Assembly (NCBI GenBank): GCA_950295325.1
Contig: OX485805.1
Coordinates: 43,300,758 to 43,364,757 of the forward strand
Reading direction: 5' to 3'
DNA from: Polytrichum commune
Lineage: Eukaryota > Streptophyta > Polytrichopsida > Polytrichales > Polytrichaceae
DNA length: 64,000 nt
Under the pieces are notes generated by a model. The model was not told the DNA's origin and searched no databases. It was given only the letters and a program-made list of their open reading frames with translations. Numbering within the stretch: the first letter of the stretch is position 1; each line of letters starts with the position of its first letter. The translations under genes were made by a program, and so were the position numbers. Positions 1 to 64,000 of the stretch are shown here, in pieces.

Positions 1-1640
1 TGCAAGTGGCGCGGAGCGCATGATGAGACGGATTGCATGACCACACGTGGCGGCGCCACACAAGCTGCCCTGCATGAACATAAACATTGGGGACACCTCA
101 GCCACCAACCCAGTACATCCAAGCACAGAAACCAACAACGGAAGGAAAAAAAACAAAGCAAAATAAAACCGGCAGGTGGAGGAAAGCAACTCACCCAATT
201 TGGAATCCCGAAATTTTGCCTCATGTGGCACTGAATGTGAATAGTACGCGTAGCAGAACAATTTGTACCCTTCCCAGTAATCCTGCACGCTACAAAATGG
301 TTGGCGGAAGCCAAAAACCCAAAACCCAGCACACAACAGGGTCATCAATTTCCCCAAATGTGATCACAATAAAGTTGAACCCACGCCTGTAAACGAAGTG
401 TCGGCATGTAATGGCGACTGCGCTCAACACAGAACCGCAGTGCCGAGCATATCAGAGAAAAAGTCAGCTCACAATGGTTATTGCGCATCAAATCTGTACA
501 GAGAAACAATGCACATGAGGGGGGGGGGCAGAGAGGGAGGTTGTGCGAGTGCACAGTGCATGTGGACAGCAGCGGATGCACCCGCGACGGGACTCCAGGG
601 ACGAGGGCAGGGCACAGCGACCACCGAACCCTAAAAACGATGCCACATTGTATGCACATGCACGGTGACGATGGATGGTGGTCCGCACGCAACAAAACAC
701 ACATGATACCTTTACCGAACACAAAGACCAGAACATGACGCAGAGAAAACACCCTGCACAACGGGAGACAAGGAATTTTGCGGTCCACCACCACGCATGC
801 AAGCAGTCGTCAAAGAAACGACAACACCTCACCGAAGCATAAATGACAAGCAAGGACCAGGAAAAGAACAACAAACTGGAGAGGGAGGAAGCATAAAATC
901 CCAAATCCAACTGGTGACGCTCCCAAACCTCCAGGACCGAAGAAGTCCAATGACGATATTTTAAAACCAAGGTGTGCAAGGGCGCGCACAACAACCGCGA
1001 CTTCGAAAGTAGCAACCCACACGCCGCATACAGGTGCATGCTGGCACCCCGCGCCATCGAACGACCGAGTTTGGGAGTGCAAATTCACGATCAGATGTCC
1101 ACATGCTCGCCGCAGTTCCAACACAGAATGGAAACCAAAAACCCACCGAACTTTGTTGCCGCACTTCAACAACCACGAAGGGGGGGGGGGAAATCACCCG
1201 AAATGCAGCCCACGTAGTTCGGTGTCGATTGATGTCTCTTCCTCCATCTGCAGCACCTGTTGTTGCGATGTCGTGCGAGCGTGGGTGGAGAGTCTCAAAC
1301 CTGACAACCGTCGAAGTGTGCAAGGCCGCACCACCCTGGACACATGGGGATGAACAGAACAAAATTTGGATGAGGTGCGTTTGTCTCCGGCACAGACCCG
1401 CCCTCTGTGGCCCACGGCATGGCACTGCCACGAAGGCACAGCTAGCCCCTCCTACCCGGTTCGGAGGGTCCAGGTAGGCCTTCCACCTTGCCGGTCCCGT
1501 TTCGGCACCCCCTGGTGCGACCGGGCCCTAACTTATACTTCGTTGTTATACTACACGGTGATTATATTCCGATTACATTCTTTGACCTTTTGAAAAGATA
1601 CCTTACGTGGTGGAGTATCGGGACCCGAAACACTCTAGTT
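1..1640. other. Compositionally distinct block, T-poor and GC-richer; probable mobile-element remnant
   Basis: From about 30 to 1240 the + strand is visibly rich in A, C and G and poor in T, unlike the AT-rich DNA that starts near 1640. Open frames of 120-190 codons occur on the minus strand here, but they overlap one another in several frames and show no domain I recognise, so I treat them as a by-product of base composition. Poly-G runs of 10 and 11 occur at 519-528 and 1180-1190. Strand asymmetry of this kind is common in long retrotransposon internal regions, so a retroelement remnant is possible, but I see no RT, integrase or gag motif. No gene is called. Confidence 0.35.
1451..1524. other. 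Two consecutive stem-loops at the composition boundary
   Basis: The first hairpin pairs CCTACC (from 1451) with GGTAGG (ending about 1478). The second pairs CCGGTC (1491-1496) with GACCGG (1519-1524), with an inner GCACC/GGTGC stem around a short C-rich loop. They lie just before the change from the GC-richer block to AT-rich DNA. They may be the structured end of a mobile element; function unknown. Confidence 0.4.
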
Positions 1641-3190
1641 TTTATGTCCCATTTGGAAAAAGTGTAATTCAAAGATCACATGCCCCTCTCTCATAATTGT
1701 GCAAGCATCATAAAATTGGGAGTCAAAGAAGAGAGAAGGTGTGGCTCCATGTTGCCACCAACATGATTTCTAATTTTGCTTGAATAATTGTTGAGTACCC
1801 TACAAGATAGCATGTAATGTTTTCAAAGGGGTGCCCTTTCATCGAGTTTGAAGCTTACTAAAAATAAAGAACATGATTTCTTCATCTTGATCATATTTGC
1901 GAGCTCGCATGTGAATCTGCAACGGGTTTATGGAGTAGGGTTATGGGGACAAGTGTTTTTGTATCATGTTAGAGGTGGTCTCCGTTAGTATTAAGGTAGG
2001 ACAAGAGATCTCAGCAATCCAAGTACTAAGGGTCCACCTGCACCACTTAGTTAAGAGAATTAACTAACTCATGAGTTAGTGAAGATTACCTAATTAAAAT
2101 GCTAGATGACCAAAATCATGGTCAAAATTGCTTGCACCACCTAGTTGTGAAAATTAGCTAACAATACGAGTTAGTGAGCATTAACTTCTTGATGTGCTAG
2201 CTAATTGATCCCATGCCCACATCTTGGTTATGATGAACCAAAGGTTGACCGGTTTAAGAGAGGAATTAAGGTTGACCAACCAAACTTTTCTCAACTTGTA
2301 CAAGTTTTGAACAAAACACTAATTATGATACATTATGATACATAATTATTAAAATATAATCATATTTTATAATTATTAGTTAACAATATTATTATTTAAT
2401 TTCAAAATTGGTATAGAAATAATATTTTAAAAGTAATTATATGATTTAAAATGCATGCTATTTTAAATGATGTAAGAAATAATGTGGTCCACCTCCTAGT
2501 GAAACAGAGAAGAGATGGGGAAAATGAGGAAGTTATTCTAGAAAAATATGGGCTAATCATTGATAGAAAGTTAGTTTGCATTAGGGGTATGACTAAGTTT
2601 AGATTTATTCACAAAAACAAGGTCTAGAAAGCTAGCTAACTTCTAGTTTGATGCCATTTATTTAGACCTTTATTTTAAGTAAGTGGTGTGTACATAAGAT
2701 TAATTAGCTCTCATATAGGTTAACCGCCTCGTACATTAGTTGACTGTCTTTGTCGAGCGGAGTAAGCACAATATAACTCATTTGAGTGGTTACTTAGGGT
2801 GTCTTTATACATGGCCCAGAGCTAGCCCAATTATTGAGCATTAAGCCCTCGATTTTGACCCAACTTTATTGATTTTTTTGGGCCCAGCCTTGTCACATGT
2901 AAATTGATGAGGTTTGCTTTGAAGTCCCCATGTTCTTGAGGGGAAAGTTTAGTGAAGAGAATAAACCTTTTCATGGATCAACGGTAGAAAGGTTCGTTAT
3001 CCAACAAATGAGCCCAATATGATTCATGTTGATAGTTCGAGCCAAGGAAAAGCTCATCTTGATGTCTTCAAGCCGGCCTAAATAACATTAATCTTTGATG
3101 TGTCCATTTTATTGAAAATTGTAGTCTTGCATCCAAGACAAAACCATTCAAATTTTTTGTGCATTTTTCTAAAGCTTTGGAAAGTGTTGT
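1641..3190. other. AT-rich intergenic DNA, no gene seen
   Basis: No credible open frame or exon. Around 2030-2230 and 2630 there are clusters of TTAGCTA/TAGCTAAC-type words like those flanking the hAT remnant at 40.9-41.6 kb, so part of this may be old non-autonomous hAT sequence. Nothing else can be supported. Confidence 0.4.
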
Positions 3191-3229
3191 GAAAGTTCCA
3201 ACCCTACAATTATAGATGCACAAAAAACA

Positions 3230-3981
3230 AACATATTAAAACTCCGAACAGGTCAATACATGGGTAATGCAAGAAAACAACTATTCTTTGGAAGAGAAAG
3301 ATTCCCCTCGATCACATGCTCTATTTGTAACTCTGCAGATGCAGACACATGGCTACATGTACTTCTAAAATGCACCCACCATCACATACACGCCATCAGA
3401 GTCAAAAGACATAATAAAGCAGTATGGGAACTAAGAAAACTAATCATGTCATCACAAAAATCTAGATGCTACACTCTCATGAACGCGGGAACATTTAACA
3501 ACAACCCCCAAGAAAACATAGTACCCTCATGGTTGCTAGCATGCACATGCGAACAACAAAGATGTCACTGCAACGCAAAATTCAAACCATACATTCTTTG
3601 CATAAAAGGACTCCCATACAAAAATGAACCACCATCAAACCCATTAGACAATCTCACAATACAATTTATTAAATTTACATATTGTAACGATAGGTTCCCA
3701 CAAGAAATAATCGAAAATAAAATACAGAAGTACCAACCACTTTTAAATAACATAACTAACCTAGGATGGAAAGTCGATCCACTCATAGTCATCACAGCAG
3801 GAGCTAGAGGCACAACGCACGCTCCATCAATGAAACTCCTCGAAACAACATTCAAACTACCATAAACCACCATTAAACACACATTCAAGGAAATAAACAC
3901 CATCGCCATACAACATGCCGGATCAATTATTCTACATAAAAGGAAAATAGAAAATAACCAACCATTACCTATAGATTACTA
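3230..3981 (+). pseudogene. LINE ORF2 C-terminal remnant, one internal stop
   Basis: The readable segment is about 250 codons. It keeps the zinc-binding-type C-x2-C/H/C cluster downstream of the missing RT domain and the conserved TAGARGTTH box. It is truncated at the 5' side, with no upstream RT or endonuclease in the frame, and stopped at 3863-3865. The ATG at 3260 is internal to a former polyprotein and is not a real start. An independent host gene is unlikely, because the 3' hairpin and simple-repeat tail are what a LINE insertion leaves. Confidence 0.7.
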
Positions 3982-4171
3982 AATCAAAACAAAACTAACA
4001 AGAAAAGGAGGGTAATGGTGAAAACCACTTTTATTTATATCTTTTGACTAGCTCAAAGTAAACACTTGTCTCATGAAGAGGGGACATGGCCGGCTGGTAT
4101 GTAACAAACTTTCCTGCCTATGATAAAGTCACTAGCAATACCAAGTCATGTATATCACAATAACGCTCAAA

Positions 4172-4247
4172 CGGACTCAACGGGAATCGAACCCGGACCG
4201 TATAATTGTAACACAAATGCTCCAACCAACCTTGGAACCATGACTCG
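4172..4247 (-). repeat. tRNA-like sequence (SINE head or tRNA pseudogene)
   Basis: On the minus strand there is an A-box-like TGGTTCCAAGGTTGG. About 35 bases on is a perfect B box, GGTTCGATTCC. A cloverleaf can be drawn with a partly paired acceptor stem, a D-stem GTTC/GAGC and a good T-arm. The anticodon stem pairs poorly (TTTGT with TTATA); the loop would give UAC. A working tRNA is unlikely. It sits antisense inside the LINE 3' region. Confidence 0.5.
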
Positions 4248-4659
4248 GTGACCACCAACAAAAACAAATACCAATTTATACCCACATGATATCTAACCAA
4301 TCAATGCTACTAATGTTACTAGTACTTATCCATGGTTACTAAATTGTCTATTCCCGAAAGGGGAGAGTAGTCTTCTCCAATGGCCCTTTGTCATGTGGGC
4401 ACTGGCTCATTGTTAGGACGAACATACACTCTATTCACGCCGGCCTCGAAAGAAGGCCGGAGTTCATATCTATCTATCTATCTATCTATCTGTTGTGAAA
4501 GTTATTGTTGATGAATTTAGAATAAATAAATAAAATTTAGAATCAACTTTTATATGCCCAATGTTTCAAAAATCATTGTCTCAGATTTGAGACGACAATT
4601 TTCAAACATTTGAGCATTTTTCTAAAGTTCTAGGAAGCCCTTGGAAGCATTGTAAAAGT

Positions 4660-5035
4660 TAATTATGATTTTTTTATATTTTTTTTCTTTCTAAAATTCG
4701 GAAAGTACCATAAATTTCCAAAGGTGATATTCTCTCCCAATCCATATTCATAGGATAGGTTGACTTATTTATGATAAATGTGAGATAGAAACTTGAGTGC
4801 AATCATGGCCCTTTCAAGGAACCCACATTAGTGCCCTTCTAACTTACTTTTTTCCATCACACCGAATGCATGAGCTACATGTGTGATTCTTTATTTATTT
4901 TTATTGTTCCCCCCCCCCACCCGCCCAAAATGAGGTGTGATTCTTCATGGCTTCATGCCAGTAAAATGATGGCTACATGTGTGGAACTTCACGGCTCTAC
5001 AAATTGAAATGGGGGGGGGGATCAGAATTGGGTTT
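4660..5035 (-). repeat. Dispersed repeat family C, minus-oriented copy with poly-C/poly-G runs
   Basis: This stretch is a diverged reverse-complement copy of 6258-6810. Shared landmarks include 'cctttcaaggaaccc' against 'ggttccttgaaaatg', the 'aacttacttttttcc' stretch and the C-run. It carries a 10-base C run (4909-4918) and a 10-base G run (5011-5020). A third, partial copy lies at about 38990-39200 (+). No coding potential; class unresolved. Confidence 0.5.
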
Positions 5036-5209
5036 GTCTACCATAATCACCTTTTATTATATCTTTCTTTTGCACATGGACTCCAAATAAGATACGATTT
5101 TTAAATTTTTATAATACATCATCTTTGATGTGGAGTGTATTAGTACTACACAAGTGCTAAGGCTGTAAAGGTCAAGGTAGACGTGCCCAATCCGGTTACT
5201 CATCTCAAT

Positions 5210-5520
5210 CATACACCTATACTTGAGTGGTATGTGGTTAGGTGCGATCCCAAGAATGGAAACCAAAAGGCATCATGTGTTTACAAGAAACTGGACAACA
5301 TGCTCAAAATACAAAACCCATTCTACACTTAATAATCAACATGATTGGAAGGATCTATATATGACCATTTAAAGAACACAAAAATCTTCACTTGAATAAT
5401 GAATATGATATTCATATGAGCTCCAAAAGTCACGAGGAAAGCGGCTATGGCCTCGATTTAACCATCTTGTACTAATCGTGCGTTTCATATCCTAGGAGAA
5501 GGGGGACTAGTCGGGAAAAA
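5210..5520 (+). repeat. Dispersed repeat family A, copy
   Basis: About 310 bp. It runs from 'cacctatacttgagtgg' and 'gtggttaggtgcg', through 'catgctcaaaat', 'aatcttcacttgaat' and 'ggctatggcctcgattt', to 'tcctaggagaag'. The same series of words recurs, diverged, at about 12685-13000, 15300-15575, 16135-16385 (-), 27740-27930, 36670-36790, 43640-43800 plus 44230-44390 (-, interrupted), 53060-53370 (-) and 56130-56260. I saw no terminal repeats or open frame, so the class is unresolved. It is the most abundant repeat in the window. Confidence 0.6.
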
Positions 5521-5585
5521 AAGTAGCCATTTAAAGACCCATCTATTCTTAACCTTCATGAACCTTCCTTGTACCTAAGACCTAC

Positions 5586-5609
5586 TACACACACACACAC
5601 ACACACGCG
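5586..5609. repeat. (AC)n microsatellite
   Basis: An uninterrupted run of about ten CA/AC dinucleotides passing into CGCGC. A simple sequence repeat in intergenic DNA. Confidence 0.9.
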
Positions 5610-5765
5610 CATAGAGACCGACCTAACTTAGTACTACAGTACTAGGCCTGGGACTGAGGACTGACCTAATTTAAGTACGTAACTTTACTTTACTTGGTGA
5701 ACTTTGCTCCCACTCCACCAATTGCAGGCTTTTGCAGAGCTTCTCCCCCAACCAGCTTCCCGGAT

Positions 5766-6200
5766 GATCATAACAACACTATTTAGCCATGTGGGCCGGT
5801 TCCATGACCCTGGAATATGTCGATTATATGCTGCGTTCCCGAACAAAGTAAGAACATTCGTTCGTTGTTCGTATATTTAGGGCTGAACTCGAAAGTTTGG
5901 TCGGAATTGTACTCCTAACATTATGCGCATGAATTATTGTTCATCCCAATCATATTCGCAAGAAAGATTCTTCATCCCAATATTCTTCCTCGAAGACATT
6001 ATTCATAGCAATACTATCATTGAAAACACCGACACTATTCACGATGTTCTTACTTTTCATACTGGCATTATTCATTATTTGTACCGGTGTCAGTTTCTTC
6101 CTACTTTTTAAGTTTCGTCCCATGAAGGTAAGATGGGTAGGCCATATTTGATGCTATATATAGAATGGAACACAACCATGCAGATGAATAATGTTATGAT
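5766..6200 (-). repeat. Dispersed repeat family F, inverted relative to 21640-21990
   Basis: The segment with 'gccatgtgggccggttccatgaccc', 'gaaaacaccgacactattcacga' and 'cccatgaaggtaagat' is the reverse complement of matching words at 21640-21990. The short open frames in the two copies share an IIENTDTIH...IIHY peptide, which follows from DNA homology and does not by itself show selection. The right end has 'gaataatgttatgatgat', resembling the arms of the foldback at 44059-44220. Likely a decayed DNA element; no gene. Confidence 0.45.
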
Positions 6201-6257
6201 GATATGATATGAATGAATGAATGACTACCCAAAGTAGACAAACTCATTTTCGATTAC

Positions 6258-6810
6258 CCCCCTCCCCCCCCCCCCCCAAAAAAAAAATCTTAATACATGG
6301 AGTTCCCTAAAGTCGTGAAGTTTCACACATATAGCCATCATTTTCGAGTGCGATTGAATAAGTCATGGAGAATTCACTTATTCACTTAAGTCATGAAGAA
6401 TTCGCTTATTCGACTTCGTCACATTCAATGTGACGGAAAAAGTAAGTTAAAAGGGCACGTATTAGGTTCCTTGAAAATGACAGTTGTCATCTCCCAGTTA
6501 TCGGAAATAAGTCGACCTGTGCTGTGAATAGATTTGGACGAACCAACCCATACACTCGTTTCCTTGTTGGATGACTGTAGCCTTGCCTCCAAGGAACGAG
6601 TGTACGGGATGTTTCGCCCCAGATGCTGGAAATATATATGGGTTGAGAGAGAATCTCGACTTTGAAAAATTACAAAAAATTCAAAACTTGAAAATAAATT
6701 GCGATTTGATTTTTTTGTTGGGTTAAACGTTGTGATATCGATTTCGAGACGTGTGAGAAATCACCCCAATCCAATATTCACACGTGCGGTGGGTGTGGTA
6801 CTAGGCGTAT
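6258..6810 (+). repeat. Dispersed repeat family C, plus-oriented copy
   Basis: It begins with a C-rich tract (C6-T-C14, 6257-6277) followed by A10. It continues with sequence that is the reverse complement of 4660-5035 and a distal part shared with 38990-39200 ('gtcgacct', 'aaataaattgcgat', 'gatatcgatttcgag'). No credible open frame. Confidence 0.5.
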
Positions 6811-7229
6811 GCGAAACGGCTTAAGTTGACGGGAATAGGTGTCTCTACTCTACGGACCATGACTAATTCTCCATGTCATCATGATATTATTCATTCCTTC
6901 CCCACACACACATCCCAAGAAAAAGCAGTGAAAGGGCGCTCTCAACAATCACTGCATACCGGAATCCCAGCTCCGAGATGCATCTTTGGGGGCCTGACAT
7001 TGGGACGAATCACTCATCAGGCGGCCCATTTGGAAGGGTGGTGGAGTAGCAATCAATTCAGTCATAAAGTTCGGTAGCGCCGGCAGGCAGAGGCTGCTCT
7101 GGTGTGACCCAAGGACACCAACCAACGTTCCGAGGATCACATTCTTGCATTCATCACAGATCACTTGTTGTTGCAAAGCAAAGTAGCGGGTGCACCACTT
7201 GCACCCCGTTGGTGTGATTTTCAGGTGCA

Positions 7230-9068
7230 GACACCTGCGTCTTCTCGTAGGTTTAAGATGTTGGGGGGTTCAATTTGCGGATGTTTTTGTTTTTGTTGCA
7301 GAGGTGATGAAGGTTATGATGCTTTTGGAGGTTTGTAGGTGAGAGTGGACACGTACACGTGTCACAGTTTCCAAGAATGTAGTACGGTTTGGAGGAGCTA
7401 ATTGGAAGCTGAGCGTCGAGCTCGCATCAAATTATGGGTTAAGAGGTTGTTGGTTGGAGAGGAGGTGAGTGGTTAGCTCGCTGATGAGCGATGATGCGAA
7501 TTTTGGGCCGAGTTGGTTGGGGTGGTTTGGGTTTTGCTGAATTTGCGGTTGTTGCAGAGGTTTTGACGGTCTTTAGGTGAGAGTGGATTAAGTGCGTCCC
7601 GTATACACATACATATCACCCTTTCAAGAATGTAATACCATATTGCAGGAGCTAATGGGAAGCTAAGCGTCGAGCTCGCACCAAATTTTGGGTTAGGAGG
7701 TGTTCGGTCGGAGCGGAAGTGAGTGCTTAGCTCGCTGATGAGGGATGTGAATTTTGGCTTAGTTGATGTGGTTTGGTGTAATTGAGGTTTTGAAGAAGTT
7801 TTAGGTGATAGTGGATTTTGCGAAAGATATGTGCGTCCCAGACACACATACATGTCACACGTTTCAAGAATGTAATACGATTTGCGGAGTTAATTGGAAG
7901 CCAAGCATCGAGCTCGCATCAAGTTTTGGGTTAGGAGGGTGCCCGGTCGGAGAGGGAGTGAGTGGTTAGCTCGGTGATGAATGATGTGTGAATTTCAGCT
8001 TAGTTGGTGTGGTCTAGTGTGATTTATGGTAATTGCGGTTTTTGTAGAAGTTTTAGATGATAGTGGGTTTTGTGAAGGATATGTGCGTCCCATACACACA
8101 TACATGTCACACCTTCCAAGAATGTAATACCATTCGCATGAGTAAAATTGGAAGCTAAGCATCGAGCTCGCACCAAGTTTTGGGTTAGAAGGTGTTGGAT
8201 CAAAGAGGTAGCGAGTGATTAGCTCGTTGATGAGTGATGGCCTGAATTTCGGCTGAGTTGGTTGAGGTGGTTTGTGTTATGTGTTGAATTGGCGGTTGTG
8301 TTGAGGTTTCGAAGGTTTTTAGGCGAGATTGGATCTTGTGAACTATAAGTGCGTCCCATACACGCACATATCATATCTCCAAGAATGCATTACCGGTTCG
8401 CATGAGCTAATTTGGAAGCCAAGTATCGAGCTCGCATCAAGCTTGGGGGTAAGAGGTCGTCGGTTCGGAGAGGAAGTGAGCGGTTAGCTTACCGGTAAAT
8501 GATGGGAATTTTGGCTTATCGATTGGTGCGGTTTGGTGGAATTTGCGGGGGTGTTGTTGCAAAGTTTTTAAGATTTTGAAGGCATTTAGGTGAGCGTGGG
8601 ATTTTGTGAAAGCTCAGGTGAACTTGGTTTTCTGTCGAAGAAAATTGGAGTGGTTAGCTCCCCGACGAGTGATGGGAATTTCGGCTCATCAATTAGTGCA
8701 ATTTGGTGCAATTTGCGGGGGTGTTGTGTTTTGTCGCAGAATTTAAGGTTTTTAAGGTATTTAGGTGAGCTTGGTTTTGGGTCAAAGTGTTGTCGGGTCG
8801 GAGAGGAAGTGAGTGGGTAGCTCACCGATGAGTGATGGGAATTTCGGCTTATCAATTGGTGCAGTTTGGTGGAATTTGCCGGGGTGTTGTGTTTTGTTTG
8901 CAGAAGATTTGAAGGTTTTGAAGGTATTTAGGTGAGCTTGGTTTTAGGTTAGGAGCTCACCGATGAGTGATGGGAATCGGCTTATGAGTTGGTGCGGTGT
9001 TGGTGGAATGTGCCGGGTGCTGTGTTTTTGGTGCAGAGGTTTTTGAAGGTTTTTAAGGAAAGCTTGGG
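7230..9068. repeat. Degenerate tandem array immediately upstream of the AMP1-like gene
   Basis: Five units of about 240-262 bp are marked by 'aagaatgta' at about 7374, 7625, 7863, 8119 and 8381. Each is followed by 'ggaagc(t/c)aag' and 'gtcgagctcgca', then 'gagtggttagctcg' with 'gatgagtgatg'. From about 8470 shorter units of about 150-170 bp follow ('agctcaccgatgagtgatggg' type, near 8477, 8655, 8818, 8955). The last unit ('gcagaggtttttgaaggttttt', about 9033) runs to within 35 bp of the start codon at 9102. Unit-like words ('ggataagtgcgt') continue to about 9091. Short open frames inside are array by-products. Confidence 0.85.
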
Positions 9069-9101
9069 ATTTTGGTGGAGGATAAGTGCGTGGGTACCAG
9101 A

Positions 9102-12100
9102 ATGCACCGCTTGTTTTCGGGGGTGCAGTACTTAGCGAAGAGGGTGGTGGGAGGGGGGGCAGCAGGGGAGAGGAATGATGAGGAGACGGAGTTTCTTCAA
9201 TCCTCCTCATCAAGAAGCAGCATGACCTCCATGGCGATCCACCATCCTCGGAAGCCTGGCAGGAATGGGTGGGCCTGTGTTTTGGCCGCACTTGCCATTG
9301 CCATCCTAATCGTTATCTTCAATTTTGCTTGCGGATTGTGGCCTGCGCCAACACATGTAAGATACAACTCCTTTCCACAACTTTTTACACACATAAACAT
9401 ATTGCTGATGTGAGTTTCTGTTCAATTTTGGTAGCTTCTAGCGAAGTCTGTTTCGTAGAAACTCACTATTAGGAATTCAGAGCTGTCGTTCAGAACTTCT
9501 CTACAACACATATATATTACTAATTGCTGAGGAGGATTGCTCAACATTCTTGCGTACCTCCATTTAATCCACAAATTACATCGCTCCGTTGTAATTTATT
9601 TTCAATAATGACAGCTTATAGCGGAGACTGTTGCGCACGAACTACACTATAAGGAATTCACAGCTTTCTTTCACAGATTTTCTGCAACACATACATGTAA
9701 GCTACTTATTGCTGAGGAGGATTGCTCAACATTCTTGCGTGTCTCCATTCAATTGATGACTACACCGCTCCATTGTAATTTGTGTTCAATTTGACAGCTG
9801 ATAGTGAATCCTGTTGCGTAGAAACTCACTATAAAGAGTTCACAGCTGTCTTTCACAACTTTCCTGCAACACATACATGCAGCCTACTTATTGTTGAGGA
9901 GGATTGCTCAACATTCTTCCGTGTCTCCATTCAATTCATAATTACACCGCTCCATTGTAGTTTCTGTTCAAATTCAGCTTACAGCGAAGTCTGTTGCGTA
10001 AATACTTACTATAAGGAATTCAGGGCTGTCGTTTACAACTTTGTTGCAACACATACATGTAAACTACTAATTGCTGAGGAGTATTGCCCAACCCTCTTGA
10101 TTGTCTCCATTCAATTGATAATTACACCGCTCCATTGTCATTTCTGTTCAATTTCAGCGTATAGCGAAGTCTGTTGCGTAGAAACTCACTGTAAGGAAGT
10201 CGCAGCTGTCGTGCACAACTTCTCTGATTGCTGAGGAGGATTTCCCAACATTCTTGCGTGTCTCCATTCAATTGATAGTCACACCGTTCCGTTGTGATTT
10301 ATGTTCAATTGCAGCTTACAGCGAGTTCTGTTGCGTATGATCTCACTAATAGGAATTCACGCCCGTCTTTCACAACTTTTCTTGATTGCTGAGAAGGATT
10401 GCCCAACATTCTTGCGTGTCTGCATTCAATTGATAGTCACACTGTTCCGTTGTGATTTATGTTCAATTTCAGCTTACAGCGAGGTCTGTTGCGGTAGCTA
10501 TTCGGAGAGGTGGTTTTTATTTTCCTTTTCTTTCTTTCTTTCTTTCTTTCTTTCTGTACCAACATGTGACGTTGTTCTTGTTTTTGTTCTTGTCATTGAA
10601 GGAATGGCAAAAAGTGTTCATCGAAAGCGTGGACAACAACAGCCTCAGCCGCCACTTGAAGCAGCTGACCAAGGATCCTCACGTGGCAGGCACACCGGAG
10701 AACTTCGTCACCGCAGAATTTGTGCAAGCCTCATTCGAATCATACGGCCTGGACGCTCACCACAAAGACTACGATGTACTTCTCTCTTACCCACTACACA
10801 GGTCACTCACTCTCACGCAACCCCAGAAGCAGAATCTCGAATTTTCCTTAACTGAGAATGCCGTTCCAAGTGACCCATACAGCAATAACTCCAAGGTCAT
10901 CCCAACCTTCCATGGGTTATCCCCATCCGGGAATGCATCAGGCGAGGTTGTGTATGCCAATTATGGGCGCCAAGAGGATTTCGAGCGCCTAGCCCTACTT
11001 GGGGTCGAAGTTTCTGGTACCATTGTCATTGCGAAGTATGGGTCGATCTACCGAGGTGACATTGTGGAACATGCAGCGAAGGCAGGTGCTCTTGCGGTTG
11101 TGATTTTCTCAGACCCCTTGGATTATGGCCATAATGGCACCGAGGGTTATTATCCCAAGTCAAGATGGTTGCCTCCAAGTGGGGCACAGCGAGGATCGGT
11201 GTTTCAAGGTATTGGGGACCCGCTGACACCCGGATGGGTTAGCGATGTGGATGCAGAGAGGTTGTCTCCGGATGATCCAGCTGCCAAGTTACCGAAAATT
11301 CCTTCGTTACCCATCTCGGCCGAAGATGCGTTACCCATCTTGCAATCCCTCGGTGGTCCTATTGCGCCTGCGGACTGGCAGGGGGCGCTTAATATCTCTT
11401 ACAAACTGGGCCGTGGACCTGGCAGACTGAATCTTTCATATGTGGTGAGTAAGCCAGCCATCCGCCATCCTTGTGAGTGTGATGCCACAGTATGATGAAA
11501 TATTCAACATGTGCAAGGCTAAAATGAAGCGTGTCGTTGTAATCTATGTCTGAATTTGATGCGAAAGTTTAGATTTAGGGTTTAGGGTGTGTCGGACTAC
11601 TGCAACTTACGACTTGTATGTTGTTATGGATTATGGTTTAACAATCTTAACACATGAGAGTGATCCTGTGTTTTATAAATTCATTAATATGTTCAAACTA
11701 AATGAAGTGTGACGTTGCGATTGATGTGTGATGTTTGAAGGTTAGGGGTTAGGGTCTAAGTTTCGCCCGGACTACTGCAACTTGCAGTTTGTTGTATGTA
11801 GTTTTGGATATGGTTTCACAATTGGAAGTCATGAATGCTCCAACACATTTGCCAGTGGGATGGATGCACTGAGAACTATAACTGCCAGAAGTCATGCTAT
11901 GCTATTGTGATTGTTGTTTGTCATAGTTACCTGTTTACTTTGGGAATGATTACTGGAAGTTTCTTTTTCACAGGGAAACGTTGCATTTAAAAGTGATGAG
12001 TTATGGATATGGTTTCACAATTTGAACCTAGGAATCCTCTAAGAAATATATGTAGGGATCTATACACTGAGAACTAAAAGCTTGCAGAGGTAATGCCCTT

Positions 12101-15100
12101 GTGATATGGTCTTAACCTTATCTCTGGTGTGTGATATCTGCAGGCAAATCAAACAGTGACATCCATACGTAACGTCTTTGGCACTATCACAGGGTCACAG
12201 GAGCCTGACAGGTGCTGTGTTGTGGACAGATTCAAATTGTGTACTGTATTTGAGTTTATGCATATTCCAGTAATCTGCTTCCAACATTGTATGAAAAACC
12301 CCAATTTTTTCCAATTTGTACACTTGTTTAGAGCACTTCTGAGAGTCTTTACTGTGGTGCAGGTTTGTGGTCATTGGCAACCACCGAGATGCATGGACAT
12401 TTGGGGCTGTCGACCCCAACAGCGGCACTGCAACTCTCTTAGAGGTACAAGTTTGAGTTTCTGGAATGGAGCATGTAAAAAAACTGTCTTGCATGAGAGG
12501 GGAGCTTGGAAATATCCAGGACATTTAAGTACAGGCCATTGAAAGGAGATATTTTCTTTTTTCTGGAGCACTTGGACTGATCAGTGTGAGCATTAGAGTC
12601 CAATTTTAATGTCCTGCACAAGGTGAAGCTTGTGAGCCAGCCAAAATGGTAATGGCAGTGGGTCTAATACAGTTGCTTATCTAAATTGAACACCTATGTT
12701 TGTGTGGTGTGTGGTTAGATGTGGATGCAACAATGGACTCCAAAACTACATGTGTTTCAAAAAGATTGGGACTACATGCTCAAAATGTGTTAACAATTTT
12801 AGGTTTAAGAGTCAAAATAATTAATTGGGGGCACCTGTATGCTTATTCAAGAAGAAAAAGAATCTTCACTTTGGCAATGAATAAGATATTCATACGAGTT
12901 CCAACAATTAGGAGGAAAATGGCTATGGCCTCGATCTCGATTTCCTAACTATCTTGTAGTAATTGGATGTTTAATATCCTAGGAGAAGAGGGTGCAGAGC
13001 TAATATTGTTTCTTTAGGCTCACTTATCTTATGTGGAACTTTTGCAGACAGCTCGTGTGTTTGGAAAGCTCACGCAGCAGGGGTGGCGCCCTAAAAGGAC
13101 CATTGTACTGTGCAGCTGGGATGCAGAGGAATATGGCATGGTATCTACTGCGCCTGCTAATTTCTATTTATCCTGTGTCTCCATTTTCAGCAGATCCTAG
13201 GTGTGCAATTATTAGTGTAAATTAACAGCAATCGTTGGTGGATGTGAATTGACATACTTGTAAGGTTTTTGGGTTTGAATGGTAGCAATGACTTGCTTGA
13301 AGGACTTATGTTGTAGTCATGTAAGCAGTTGAAGGTATGCAAGAAAATTTTAGGATTTAATTTCAAAGCTTGAATTAGTGTGGTGGCAATAGTTGGGCTC
13401 AACAGAGTGGGTGGAGCAAAACAATGACATTATTGAATCCAACGTGGTGGCGTACCTGAACGTGGATTGTGCGGTTGGTGGTGCTGGGTTCTATGCATCC
13501 TCTTCGCCACAACTTGATGACCTCCTGATAGAGGTCTCCAAGCAGGTCAGTACGAATTGTCTACTTGGATCCAAAAAAACCCAATTGATGACATCAAACG
13601 AAATCTGCAGTTTAGAAAAGCAAAATTTGTCACAAACTGTTTTTCAACACGCTTTGTGTGAGGTTCTGGTGACCAGCTCCTAGATTATGCCTGGAGATTG
13701 AGGTCTCTTCCAGTGGCCTAAGGCAGCAAGGTTCCTTGGAAACTCTTATTCTCTAGCTAAAAGTCGGGTGGTTCCCTGATGACAGTACCTAGGAATATCA
13801 TGCAATTTTTTGGTCTCATGAATATCCTCTAGACCAGAGCAACAAGTTAGACGATTGTGCAATCTCTAATGTTGAAATGCATTTGATCTTGGTGCGCTGT
13901 TCTTCAATCTGCCAGGTAAAAGACCCGGACTCCACTGGACAAAGTGTATATGATTCATGGGTCACCTCCAGCAAGAAATCAACACCTGTGGTTCGTCCAT
14001 AACTCTTACATGTTGTCCCTTAAATGCGTTCATGTCAATTGTTACGTCATTTTTTCTGTAGAAGGCCAAAACTTGCACAAAGTGGAGAGCTAGTGTAGAG
14101 ATGCAAACTATGTGTACTGCTTAGCTGGCCATAAAACTGCACTATAGTGACCACACAGGTCCTTTATGAATGTATAAGTGGCACGACTTGCAACTCCCAT
14201 ATCTTTGTTAGTTGTCTTTGTATTATCAACCTGCCACTATGCTAAATTTTCTTTGTAAGCAGTCTCAGATTCAGCTTTGAAATGTACCCCCAATCTGAAA
14301 AGTTTCTCTGTAAATGTGGTAATCACATAGTTGTTTTGTGTTGCCCGGTGCAAGGTATAGGGTTGATACCCGTGTTGGACTGATATCATACTTCTTGGAT
14401 ACCACTGGGGTATATATACGAGATTTTTATTTATTTTTTATTTTTGATACGGATAGGTTATGGGTATTTAAGGATGTTTTTGTATTCAAGTATACCGTTT
14501 AGGTCTATGTGCCATACAAGCACCTTCACATCTGGTTAAATTTACCCTAGGTATTAGTATGGTATTAGGAAGTATTGACCCACACAGCAACTTGGATATA
14601 GAAAGATTCTCTCATCTTGTGATACCCACCAAGTTCCAATACTTGACTGGTATTACATTTTGATAGAGGTTGGGTAGGTTGTTTGATACCAATACTGATG
14701 TTGTGTATTGATACCATGCTTTTATTTATATACCAGTCCAACATTGATCAATAATCTTTACTGAAAGGTTTGATAATGTGCATGGTGTAGATTGGCAGAT
14801 TAGGTGGTGGTGGTTCCGATTTTGCTGCCTTCTTACAGCATGCGGGTGTTCCATCCCTGGATCTGAATTTTGGCGATGGTCAGTTCCTTTGGTGATTGTC
14901 ACACTTCAAATTATGTGATATAATGAGGTAATGGCAACCATATTGTGAGAGGAAAAAGACCAGCTTCACTTGTTTAAAAAGAAGAAAAAACCTTTTGGCG
15001 TTACTGAAAGCCCTGTATTGTTAATGTCTGTGGCTGTGTTACAGAGTATCCTGTGTACCATTCTGTGTATGACAACTACAACTGGATGGTCAACTTCTGC

Positions 15101-18057
15101 GACCCGATGTTCCATCGCCATGTCGCAAGTATTATGCCCATCTATGCTTTTTGCAGCATTGTTTAAGACAGTTCCTTAGAATTCTCTGTGATAGTGGTTA
15201 GCATCATTTGCCTGAAGTAATAACATTGTTTAGCTGTGAGTGCAAGTCCTTTGTTTTAATCACATGGTTGGTTTAAGGTAAGTGAGCCTAATTCGGTAAC
15301 TTATCTTTATCGGCAGACACCTATATTTGAGCAGTGTGTAGTTAGGTGTGGATCTAAGAATGGACACCAAAGAGACATTTGCTTAAGAGACATTGACATT
15401 AAAAGACATTGCTCAAAATTGTTATCTATTCTAGGTTGAATTGACAACATAATTGAGGAGACCTATATGGTCATGTAAGAAGAAAGAGGATCTTCACTTT
15501 GATAAATGAAGAACAAATGAACTCCAAATATTGTGAGAAGAATGTAGGCCTTATGTATGTGCTTTGTTTTGCTCTCTTTACAGTGACAAACCTGATGGGG
15601 CTGATAACTATGCGACTTGCAAGTGATCCTATCCTCCCACTGAAGTATGAGACATATGCAAATGAGCTTCAGACATACGCGCTTGCCATTACCACACATC
15701 TGGAGTCTGTGAAGGCTCCTCAGAAAATTTCCATTTCTCCTCTTCTTTCTGCAATCAGCAATCTGAGGGAGGCATGTCATCGACTACGACTCGAGTTGCA
15801 GGTAAGTGTGTGTAGAAAGGGATTCAGAGCAGTAATTGTGGGTAAACAGTAAATCATTTCAAAGTGGGCCGACATTTAATGTTGAGTCAGCATTATTACA
15901 TACCCTTCAGGGTTTAATATCTTCACACTGCTTATGATTTGTAATTTTACTAACGATTCATTCAACATTTAGTAAACTCACAATTCATCGACAACTAAAG
16001 ATAAAAATTACGACCTTATGTTTGGTAGGCATTGATTTGATGCTGTAGTGGGATGTGATTGAATTGATGTGAAATCAGTTTTCATATATATGGATCAAGA
16101 GGTCTGTGATGAAAGTAAGGTGGGTGAGACTAAAATGGACACTTTTAGCTCTGCACCCACATCTCCTAGGGTATTAAAAACATGATTTGTACAAGATGAG
16201 TAGCAAATCCAAATTGAGACGATAGCCATTTCCCTCACGATTTCTAGAGCTCATATGAAATTTTTTTTGATAACCAAAGTTAAACAAATTCTGAGCATGT
16301 AGTCCAATCTCTTTTAGACACATGATTTTTTGATTCGTTTTTAGATCCACACCTAACCACACACCACTCAAATATAGCCAAGGTAATAAATTTTAACTCA
16401 GACCTTCCAGGTAGAAGTTTTCTGACAGGCGCATGGATCGACCAAATCAAAAAAATTAAAATTCTTGTGCAGGCTGTTGCGGTAGCCAGTCCACAGTTGC
16501 AGCAGGTATCAATTGCTGAGCACTTATACCAGCAGCGGGGCTTGAATGATCGGCTGCTTCAAGGGGAGCGCGCATTCCTAGATGCTGATGGGATTGTTGG
16601 TGATACCTGGTACAAACATTTGGTATGTTCCTCCATCATTAACATATCTGGCAACCGTTTGGTTTTGTAAACTCTTGGGGTGATTTCTAACCAGGCAGTA
16701 TAGCTTGAGATGAGAAGGTGCAATTTAGACCCAGTCTCCAAAATGCTTGAATTCACAAGGAAGACTATGCCAGGGAGTGCATGATGGTTTGTGAAAAAGG
16801 AAATCTGATATCTCCAAACGCAAGTGACCAGCCTTTCATGTTGAGCCAGTGTTGATATATGTCCATCAGGGTTTAATATCTCTTCAGCGCTAACTTACAT
16901 CTAGCTGATCGTTCATTCAACACTGATGCAATTCATAATTTAACCTTTTAGTGAATCAAAGATTAAATATAGTGAAAAACGACTCCAATGTTGCCACCAG
17001 CGTGAATTATTGTGTTGCTTCATTTTCAAGTTGGTCCAAGTCTATAGTTAATTCTAAAACATGCATTCTGAGAATTAGAGACCTCTGAAGACTACGACCT
17101 CCTTTCAAAGGTGAACACCTTGGATGGGCGCGGACAAGCCAGTTGGCACCTATCTATCTCCCCCAAGGACAAGCCCCTAGGTTCCCATATGGTTGGTTGA
17201 AAATATCCGGTTTACTGGGATTACCCCACTAAGATGGTGGACCAACGGTGGTAGGGTGCACCAGATATCAAGTGCAAGGAAGGTCATCCATTTGAGTACT
17301 ATTCCGGCCTTAGTTGGCTTAACCTCGGAGTTCCCATGGGATCCATGTTAAGGCCTTGGGTTTAAGCCATTTATGAAACAAATGATTAAAATTGCAAGCT
17401 TATGTTTGGTAGGCATTGATGCAATGTTGTGTTTTGATGCGATTGGAACGATGTGAAATCGGTGTTTTTACAAGAGTTTAGAGGTTTGTGATGAAGTAGT
17501 GGCCCTGATTCAAATACAGTAAGGCATGTATACCCAAAACCAACACCTGACCTATACCCAACACCTAGAAATCTTGCAAAATAGGTACATATTGATTATG
17601 AGGATGTACACCTCCTAAACATCTGATATAGGTGTTTGTTTAAGGTCACCTACAAATAGACCCTTTAGACCCTTATAACTTTTGCATACAGTATCCAAAG
17701 TATGTGTTCTTGGATGCGGTGGATTTGAATCATCTTGAAATCGCAAAAAAGAAAATATAAAACTTCTACCAATGTAATGGTAGAAAATGTGCTCAGTGTT
17801 CATTTTGTTGGTTTCAGGTGTTGCTCACCTTAGCTAACCTTCGTGTATTGTGGCGACAGGTTTATGGGCCAGTCTCAAGCAACAGCTACGATTCTCTCTC
17901 CTTTCCTGGCATTTGGAATGCAATTAACATAGCCACAGCCAATAATAGCATGGGCGTGACGAGTGCAAAGGAATGGGCAGCAGTTCAACATGAAATTTAT
18001 CGAGTCGCAAGAGTGACAACTCGAGCATCGCTCGTGTTGCAGGGCAGGCTCACATGA
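9102..18057 (+). CDS. AMP1-like: AMP1/NAALADase-like glutamate carboxypeptidase (M28B), 12 exons, 782 aa
   Basis: Exons: 9102-9356, 10602-11444, 12144-12211, 12363-12444, 13048-13140, 13393-13545, 13916-13990, 14791-14878, 15045-15128, 15584-15801, 16473-16622, 17818-18057. All junctions are GT-AG and join in phase. The start is the first ATG after the in-frame stop at 9054-9056. The protein is type II: a cytosolic tail, a membrane anchor at about residues 57-80 ([20 protein letters not shown]), a protease-associated domain at about 200-335, an M28 peptidase core at about 370-580 and a TFR-type dimerisation domain at about 650-780. The zinc/catalytic set matches human GCPII in identity, and the spacings I compared agree: H396 (NHRDAW) and D406, E443-E444 (WDAEEYG), D472 (LNVDC), H558 (YHSVYD). 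Family knowledge: plant AMP1 is an ER-membrane protein that limits meristem size; its substrate is unsettled. The length (782) exceeds the ~705 of Arabidopsis, mainly in the N-terminal tail and loops. Splice sites are predicted by eye; family assignment is secure. Confidence 0.93.
9400..10500 (+). repeat. Tandem array (~180 bp units) filling intron 1 of the AMP1-like gene
   Basis: Seven units are marked by 'cagct(t)atagcgaagtctgt' variants at about 9431, 9612, 9797, 9976, 10156, 10313 and 10471. Spacing is 181, 185, 179, 180, 157 and 158 bp. Each full unit also carries 'ctcacta(t)aaggaattca', 'gctgaggaggattgc' and 'caacattcttgcgtgtctcc'. Because 180 is divisible by three, one frame stays open from 9782 to 10234 and repeats a roughly 60-residue peptide; I regard that as fortuitous. 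The array ends about 100 bp before exon 2. Confidence 0.9.
10521..10554 (+). repeat. (TTTC)n polypyrimidine microsatellite near the intron 1 acceptor
   Basis: About eight copies of TTTC lie 50-80 bp before the intron 1 acceptor at 10600-10601. Pyrimidine-rich sequence here could serve in splice-acceptor recognition, and copy-number change could affect it; that is inference. Confidence 0.85.
11508..11830. repeat. ~185 bp direct duplication in intron 2 of the AMP1-like gene
   Basis: The stretch with 'aaatgaagcgtgtcgttg', 'tttagggtttagggt', 'ggactactgcaactta' and 'ggattatggttt' (from about 11520) is repeated diverged from about 11702 ('aaatgaagtgtgacgttg', 'aggggttagggtct', 'ggactactgcaacttg', 'ggatatggttt'). 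A third fragment is at about 12000-12020. No coding content. Confidence 0.75.
12685..13000 (+). repeat. Repeat family A copy in intron 4 of the AMP1-like gene
   Basis: Contains the family A landmarks 'gtgtggttagatgtgga', 'catgctcaaaatgtg', 'aatcttcacttt' and 'ggctatggcctcgat' in order. Sense orientation, wholly between exons 4 and 5, ending about 50 bp before exon 5. Confidence 0.6.
14361..14750. mobile_element. MITE-like element with inverted ends in intron 7 of the AMP1-like gene
   Basis: The left end reads 'ttgatacccgtgttggactg'. The right end, reverse-complemented, reads 'ttgatcaatgttggactggt'. Related internal sequence ('cttgtgatac', 'tattacattttg', 'tccaacattgat') occurs at 52550-52700, 52870-52935 and 46070-46130 (-), so this is a dispersed family. 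No transposase is present. The target duplication is not clear. Confidence 0.5.
15300..15575 (+). repeat. Repeat family A copy in intron 9, abutting the exon 10 acceptor
   Basis: Landmarks 'cacctatatttgag', 'gttaggtgtgga', 'gctcaaaattg' and 'gatcttcactttgat' appear in order. The recognisable copy stops about 40 bp from the acceptor at 15582-15583, so the repeat may supply part of the branch-point region. Confidence 0.55.
15868..16140 (+). repeat. Dispersed repeat family B, copy in intron 10
   Basis: Starts 'tgttgagtcagcattattac', continues with 'cagggtttaatatcttcac' and 'ttatgtttggtaggcattga', and ends near 'gatgaaagtaaggtggg'. Diverged copies lie in intron 11 (16838-16990 plus 17380-17515) and in the 3' flank (18772-18950). 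All three are in the same orientation in and around this one gene. Confidence 0.55.
16135..16385 (-). repeat. Repeat family A copy (antisense) in intron 10
   Basis: Reverse complement of the family A series: 'agctctgcacccacatctcc', 'gccatttccctcac', 'gagcatgtagtccaatctc' and 'cacctaaccacacaccactc'. It follows directly on the family B copy. Confidence 0.6.
16838..17515 (+). repeat. Family B copy in intron 11, split by an unrelated ~390 bp insertion
   Basis: The first part (16838-16990) matches the start of the intron 10 copy and the second (17380-17515) its end ('ttatgtttggtaggcattga', 'gatgtgaaatcggt'). The intervening 16990-17380 includes 'gatgggcgcggacaagcc' and 'ccccactaagatggtgg' and has no match I noticed in the window. 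This is a nested insertion inside an intron. Confidence 0.5.
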
Positions 18058-20040
18058 CTTGAAGTTCTAATGGCATGCCTCCAAAATGTTGAAATGAGCC
18101 ATCTTGATCAACAGCCTTTTGTGGACTTTGTTCCATATTCTTGTAAAGGTTCTGTGTCAAAAATCGTGAGAGTTCAGAGGCTGTTTTTGGTGGTTTAAAA
18201 AGACCGCATGCTACACTTCTACCTGCAAAGGGCACCCTAACTGTAAGTAATACTTGAAGACACCACTACTATACGACGTTTTTGATGCCTCTGGTTTCTG
18301 GGCGTAAGAGGTTCTGCTTAACAGACGAGTTTTTGGAAGGGTTCATTGTTGTTGTGAACAGGATGCGATGATGTGTTTGTATATTAACTTACCATCAGTT
18401 ACTTAAGAAGAGAGGCTATGGTTCATTGGATGTGTCCTTTCACTGTGACAGATTCAGAAAACATGAGTGTTGGAAGCAGACGGTTTAGCGGATGAGTGCA
18501 AAATGCAGAGAGGATGATTTCTTTGTGATTCTTCATGAGTTACATGCTTCAGTCAATCTGATGTCTCTTATTTCACCTTGGAATTTGTCTTTGATTTCCA
18601 TAAGAATACATTTTGTCATGCCCAACATAGTATTCTTTGTGGCTTTTGTACCCAGAAGTTTGACCCAAATACAACAATTGGAGGTTTGTCAGAACTTCTG
18701 ACATTTTCTGGGAGATCATCAATGTGAATACATACATCGGCTACACTAGAGCTGTAATGTTGAGCTGTAATGTTGAGCTGTAATGTTGAGTCAGTGTCGT
18801 TACATATTCTTCAGGGCTTAATATCTTCACAATGCTAAGTCAACATTTGACATCAATTCAAATCCTTTTGCAGCCTCTTAGATCTTGCAACTATGAAATA
18901 TACAACTTTTAAAGTTGCAAGCATATGTTTGATAAATTGGAATTTATGACAAACTTTTGAAGGCACGAAAAATGGTGCTCTCCAAACTTTAGACAAGGAG
19001 TTCATTTTTATATAGCCGTCTTTTGACAAAAGTCAAGCACATGCCTTATATTTCACCACAATTGAGGGTTTTGACACCACTAAACGCTCCTTGAAGGTAT
19101 ATAACATCACAAGTGTAGCAAAATCTCCTACCAACACAAGAGTATTGGGAGTCTTTATTGGTATTTTTATTCATTCAATGTTGTAGTTTCATGTGATTAA
19201 ACAACAACAATACCAATATAGGTCTATGGACCTTGTGATGTCTCGAGCAGTTACATGGAGTTCAAATTCTCCTCTGTGATCAATATTCCCAAGTTGAAGA
19301 AGTATACAAGGGATATTCGATGACTGATGGATTTTCTCTCATTCCATTCTTGCAAAGGTGGGCACCAAGCTCACTGGACTCTAAAAAAAACTCTCTTGCA
19401 TAAAATCTGGTAGCCATGGTGACATTAAAATATTACCTAAGGTGAATATATGATCAATTGTTTCACGACATGCAATTCATTTTTGTTGACTAATGTGACA
19501 CTAGAATTACAATCCAAGTCCCCAAATTATTATAGTGGGGCCCAGTTGGCTAAAATGAATTAACCACAAAGCGATGAGGGGCATATTGTATACTATACCT
19601 CGTTTACTTTGGTAAGGTTGGTGAGGCCCAACTCAAAGAGCAAGACATCTAACCTTAGCGGTAAAATAATAACTACCCTGTCGGTGGTAGAAAGCTACCC
19701 CTCCCAAGTGGCCATGGCTGGAGCAATGAACGGGGAAAGGCTCAAATCCTAGGATGAACCAAGTTGAGTTTGAGAAATAAGCGGTTTAAAGTTCAAATCT
19801 TCAAGAAAATTACTCATCATTTTAAAGGAGTCTACAAAATACACCTCCAATTTATAAAGAAAAACCAACAGATCACAACATGTAACCGGTTCGACTTGGG
19901 AGCACTAGGATTTTGACCGATCATGGCCGAAAATCTCCCCATGCATTATTGGACTAGAGATGAAGTCGGAGGCTTAGCTCAAAGAGGTGGGCGTCTAGTC
20001 CTGGCCCTCCCAAGTTTGTTGTTACATTAATTCATTTCAA
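18058..20040. other. 3' flank of the AMP1-like gene and intergenic DNA
   Basis: The 3'UTR of the AMP1-like gene must begin at 18058. I see no clear AATAAA signal in the next kilobase. A 14-bp unit (gagctgtaatgttg) is repeated three times at about 18749-18791, directly before the third family B copy (18772-18950). A family G repeat copy lies at about 19745-19970. No other gene seen. Confidence 0.5.
19745..19970 (+). repeat. Dispersed repeat family G, copy
   Basis: Landmarks: 'gagtttgagaaataagcgg', 'actcatcattttaaaggag', 'catgtaaccggttcgac' and 'cactaggattttgaccgatc'. Other copies: 47330-47600 (+), 54118-54320 (+), 53405-53640 (-), and 50480-50570 plus 50940-51050 (-, interrupted). Non-coding; class unresolved. 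Confidence 0.55.
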
Positions 20041-20046
20041 TTACTA

Positions 20047-20415
20047 CACTGATTGATGATATTTAGTGTCACCGATTCTAATTGTCTTGCTCAACACTAA
20101 TTGTAAACCGTGGTATAGTGTCACCAACACTCAATGTGAACCCAACATTATTTATCATTCCTTGTAAATTTTTGGGTGGTAAGGGGAGTATAGATTTACA
20201 GTGTTGCAATTATTGTCACTTACCAAGTGATTTTTCATCCAAATTTCAATCATCCATGACAATGTTTCATCACAAGAGACGGTAGGGTTTTGGCCAATGG
20301 ATGAACTCATCCATTATACATGACAATATTTGTTCACTTATTCATAAGAAGTGTCATCCCAAAAGTTACCGTAGTGACATCAAATACCATATGACACTAA
20401 ATATCATGTTTAGTG
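20047..20415. mobile_element. MITE with palindromic terminal motif (family P1)
   Basis: About 369 bp. The right end is the palindrome CACTAAATAT...TTTAGTG (20395-20415) and the left end a diverged version preceded by TA (20045-20046). The inner sequence ('gtgtcaccgattctaattg', 'cttgctcaacactaattg', 'tttcaatcatccatgac') is the reverse complement of the element at 29759-30137. The right-hand TA has decayed to GA. No open frame; non-autonomous. Confidence 0.65.
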
Positions 20416-20449
20416 GAGGTCCTTCTAGGCTCGGTACTAGGGATGAGGT

Positions 20450-20999
20450 TTACTAAGGTGTGTAGATGTTATTTGGTTTGTTTTTCATGTTCTTCATCTT
20501 CTACATATTAGATTTGCACACCAAAACATGTGTTGCATTAGCAAATGTACGACGAGGTATCATCAAAAATTGGATTGAAAATCAGACCTCTCGTGATCTA
20601 GTTATGATTATCGGAAGTGCATGTTTGGTTGATTCCTTGACTAAATACACAGGTCCTCCCAAACGTGTTCACCATTAAATGTGGAATAGTTAATAAACTC
20701 CGCATGGCAACCTCGGTTAGAACATATTTTCTTATGTTTTGTTATTGTGGTATCAAATCATGAAAACAAGCAGCTAGTCGCGAGAACACTCTAACCTATA
20801 CTAACTCCCATTCATACTAGGTACACGAAAAGCCATGATCGCATTCCCATTCACACTCCTCATCTCAAAAGCCAAACTTTCGGCTCATGTCATATAACAT
20901 CGCTAAGTCTCTTCCCCACATGGCAAAGCCAATAAAATGGAATGTCGACCAAATTAGCGTGAGACAACCTAATCGCACACATCAGTGGTATAAAAAATC
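20450..20999 (+). repeat. ~550 bp repeat (family E), copy 1
   Basis: Highly similar over most of its length to 29190-29715. Both share 'aaggtgtgtagatgtt', 'catgttcttcatcttcta', 'aacatgtgttgcattagcaa', 'catggcaacctcggttag', 'aaaacaagcagctagtcg' and 'cacatggcaaagccaataaa'. It is much better conserved than other repeats here, so it moved or duplicated more recently. Diverged relatives of the 'caaaacttgtgttgcatcaaca' part occur at 21990-22200, 25600-25665 and 37725-37805. The short open frame at 20466-20678 is not supported as coding. Confidence 0.75.
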
Positions 21000-21340
21000 T
21001 TCTTTTAATTTTTTTAAGTTTTAAAAAAAAATCTGTGCCCCAAAAACTTTTACCCCATTCTTTCCATATCAATTTCTCACATGTAGTTGTACCTAATTTT
21101 TGGATTTTTTTTTTTCCCCTTTTTTTTCCGGGGATTGGACTGAGATGGTGACTTTCCTGTAGTTAAAGTTCCCAAAGGAGGGTGGGAGGGCGATTCTCCT
21201 GGTTCGGAGGCTTAGCCATGATCTCGGCTATAATTAGTGAAGTACAAATAAGTACGTAGAAGTCACCAAGTGGCCGTCAAGTATGGCCCTCCCTCCGTGA
21301 CTTTATCTCCGTATGACTCACTTGCTTCCTTCATTTATCT

Positions 21341-21351
21341 CCCCCCCCCCC
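21341..21351. repeat. C11 homopolymer tract
   Basis: Eleven consecutive C followed by TCCCCTCCC; one of eleven G/C tracts of ten or more bases in the window. Confidence 0.95.
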
Positions 21352-21639
21352 TCCCCTCCCTCAAACCTAAGCCAAGTAGGCGGGTCCCGCGGGTCCCACC
21401 GTGAGATTGGGCTTCTTTCTTTAAATGGTAGCGGTAGAAACGGAGGGGACATTTCTTTTTTTTAAAGTAAGAAAAATAATTTCGTATTGGTTGTTGGTGC
21501 ATTTGACCATGCGAAAGAAGTGCCATTTGTAAGTGAACTTGAATTGCCACGTGGACAAAGTATGTTCAGTTCGTGTCTTTGTGTTTTCCACATAACATTG
21601 TCTAGCTACATGGTTGTGTTCTATTCTATATTTAGCATA

Positions 21640-21990
21640 TGACAAGGGCCTCCACTATCTTACCTTCATGGGAAGAAATTTAGGAAATAGGAAGAAATTG
21701 ATGCTAGTACGAATAATGAATGATGTCGGTTTGAATAGTAAGAATGTTATGAATAGTGTCAGTGTTTTCAATGATATTTCTGTTATTAAGAAGAATTTTA
21801 GGGAATATTCCTATGATAACAATGTTTCTTGTGGATAGTGTCGGGAGTTTAACTCCACCCAAATTTCCAACTTTAGATTGAATGTACGAATAATAAACGA
21901 ATATTCTCGTTTTGTGCAGGCTCCCCGTGGAATATAATTGACATGTTCTAGGGTCATGGAACCGACCCACATGGCTGAATAATGTTATGC
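21640..21990 (+). repeat. Dispersed repeat family F, copy 2
   Basis: Reverse-complement match to 5766-6150 ('cttaccttcatggg', 'gaatagtgtcagtgttttc', 'gggtcatggaaccgaccc', 'cacatggctgaataatg'). A diverged family E fragment follows at 21990-22240. Decayed DNA element, no gene. Confidence 0.5.
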
Positions 21991-22239
21991 AACTTCTACC
22001 AATTAGATTTACATAACAAAACTTGTGTTGCATCAACAAAAGTTTTTGATGAAGCATCTAAAAGGATTGGACGTGCCTTCATTTAGTCATTGTTATCAAA
22101 AGTGCAACTTTGTAATTTCCCTAGTTGAATACATAAGTCTAGCCATTTGTGTTCATTATTTGAGTGGCAAGTAGTTAATAAAATTTAGAGGCGTTGTCAA
22201 ATATCTTCTAAACGTGTCTTTATGGTGTTTGTTCTTTGA

Positions 22240-23688
22240 TCCTCTACCCAAACACACTCCAATCAAATATAAATGTTTGATCAAGAAAAATAACCGAATG
22301 ACACTTGCATGTCTTAGTTATCCAGGGTCAGCAGGCCAGATGGTTTCCAAAATAGATAGATGTCTATCACCACCAAATAGGACTTGTGTCACAAAAAAAA
22401 CATGTGATAGATTTACATATTTTTATCAATAACATAGGTTGATTCCCTAGGACTCATATGCCGGTAGTCGATCTACCAACCGTTTGCTCCCATCTTGGTG
22501 TGTCCCAAGATGCATTGAAGGCAATTGCTTCATGTATATTATTTTATCATACAACTAACCATGTGAATCAAATCTAGAGACATTCCCACCAACTCTAGAA
22601 CCATGAGACTAATCTACTACACTTTTAAAGACATTATATTGTAAAACTACACCCTCTATGCAAGTACCAAAGTTGTCCATTTATGATATATATGTTGGAA
22701 CATATAAAAGAAAAGTTATGATATGTTGTTTCCCCATAAATAGTAATATGTGATATTCTAAACCGGGATGTTGATTATGAAGTGGACAAAATCTTCTCAA
22801 ATGTACCGCGTCCCTTCATTCTTGAACGCAAATCTAGGAACCTCGTACATACTACATTGGCCAACCATTTAAGAAAAGTACTCGTTCTAGGCTCACATAC
22901 GGTAACGCTCCATTGCATATTCTACATTTGACACATATGTTTTTATCTCTAGTGCCAATTTAGATGTCTTCAAAAGACGACTTGGTTATAAATAGTGTGG
23001 TCCACAATGTTTGCCGGATGACTTGAGTATCAATATGAAATCTCTTAATTAAGCTTTGAAGGTACATGTATCGATGGTAGTAAGTACAAGTGTGGACAAA
23101 AAATAACTATATAATGATAGACTTTTCAAAGAAGAAGAGAAAAATTGCAATTCGTCGACCTAAATGTAGCGAAGACCACAAATTGGGACTCTTGGCATTA
23201 ACCTAGCTACTAAGAAAAGGCATCAAGGAATCCTCATCCCAAAAAATCCATACTTTAATTCACACGACCTCGGGAAATTATGATCTCATGCCGGTTGCTT
23301 AGAAAATTGATATTTGTACAAGTTCATATACCAAGTATATGCCTCAAAAAGGGATGGGACTTGATGTATGTCCGACCATACCAACATACACAATTGTTTT
23401 ATAGTCTTCTAAATCGGAACACTTGATTTGCGAACAATCCTAACTTTACAAAGATGTCATCTATACAATGTACATATTTTCCTACATAAGATACCGAAAT
23501 GGGATGAACTAATCCAGACGATTTTGGAGATTTAGCTTCGCCCTTCATAAATCAAGAGAATGGTAGATTTTGTCCCTACCACAAGCCTAACTATTTAGCA
23601 TTTCAGTCCCACTTTGTGGGACCATGAAATAACTCAACTTAATTTCATAATAAATTAGATTCTTATTGAAAATAAATAAATAAATGAT
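22240..23688. other. Intergenic DNA, no gene seen
   Basis: AT-rich sequence with only very short open frames and no recognisable domain or exon. Nothing further supported. Confidence 0.4.
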
Positions 23689-23930
23689 AACGTCGGGTAA
23701 TCCGACTTGAATTTGAGCCCATTGGCCCTACCTTGTTCAAGAATCCTCTTCATGTAGGGTGGGGTTTTACTGCCTACCTTGCGGTGGGTGGGCTCTTGGC
23801 TTTCAACTTACCTAGCTAGTTTTCTTCTGTCAAGTAGAGAGAAGATTTCACAATAGGGATAGAACGGCCAACCACTCCATTCGGAAATGGGTACCTCTCC
23901 ATAATCACCTAGTAGTTTAGGGTCATCTCG
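23689..23930 (-). mobile_element. tRNA-derived SINE (family S), copy 1
   Basis: The 5' head is at the right-hand end (minus strand). It has an A-box-like segment around 'ctaggtgattatggagagg' and a damaged B box ('gttctatccc'). The ~240 bp body matches 36149-36386 almost end to end ('tagggtggggtttt' and 'ggtgggtgggctcttggctt' as read on +). On the minus strand the copy ends in an ATTT-rich tail (the TAAATAAATAAAT at 23670-23685 on +). Tail type and internal polymerase III boxes indicate a SINE. Confidence 0.65.
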
Positions 23931-25289
23931 GACCTATTCTTATTGAATATGGCAGGAAGGGAGAGGAGCTATGGCAAAAGAAAATGAATATCGAATGGTT
24001 TTTCTTCCCATACTCGGCGAGAGACAAATGGCGTAAGGGATTATCCCAAGAAATAACTTGACTTTGTTGAGAATATGAGGAGAAAAAAAACAACTTCCTT
24101 TGGTAGAATGGGGGTTGAATAATTATAGTTGGTCCTCTTTTAAAAGTGTTCTTGCATCCTTTCTTACACCGCTACTGTGAATGGCCGAAGTGGTGTTATT
24201 TTATACTTAATGTTGCATATGATTAACTAATTTTAACAACGACTTGATGGCTCCATTGCACTTACTTGTTGACGGATTAAGGATTAAAAATAGGTGTCAC
24301 CAAAAGGAAGGTGACACTTTAAGGCCTCAGTACCTCAACTTACTCATAAGGTCTCTCCATTACACAAATGTTCCTTGTGAGGTCTTGTAAGGTCCCTACA
24401 ATGAACACATGTGTGTTCCGTGAGGTGCCCCATTGGAGAAAATCGTTGCCTAGATGTTTAGAGTAGAACCACCTATTCCTAATCATGATCCCATCAAGAA
24501 TCCATAGGGTGCCATAATTTTGATTACACTGGGACTAGTTTTGGTCATTTTCTTTTCATGGGTGTTTAAATTAAGTCTCCCCATTTCACAGTTTCTAAGG
24601 GTTAGTTTTCATGTAGGCCACTTGCCCACTACAATCTGGTGGGCGAAGCAACCTACATGGAAACGAGCCCTTAGTCTCCAACTCCAGTTATAATATCATC
24701 ATGGAATTGATTGTGCCATGCCACATGAACCCTAGTTTTGAGTGCTAAAGTGAGGAGGAATTCGTCTCAAAACGAGTGGTTATGACAGACTCTAGACATT
24801 GATAATGTGTTCGGACCAACATTTGGTTTCAAAAATTCATAATAATTTCAATCTAAGGAATAAAATCATCAAAAAAATAAAAAAATAAAATCAAACTTCC
24901 TTATTCCTATCTTCCTACACAAGAAAAATTTGCACAACCTTATACGGCTCCAGATTTGGCGCAAAATCTATTAAGTGATTGGTTATGGGTGCCTCTACTC
25001 TATGCAATTGGAGGCACGAGGGAAGGCTACCGCCCTCGTGCAGTGCCCTCATGTCAAAAATGCGCCCTCCCTCATGCCTCCTCCTACACATAAGCACAAC
25101 AAAATAAGTAAGAAATGAAATTGCCTCTTCTAAATTCATTTTGAGTTTTCCAATCATTCATCACCTTATATAAAACAATCAGCTAAAAAGCTTGTTGACA
25201 TGAAGGTTTTGGATCAATTCTCAAGTACCTCTTCACTAACATGTTGGATGGTGCTCATATGGTTGGTTTTCCTTTCTTTGAAGATTTTC

Positions 25290-25323
<34 letters not shown>

Positions 25324-25976
25324 CTCGAGTACCCTTTCGCCGCGGGGGGTGTTTGCTTGGGGAAGTTCTTAAATGTAGAACACACTAGGAATGACGCATT
25401 ACCCTATACTTTAGGAGCACATGTTCAAAAGAGATTAGACTACATCTTCAAATTCTTTTAACTACTCCTCACTCAACAACGAACACAATTGAGATGACCT
25501 ATGTATCCAGTTAAAGAATTTTTAAAAACATGCATTCCAGGATATCCATAACTAAATAAAAGGAGCTCCAATCTTCGATCCAACTTTTTTTCGCTGATGC
25601 TTTATTGTAGATTTGCTAACGCAACACAAGTTTTGTAGCGTAAATCTAATCGGTAGAAGTTGAAGAACATGAAAAAACGAACCGAAAAACACCCCACTCA
25701 CCTCCATTCCCTCTCTCCATTACCAAGAGATCTTCAACACGAATGCATCACGCACTCCGAAATCCTAGATCAAAATAAACCGAGGCAGGCATTTTCGATC
25801 ACGACAAGGGTCGGTGAGAGCCTAATAGCCGACCATTTGAGGATCCTTGGAGGTGGTCAAAATCGCATGAAAGTCTTCACAGTACCATGCACGGCTGTAG
25901 CGTAAGTACCAAAGTAGTGGACACGCATATGTAACTTAAACTTGCAGAGAAACATTATATTTGTTATATGGGGCTA
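23931..25976. other. Intergenic DNA, no gene seen
   Basis: No credible gene. An (AT)n-(GA)n compound microsatellite lies at about 25290-25321. A fragment resembling repeat family A may be present at 25375-25560. A short inverted family E fragment ('tttgctaacgcaacacaag') lies at 25600-25665. The 80-codon frames here lack recognisable features. Confidence 0.4.
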
Positions 25977-26301
25977 CATTGAATATTATATTTAGTAGTG
26001 TCACCAATTCTAATCGTCTTCCTCAATACTGGTTGTAAGCTCTGATGCAGTGTCACCAACACTCAATGTTACTCTAACATTGTTTGTCATTCCTTGTACA
26101 AGCATTTTGGGGATTATAGAATTACAGTGTTGCAATGACGAGTCGCTCAGTAAGTGAATTTTCATCCAAATTTCAATCATCTAGGGTAATGTTTCATCAC
26201 ATGTCTGGTTAGGATGCTAATCATACCAAGTTTTGTTTCGATAATCGGCATTTGGATCGATGAAAAGTAAGTTGGGATGACACTAACTAGAATATTTAGT
26301 G
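25977..26301. mobile_element. MITE with palindromic terminal motif (family P1), diverged
   Basis: Flanked by TA at 25975-25976 and 26302-26303. The right end is CACTAACTAG...ATTTAGTG (26281-26301); the left end is a degenerate version. The inner sequence ('gtgtcaccaattctaatcg', 'tttcaatcatctagg') matches 20047-20415 in the same orientation. About 325 bp, no open frame. Confidence 0.65.
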
Positions 26302-26303
26302 TA

Positions 26304-27944
26304 GTCACCTACCTCTTAGAGATGGGCCTCACTAACGTTACTGATTGTGAAAACGAAGTCAGTTATATTATAACATGCATTTTTATTTCTTTTGTTGTTT
26401 GATCTTGGAATCAGCATTAGAACCCAAATTAGTCTATGTGAACGCACTTGACATGAATTTATCATAATTTATTATATGGAGGTCAACTCAAAGGTGTCAG
26501 ATTCTTGTTTTACAGAAGAATAACACAATCCTGGATGCGCATGAAACACCAATATTGAGAACTTTCAAAATTTCGTACAATATAAAAACTTCACAAATTA
26601 ATCACAATATTGTGATTGCTATGAACACGAACCATCATAACCATAGGAGAGACAAAAGATGATCCTCTCTCCTCCCCTGAGCTCTCTCTTATACCCAAAG
26701 GCACTCATAATCTTATCCATATTTATCTACAAAATTCATTCATTTGACTAGGGATTCATGGTGTCTACATCAACTCGTCCATTGGCAAGGTGAAAATGCA
26801 TAGAACTATTTTATAGTCCCAAATATCTATTTTGAGATAAGTTTTGACTTCATAAATGACACGAGAGATCCCGAATTAGTTAAGTGGACTCCAATTAAAA
26901 TGAATAGGCCCTCAACCTTGTAGGGGACTTGTTTTTACTAGAGCCCCTTCATTGCAATTGTGCATATTGTGTTTCCCCCATATTGGAACAGTGGACAATG
27001 TTGGGGAACAGACCTCTACCGTCCCGGCCTAAGGTAGATGAGGCTAATTCGGTTGGCTTCCTTGATTGGACACCTATTCCTAGCTCCTAGTCGGGAGTAT
27101 AGTTGCCCCAATCCAGTGGATGAGTAAGACATGCTAGTTTAGCCACCGCCTTGATGATATTTGGGTTAGTCACCTTCACCAAAATCAGACGACACCCACC
27201 ATCTTCCAAAAATATGAGTGCTACCCATTGAGCCCTAACACACTTGGTTTTTGTGGGCAAGCTGGGAAATTAGGAGGCGGCAACTTGGGCAAACCAAGAG
27301 GCAACATGTGGTTGTGAGGTGCATACCAACTTGTATTGTGGGTATTCTATAATGAAAAGCCAGTTTGGCAACATTTGATCTTACATGTGACCACTTTAGA
27401 GGCATGGTACAATCAACATTGGCATCAAACTTGGTTTTCATTGGCAAATGACCCATGTAGAATTTGCTAGTGATGTCATCCACTTACACAACATTGAACG
27501 GTGGAAAAGTTCCCCCCTACAACACCAGATTGGGAAGCAAATAATCTTTGATACATAGCTTAGATCAACACCTTCATCAACTCCAATTTCAATGATTTCA
27601 AACTCTTTGGTCTTGATTTGCAGTTTAAATTTTATTTTTATTTTTTAAAATGTTGAAAAGAGATTTTGAGTTCAATTTTTGATAACCAATCTAGGTTCAA
27701 CAAACAACTATAATTTAAGGGGAAATTTGGGGGGAATCATTTGATCATGTACTAAGAACTAGCAACTTTATTTTGATAATGAAGAAGGTATTTATATGAG
27801 CTCTGGAGAATGTGAAGAAAACGGCTATGGACACGATTTGGACTTGCTAATCGTCTTGCACCTTTTTCGTGACTCGCATACTAGGAAAAGTGGGTGTAGA
27901 GCTAAAAATGTCCATTTAAGAACCACTTGCGTTAATTTAGATTA
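26304..27944. other. Intergenic DNA with repeat family A fragment at its end
   Basis: No gene seen. A single unit related to the 28 kb tandem array lies at about 26890-26960 ('gaataggccctcaacct'). A partial family A copy lies at 27740-27930 ('ggctatggacacgatttgg', 'ctaggaaaagtgggtgtag'). Confidence 0.45.
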
Positions 27945-28910
27945 ATCAACACCCATTATTTAGGGAGTTTGTTATTACTCAAGCCCCTCAATCCATGATG
28001 CATGAGTTTGCTTAGACGTCATGAAGCCCAATCCCAATCCCAATCCCAAGCATGCATGTGACAATACGGTCATGGCCTAGAGTCAAAATGAGCTTGTAGT
28101 TGTGATCAAGGATGAAGTGTCCTTGTCACACAAACCTTGGTCGACATCAACACTCTCCCTCATGGCATGGAGCCACGTACTAGAATGAATGGATGAATAG
28201 GCCCTCAACGTATAGGAGGCTTCTATTTTAATTCACTCAAGCCCCTCCATGCACGGTGGATGAGTTTATCTAGACACTAAGGGAGCCCAAGCCTAAACTT
28301 GCCTAGGACACTATTGTCACGGGTTAGAATCTCGAGCCGGAAAGCATAAATAAACCCTCAACCTGTAGAAGTTTGTTTTTATAAGCAAACCCCTCCTTCC
28401 ACGACGAATGAGTCCAAGCCTACGTGCGACACTATTGTCATGACCTAGAGTCGTAAATCGGAATGGATGAATGACGTCCTTAACCCTATATAAAGCTTGT
28501 TACTCGAGCCCCACCAAAATGGACAAATTCACCTAGACGTCCGGAAGCCCAACCCTAACTTTTGCTTGTGACACCATTGTCATGACCTAGAGTCGCGAAT
28601 TAAAATGGATGAATTTAGTCTTTAACCTATATAAAGCTTGTTATTCGAGCCCCACCAAAATGGACGTGTATAACTAGACGTCGGGAAGCTCAAGCCCAAC
28701 TTTTGCTTGTGACGATACTATTCCGGCCTAGAATCGTGGACTCCAACGAATGAATCAACCCTCCACCTATAAAAAGATTGTCTTCAATCAGCCCCCTCAA
28801 TTCACGTTGGATGGGTTTACCTAGACATCACGAAGCCCAAGCCTGCATGCAAACCCTACTATCAGAGATTGGAGTCACGAATTGGAGTGAATGAATCAAC
28901 CCTCAACTTA
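27945..28910 (+). repeat. Tandem array of ~117-156 bp units
   Basis: Unit landmarks are 'ggatgaat..(c)cctcaacctata', 'cgagcccc(a)cc', 'ctagacgtc..gaagcccaa' and 'tgtcatgacctagagtcg'. Unit starts fall at about 28187, 28343, 28460, 28599, 28741 and 28880, with a more diverged unit before from 27945. Single related units occur at about 26890 and 39335, so the array probably grew from a dispersed repeat. No open frame persists. Confidence 0.75.
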
Positions 28911-29189
28911 TAGTATAAACATTAACAAATAACATCACACATGTATATATCTGAAATTCTTATTGTCGATTGATTATGTTACAGAGGCCCCTCTCTCAAG
29001 AGTCCTTCGACACAACATACTTGGTGAGCTGAGAGAGAGGGTCTCCATGGTATAATAATGACATTTTAAACACATTATAGGGGCTTATGGGTGGATTTAC
29101 CATGCTAGTTTACCTTCAAAGGCCGGGAAAGCCAATGGTAGTGGCTTGGTTGTGGCTCCATGAGTGCAGATGCTCTCACGATGGATGGG

Positions 29190-29715
29190 GTTTACCTAAG
29201 GTGTGTAGATGTTGTTTGGTTTGCGTTCCATGTTCTTCATCTTCTATAGATTTGATTTGCACAACGAAACATGTGTTGCATTAGCAAATCTACGATGAGG
29301 TATCATCAAAAATCGGATTGAAAATCGGACTTAATCTAGTTATGTTTATTGGAAGTGCATATTTTGTTGATTCCTCCCAAATGTGTTCACTATTGAATGT
29401 GGGATGGTTAATAAACTCCGCATGGCAACCTCGGTTAGGACATATTTTCTTATGTTTTGTTATTGTGGTATCAAATCATGAAAACAAGCAGCTAGTCGCG
29501 AGAACACTCTAACCTATACTAACTCCCATTCATACTAGGTACATGAAAAGCCACGATTGCATTCATGTTCACATGCTCATCTCAAAAGCCAAACTTTTGG
29601 CTCATTTCATATAGCATCGTTGTGTCTCTTCCCCACATGGCAAAGCCAATAAAATGGAATGTCGGCCAAATTAGTGTTGGGCAACCTAATCGCACACATC
29701 AGTGTTATAAAAATC
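29190..29715 (+). repeat. ~530 bp repeat (family E), copy 2
   Basis: Near-copy of 20450-20999 in the same orientation; the region from 'catggcaacctcggttag' to 'cacatggcaaagccaataaaatgg' is almost identical. Both copies lie within 45 bp of a P1 MITE, but on opposite sides, so this is not a simple block duplication. Confidence 0.75.
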
Positions 29716-29758
29716 ACAAAACCCAGCCCACCCAGCCCAAGCTTGCCTGTGACAACTA

Positions 29759-30137
29759 AACTAAATATGATATTTAGTGTCATATGGCAGTTAATGTCAC
29801 TGCCGTAACTTTTTTAGTGACACTTACCTTTAGTGAATAAGTTTACAAATACTGCCATCCCAGCTTACTTTCGATTCATCCAAACGTCAATTAGTGAAAT
29901 AAAGTTTGGTATGATTCGCATCCTAACAATTCGGCGATGAAATAATGACATGGATGATTGAAATTTGGATTAAAAATCACTTAGTAAGTGGACAATACCT
30001 GCAACACTTCAAACCTGTAATGCCCAAAATATTTTACAACTAATGCCAAGTACTGTTAGGTTAACATTCAGTGTTGGTTTACAGTTAGCATTGAGCAAGG
30101 CAATTAGAATCGGTGACACTAAATATCATATTTAGTG
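29759..30137. mobile_element. MITE with palindromic terminal repeats (family P1), best-preserved copy
   Basis: 379 bp, flanked by TA at 29757-29758 and 30138-30139. Both ends carry the CACTAAATAT...ATTTAGTG type palindrome (the left with one substitution, AACTAAATATG). The terminal match continues into 'gtgtca'. The inner sequence is the reverse complement of the 20 kb and 26 kb copies. It lies about 270 bp beyond the probable 3' end of the RhoGAP transcript. The TA target duplication suggests a Tc1/mariner-type mobiliser; the family is otherwise unknown to me. Confidence 0.75.
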
Positions 30138-30409
30138 TACTTACATATTACTGTGGCAGCCTGAAGTCCTGGCCGACTGGAAGGAGCATGACACTTGAAG
30201 CGTGGGTTGGTTCCCAGAGCGGAGCTGACAGCCGAACGAGCCGAACAGTGCATCTGGGAGGGTAAAATCTTATCCCAACGGCCAGTGGGGAAAAAGCCTG
30301 TCGGAGATGCCGGGAATAACACAGGGCCGGGCAGGGGGTGGGTGGGGGGGGGGCTACCAGAATACACACTCATCACCTGCACGTAACAGCACCCAGCAGG
30401 CACACATTA

Positions 30410-30415
30410 TTTATT
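30410..30415 (-). terminator. Candidate polyadenylation signal (AATAAA) for the CRIB-RhoGAP gene
   Basis: On the minus strand an AATAAA lies about 990 bp downstream of the stop codon at 31406-31408. Sequence complexity from 30420 to 31405 fits a long 3'UTR with no other gene in it. This is the clearest signal in the region, but position alone supports it. Confidence 0.35.
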
Positions 30416-31405
30416 TAAAGCCTCTGCAGTACATACTCACTCTACCCTAGGGAAGTAGCCCCTGCTCCTTGCTAGGGTAGGTTACATGCATGCCCTTTCC
30501 AGGGCGCTTGGCTTGGCTGCATTTATGAACACCCATGACGTATACAACTCATCAGGGAAAAGAGGAAGAGGCTTTAAAGACATGCCCTGCTTGGCTCTGG
30601 ATCTCTGATTACAGACGGCTACAGTGGAAACAGTTGCCGGTGTGACGAAATCTACAGCCTACAGGGACAACATAAAGCAGAAATACATTAAAGGAAATAA
30701 AACCTTGTGTGTATGCAAGGACTCTGACTTCACTGGAGCACAAGATGTGGGAGAAGTAGGAAAACACGTCTATACAGCTATGCAGAGAAGAAGCAGCTAT
30801 GGATACAAGTATACAGCCCTGCAAAGTTAAGGAAAAAAAACACCCATTGTAATCAAAGCCCTAGGCTGCCAAGCTCGAGACTTGGTTGTTATTATGAAGA
30901 AGGCCCAGGATTCAGCATCTAGCCCTGGTCAAAGAATAAGTCAGTTTCTTCTTTTTCCTTTGGAAGCAAACTCAGCCTATACAGGCCACCTTGTTGCTGA
31001 AACTGCAACTACAAATGAATACGTGTGTAAACGAACTAAACCTACTCTAACCTAGTGTACAAGAGTGCGATAATACACAATGGCCCTCTACTGAACCTAG
31101 CAGTAACATCGTTTAGAACGTACACCCCTCCTGCCTCGACCTCTAGAAGGCTCAGATCAACTCCACACAGCACGTGTTTACCAGTTGCCACCCCACAGCG
31201 CATCATCCATTGCCTCCTCAGATGCTACTCATCTAAGCATTTCCTACCACCTTCACAGCAGAGTATTCCAGTCAAACACCACCAAGTATCTCACAACTGA
31301 TTGTCTATCCTTAGAACACACACAACTTCACACTCTTCTTGCTCACCGCTTTGTACATGAACAACCGCAAGACTATCAAACCTTGAGATCTAGCAATAGG
31401 AATTG

Positions 31406-34403
31406 TCACCATGCTTCCACTCGCTCACTCCGTTGGTCAATGGAGGTGGACAAGCGTCCACTCCCACCAACACCCTTATTTTTTCGGAAGGAATTTGTCG
31501 GAGGGAAGAGCAGGAAGGGACTGAAATTTCCTTGTGGCTCCTCACAGTGAGAGCCATGGCTATCAAGTGTATTCAGTACTTCACTTTGTGTATCCTTGCG
31601 TTCCGGGATGGCGTGGAAGGAACTCTGCGAGTTGCTGTTGTCCTGGCTGGTAAGGAAAGGGTTTGTACTTTGTGAGGTGTTGAACAGGGTATTATGTGAA
31701 ATGTGGCGGTCAGGGACACCTAGGAATGGAAGTGGGGGAAGTTGTTGAGAGCCACTTCGATCATGACCCATCCAAACTCCACCCATTGAGCACTGAGAGC
31801 TTGTGCGATCATGACCATTGAGAAGTCCTGTGGTGGAGGTTTGTGACCACTGCCGATCATGTCGATTATACAAGCTACCAGCAAGGTCGTTCCTGCTAGA
31901 GCCTGCATCTTCAACCCAAAGGGCAGCTTGAGGATTGTGTTCAGGCTCTTCTGTGTCAGGTACTCCAGGTGATGAAGGCGGTGATTGAGCCTCGTGTGGT
32001 GCAGCCTTTCGGTTCCTCAGCGTGCGCAGTATCAAAGTCTTGAGGAGATTCATCACTTGAACAGCATGCATCAGGGCTGTCAATGGATCCGCCATCTGGG
32101 TACAAAGAGTCATAAATTTTAACAGTATAATAAACATTTCAGCTGCCTGATTTTGTCAACAAATTTTACTAAGGATTAAATAAAGCTTTGACAAGATGTA
32201 CCAACAAAGACACATACATTAAAGGATCAAAAGAAGGACGGTACTCACTTGGGTCATGTTAGGAGCAAAAACCATGGCAATGTTGCGTGCATTCATCTTG
32301 TTAGAGGCTTCCTCCTCTACAACATCAGCCATCAGGTTGATTGCCCAATCCAACAGTGCAGCCTCTGTGGGAGGTAACTTCTTCACAAGAGCAAAGGTGT
32401 CCTCTCCGTGGCAAGCAAGCACCTGGTCTGGGCCTAAAGCGTCCAAAACACCCTTAGGGAGCTCACGAAACCATGCCTGCATGAACCCCACAATTGTTCA
32501 GATTCCTGAGCTCAAACTTAAAAACATCAAATCAAACAAACCACTTGATGAGTCACAACCACTTCTGGACAATAATCTTTCTGTAATTTTCCATCACTGT
32601 ACAACAGATAGAATTTCAAGTACAATGGGATCAAAGCGTCCACCTTATCTAATTTCTTGATTCGGTGTTTAAAAATCAGCCTCTGCTGACTACTACAATC
32701 TCTAGCCATGATGACCAAGGTGGGGTGGGGGAGGTGGGTGATGTCAAAGGAAGGGATTAACTCACCTTAATAAGACCAGCCAAAGCATGAATATCAATGT
32801 CAGTTGGCACAATGCCCTTGTTGAGTTGCTCCCTCACATGTTCTTCATGACTGTTTTCTGGATTTATTCTGAAAATACCTTCAGCCTGGTACATTCAACC
32901 TTATCATTAGTACAGAGTCAGACATGTGAATAGAAGAGAATCTACTCCAGCCTTGAGACTGTAGGCAAAAGCAATAAAAAAAAAAAATAGACATCCAGCA
33001 GATGCAAGATCAAGAAGACATGTAGAATCAATGCCACTCTACAACCTCCAGAGAGGACGAGAAAAAGTACAATTAATGCTTCAGTGTTCTCTCTCTTTTC
33101 TTTTATCCTATTTCTTTGCTGTCTATTACGCTGTGTAATGAGCGCAGAGTCATTAGTGGTTCCCTATTTTCATAACATTGAGACGGAAACTGGAAACCAA
33201 AGCACAAAATTATCAACACACAAAATACAAAAAAGAGGAGAGATGCCTTAAAAAGGAAGGTGAATGTACCTTCAGCCCCTGCTGATCATAAAGCCGCTTT
33301 TGTAGGAGGAGAAGAATTGTGGGAACCATATTGCCTTGCGAGTCAAAAGAACATTGCATTGACTCGGCTGAAACTCCGAATACATTCTTGCTGCAAGTAA
33401 TGAAATGACCGGTCAACCCCTTGTTTCGTGTACAACCTTAAAAAACACTCCTAACACGACGTCGACATTCATCACTGAACAAAAACCACTATCTACGAGA
33501 AATATAAAGTAGGATTTACCATGCTGCAGGTTCAAAATTACCATCACCACAACACTCAGAAGATATGGCGTGTCATAGAAAAAACTAGCCATTAACAATT
33601 AAACAATGTACACACTATGAAGCCCTCGCAGGAGATTTCCGATACACCTCAACCTAGGGAAGCCAGAGGCACGGCCAGATCTTGCATCGTAGAAATTCTC
33701 GAATTCCATTAGAAACAGTATACTACGAGAAGCGAATGGAAAGGCAAGAACGCGCATGATTGGCAACATTGAGAGCACCGCATCGCAAGAACTCATCCTC
33801 AAAAAAAATATAGGAGACAGGAAAAGGGACCGACCTTGCACTAGGCGTTGGCCTTGGAACTTCATTCTCGTACTCCTTAGGCAAGCCAAGAAAACCATTG
33901 TAACGATCAAAAGTGACGTGAGCAACATGCTCAACATCCGTCGGCCATCCTATATCCATATCCATCTTGCCTTCTTTCACCCTGCCTCTCACGCCTTCCT
34001 TTTCCTTTCCTTTCTCTATCTCGTCCGTCGTCGCCTTATACTTCTCCCGCTCTCGTTCCAATATCTCCAATTCCTCAAACGCTTGGCAAGTGAGAAGTGA
34101 CTTCCTTACTGTAGTTAACACCTGCGCTACCATGGGTAGTTGTTGTGTGCCGGCTGCTTCATGCCCTGCATCTACTTTGGTCCTGCTGTATTTCTGGTCC
34201 GGTGTGGCGACCGCCGGCAGTTTCTCGTTGCTCCTTAAGAGAGTAAATTCATCGTCATTTACAGAAGAGAAGGTGTGGTGGTCGACATTGTGTTCTTCGA
34301 TTTCTATCTCTGACAAATACTGCGAGGTCTCGGTGAACTCGTCACTATCGCCGGTATCCGAGTATTGTCGGGAGTTTCTGAGCGAGTTATGGACAGCAGT
34401 CAT
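31406..34403 (-). CDS. ROPGAP: ROP GTPase-activating protein with CRIB motif (CRIB-RhoGAP), 5 coding exons, 575 aa
   Basis: Coding exons on the minus strand: 34403-33835, 33390-33270, 32885-32766, 32476-32249, 32095-31406. All are GT-AG and in phase. The start is the ATG at 34401-34403, with two in-frame stops shortly upstream. The CRIB motif lies at about residues 151-175 (IGWPTDVEHVAHVTF then NGFLGLP) and the RhoGAP domain at about 190-360. The arginine-finger segment EGIFRINPEN and the MNARNIAMVFAPNMTQ block are intact. Plant ROPGAPs with this layout bind active ROPs through CRIB and speed GTP hydrolysis, shaping polarity at the plasma membrane. The roughly 200-residue C-terminal tail is S/T/Q/N-rich with three imperfect copies of an (N/M)GHDRxxSQ motif; I do not know it from other ROPGAPs. 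Family assignment is secure; the last-exon end rests on the open frame. Confidence 0.93.
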
Positions 34404-35560
34404 AGTTTCCAAGTAGTATTTTCTTGGTGAACCTCCGACTTCTCTTCTGCTGCTGCTGCTAAGCTACTACACTTTCGTAATCTGCATTCCTCATCTCACA
34501 ATCATCCGCGCTGTAAACACCCGCTTCACTACAACCGCAGCAGAAATCTAGTCTGATCCAAACAGAACGCGGTAACGCAACAGTCTTATCACGACGCGAT
34601 GACCAGACTATGTATAATGTCCATAGCTGTCCTTATATTCCTGCCTGATAGATACACCTTCGTCAATGAAGTCTCATATCATATATTTGCCTCATGGACG
34701 TCTCAATCCAAAGCACAAAAAACCACACAGTACGCTCCCCTCTTTTGCGCAACCATAAAAGCCAGCAGCAGTCTTCAAGAACCACGATAGTACGTCAATG
34801 TACGAAAACCAAACCGAAACTCCTTCCACACTGTAACTCCTCCTTCTCTCCCTCAGTCCGTTAGTTAGATTATGAAGCCGGCCGAAAAAAAATCCTCCCT
34901 CAAGAATAAAGGCACCTCTGCTGCTTCTGTTAGAGCTCCCCTCACAACATGAATCCCAAATTCTTCCCGCAACAATATTTCCCCTTCGCACACCACTTCA
35001 CAACAGACTTCCTCTATCTCGTAATCCCTACACCTCTGCTCTCCCGGCCTAAGTGTCGCCAGATGTAAACTCGGAAATTCTTAGTCAAGAATATTTTTCC
35101 CTTCAAACTCAGTACTCTCGACACCGTCTCGTCTCCGTTTCTGTCAATGCTCCCACGGCAACGGCACACGACTCGCACACACCAAGAACCTGCCTGCCAC
35201 CGAAGTTCTTGGCTCCAAAACTTGGCAGAGAGGAGGGGAAGCGCCACTCCACCAAATGAGATGAAATAAAGCTCGTTGGGAGCGCGGAGACGAGCCTTCT
35301 AGCGAACACGTTGGAGCGTCGAGTAAAAGCGAGGGGAGGCAAATTAGGAGAGAGAAGAAAAAGGGAGAGTAAGATGGAGGCGAGAGATCGACGAAAGGGG
35401 CGCAGAATGCGAACGCGGAGAGTGTGCCAAGAATGGGTGACGTAAGGAAGAATGGGAATGGCAGCTGGAGCGGGTGGGCGGGCGCGGGCCGGGTGGTCCG
35501 CGTGGGTCCCGTCCAGGTGGACAGTCCCAAAGTTTTCCGCTAGCATTCTTGGGCTGCCCG
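34404..35560 (-). promoter_or_regulatory. Upstream region of the CRIB-RhoGAP gene (5'UTR/promoter)
   Basis: The 1.1 kb before the start codon is free of repeats. Around 35250-35520 it becomes GC- and CpG-rich, with polypurine stretches ('gagagaagaaaaaggga'). Such a region suits a promoter and 5'UTR. A minus-strand ATATATGA near 34685 could be TATA-like, but I cannot place the start site. Overlapping open frames here on both strands (up to 145 codons) look like a product of GC content. Confidence 0.4.
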
Positions 35561-35596
35561 CATATTTTACATTTATACATTCACTTGGTTATTAAG

Positions 35597-35893
35597 GGTA
35601 GGTTTACATTAGGGTCCGGGTCCGGGTAACTTGGGGTCCAAAACACCCCTTCAATGGATCTTATTTGGGAACTCAAGATTAGACCTAAGTATGAAGACTA
35701 TGAGGTGTATTTTATTCAATGAGGATCGTTGAAATTTGACATGATATTGATGTCACATTAGTGTCCACTTCATTATGAAAATGTCGACTCAAATTTTAAT
35801 GTAAACTCTTTGGGTCCAATGTTATGCTCTCAACCAATAAGAGATTGAATTTGCAGTTTTTTTGGGCATGAAACCCTGGTGTAAACCCACCAT
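35597..35893. mobile_element. MITE-like element with inverted ends (family D)
   Basis: The left end is GGGTAGGTTTACATTAGGGT. The right end, reverse-complemented, is GGTGGGTTTACACCAGGGT. Related sequence occurs at about 51110-51250 and from 51347 ('gggtaggttatacattaggg', 'ggtccgaaacacccc'). About 297 bp, no open frame. Termini of this type suit PIF/Harbinger, but the target duplication is not clear. Confidence 0.5.
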
Positions 35894-36148
35894 AAGGGTC
35901 CACCCGCACTTCCCAACCAAAGCTTTGTTTAGAGCAAGGCCACCCCAACCTCAACCTCAACCTCAACCTTGACGTCAAACCAACCCCAACATCTCAATAT
36001 TGTATGAAAAACTAGGTAGGAGACTTTCCCACCCTGACCTTATTAGCCTACTATCTCAATATTGAATGGGTATTGGATACGGGCAACCACATAACATTGC
36101 AACACTAAAATTGCACTTTCACACAACCCTTCTCTAAATTCATAACCA

Positions 36149-36386
36149 ACGTCGGGCAATCCAACATGAATTTGAGCCGGTTGGCCCTACCCTACTCAAG
36201 AATCCTCTTGGTGCAAGGTGGGGTTTACTGCCTACCTTGTGGTGGGTGGGCTCTTGGCTTCCTACCTACCTAACTAGTTTCTTTCATCAAGTAGAGAGAA
36301 GATTTCATAGTAGGAATCGAACCGCCAACCACTCCATTCGGAAATGGGTACCTCTCCACTATCACCCAGTAGTTTAGGGTCATCTC
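36149..36386 (-). mobile_element. tRNA-derived SINE (family S), copy 2
   Basis: On the minus strand an A-box-like 'ctgggtgatagtggagagg' precedes a B box GGTTCGATTCC by about 30 bp. The body matches 23689-23930. With its intact B box it is the best copy in the window. Confidence 0.7.
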
Positions 36387-37875
36387 ATACTATCCTTCTC
36401 AAAAAGACTACGTCATCTGGTTTGTACTCAAATCAAAAGATTGAAACACCAAAACATTGAATGAGACAATTACCGGGTTTATTTACCCAAGTGATAGTTA
36501 AGCTCCTTTCCCGAGGGTTACCAAGGGCATGTGAACCCATGTTTTCCTATGTTAGTGCATTAATAACCACCCTGGTAAATTATGGTTCGGCTCTAGCCAT
36601 AGGATTACATCTCTCCTTCCACTCCATGAATCCACTAAGGTATTTTGGTGTTGTTTAATAAATTTTCTTAGTCGGACACCTATTTTTGATTGATGTGTGG
36701 ATTTGTGAGGATTAAAAAACAAAGCATCATAAAGACACATGTTTCAAAGATATTGGACTACACCTTCAAGTTTTATTGCTATTTCACTTTAAGCATGGTA
36801 AAGTGAGCAAGAAAAGTGGTATGCCCTTCAATTCTTAAAAAAAAGTTCATATATAGTAAGGGAAGTAGGCTCAATCTTATACAAAATGTTGTTCCATATT
36901 CATGAAGCTCAATTCTAATGGATTTGACCAAATAAAGTACAACATTTGTACATCGTCAGTGTTATGGGGAAATCTATAAAGTAGACCCTGGATCAAGCTC
37001 AAATCTTTTGTATTTCAATTTTTATATAATTTATTAGTCCAGTTGATGAATTTGACAAAATCATAATGTATATTAGTGCACCGATATTTTTAGATGTAAA
37101 CTACATTTTCTCAAGGTCTCTTCATTTTCACTTTTTGAAAATTGAGAATTAAAGAAGTGAATTTTATAAAGTTTAGAATCTATTGTGGTGGATGTAAATC
37201 ACATACTTTGCAAAAGCATTTATAAAATTGTCATGGCCCACCTTATTAATAACCTTAATATGAATGATGATTATTGTTTTGAATCATATAACTAGGAATG
37301 TGACTACCGTAACACCATAGCAGGTTCATCACCTGGCGAACGAATATTTAATTATTTTGAAAAAATAAGGTTCGTTTGCTTAAAATATTTTTTTTTGAAA
37401 TTCGTTCTTCTATTTTGAGGAAAAAAAATAATTCGTCCTGGAACAGAGTAGATGTACCGGGATGACAACTTAAATTGATTTTTTCAACAGAGTCTGCTTC
37501 ACCCAACTTTCTGGATTTTCGTTCTTTTCATAATATAAATTTCCATAATTTCGTTCTTCATGGCCTGGAATTTCTGATTTTTTTCGTTTTTTTTTTTGAA
37601 TTATTTAAGAACGAACCTGCTATGGTGTTACGGTACTTGCCCCTCCAAAGTGACAAGGTATAGACTTGGTTCATTTGACTATGCTTTGGCCAATAACCAT
37701 AAGTAAATCAAGGGAGGTTCAATTTGTTGATTTGTTGATTATCGTAGGTTTGCTGATGCAACACAAGTTTTGTTGTGCAAACATGATTGGTAGAAGTTGG
37801 AGAACATAAAAAATTAATTCAATAACACCAATGTAACTCAATTCCATGTCATGGCAATGTGGACGAAAATCACTA
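36387..37875. other. Intergenic DNA, no gene seen
   Basis: Contains a partial family A copy (about 36670-36790). It also has an imperfect long inverted segment at 37318-37640: 'gtaacaccatagcaggttc' near 37308 pairs with 'gaacctgctatggtgttac' near 37612. This gives a foldback of about 330 bp with T/A-rich arms. A fragment related to family E lies at 37725-37805. No gene. Confidence 0.45.
37306..37634. mobile_element. Foldback/MITE with long inverted repeats
   Basis: The left arm 'taacaccatagcaggttc' (about 37309) is complementary to the right arm 'gaacctgctatggtgtta' (about 37613). Complementarity extends inward for several tens of bases: 'cgaacgaatatttaattattttg' against 'gaattatttaagaacg', and 'aattcgttcttc' against the central 'atttcgttcttc'. 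It looks like a hairpin-type MITE. No open frame of note. Confidence 0.55.
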
Positions 37876-38287
37876 CACTAAAAAGGATATTTAGTGTTTG
37901 ATTATATTCAATGTTGTTACCACCCAACCCTACTCAAGTCTAATTTTCAATTGCTTAACAATTAGTGTTAGACATAAATGTGTCGTTACCTTCCATACTG
38001 CCACTTTATTTCATGTGAAGCATGGACTTCACTAGACTTGCGATTTTAGGTGTGGTGCCCCACCTTCTTGCTCGCTAATCTCTCGTCTGCCGAAGTCGAC
38101 GGCATTTTAGGGTTGCTGTCTTCCCGTCTTACTAACACTAAATTAAAACATGTAACTTTCACATATTACTATAGTTGATATTTAGTGTTCGAGTTTACAT
38201 TAATCGGTACTTACTTTCATAGGGTTATTGACATTTAGTACATGCGTTCGTATTTAGTGTATTAAACACTAAATATCCTCTTTAGTG
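37876..38287. mobile_element. MITE with TA target duplication (family P2)
   Basis: 412 bp, flanked by TA at 37874-37875 and 38288-38289. The left end (37876-37896) is CACTAAAAAGGATATTTAGTG less one base. The right end (38267-38287) is its near-exact inverted copy, and the match extends inward by several bases. A second copy is at 53798-54115 with the same ends and internal words ('attcaatgttgttaccaccc'). Confidence 0.8.
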
Positions 38288-38289
38288 TA

Positions 38290-39554
38290 GATGGAAAGAA
38301 TTTGGAACCTCTTTTCACATGAAAGTGTGCACTACGTAACCTGGAAACTAGAATCGATAGCCAACACGATTGTAGCTTGAAAAGTTGGAAGTTGAGGAGG
38401 GGGGCTTGCTTGACTTCAATATTCAAGATCTAAACTCTAAATTCCAAGTTGAGAATCATGGCAAAACAACCAAAACAAGCCATTCAACCCCCGAGCATCT
38501 AAGAGGCCCGGATTGGGCTTCTTCAAGCAAAAATTGTGTATTTGAGCCACATACTTTTCATTTTTAGCTAATTGTGTCCCAAAGTGGCCCTATCTCACAT
38601 AAAACTTATTCTTCAAGTGCACTATTTGAATAAATCAATGTTGTTGAGGATTTCAGCTCAAAGATGTAGCTTGAGTGTTGTTGGTTGTAGTTTGATCATC
38701 ATTGTCCAATATGAGTATATTTTTATGTTCTCCTCAACACAAGACAATGTATATAATAAGGTCTCAAACACACAAATATGTAAAATATGATTTATAAACT
38801 CGGTGAAGCCCATATAGTTTGTGTACACGGCCATATATTGAGACCTCACATCCATTAAGCATTAAGACATGTTATACCTTAGAAGGTGGGCGTTGATTCA
38901 AAGGATGTAAATTGGGAGAGTATTTGTGCGTTTCTTATGTTCTAAGCTTACCACCTTACATTTGAGTATTTTCATATATGAGTTAACACAAACAGGTCGA
39001 CCTATGCTATGAAGATGGGTTGGGGGAAAATCTTGCCTTTGGAAATCTATTGTAATTTTGTCACTTCAAAATAAATTATGATGATTTTGTTAAATGCCTT
39101 GATATCAATTTCAAGGCTTGTAAAAAAAATCACTCCACCTTCACACATGTACCACACTTCTACAAAATTGCTTAAGTTATTGGAAATAGGTTATGTCTAC
39201 ATTACGCAAACTCATGAGAAGGTGTAGACATAGTGAATTGTAATCTACCTTGTACGTTACTATTTTCTTGAGCATTTCAACTCTAAAAATAGATTTAAAA
39301 ACTCCACATTAGTTTTGTGGAGCCCAATTGAATGAATCAACCTCAACCTTGCAGTGGACTTGTTTCTACTAGATCCTCTTCGTCCACGATGAACGAGTTT
39401 ACACAGATGCCACAAATCCCAAATTGTGTGGTATCATCGCATACAAATGTACCTCTTATGCATCAAATAAGAACAACCCTGAAATAATAGGAAACTCTAT
39501 AATGTAGTACAATTTAGCATTCACACAACTTATTTGATATTTGGTGTAAACAAT
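38290..39554. other. Intergenic DNA, no gene seen
   Basis: A family C fragment (38990-39200) and a single unit related to the 28 kb array (about 39330-39420) are recognisable. Short open frames lack any domain. Confidence 0.4.
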
Positions 39555-39658
39555 CCGAGATGACCCTGAACTACTAGATGATAGTGGAGAGGTACCCAAA
39601 CCGGTTCGATTCCCAACCGTGAATACGTTTCTCTACTTGATGGAAAACTAACAAGGTA
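39555..39658 (+). mobile_element. tRNA-derived SINE (family S), truncated copy 3
   Basis: Contains 'gagatgaccctgaactact', the A-box-like 'gatgatagtggagaggtacc' and the B box GGTTCGATTCC, followed by 'ctctacttgatggaaaact'. It is the head (about 100 bp) of the family in plus orientation; the body is missing. Confidence 0.65.
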
Positions 39659-39751
39659 TTCTGGCGCCTCCTATGTTCCAAACAAATAATAAAATAATCA
39701 TAAAATGGTGGTAAACATTTAGAGCGTTGTGTGATTCCAAATAGTAAGTGA

Positions 39752-40036
39752 CACTAAATACCATACATGGTGTTGAGAGAGAAGGTTGCGGGCAGCCCGA
39801 GAATGCGAGGGGGAAAAAGTTGCATTTACACCTGGATGGGCCTCCATCCAGGGCCAGCTGGAAGGACCCGGGCGGGGTGGGTGGGGACAGTTGGGCCCGC
39901 GAACCCAAAAAAAGGGTTGCGCTCCAAGAGAAAAAGGGCGGGGAGGCGCTGCCAGGTGTCCTTGGCCACCCATACCCGCGCATCTATGGTACCTATGTCC
40001 GTGGATATCTGACCCCAGGGGCCTGTTTATTCTCAC
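39752..40036. other. GC-rich island beside a palindromic P1-type end
   Basis: A P1-type terminal palindrome (CACTAAATACC...ATGGTG, 39752-39772) is followed by about 260 bp of GC-rich, CpG-containing DNA within AT-rich surroundings. All three plus frames are open for 80-98 codons, which the composition explains. No domain recognised. Function unknown. Confidence 0.4.
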
Positions 40037-40844
40037 GGCCTTAGGCCATGGCTCTTAAATGAGCATGGTACTCCCCTTTTTGGACAAGAGAGCGTAGAAG
40101 TCCATGGACTATAGCCTAAAGCCTTTTCGAGCTCACAAAATTTTAGTGGCAAACTCATGTTTGTGATGCATGTTTTGTCCAATTTATCTTCGAGAGTTGT
40201 CCCTGAAAATTTTCCGTATGATCTCATCCACCATTATTTATACTTGCCATGCGGGATTTTGTGTAGGATTTTCATCCATTCATAACGGTTATGGGCTGAA
40301 GTCCAAAACTGCCCTCGTGTGAACGTAAAGCAGGGGTCCATGACACACTCAACCAATGAGAATTCAAGGATTCTCAAGAGCCATGGCCTAATGGCTTTCA
40401 TGTACACATGCTCTCAGTGTGACTCGTGAAGGGTCTAGAAAACCGGTGACTTCAAGAATCTAAATGATTACTCTTATGGGACAAGTGTTCTCCATGAATA
40501 GCAATTGTTCTCCATGAATACATTTCCTATCATTTTGTTTTGTAAGACTTATTTACAGAGCGAAAAGTTGAAGGTTCAGCCACTGAATAATACAACAACC
40601 AACTTGCATAAGGTGACACGAAGGTGACGTCGTTGATCCTTTTTGTTTCAATGTGAAGACACATTGCTCCAAGTCCTTGGTCATCCCATACCCGAGACTT
40701 CTTGATAACCGTACCCTTGGATATCTTAACTTTGTTATGACTTGTGAACTATCCTAAGGATATGCGATGCTAGTGTTGTCAAGAATCTATTGATAATTTT
40801 TTCCTCCATAAATGACAATTATGCAGACCTTGGATAGTTGGCCA

Positions 40845-41605
40845 ACTAGCAACACCTAACTAAAATTTTCAGGCTTCTGTTTGTCACTTAGCTTTAGCTA
40901 GCTAGGTTCACCCAACCTAGGATTCTTACTTAGCTCTAGTTTAGCTAACTTTTTTGGAACTCTCACTTTCACTCAACTTCGATTAGCTAAAAAGTTGTGT
41001 GACATGTATTTTCATTCTAAATCGTAGAGAAATCCATTCAAACGAAAGCAAACAATATATATTTGGTTGTATTGCTCTCACTTGGCTTTGTATTTCCATG
41101 TTGTTGCACAAGGAAATTGAAAGTCTTAAAATCAGCACGTATAGTCGGCTTCATCACTTTCAATTGGCATTGGTGATAGATCACCATCTTCTTCTTCATC
41201 ATCATCATCTTCTTCATTTTCATTATCATTATCATCGGAATCATCAATGTCATTTGGCAATTGAGGACGAGATGGAATCAAGGTGTTCCAAATCGGAGAT
41301 TCCACGACATGTGGTGGATTATTAAGAATCAAGCTCATGTTCAGTTTCAAAAACATAGCCGCTTCAATGAGTCCGGATCTAAGAGATGATTGTTTGAGTG
41401 CAATGACATCGTTCATTCCACCGAGATCACATTCATATTCTAACTAGCTATTAGCTAACTTCAATTAACTAACTTTCCTCACCCAGATTATGGCACTTAG
41501 TTTTAGCTAGCTATTCTTTTGAGGCGCCGAATTCTTGCAGAGCTTTAGCTAGTCAAAGCCTTTAGCTAGCTAAATAACTGCCCACTTAGTTAGCTATCCA
41601 AGGTT
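40845..41605 (-). mobile_element. hAT-type DNA transposon remnant
   Basis: A truncated hAT dimerisation-type segment is flanked on both sides by dense TTAGCTA/TAGCTAGC words (40890-40990 and 41440-41600), as expected for subterminal transposase-binding repeats. I could not fix exact terminal inverted repeats or a target duplication, so the boundaries are approximate. Confidence 0.5.
41132..41446 (-). pseudogene. hAT transposase C-terminal fragment
   Basis: On the minus strand, IALKQSSLRSGLIEAAMFLK followed by LN resembles the hATC dimerisation region (KKRSSLSPE.VEALMFLK type). It is followed by a very acidic D/E-rich tail (DDSDDNDNENEEDDDDEEED). Only the last ~100 codons remain; the DDE catalytic core is gone. 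The frame is open upstream to about 41446 without a credible start. The call rests on a short motif. Confidence 0.5.
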
Positions 41606-41780
41606 TACAATTATGAAAACTTTTTTTTGCCCCTTTTAACAACATATTAATTTTTTTACAATGCAAAAAGGCGAAGTTTTAGATATGAACCTCTTTTAAA
41701 TAAACTAACCTACATGGAGAAGGAGGTGTGAACGTGTCAGCAACAATTTGTTTCCATTTCTCAATGGGAATGCATTCTTA

Positions 41781-42349
41781 GGGGGGGGGGGGGGAGTGAG
41801 TGTCCTTGGTGATCCCATGCCTTCCATTCCAGGTCATCTCCACGCTACTTATACATGTGATATTTGAGGTAGAGGGTGCTAAAACCAACACTTTAAGTGA
41901 TTTAGCCTATTTTGAAGTTCATTTGGATTAGTGGTGTGCATGATTGATTTAACAAATTGGCTTAGACATAGCAGAAACAAAAATAGCATAAATTGCACAT
42001 CATATGAGTATATTACAAAAAATAAAGTCACTTACTCCTAGCGTCTTGAATCCCTCCGGAGCCCCCACTTTTTCCACTACAAATGGTTTCCAAAATTGTC
42101 ATGACACTCGCCCATAAACTAATCCCATTTTTTGCACAAAACAAAACTTGTTTTCTCCCAAATTTGCCTTCATTTTTTGTATTAAAAAAACCCCTTATAA
42201 CCTTTGCACATGGGATCTTAATAAATACATATAAGTAAGCCACGCTAGCTCGTGTTCCGCTACTTGCCCAAATCCAATCCCACCTTCGCCCAAAACCCAC
42301 CCCTTGTTCTCCTGAAGCCACACTAATTTTCACTGACCCCCCCCCCCCC
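41781..42349. other. Segment bounded by a G14 and a C13 tract
   Basis: A 14-base G run (41781-41794) and a 13-base C run (42337-42349) lie 540 bp apart in opposite sense, so they could pair as the ends of an inverted structure. The 108-codon minus frame inside (42028-42354) shows no domain. Confidence 0.35.
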
Positions 42350-42971
42350 TCCACTTTGTGCCATAGACATTCACAAAATTTAAGGTGTGTTATGGTACGG
42401 GATTAGGAGGCGTGCATGGGTTTTACTTTTGGGTGGGGCATTGGATATATCACCCTCTACCTTAACTTTGTTGTGATTTGTTGACAAGCTAGCCTTGAGT
42501 GTATGGAACATTGATGTCATAAATAATCTTTTAGATATCTTGTTCTCCATGAACTACAATTATGGATAAGCTTTCCATTATTTAGACATTGTAATAACAT
42601 AACTTACTAAGTAACTACATGCTGGTTTTTTTCCAACGAGAGAGGTCACGGTTAAAAAACTCCAGTAATATACAGTTGCTTGTCGAAAAGTTCACATTAC
42701 ATAATTCGAGTGTTGCCCATAAATGGAGAATCCCCTTATTATTAATTAGACACAAACCATATCCATCATACAAATCCATGCACTATAACTCATTTTTATT
42801 CATTCATGGCGGCTAAGTGAGTGATGTTAACCTCTAGAGTTTAGGTTGAGCCTTCTTAGTGTGCTATTTAGGGTTGTGAATGATCTTTTCCATTGTTTTG
42901 TGCATATGGTCAATAAAAGGTTGTTTGAGAAGTTGCAAGCATGACTAAGTGGCACATGCAAATCAATTGAT

Positions 42972-43002
42972 CCTAAACCCTAAACCCTAAACCCTAAACC
43001 CC
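42972..43002. repeat. Short interstitial telomere-type repeat
   Basis: Four consecutive CCTAAAC units, the Arabidopsis-type plant telomere heptamer. A tract this short could be a telo-box cluster or a repair scar and does not show a chromosome end. Confidence 0.85.
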
Positions 43003-43009
43003 ATTGACA

Positions 43010-44058
43010 AAATTGAGAGATTATTGAGTGTTGAGAAATTCCCCAATATTTTCACTTTTAAATGATTTTTTCCCTACCATTTAGGTCACTTGACTCATTG
43101 ATTTCCAAAAATATTAGGCTTGATTTTTTTTTATCATTTTTTGACCAACCCACTATTAGCCTACAATATATATCATAGTTTTCTCCTTGCATATTGTTTT
43201 TGATATGCATGCAACTCAACAAATGTTTGTGCATCTTTACACTTCAAACAGCATTGGTTGATGTTGACATGCTTTTAGATATCTACACCTTTTTTTTTAA
43301 AGCTTAGAATTGCAAATGCAAGATGAAAATGACTACCCTTGCTCTAACATGCATAAAGACGTTGGTATGAGGGTGACATCAACATTTCATTTCCACTTCT
43401 CAATGAAAGCTCACCTAAAAGCACACACACATGTATATGAGCGTACCTCTCATCCATCCAGTACAAAAACTTGACCCCATTCTATAAGAGCATTCTTTAA
43501 GAGAATCTCTTATTTGCACTATCTTTAACCATGTGGTTGGGAAGTACTCAATTTTTAGTCATGACATGGATCCCTTGCTCTTTATTTCTCATGTTTGCTA
43601 AATCTTTTCAGTATGGGTGAAGGAGCACTAAGGCATACATGCCTTAAATGGACACATTTAGCTCTACACCCACATCTCGCCAGATATGAAGCACACAATT
43701 AGTGTGAGATGACTAGGAAATCCATATCTTGCCCATAGCCATATGTAGCCATACTCCTCATGATTTTGGAGTATGTTAAACAACAACCTATTTGAGCTAG
43801 ACCCTCACCGATGTTATTACGATAAGGGGGGTCTAGTTAAAAATCTAGCCCCATACGTTTGTGGTCGATTCATCCCACAATCAAATGACCGTAATAAATG
43901 ACTTCATTACATCCTATAATAGAATTGACTGTGTTTTTGCATTCCGTAACACCGATGGGAACCCAAGTCAAATATGTGGACGCCTAGCCTGCTCCCACAA
44001 TTTCCAGACACAATAAGAATACAATATTCATTTTTGGTATGATGTTTTCTTCCTTGAA
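43010..44058. other. Intergenic DNA with an interrupted family A copy
   Basis: An antisense family A copy begins at 43640-43800, is interrupted by about 430 bp containing the foldback at 44059-44220, and resumes at 44230-44390. A fragment like one end of the family H MITE ('gagcgtacctctcatccatcc') is at about 43440. No gene. Confidence 0.45.
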
Positions 44059-44220
44059 GATCATAACATTATTCACATCCGTAACAATGTTATGTGGGAT
44101 TGACAATATTCCACATAATATTCCCCACATTCGGTCTAAATATGAAAATATTATGGAATGTTTTGTAGAACATTGTCAGTCTCACATAACATTGTTATGG
44201 ATCTGAATAATGTTATGATC
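44059..44220. mobile_element. Short foldback element (hairpin MITE)
   Basis: The left arm 'gatcataacattattcacat' and the right arm, reverse-complemented 'gatcataacattattcagat', match over about 50 bp with few differences. Weaker pairing continues inward. Total 162 bp, loop about 50-60 bp. It is inserted within a family A copy. Confidence 0.75.
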
Positions 44221-44390
44221 TCCCTTCCCAATCATGTCTATTATTGAGCCTAGAATGGTTAACAAAAGTTTAAACACAAGGCCAATCTCTTGTGAACACA
44301 TGGTCTTTTTGGTGGTTGTTCTTAGATAAACACTTAACCACGCACCATTCAAATATAAAGTGTTTGTATAAGACGAGTAATTGAATTAGG

Positions 44391-46138
44391 ATCACATACC
44401 TTAGTGCTAATGAATGAAGTTTCAATAGGTGGACCTGCCTAATGAATAAAGTATAGGTTAGCCTCCATATGACAACACACGATTATACATCACCTCGTCT
44501 ATACAAAGTGTTTCCCGTCGACCATACTTTATGGTGTTGATTTATCTCCATACTACGACTACGGCGCTCGTAATGTGACAATTTTCAAGCTTGGGTTGTC
44601 TTATAACAGAGGTCATCAATGTGCATACATGGATGGGACCCATGTATATTGCAAAGTTCATATGTAATTAGTACTTTGGAACATGCAGGGAAACATTGTG
44701 AGCATTGGAAAACCTTCGAAAACGTTGTGAACATATGTCTTTAATACAAATATTCTTTCACTATGTATACACTAAAACATGCCATTTTCTTGAAAAACCT
44801 TAGTAGTACAACATTTGAAGCCAAAATGTCATATTGTTGAGAATACAACATTTGAATAATGCGACACTTTCTTGTGCAACCAAACGTGTCTTAATAAAGA
44901 GGGAGAATAGTATTATACCCGGTGGGCCTTTGTACCTATCACCATGGGTACCTAGTGTCATTGTGACATATGCCATGTAAGCATATTATGGCTCTATATT
45001 TATGCGTATAAAGTACATTTCTGCCAACATGATGATGAACTTGTACACATATAGGGCCAAACAATGAGACTATACATATAAATAGGTACTACATGAACCT
45101 ATGGCCGCCCACTAGAACGAGCCCCGGGATTGGCTAGCTACACGCATCAAGAGGGTCTGGAGTAATTAAGACTTTGAAATTAAGACCCGTCATTTATTGT
45201 GTTGCATGCTCTAATAACTTACAGAAGATTGCAAACTAAGGGTCGGTTATTAGCAGTTACACGCAAATAGGTACTCTATCTCATTTAGTTTTCCTTTGTT
45301 AGCACACAAATAGGTACTCTAAGGGCCACTTCACACATGAGCCAAGGGCCGTGACCGTGTAATTGTGAGGGCCCTAGACTCTCATCCAAAGGTCTTGCCA
45401 CTGACGCTAGAATTTGTGTGGTGCCTATCTTTTGGAGGTTGGCAAATTATGGCAGACCATGAAACATTAGTAGTTTGTCATATAAGAATCCATGTACTCA
45501 TTTCATCCATGAGAATTTCTTTGGCACTTAGGCCTTTACTTTCTAGTGCGAAGTGAACTTGGATGGTCTTGACCTTTTTGACCAATATTGAGAAATCTTA
45601 GAATGCAATGGTCATGGGCCTCCAGTCTCGTGTGTGTGTGTGAAGTGGCCCTAAACAGTCCTACCATTGTGGTCCCCAACAATTTTCTAGAGTCCATGTT
45701 GCTTCTTATAGTGAGAATCAATGTTGGCCACACTAGATTTCAACCCATGCTGAATTTCTAGTAGAAAATTAGTGTGGGCCATAATAATTGTGTTTGTGCT
45801 ACTTTTAATGTAAGATGACTATATAATATTACATGAGGTGTTGATTGCTAGTCTTCATGAAGAGTTAAGGGAAGAACCGAGGTCTTGGACCATGATAATT
45901 CCATCTTGACTAGAAAATTAGCATGGTCCACACTAATTTTATATCCACACTAACAGGCACACTAATAGGACTACTTATTATACTTGAATGGTTGTGATTG
46001 TTGTTTAGACTTTGGGCACAACTTCAACTACATCTTTATTTTTCTTGTGTCTATATGCAAGATGTAGTTCAATGTTGGACCGGTGTATAGGTGAATGTAT
46101 GGTTTCGATAATGGTATCAAAGAACAATATTGATACCA
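44391..46138. other. Intergenic DNA, no gene seen
   Basis: Only short open frames; no domain or exon signature. A family I fragment (see 14361-14750) lies in reverse at about 46070-46130. Confidence 0.4.
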
Positions 46139-46382
46139 GGAGAGAGGGATTATTGTATACAAGCATACCTCTCATCCATCCAACATAAAGACGCTACCCC
46201 CTAAAGGTTTGCTATTGATTCATCTTAAATGACTTTAGGTAGACAAATTTGGGATCTTTACATCTAATTCCGGTGTCAAAACCATTGAACAAGGTAAGCT
46301 TGGGTTGCAACTTATTTCACACCCTTTATGTTGGTTGAATGATAGGTACGCTCATATACGATAATTCCCTCTCTCTCTCCTA
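46139..46382. mobile_element. MITE with ~50 bp inverted repeats (family H)
   Basis: The left arm is 'ggagagagggattattgtat' followed by 'acaagcatacctctcatcc'. The right arm, reverse-complemented, is 'gagagagggaattatcgtat' followed by 'atgagcgtacctatcattc'. Both end in 'ccaacataaag'. The internal part is about 140 bp, non-coding. A solitary end is at about 43440. Confidence 0.7.
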
Positions 46383-48180
46383 GATACTAGGTTGACTTTA
46401 CCTAGGCATGAAGATTCTTGAATGCTATATAGACCCAAATGATGTTGAAAAATTCAAACAAATCTTAAATACCTATATCTTGTTGGTATTAAAATGTAGA
46501 ATCCTCAATATAGATGCCCCCAATGATATTAAAAGATAAAAATAAATATCCAATTCAATAAAGGTGTCGTTGTAGTCAAAGAGTGGATTGCCTCCTATAG
46601 TGATCAATGCCTCTCTTATGGGTTGGCCTTGCCATTCTCTTCTAGTGTCACAATAGTAACTACAATAATATAGAAAGGGACTACAATCATCACAACCACC
46701 TCCATTACGTATTCTATCATAGCTGGTGAAGTAAGAGAGTAGAGGCAGCCATAACCGGTCACTTAAGAGAATTATGCGCCCAATATGAAAAGGTATAAGG
46801 CGGTGTTAATTTTTCCTATGTAGGAAGATAGAAATTAAGAGGACTACAATTTTTTGGTAACTTTATTCTTTAAATTATGAATTTGTAAAGTCAAAAGTTG
46901 GTCCAAACACATTACTGATGTCTAGAGGTTGCCACAACTGCTCATTTTAACCGCTCATTCATCTTCGCTTTAAAACTCAAAACTAGTACATGTGTCATGG
47001 CACTATTGGTTTCAGATTGATCAAAATTTAGTCCCTTCCTTATTGAAATTCAATCCCAACCAGATCGAAATTTTGGTACCCAATAGATTGCCGATGGGGT
47101 CTTGATTGAGTCAAGGCGCCTCTACTACAATTGAGGTTGTGGTCATTGTAGCTTGTGGTTATCACCAATGTACGTGTTCCCGATCTTTGCAAATCAACCT
47201 AAGAAGGTCGAGAACATGGCTCGGGAAGAACTGGATGTTAGTCACATATGAACTGGTTGAGGGGCTGATCACACCGATCAGTTCCGACACCATCCGTCAG
47301 CATCTCCAGCTACAATAGTGTGAAAAGTGGTGGGCCAAAATCTATTTCTCAACATAATCCCCAGCACGACTCGAACCAGATGGAAAGTTTGGTGTGATCG
47401 GGGCATGAGTTTGAGAAATAACTAGTTGAAATTGGAGACTTCAAGAGAATTGCCGATCATTTTAGAGGAATCTAGAGAATATACCTCATATGAATACAAC
47501 AAAACCATAAGATGTCAACATGTAACCGGCTGGATTTAGAATCACTAGGATCTTGACCAACTATATATGCCCAAAAACTTCCCGGGCACTAGTCGAGAAG
47601 TTGGTTCATGTTATTTTACTTGAAAACTCTTACAATGTTCATCACATAAGCTGCAAAGGAAACCCCGACACACTCCATAATACTTTGACAAAATGCATTG
47701 AACTTACTAAGGTTTGTCGAAGCTTGGGATCGGGTACCTAACCCATGATTAGGGTGTCGATCTCCATGCTCGTATGATAAATATAGAACGGAAGAAAGCA
47801 AACTACACGCATCAACTACAAAAGATATGCGTGGCCATCCATTAAGGAGCACTTTATGGATAAGAAGGGTGCGCACGTGTACATATAGGGTTGTGACCTA
47901 TTATGGATCCCTTGTTATGTGGGGAGTTGTGGAAACATACCACATGCTACTAAAGAAATAAAAAGCAAGAGGAGGCAAAGGCACATGCAACACATCCCAA
48001 TGTGTAGCAAATTAGCTTTGAGACAAGTTCAAAATTAACCTTCCAACTCTTTGTGGATACCTCACCTTTGTATAGGAGGTGACTTATGTAAGCTACAATG
48101 ACTTCCAAACATAATGCAATGCCCTTTACAAACATACAAACTTGACATTTTCTCGCAAACGGGAAAACCTTACGTCATGT
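46383..48180. other. Intergenic DNA with a family G copy
   Basis: A family G copy lies at about 47330-47600 ('catgtaaccggctggattt', 'ggatcttgaccaac'). No gene recognised; frames of 60-86 codons lack features. Confidence 0.4.
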
Positions 48181-49566
48181 GGACTCGCATGCCAACAATA
48201 AATGGTAAAAACGTGAATTTGGGGTGTTGCATAACTTTTGGAACTAGTCAAATTTGTTGAACTACAAGAGCAATCCATGTTATAGTATGTAATAACTCAT
48301 TGGTTAACACTTTTGCTTTGCATTCACGAGGTCCTTGGTTCCCCTTCCACCATGCCCAAAACTTCCCTAGAAATTCATGCACTTGTTAATGCCCTCCATA
48401 TTGCATAACATAATTGCCGTACAATAGCTAGGAAACTAGGAACAACACAATCAAATATTTAGTCGCATCATTAAACGCTACAGAGCTACCGGGAAGTTGG
48501 AGGATAAGGGAAGGTTAAGGCATTCACACATTCTTAGTGAAGAGGGATAATCGTTACTTGGCACATATGGTGCAAACAAAAGAGCAAAGTATTGTAGTAA
48601 AATGTTGGAGGGCTTTTCAAGAGGTTTCAAATATCACAACTTCCCCTAACATAGTAAGAAGAGCACTAAAGCCCCAAGGACTGTAGTATGTACTTACAAC
48701 GAAGAAGCCTCTCCTTTTAGATTGTCACAAACAATTAAAGCATAAACGGGCAAAGAGCATAAGGATTGGATAGATGAACAATGGATGAAAGTTGTATTCT
48801 CATATGAAAGTAAATTCAACATTGTGGGGTCTGATGGTTGACAATGGTGTTGGAAAAGGCTTGGGAACCCATAAGCTATTGTGTGCTTTGTAAAATTGTG
48901 AAGCACGGAGGAGGGAGCATCATGGTTTGGGGTTGCATGAGTTGGGAGGGCGTCGGGGAGTTCACAATAATCAAAGGAAAAATTGATAGCGAGGATTATT
49001 AGAACTTCTTACATGATAACCTAAGCATGCCAATTGTGAAGTTCAAAAAGAAGCGGAGAAATGGGTGTTCCAAAAAAATAAATGACCCAGAGTGTATTAG
49101 CATGTCAACATTCAAATGGTTCAACAATCATGCAATCACAATATTGCCATGGAGTCCAAAATCCCCCGACATGAATTCTATCAAACACCTTTGGAATGAA
49201 ACGGACCAATGCCTCTGACTTTGTAAAGACCGCCCCACTAGCAAGGATGACCTTTGGAAGAAGCTACAAAAGCAATGGAACAACATTGGGGTGGAAGTCA
49301 TACACAAATTGGTGAAATCAATGCCCAACAAAGTGCATGCATTGTTGAAGGCAAAAGGAGGATACACCAAATACTAGCCAAATAGCATAGCATTGATACA
49401 AAACGTATAACTAATAAACTGCATTTTTCCGTATGATTTGCAATGTTTTCAATGTCATCCAACGGGCGGGGTTCGTGTCCAAGAACACAACAACATCAAA
49501 AGTGCCAACAGTAATGCAACACCCCACATTCACATTTTAACCCATTTATTGTTGGTTTGTGAGTCC
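48181..49566 (+). mobile_element. Tc1/mariner element with ~65 bp terminal inverted repeats (inactive)
   Basis: The left end (48181-48246) reads 'ggactcgcatgccaacaata', then 'aatggtaaaaacgtgaattt' and 'ggggtgttgcat'. The right end (49502-49566), reverse-complemented, reads 'ggactcacaaaccaacaata', then 'aatgggttaaaatgtgaatg' and 'tggggtgttgcat'. Total about 1.39 kb, the usual size for this superfamily. Between them lies a decayed transposase. Exact ends and the TA duplication were not fixed. Confidence 0.8.
48330..49376 (+). pseudogene. Tc1/mariner transposase pseudogene
   Basis: Readable pieces across several frames: a WRAFQEVSNITTSPNIVRRA type DNA-binding end; VVFSYESKFNIVGSDG (the family has FSDESKF, so the first catalytic D reads Y); a GGSIMVWGCMSWEGVG-like block; a damaged second-D region (VFQKNK then a stop, where VFQ.D.DPKH is expected); WFNNHAITILPWSPKSPDMN; then SIKHLWNE (the catalytic E of PIEHLW reads K). 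The C-terminal end is readable to GYTKY. Many stops and frameshifts, with all three catalytic acids lost. It cannot encode an active transposase. Confidence 0.85.
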
Positions 49567-51109
49567 GATCACCATGGAAATTGATGTGAGCATCCATGTT
49601 AACACTACAAACCTCTTTAATATCATGACCCCCCAACTCTCGACATAAAATCCGGAGCCTCACCTCCAAAAAGTGTTGGCATACATGCATCCATGTCATA
49701 CTTGGGACTTAAAACTTGGGACCCCATGTGAAGTGGTAAGTCCCAACTTCCATGCTCTCAACGGCTGAGATTACTCGGATTGACCTCAACTAAACCAAGA
49801 CTTAGCCAACTAGCTGGGAGGTTGATGCAAAGACTCTATGAATAACTCTACTATAGACTGGCTGGGAGGTTGATGCAAAGACTTTACGAATAACTCTAAT
49901 ATGTTAGTATATAACTCGACTATCTAGTTGAAGTTGGATACGATGATGTACATACGAAGGCTACCATCCTTCTTCCACATAAGCCATGTGAGAGCTTTAA
50001 ATCTACGCACATTGGGCTTTAAACCCTCGATATGAAAGGCTTACAAAAAGAAGAAGACACAAGGCACACACATATATATATATATATATATACCTCTTCC
50101 GCATGAAGAGGTTGCATAGACATATGAATGACTTGGCAATGAAGGCAAGTCATTGATGGTGGTGGTAATAGGTTTGGTGCACGAGAATCGCATGGGTAGG
50201 GAAGGGGGTCCTATTACCGTTGTCCCTTTGGACCCTATTCCCGCTCATGAATGAGGTCATTGTGGATGTTGGGACAATATGAGCACTTTGTGGTCAGGCC
50301 GACTTATGTAGAGACCACTCGAACACAAGTGTCAAAACAAAGTGACGAAATATCAAGCACACAAAGGCTAGCTGGGGACGTACCCATGCAAATATCGAGA
50401 GCTTTGTGGGACGTACATTACACACACACACACACACACAGACTTGGAAGCCAAGATCTGGCATTGGTGATGATGGTGTGGGGGGAGATTATTAAATACA
50501 ACTGGTCGAGATCCCAGTGTTTCCAACACCAACTGGTTCCATGCTGACAGACATCTTTCAGTTTTCTTTATGACAACCCAAACCCTCCGTTATGTCACAC
50601 TTCATAATGCCATCCTCTGCAATGTCACTCCCTTTCTTGTACCCCGAAACCCTAGGGAATAGATGTGCTTGGTTTAGATCTCCCTCTTTGTTGTTATCGG
50701 GTTTTCCTCCCATATATCACATGTTTCAAGTTGAAAATATCCACCAAAGGATTCAAACTACACATTCGCATGGATCACGTTGTCGTCCTTGTCATTATTG
50801 CAGTGTTGACTTTGTGGTGTTCCATAACGTCACATGTTCCACTAGTTCTCTGTTATCATGCATCCATGTTGACACAACGGACCTCTTTAACATTACGTGC
50901 ACTTTGGTTGCCACGGGTGTGATACTGGGGAGGTGAGAGTATTCTTTAGATTCCCCTAAAATGATGGGTGAATTCCCTTTTGTCTTGAAATTGAACCGGT
51001 CATTTCTCAATCTCAACAGGTTCATTTGTAACTAGCAGTCGATTATCCCCATTCATTGGAAAGTAGGTAGACCGTTGTTGGTGGGTTCATCTCGATTGTA
51101 TTATAAGAG
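49567..51109. other. Intergenic DNA with an interrupted family G copy
   Basis: Family G (-) lies at 50480-50570 and 50940-51050, split by about 370 bp. That insertion shares 'catccatgttgacac...acctctttaacatta' with 49590-49625. (AT)n occurs at about 50070-50092 and (AC)n at 50419-50440. No gene. Confidence 0.45.
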
Positions 51110-51430
51110 TTAGCTTACATTAGGGACCGAGAGCAATATGAAATAACGGGGGGGGGGGGGTGGGGGGACTCCAAACCCTAGCAATCTTATTGGTTGAGGG
51201 TGAAGAAACTTGACCCAAGGAGTTTACACTAGGGTTTGGGTCCAAGGCAAGAAAATAAAATGACGTGGTGTTGATGTGATATCATTTTTTTTGGGGGGGG
51301 GGGGGGGGTCAAATCTCGACGGTCCCACTCAAGAATAGTTTTCCTCGTAGGGTAGGTTATACATTAGGGCATAGGTTCAAGATACATGGGGGTCCGAAAC
51401 ACCCCTTTAATGGACCTTACTATTGGACTT
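51110..51430. repeat. Family D repeats with G14 and G16 tracts
   Basis: Two partial family D copies ('ttacattaggg' near 51115, 'gggtaggttatacattaggg' near 51347) enclose poly-G runs at 51147-51160 and 51293-51308. The matching places of the 35.6 kb copy have no such runs, so the runs probably arose after insertion. Confidence 0.5.
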
Positions 51431-51572
51431 AAGATTTCACCCAAGCTTGACGATTGGTTTCCCAAACCATGAGAAGTACTTTCTCGAGATGGGACGACTG
51501 AGATTCAACGGGAGACTTATGCCCCGTTAGTTTTCATTGACTCCACCACAATGCAAGATCATTGTTGCCTAC

Positions 51573-51869
51573 CGCACCTCAAACTATAGACTTGTCATTG
51601 AAATTGGACGATGGACCACTATCCCTATCTCTAGAGATACTTGACTCTGCCACTTGTGCTCATATAACGTTGTTGAAAATGATGCACATTTTGTATTGGA
51701 TTGCCCCTTATATAACCCCATTAGAGATAAGTTTTCATCACTATTTGAGAAGGTAGTATCATGGAACCTCAAGTCTTTCTTTCAAGTAGACCATTAAATT
51801 GACATTAGCATGTATCTTACAAAGGCTATTGCACTAAACCACTTTAAAGAACTAGTTGATTTGAAATGA
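51573..51869 (+). pseudogene. LINE-type ORF2 zinc-binding C-terminal remnant, two in-frame stops
   Basis: One frame reads RLVIEIGRWTTIPI, a stop, LCHLCSYNVVENDAHFVLDC (C-x2-C-x10-H-x4-C), PLYNPIRDKFSSLFEKVV, a second stop, then a further ~25 codons to a third stop. The 'Cx2C...HFVLDCPLYNPIR' block is typical of the zinc-binding region downstream of reverse transcriptase in plant non-LTR elements. RT and endonuclease parts are absent. It is a different LINE lineage from the one at 3.2 kb, where the equivalent block reads WLHVLLKC. Confidence 0.7.
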
Positions 51870-52085
51870 TCATGATGTACTTTCAATCCCATTAGCCTTT
51901 TTGATTTCCCAAACTTTAAAACCAATTTCAGTTCATTCCATGTTTACGGTTGTCAAATATGATAGCAACTATAGACAAGCAAGCAAACCAAAAACTTGCT
52001 CCACAATGTGGGTAAGAAGATTGGGGCAAGCCCAACCCATAATGTTGGATCTAACCCTCGTATGTTTGGGGGATCCACTTCAATT

Positions 52086-52116
<31 letters not shown>

Positions 52117-52544
52117 CTCACTCTTGAAATGTGAACTAGGTCACTTTTTTGGAGTTGATTTACAAGAGACGGTTGTGAAAGGTGGATTTTAGAGTACATC
52201 TATGTGCTTGGAAGCAAAATCACCTTCATTGATCACTGAATACTATAAGAAACATTAAAAAAAAATTAACTAAAATTTCAAGGTGACTCAAAATGGCTTG
52301 ACTCAAAATATATTGGATTTACTAAATTATGATTCTCATAACTTGCTAGAAAAAGGCCAAGACTATCATTTCATGGACGTGTCACTAACCTTATTACTTT
52401 CCTATAGTGGTACATTTTGTTGAATAAAATAATAAACCAAGCGTCCAAATTTTAGGTGTATATATGATATGCCAGACCCTCTATGCCTAATAAATTTTAT
52501 CCTAGTTACAAAATTGTAATAGGAAGCTATCAAGCTAAATAATG

Positions 52545-53035
52545 ACTTGGGTGTACAAAGATTCTTTCATCTTGTGATACTCATCAAGTATCAATGTTTG
52601 AATGATATTACATTTTGGATACTGGTTGGATAGGTGCAAGATTGATACTGTATACGGATACCATACATTTGTCTATAAATTGGTCCAACATTGATTCGAA
52701 TCCACACGTGAACCGATAAAAGCTTGGCATGCCTTCTTCCTTGGGGCATGACTTGCATGCCAACTTTGCCAACACCACACTCTTATCAAGTCCAGATGCT
52801 TTTGTACATAAATCATCTAAAATGTTTTTGAAAGGAGGAAAGCAAAAAAGAAAGAAAAGAGGAATTAAAAAACTGGCAAGATATTGATACCATCCATTTA
52901 CCATATACCGGTCCAACATTGATCCAAACCCACATGTGAACTTATGAAAGTTTGGTGTGCCTTCTTCCTTGAAGCTTGACTTGAAAGTCATCTTTGCCAA
53001 GATCAAACTCTTGTCAAGTCAAGATGTTGTGCAAG
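52545..53035. repeat. Family I sequence with a ~230 bp direct duplication
   Basis: The stretch 'tccaacattgat...cacgtgaac...tgccttcttcctt...gacttg' at about 52680-52790 is repeated at about 52908-53030. The 132-codon minus frame spanning it carries the duplicated peptide but no recognisable domain. Confidence 0.6.
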
Positions 53036-53059
53036 GTAGACATGTACTATTTGAATATT

Positions 53060-53370
53060 GTTTCTCTATGCACCCACTTCTTGTAGGATAAGAAGCATGC
53101 AATTAGTGAGAGATGATTAGCAAACCCATTGCCATTCGCCTCATAATTTTCACAAGTCATATGAATATCTTATTCCATCATTCAAAGTGAGTATGCTTGT
53201 GCTCATTCAATGGTCATATAGGTCCCCCCAATCATGTCGACCATTGAACCTAGAATGGTAAGCATACATTGAGAGTGTAGTCCAGTCTCTTTGAGACACG
53301 TGTCATTTTGTAGGGTACATTCTTAGATTCACACCTAACCACACACCACTCAAATATAGGTGTTGTTGTT
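53060..53370 (-). repeat. Repeat family A copy
   Basis: A nearly complete antisense copy: 'gaagcatgcaattagtg', 'catatgaatatcttattcc', 'gtgtagtccagtctctttg' and 'cacctaaccacacaccactc'. Confidence 0.6.
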
Positions 53371-53404
53371 GCCTTGGAAATAGGCATCTCTACCTTACAA
53401 AACT

Positions 53405-54320
53405 GTGACCGGGCACATTTTTGGGCATAATCGGTCGAGATCCTAGTAGTGTTTCCAAGCACAATTGGTTACATGTTGACATCTTTCGGTTTTTCTCATC
53501 AATTTGAGGTATATTACATAATATGTATAAAGTTAACGGCAATTTTCCTGAAGCCTGGAACTTCAACCAATTATTCCTCAAACTCAATCGGTTCATCTGT
53601 AACTAGCAGTGAATTCCCTCATTCATTTTCACCAAAAACCACCCAAAATGTTCCTTTGAAAGTGAAAGGAAAACAAGCCAAGAAAGAATATAAACACAAG
53701 GAAACAGGCAAGATTCAGTAAAAGGAAGTTAGACTTCCAAGGAGCACAACATTTTGACATGTTTTGCAACCATGAATGGGGAGAACCTGAACCGCTACAC
53801 TAAAAAGGATACTTAGTTGTTTGATTATATTTAATGTTGTTACCACCCTACCCTACTCAACACTAATTTCCAATTCATGACAATCAATGTTAGACATAAA
53901 TGTGTTGCAACCTTCCCTACTGCCACCTCCCTGATTACATCCTTTCTTTCATATCCTTACTTACACTAAATTCGAACATGTAACTTCCACATATTATCAT
54001 AGTTGACATTTAGTATTTGAGTTTACATGTAACGTTATTTACTTTCATGGGGCTATTGACATTTACTGTACACGTTCGTATTTCGTGTACCAAACACTAA
54101 AAATCCTTTTTAGTGTAACTATAGATGAACCGGTTCAGTTTGAGGTCCAAAACTTCATGAAAATCACCCATCATTTTGGAGGAATTTATAGAACACACCT
54201 CAAACCAATGAAGGAAAACCGAAAGACATCATCAACATGTAAACCGGTTGGGCTTGGAAACACACTAGGATCTCGACCGATTATGCCCCAAATATCTCCC
54301 CCCGGACATTCATTTTGCAG
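53405..54320. repeat. Inverted pair of family G copies flanking a P2 MITE
   Basis: Family G is antisense at 53405-53640 ('gggcataatcggtcgagatc') and sense at 54118-54320 ('ggatctcgaccgattatgcc'). The P2 MITE lies between them and abuts the right copy. The pair could fold back on itself. Confidence 0.6.
53798..54115. mobile_element. MITE with TA target duplication (family P2), copy 2
   Basis: 318 bp, flanked by TA at 53796-53797 and 54116-54117. The left end starts CACTAAAAAGGATACTTAG and the right end closes in CCTTTTTAGTG. Shorter than the 37.9 kb copy by internal deletion ('attaatgttgttaccaccc' region retained). Confidence 0.8.
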
Positions 54321-57300
54321 ACTTCAAAGCTTTGCAGGAATCCACTGGCACAATTTAAGGCCCTTGGCCTTGAAAGTGTCCACCCGATCAATCATGGCAT
54401 GGTGCCAATTATTTGGTCCTCTAGTCCCGAGCCCCCGTCCTCCTTGTAACATGGTGGAATAATAAAGGCGGGGATGAATCATGGTTCGGGGGCCGGGATC
54501 ATGCACATGCCCATCTTCCGGTCTCGAGAGGGTTGGTGGAGTTTGGCGATTTTTTCAAGCTACTTCAATCATTCTACACCGACACAAGCGCCGCTTTCGA
54601 AGGGTGGCTCGCTCTAAGTTTAAACGTCAGAAATGTGATCCGCAAACCTATTTTAAGGTAGGAACGCCTACTATGGTTTGTGACCTGTTTCGGACACTGG
54701 ATATGAGGGGTTCCATGGACATAAATCTCGTGTTACATGGTGACCTGAAAATTCAATACCAATTGAAGGTATAGTATGATTTATGTGCGCACACAATGTG
54801 TCGATTGCATGGCACATTGTGAGCTGGAGAGGTGAGTGGAAGTTCCAACATGGGTAGTAGGGCCATGGATTTATAGATGGTATAGTTTAATGTACTGTAT
54901 ATGGGGCATCATGAGCAAGTGCGGTATGTAAATTGTGGTCTCACATTTTCACAATCATGAGAGTTTAAGATAGGATGTATTCGAGAAGGAATTCATCCCA
55001 TACGAAAGGTGAGGTGTGACTATGGCACAAGAGGATGCCCATCTATGGCCACAGTGGATTTTGGAATAGATATGACGTAGTGTTATGTAAAACCTATGGA
55101 GGTATGATCAAGTATTTAGAAATGCATGGACTCCGAACCCAATGTTAAAAAGCTAGTTCAATGAGATTATTGCTTCGTAAATTGAATTACTCTAAATAGC
55201 CCAACTCACTAAAGTGTTTGGGACCATGGTCGATTACCTTAAGAGGCCAATGAAACCAACTTTCGCGAGTTACCATATTTGTATTCTTCAGACACAAGTG
55301 AGGAAAGCCAAGATGCTCGATGAGATTGAAAAGTAATAAAGTTAGTCCTAAATTATGTGTGGGTGGAGTGGTGCACTTATTTGTTGCAGTTAAGTTAATG
55401 GGGGTATGCCCAATTTATGTCCACAACTGCCAATTACATGCACAAAACTAGGTGTCTATAGTAACACAAACCGTACGGTGTGTGGGCTTTCCAGTATGTT
55501 TGGTTCTCTTTACTTGAAGCTACTCTTCATAGCAAAGAGATTTAGCACATAAAGAAAAACAACACACAAGCAATCCATGCCATGATAAAATTGATGTAAA
55601 CCTGTGATTGCATTATGTATTGCAGAGACAGCCCTCTTGAAGAACGACTAACCTACTTGATGGCAGCCTGCCATTCTTGAGCATCTAAGTGTTGCGGTGA
55701 GTAGCCTACTTGGGAGACATTTGTCCTTACTATCAACATTTTAGGTTGACACAATTGGAAGGGCCTATGTCATCGTTTACATAGAAAGAGATCTTCATTC
55801 TAACTTTGTATCAGCTATGCATCTTGAAATGACAACCTTCATGAGTTGCAATTGCAAAACAATGAGACGATTTCCGATCCTATCCACTGCCTGAAATTGT
55901 TTGTGGAGCTGGAAGCACCCATAATAGCACCACATCCCTTAGTTCCAGTATGCACGTTCTGAGAGACATCTCAGTAGTAACTACTAACATGCGTCAAAAT
56001 TAGTACTCAAGAATATTCTCCTCCAGATAAACCAGGTTTTCAGGCTATTCTTTCTGAGCAGAGGACTCCCGCCTATAATTAGCACGCAAATGGCTCCTTT
56101 ATCACTGTCCAGTATCCAGACTCTAGTTTGGGTGGAATTTCAATATTGAATATGAAATTCGCATGAGCTCCAAAAACTATACCAAAGAAGACTACAACTT
56201 TGCATTCAATTTGTACTAATCATATGTTTAGTACCCTAGGATAAGTGGGTTAATCAGGAGAAGGAAAAGCATCCGATTTAGGCCCACTTACCTGCCTTCA
56301 GAACAAAAAGCGTGGATGGTTTCCAACTTCCCAGGCAATAAAGATGGTAGAGTCCAGAGTCAAGGGAAACCAGGTCACATATTCCTTTGTAACACCATAC
56401 CATTATCCTGAAGTTAAGGATGCGTGGGCCAAAATAAGTAGAACCAGAAAATAGATACCGTATACCTGTTTTATCTATTTCGTCAATCTGAAGGCGGGTA
56501 GAATTAGTACTTCCACTCTGCACATGCAAGCCCATCATAAAGGCCACAACTGCCGATTAAGGGGTAAGAGTGTTACAAGCTTACTGTTATCTATAATTTT
56601 GTCAAAGGAATGAGCAAGTGGCTGAAGTTCGCAGCATTTGGAATCTTCAAGGGGGTAAACTGCATCATCCTCTCATTTCTCAAGGAAATCAAAATATCCT
56701 CCTAAGCTACATGAAATACAGGAAGTGTCTGAAGTACTACATATATATATGTATTCTGTTCGTGGAAAAAGAGAGACAGTCCCTTGGTTTCTATACTAGA
56801 GCACATATCCTGCAAATCATGCCTGAGAAAGGGCCACTGAAGGAAACTGGCAGCATGTCAGGATCCTCAAAGTTGGACAAAGCATTGGGCTGTTGATCTT
56901 CGATTCCTTCATTCTCCCTCATTTTGAGGGGTAAAAATTACTAAAAAGAGAAAAGACAATACTTCAGTGGTGAACAGTTGTCAAACTTGTGACAGATGTG
57001 GTGGCACACACATGAAATCAGTGAGCCTTATTTCATGTATCTCGCCGATATAAATATATCGCATAACCCTTCGGTCATCTTCTGGTCAACATTGCAGGGC
57101 TGGAACTCACCAAAGCCTGACACCTGAGGCTGTTATTCAAGAGCCTAAGCTTCTCAAAGTTTGAATAAGCACCCCTAGCCAGATGCAAATCAAGAGTGTT
57201 GAGTACAAAGAAATAGCTTACCTTGTATTACGGGGCCAAAGTAGGCTAATCCAGAATTTGAGGAAACAAATGTGCATATTACCAGCAGAAGGATTTTCAA

Positions 57301-57381
57301 GTAAGTACAAGCTGTAGCTTATATACTGTGACACTTGGCACCTCTAATAATGACCTCACCCTCCGGATGGAAATAAGTAGA
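54321..57381. other. Intergenic DNA and probable 3'UTR of CLASP
   Basis: From about 56260 to 57381 the sequence is more complex and free of the listed repeats, which suits the CLASP 3'UTR. I see no clear minus-strand AATAAA. A partial family A copy is at 56130-56260. The frames at 54481-54774 and 56278-56547 (97 and 89 codons) show no domain and are not called. Confidence 0.4.
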
Positions 57382-60300
57382 TCACTGGGATTCTGTTGGT
57401 TGTGCGACTGCTTGACCTCCCATTCTTGCCTGCTCCACACAAGTGTCAACAGTTAGACGTACTAAACATAGAAGTCCAGTCACACCAGGGGTTGAAAGTA
57501 AAGGAAGGCAAATAGTGCGTTGAAGCCAAAACCCTCATTTCATGTCTATATTTATCAGTCACTGCCACATATGTAACTTACAGCAGTTGATCCTGCCAGT
57601 GACTTTGCTATTCGGCACCCACATGCCAGCCCGAGGAATTTACCAGAGATTGCACTTGCTCTCTGGAGAATTTCACACACATTTTCCTACTGGAATATAC
57701 ACTATCCTAAGAGAGTGTCTAGGTAGCAGATAAGACTTCCAACGCACATGGGGACATGCAAAAAAACACCATGAGCTAACCTCAAGACATGTCTAGGTCC
57801 AAGGCTTTGACCAAAGTAATGACAGAAACTTATCCATATCAGTGAATCATACAAGGGAGTGACCAGATGCCTAGACTGCCCCAACTTGAACCTACTGCTG
57901 GTGTATGAGAACAATCTTTAATTGAAACTGAGTAAATAATTACGCAACTATTAGGTTGTGTCACATTTCCAGACATAACTGGAAGACTCACCATATGCTG
58001 AACTAAGAGCAGCTTGATTTATTTGCATTGTATGAGTATTAGAGGTAACTACAAGGCACTATGAGTACATGCAAACAAGATCTAGACATCCTATTATTCA
58101 CACTCCGTATATGAAAAGCTTTGGTATACCTGAGAGATGCGGTTTGCATAGATGGTGACTAATCGGAGCTGTGTACTGCTAAGACTGCCAAGATATGGCA
58201 CAAATGCTTTCCCCAAGACAATGTATATCTCCACCAAGCAGAAGACAACAGTCTGCCAAAGCAATTAAGGCCACCAAGCATCAGCTCAACAGCTTTACTT
58301 CAAGCAAACATAAAGCTCAGTATTACAACCTACTCTAGTATATATCTTAATCATCAGTTGGTATATGGACATCCTTTGCAAGGAACATAAACAAAAAGAA
58401 TCTTCAAATTGTCACAAAACAGCAATTTTCTAATGACATCCATGCAATATCCTAGGCAAGAAACACATTAAAAACTTTAGAGTAGACAAGTGACACTTTC
58501 TATGAATGAAAAGTAACTAAAGAAGACTTGTACCTTTCGTACATCTGCATCTTGATTGCCAAATGCATCAAACAGCATGGGCAAGAATGAAGGAAGCTGT
58601 GATACCAAGTCGTCTGGGGCAAGTCTACTTACCAGCTGCAAAAAGAAGCATGCCAATGTAAGTTGGCTCCTGCCAAGTTTGAAATAAAAACAACAGGACA
58701 TAGACCAGTATATTGAAGATCACCAAATTATATATTAGTAACTGTGTGCACCAATAACTGATAGAACCACTGCAAGTCAGGATGTTCTCCACAACAGACC
58801 ACAAGCAACAACCTACACCTAGAAAATGAACATTTTGTGAAACATATACAAGTCAGAAGCAGAACTTCGACTTCATGGACCACACAGTTTGGTTAGAAAG
58901 TAAGTACTTTGGTCAAGCAGCTAATGCAGGTTACCAGAACCTTCTCATCTTCACACACCAGAAGTGGCACAATAACCTGCCACATCCCCAATTCTATGTC
59001 ATTGTCCCATTCTACACAGCTCCTCTTAATCTAAGGAGGCTTAAAACAGAACTCCTGGCTTCCAATGAATGTAGTTGCACCCACATCTGTAAAAGTACTT
59101 CCAAATGACTAGCTCCATACAAGTCACAATACTGGGTGTTTATGGAGTCAGATACATACTGATAGACAACGGTATGTACCAAGCTGAGTTAACACAGCAT
59201 TCAAGCTGAGGTCAGCTGCAGCACTGACCTGCATTCCATCATCATGTCAGTCATGTATATCCCATTAAGACATCTACAAGCAATGGAAGGAATTACTCTA
59301 GTCATGAAAGTAATAAGAATCTCCCTACACACTTAGAAGATAGTTTTAAACCTTGTGGATCACTTGTAACACTTATAATTAGCATCATGTAGTCTTTCAA
59401 AGCATTCGTTATTCAAAGCTGACATAAACCAGCAAGGCAACTATACTCTAGAAATTCTTAGTGTGCTACCAATAATGCCCTTAATGCAACTATCACCACC
59501 CAACCAACAATTATCACTTGACATCAACTAAAAATCAGCATATACTCTGCATGCACCTGGCTACAGAAGAACTGCAGAAACCAGCTAAGCTACTTCTTAG
59601 AGAGTAGCTCACCTTTAGGTCAGTATCCCTGGCAGAATGTAGAAGCTTCTCAAGCACGATCTCTGTATCCTTCTCTAATATATCTCTCTGCATTTTGTGT
59701 TAAACACAATAAACATCACCAATCCATGGGTAATCATGATCATTGAAGACTATTTGCAAGGAAAAAAAACAACCAGAGAAAGAAAGACAGGGGATTTCTA
59801 TGCCAACAATATGTGAGCTAAGTGACTCTTCCAATTGTGGCTATAGCCTATATCAAAGAAAACACGTTGTACCCCTAGTCCCACCAAGAACCGAAGTGAT
59901 GACAATTTTCAAGCACCGATATGCATACCTGATTTTTAAGCATCTCAAGAACAGCAGAGAGAGCAAGCTCTCGAATACTTGATTCCGAATCATCAAGGGA
60001 ATCCAGGACAAGTGTCACCAACTGGTTATCATACTGAGAACATCATTCCACAACAAAACTGGATGAGAATTTTTTCCTGCTGCCAGGTGATTGACGAACT
60101 AAATTTGGCAGTTCTGCTGTATGCTTTATACCTGGATAATAAAAGCTGAATAGGAAGCTAGAAACACATTCCTAGATAGAGACTAGATACACAAACTGTT
60201 CATCCAGTGTGAATTCAATCAGATTTTCTCTCCACAAGCGGACTTGTAATGTTGAAGAAAGCTGGTGGTTGGATATGGTCAACTCATGTATACAAGGTTA

Positions 60301-63300
60301 ATGATATTATAAAGCAAGACCTACGTAGTGCCTTCACAGAAATCCAGGCTTAGATATGAAACCATGACAAACCTATGGCATACTAAATTAGTGGCATTTG
60401 CCGTCATGTGGTGGATACTCAAACCAAGGTTGGAGAGGTCAGACGCACCTTTGACCAGATGGTAGGTTCATTTGTGCAAGATAACTGAACTACTTGCTGA
60501 AGCGCTTCCTGTCTGGCCACTACTGATTTTCCACCATCCCATCTTGACATCTATCCCACACATTGCAAAAACTCATCTATTATATTGAACTGGGGAAAGA
60601 AACTACTCTGAGACAATTGAATATTGCTTTGAAATTTTTATAAGTTGGCAAACACATACATATTCTCCTTCAGGCAATAATCTGCAGGGAGTCAGTTATC
60701 ACCCACATCCTTTGACCATCTAGTGTCTGACTTAAAAAGTTCTTATAAAGTCCTTGCGAACTCATTGTGAGATGGGCAAGGGGGAGACCCTGTAGTATTT
60801 AGTTCAAAAAAATTTCTTCCTATTCCCTCGTTATTCTTCCATTGTTTCCATTGACATAAAGCTTAAAACTAAACACAAGATCGTATATTATCCCTTTAAT
60901 TTACTGTGCTTACAGGAGTATAGATGCAAAAGTTAGGTTTGGACAAAGAACAGACCTGTAGAACGCTGTAGACATCAACTTCCTGACTTTGAGAAGCTGT
61001 ACTCGCCTTCTGGTGAAAGGAGGTATCCTCAACTTTGGTCTGTGTCCTGGCAGGTGGCTCACTTGATTGCCAGCTACCAGACTGTACCAACGAACCAGCA
61101 CCTGAATCCCCACCATCTGTGTCAACAATGGGTAAGACATCATGCCTTCCATCCACACTAAGCACATGGTTGACTTGGGATTGACTCAACCATGAAGGAG
61201 CTGCTTCTGTGATACTGTCCATTCCGTTGCTTGCATCTTTACTGTGTCCATAAGCACCTGCCAAATCTTCTGCAAATTCATAAGACCGATACAAATGTGC
61301 ACGTTGGTCGGTCATTGTTGATGGTGCACCTTCCTGACGAGTCAAATATGTGGAATCAGGTTCACCGGAGAGATTCCATTTTTGACCTGCACCGTTACTC
61401 CCATGTAATGTGGATGGGTGGCTTGATAGGGTTTGAAGTCCACCCAAACCTGCACCCCTCCCTGAAATCTCATCTTCTTTGCCTTCAGCAGATGCTGAAT
61501 AGTTCATTCGATCATTGCAAGGCTTGGCTTTGTTTCGTTGACTTCTATTCTGCATAAAAGTCATAAGATCCACCTCAACCCGTGGCGTATAGTGCTTGAG
61601 TGCTCGTCGCAAGTGACCCTGCTCCTCAATTGATAATCCAAGAATAAAGTTCAATACTATGGTTGAATCAAAGTGTGTATACACAGATATAAGACCTGTC
61701 ACAGCAGTCTCTTTTAACTTGGGGTTTTTATCATGTACAAGTGGAGCCAGCTTGGCAAGCCAAAGCTTGAGCAACCCACTCCCTCCTGATGCCTCGCCAT
61801 TAAGAGCAAGCTTCGTAAATGCAGCTATGGCAAATTCAATTACTGCCATCTTTGCCTTTGGAGAACGCTGCTCATCTAGTGACCGCAAAAGTGCAGGCAG
61901 CAGTGCATCAATACTATATGTATTCCCCACAGTCTCTAGAGCAGAGGTACTCAAGAGTCGAATCACCTCTTTAGCATCTACAAGCCGCGCAAATACATGT
62001 GGCAAAATCCTCTCCAAGTATGTCTCAAATGCCTTCCGGCAAGCTGGTACTAGCTCCACCAATGCAGACAGTGCAGCATGTGCCACTTTATGATGCGGAT
62101 CATCCAAGTGTTCAGAGAACAGTCTCATCACTCTCTCAAAGCTTTGTCCTACTTCTTGAAGTCCCTTATTCCCTTGTTGAAGTGATTTCCTGAGGAATGT
62201 AAATGCTGCAACACGAGAAGACCAATCTGCACCTGGGCTCAACCCTTCCGTAAGAGCATCATTCAAGGACGTCAATCCGTCCATGTATGCGGACGCCTCT
62301 CCAGAGAAATTCATACCAACAGCTGGGTAACTATCCTCTATGCTGTTCCTAAGAGTGCTTGATGACCTCACTGCGCCACTCTGTCGAAGAAGAGGCCTTT
62401 GATAAGCAGGCATTACATTCGAAGTGGCTTCAGGCAGTAATCTTTCCAAATGCCCATCTAACTTTGGGATTCTTTTTGCAGACTTGATCTCATCAGAATC
62501 ACCGTATATATTGCGAAGGTTGTATTTTTGTGTATTTGCCGGTACCCTCTTTGCTGTCTGTGCCTTCCCAGCAACTTCAGCCTCTCTATTCATGCCATTG
62601 TAATCTCCTATTTTCCCAGAACCCAAGTCATGAAAATTGTGTATCCCGCTTACAGTTTTACTTGCGTTTCCTGAATGGTAAGAAGGCATATTAGATCCCA
62701 TGAACGCCGTTGACCGCAAATTGGCAGGATATGCTGGGTCTTGAGTAGAGGGAGGCTCAACACCTGATCGCAGTGGCCAACCAGCCGTAGCTGGGTGTAT
62801 CCTTGAATATGTTCCATCACCTGTTACATTCAAATTGGATTCCAGCAATTGCACATTCCTGGTGAGTGCTACTCGTACACAAATAACAGCAAACAAAAAT
62901 TAATTGAGTCCGTTACAGACAAGCATGAAATATTGGTAACATTGTTCCCAAAGAGCAAGTGTGGCAAATCACCTGGCATATTTCCTCCAGTCTGGGTGAC
63001 GGGAAAGAAGGACCCCTTGTCCTCAAGGACAGCTCCTTTCAACATGGTCTCTATGGCGGTCACTTGCTGTTGACTAGCTTGTAGAACACTCTCTAAACTC
63101 CTCTCAGAAGCACTCTCTGATGACCTTTTCTGAAGCAAATTTGGTCCTGACCCTGACACCAGAGTATGGTTGTGTCCGTTGGTCATGGAGGCCGGATGTC
63201 CAGATAATGGGATTGATGACCCTGAAAATTTTGAAGAATGCCCAGGCACAGGGGCAGTTGAATGACGAAATTGGTGAGAAACACCTATGTCATTGACAGC

Positions 63301-63571
63301 TGCAGAGCCATATTTCTTTGGAAATCCTCCATCTTCGTCATGTATATGCTGTAGATTACAGGAACTATTTTAGATCAAATGAAAACCAAAGCATAAGAAA
63401 AAAACATTATCAAGCTAATATCCGATGTCTACTTCACAAGCATTTCCATAGATCACATAAAAGGCAACTCACCCTCTGAATGACAGGATCAAAAGTTTGA
63501 AAAAGACGGCGAGCACGATCTGGCCAGCACCTGGCAAAAACTCGATAACACTGTCTTGCAATTGAGCGTAC
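57382..63571 (-). CDS. CLASP: CLASP microtubule-associated protein, C-terminal part (11 exons, about 1026 residues; 5' part outside window)
   Basis: Minus-strand exons: 63571-63473, 63348-62973, 62868-60956, 60550-60449, 60033-59929, 59687-59613, 59228-59160, 58976-58908, 58635-58534, 58252-58130, 57429-57382 (stop TGA). All are GT-AG and in phase. The first exon reads CYRVFARCWPDRARRLFQTF and FDPVIQR, the end of an upstream TOG-type region. A Ser-rich linker follows, then a TOG/HEAT domain at fragment residues about 353-599 (DWSSRVAAFTFLRK, HPHKVAHAAL-like, VIRLLSTSALETVGN). The C-terminal helical domain at about 797-1011 holds LPSFLPMLFDAFGNQDADVR and LRLVTIYANRISQ. The protein ends GQAVAQPTESQ. 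Plant CLASP stabilises cortical microtubules and helps them pass cell edges. Compared with the 1439-residue Arabidopsis protein, roughly 400 N-terminal residues are missing beyond 64000. Very secure. Confidence 0.95.
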
Positions 63572-64000
63572 CTGCAATCAGAAGCTCAAACCTGTCATAA
63601 TTACTTTGAGAAAAATAGTGTATCACCTCACTGAATCCAGATTGTATCAATTTCACAAGCACAACTCAGGTTTGTACATTTTTAAGTTCTAAATTTTTCA
63701 CAAACGTTGACAACTTCATGGGTTGCCCATCCATTAACTCAGTTCCTGATTTTGCTACATATTTATTATTCTCCACAACTAGTAAATCATCGATACACTG
63801 TTGAACGGACAAAGACTGAAAACACAGGAGGTTCAACATACATGGCCGAACAGAAAATTACGGATCTGCCTTAGTTTGCCACATTCAACTTTTGATACTC
63901 TTTTATGCATTGTGCCCTAAACTAAACACTTCCCGTAGAATGTGGACATTCACCATATAAAGTTACGCTGACCTACAAATAACAAAAGTATACACTGCAA
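63572..64000 (-). other. CLASP intron, running off the window
   Basis: The acceptor for the 63571 exon is TTGCAG. No further coding segment is recognisable before the window end, so 63572-64000 is most likely one intron of the same gene. Confidence 0.6.

Follow-up and report, generated by a model that had tools for sequence, protein, structure and literature searches.

Two small repeat families, P1 (E1, E2 and E3) and P2 (E4 and E5), detected by comparing a stretch of Polytrichum commune DNA with itself, carry terminal inverted repeats (TIRs) that are themselves palindromes, built from the heptamer CACTAAA and its inverted copy. The stretch, a window of 64,000 nt from contig OX485805.1, was together with published papers the scope of our analysis. 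With lengths of 318–412 bp, non-coding sequence, TIRs of about 21–24 bp, 3 and 2 copies, respectively, and TA flanks in 4/5 elements, the families show the hallmarks of MITEs; they are a real, non-random feature of this kind (Table 1). A fuller reading, to which we give roughly even chances, is that P1 and P2 are related non-autonomous MITEs that were trans-mobilized by one TA-inserting DDE transposase lineage, most likely of the CACTA-Mirage-Chapaev (CMC) type.

The window has a G+C content of about 41% (mean of 16 rows). Three of the 15 long ORFs scanned contained Pfam families, namely TOG/HEAT including CLASP_N, the P21-Rho-binding domain (PBD) and the PA domain, and their products resemble plant CLASP, RopGAP and AMP1. 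These families and this resemblance indicate that the window is eukaryotic, with a land plant as the most likely source. Degenerate repeats, their copies mostly 155–270 bp apart, form two blocks at 7389–8950 and 9427–10540, the latter extending to where the PA-domain ORF starts (10437). Of the 17 ORFs (stop to stop) with 150 aa or more in the window, 15 were scanned against Pfam, which revealed no transposase, and the Rfam search of the window gave no match at the gathering score. Pattern scans of genome-contig and viral-contig collections with the two exact palindrome forms yielded 0 matches each, as expected because the sequence is from a plant.

Table 1. Elements of the two MITE families and their terminal and subterminal motifs in the window.
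Feature	Position	Strand	Remarks
E1, family P1, 369 bp	20047..20415	-	Flanks: left TA, right GA; left end with degraded outer arm
E2, family P1, 325 bp	25977..26301	-	TA outside both ends; left end degraded
E3, family P1, 379 bp	29759..30137	+	TA outside both ends; palindrome pairs: left 9/10, right 10/10
E3 left terminal palindrome	29759..29779	+	AACTAAATATGATATTTAGTG
E3 right terminal palindrome	30117..30137	-	CACTAAATATCATATTTAGTG; sole 21-mer of the window with 10/10 pairs
Two subterminal TTTAGTG copies in E3 (29813, 29829)	29813..29835	+	Motif match
E4, family P2, 412 bp	37876..38287	+	TA outside both ends
Phased array, E4 right end: TTTAGTG N7 CACTAAA N7 TTTAGTG	38253..38287	+	E5 counterpart at 54081, one substitution
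E5, family P2, 318 bp	53798..54115	+	TA on both sides; left end degraded; between arms of a larger inverted repeat

The P1 terminal repeat, CACTAAATATGATATTTAGTG, has perfect 10-bp arms around one central base, and in the P2 repeat, CACTAAAAAGGATATTTAGTG, 8/10 pairs are complementary. Read from the outside inward, the end consensus is TA followed by CACTAAATATGATATTTAGTGTCA for P1 and TA followed by CACTAAAAAGGATATTTAGTGTTT for P2. The palindrome comprises the first 21 bases, with all 10 pairs formed in the best P1 copy and 9/10 in the right end of E5. Over these 21 bases the left and right ends of the same element share 20 positions in E3, 20 in E4, 18 in E5, 16 in E2 and 7 in E1, the left end of which has an extra base; over the next 9 bases the agreement is only 3, 5, 4, 4 and 2 in the five elements in the same order, implying that the palindrome is approximately the entire terminal repeat. 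Between the families, the right end of E3 and the left end of E4 are identical at 19/21 bases.

These palindromes far exceed chance expectation. The window contains 5 exact occurrences of CACTAAA-N(0–30)-TTTAGTG, compared to 0.02 expected, and none of 100 shuffles reached 5. When up to one substitution was allowed in CACTAAA-N7-TTTAGTG, 7 sites were found and all 7 were ends of E1–E5. Among 21-mers with at least 9/10 pairs, 5 lie within the elements (4 ends and the subterminal site at 38253) and 2 in the remaining window; at 8/10 pairs or more, the numbers are 10 within and 53 outside. The pattern counts against shuffles bear out the palindromes that an earlier note on this DNA had described at the five elements, and the outcome which that note named as contrary to its proposal, a motif occurring mostly unpaired at random, does not hold within the window. 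Its description of CACTAAA...TTTAGTG at both ends of every element is correct for most ends, and fails at the three degraded ones (3/10), all on the left: E1, which has an altered outer arm, the extra base and, over three lengths, a best count of 6 pairs, E2 with 7/10 pairs and E5 with 6/10. Read inward, CACTA is present at 7/10 ends, the exceptions being E1 left (CACTG), E2 left (CATTG) and E3 left (AACTA), and these termini agree with those of plant CACTA elements of the En/Spm type (CACTA or CACTG ... TAGTG or CAGTG). Terminal CA is found at 9/10 ends, with AA at E3 left.

Scanned blindly for 16-nt inverted repeats that are flanked by TA and contain at most 3 mismatches, the window gave 31 matches in total, E3, E4 and E5 among them, compared to 7, 2 and 3 matches in three simulated windows; E1 was missed because its right side has no TA, and E2 because its mismatches are too many. 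The pairwise identity is 68–73% within P1 and 77% within P2 (gap columns excluded, up to 26 bp of flank counted in), with E4 and E5 aligning in two blocks that are 85–88% identical, and as judged from their sequences the copies are old. Sequences directly outside the ends are unrelated, and the element boundaries are sharp. Between the interiors of P1 and P2, the self-comparison of the window found no similarity at E≤1e-6, which confirms that the motif joins two families with unrelated interiors, as had been proposed.

TA adjoins 9/10 ends, although its frequency in the window is 0.067, and it stands on both sides of 4/5 elements; the flanking described earlier is thus correct with the exception of E1, where the right flank is GA. 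The flanking triplets of E1 to E5 are CTA/GAG, CTA/TAG, CTA/TAC, CTA/TAG and CTA/TAA, giving a 3-bp match in 0/5, and the 3-bp target duplication of plant CACTA (En/Spm) was not found. The CA ends and TA flanks agree with CMC/CMCT elements in the wide sense (mostly CA..TG termini, 2–5 bp duplication), a comparison with the description in PMC12730594 in which the duplication is judged from the flanks. When the two flanks were joined for each of the five elements and used as a query, no match across the junction was found within the window; the search matched only the elements' own flanks, up to the junction from either side. The TA duplication is therefore read from the flanks of five old copies. 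The left flank is CTA in 5/5 elements, the right flank is TAG in E2 and E4, and C precedes only 22% of the TA sites in the window. The flanks of E1–E5 hint at CTA or CTAG as a preferred target.

The heptamer is not confined to the termini. Element interiors contain 6 exact copies in 1583 bp (0.25 expected), compared to 10 in 62197 bp outside, an approximately 22-fold higher density. They are distributed as 2 in E3, 3 in E4, 1 in E5 and 0 in E1 and E2, and one is homologous between E4 (38136) and E5 (53964); counting this pair once leaves n=5, with a Poisson P of about 7e-6. With one mismatch allowed, 21 interior copies are found (E1 3, E2 1, E3 4, E4 7, E5 6), a density of about 13 per kb; the window as a whole has 5 per kb. 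In E4 the interior heptamers occur in both orientations; at 7 bp the motif is shorter than the 10–20 bp described for CACTA elements.

Although palindromic, the ends have polarity. Their centre is asymmetric, GGA in P2 or G in P1, with TA on the outside and TCA or TTT on the inside, and by centre and flanks the left and right ends are inverted relative to each other. The earlier suggestion that the ends are interchangeable in orientation was accordingly too strong, as the centre and the adjoining bases give direction. A scoring matrix was built from the ten ends, read inward. It lists nine of them (E1 left, which has the extra base, is missing), and at these the inward reading outscores the reverse by 10–20 bits; because the matrix derives from the same ends in the same direction, this margin is purely descriptive. 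A further copy of the motif had been proposed at 39752..39772 (+). It has 3 mismatches in the inner arm and no TA flank, and its score of 16.7 bits in the matrix was reached in 2/20 simulated windows, indicating chance level; we rejected it.

Each terminus had also been proposed to form a hairpin of its own. Folding single ends as ssDNA, which covered 8 ends (E1 left and E2 left were left out), gave −3.7 to −7.4 kcal/mol for 7/8, and for these seven no more than 4/200 shuffles were as stable; E5 left gave −0.6 kcal/mol, which is shuffle level, 116/200 shuffles folding equally well. The folds of whole E3 and E4 were more stable than 100/100 shuffles (z of −4.4 and −4.6) and were dominated by pairing between the two ends. 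Single-end hairpins are thus possible and, in these predictions, modest in stability. More simply, the ends can be read as double-stranded protein sites: two-fold symmetric sites of this kind would account for the heptamer array, so that hairpins are not needed.

The shared TIRs, TA flanks, sharp boundaries and repeated heptamer are observed directly, and from them we infer the following protein steps. A DDE transposase of one lineage, inserting at TA, would act in trans on both P1 and P2, the elements of which are too short to encode such an enzyme. The terminal heptamer CACTAAA would serve as the cleavage-end motif, and the inverted second heptamer, 7 bp inward, would give each end a docking site with two-fold symmetry. 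By analogy with En/Spm and soybean Tgmt* (PMC2613891), the docking partner may be either the transposase or a TNPA-like accessory DNA-binding protein, which would occupy the two inverted heptamers as a dimer. The additional interior heptamers in some elements would strengthen binding, like the subterminal repeats of CACTA elements, and the enzyme may recognize the side to be cut from the external TA, the internal TCA or TTT and the asymmetry of the centre. The source enzyme would be of the CMC type with a 2-bp TA duplication. Movement of both families by one transposase is consistent with the shared TIR, the flanking TA and the sharp boundaries; of the earlier proposal of one transposase recognizing a self-complementary end, this part agrees with the sequences, and the truly interchangeable ends do not.

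In favor of a CMC-type enzyme we count the common TIR of at least 21 bp joined to unrelated interiors, the TA flanks, the CACTA termini, the interior heptamers and the phased arrays of P2. Against it we count the flanks without a matching 3-bp triplet, the restriction of exact interior heptamers to E3–E5, the Pfam scan without a transposase, and the Spm-like terminal repeats, which continue as CACTACAAGAAA, unlike those of P1 and P2. CACTA elements are described as having subterminal motifs that occur as direct and as inverted copies (PMC8195511), which in soybean Tgmt* form stem-loops (PMC2613891). The 3-bp duplications described for plant CACTA elements (PMC10741241) also count against a CMC-type enzyme, as does the report that CACTA is the least represented superfamily among the MITEs of 207 plant genomes (PMC12550479). 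Because plant CACTA duplicates 3 bp, finding CACTA termini next to TA is atypical in plants, making Tc1/mariner a serious rival. The same MITEs could have been moved by a Tc1/mariner or pogo-like transposase, for which a TA duplication would be normal and the resemblance to CACTA superficial; we consider this somewhat less than evenly probable. The TA at nearly all ends agrees with such a mover, as do the motifs of palindromic and mirror type that Bigot 2005 is said to have reported from the terminal repeats of mariner, whereas the P1 and P2 termini are unlike the CTCCCTC of Stowaway. Plant members of the superfamily are described as always duplicating TA (PMC10741241), its TIRs as typically 12–28 nt long (PMC4054914), and pogo-like elements as present in Selaginella and dicots (PMC7325037). 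Moss has Tc1-like elements as well, but with CAGT...ACTG termini (PMC4054914) in place of the CACT of P1 and P2, and subterminal repeats in two orientations are not cited as a hallmark of the group in the available portions of these papers.

The remaining alternatives concern the palindrome itself. It is unlikely, in our view, that the palindrome is non-functional, with the outer arm alone mattering and the inner copy being an inherited accident, a reading compatible with the others. The P1 and P2 repeats look homologous and the palindrome may therefore have arisen once; pairing is also incomplete, with 8/10 pairs in P2, pair 8–14 matching in 5/10 ends and pair 10–12 in 4/10. However, the inner heptamer is conserved as well as the outer or better at 8/10 ends (the exceptions are E2 right and E5 left), and both P2 elements have an additional heptamer at the identical N7 spacing. 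Much less probable is that the palindromes are sites of a tyrosine recombinase, Crypton-like or loxP-like (arms of 7–10 bp, spacer of 1–7 bp), rather than transposon ends. Like a loxP-like site, every end is indeed symmetric and complete in itself around a short asymmetric spacer, yet insertion by a tyrosine recombinase should leave direct repeats without a TA duplication, and here the spacers are inverted and TA lies outside all ends but one. Movement as single-stranded DNA, with an HUH enzyme (IS200/IS605-like or Helitron-like) recognizing each hairpin, is hardly credible: the seven stable single-end folds would suit it, but E5 left has no stable fold, the ends of E3 and E4 pair with each other in the whole elements, and true TIRs at both ends with TA flanks are foreign to such systems, which to our knowledge have neither.

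Considering the closest known systems, CMC-NA_1 and CMC-NA_2 from wasps and polydnaviruses (PMC6004678) are, like P1 and P2, short and non-coding with CAC/GTG termini and a 2-bp duplication; they differ in coming from insects and viruses, and a palindromic TIR is not mentioned in the main text of that paper. The fungal EnSpm-like ESTA (PMC12730594) shares the TA duplication and belongs to the CMCT clade, in which termini are mostly CA..TG; it has a transposase and a TET/JBP gene, and the termini compared here with those of P1 and P2 are the ones given for the clade. Plant CACTA elements (En/Spm, Tgmt*, LsC1; PMC2613891, PMC8195511) share the CACTA...TAGTG termini and a pairable subterminal motif in both orientations, but are described with a 3-bp duplication and TIRs of 13–28 bp, and the paired motifs of Tgmt* are subterminal rather than at the terminus. 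The plant Tc1-like PpTc1 and PpTc2 (PMC4054914) share the TA duplication and short TIRs and differ in their CAGT...ACTG termini and 33-bp repeats, the word 'palindrome' being absent from the main text. Among animal TIR elements there is a precedent in palindromic transposons (PMC3212995); in the systems described there, whole elements are palindromic or the motifs lie inside mariner ends. No report of palindromic transposon ends such as those of P1 and P2 was found in the open-access papers searched.

Other repeats surround the MITEs. Repeat R, of about 550 bp, is present at 20441–20996 and 29183–29713 (87% identical), with partial copies at 21982–22217, 25419–25691 and 37690–37827. Copies lie about 25–285 bp from four of the five MITEs, namely E1 (20441–20996), E2 (25419–25691), E3 (29183–29713) and E4 (37690–37827), and the copy at 21982–22217 is about 1.5 kb from its nearest element, E1. 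A composite of repeat R and MITE was rejected, and repeat R was treated as separate, because it lies on different sides of the MITEs and in different orientations to them, and because the MITEs have sharp boundaries; an insertion preference common to both is possible. About 240 bp from E4, a TA-flanked candidate element of 327 bp (37307–37633) has TIRs that start CCGTAACACCATAGCAGGTTC, with 21 bases identical at both ends, and its ends are unlike those of P1 and P2. Inverted arms at 53419–53521 and 54186–54292 (81% identical) enclose E5, which may therefore have inserted into an older inverted-repeat element; single stretches related to these arms lie at 19753–19940 and 47406–47589. A foldback at 44058–44221 has 67-nt arms that are 88% complementary and 30 nt apart, and as its arms extend beyond the scanned TA, the TA is not its boundary.

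Transposon ends are usually polar, and a palindromic end poses the question of how the enzyme tells inside from outside, for which the heptamer array provides a concrete, testable site. Plant MITEs are assigned to superfamilies by TIR and duplication, a rule that the combination of CACTA termini with TA flanks cuts across, and such elements could therefore be misfiled. The significance would be clear only if the symmetric end is functional or the transposase new. It is conceivable, although we hold it doubtful, that P1 and P2 represent a transposase lineage of plants that is either new or CACTA-like and TA-duplicating, and that uses a symmetric TIR of 21–23 bp in which one heptamer alternates in orientation at 7-bp spacing, polarity coming only from the centre and the flanking bases. 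If so, a dimer would be predicted on each end, and the enzyme would occasionally cut on the wrong side, leaving solo palindromes behind.
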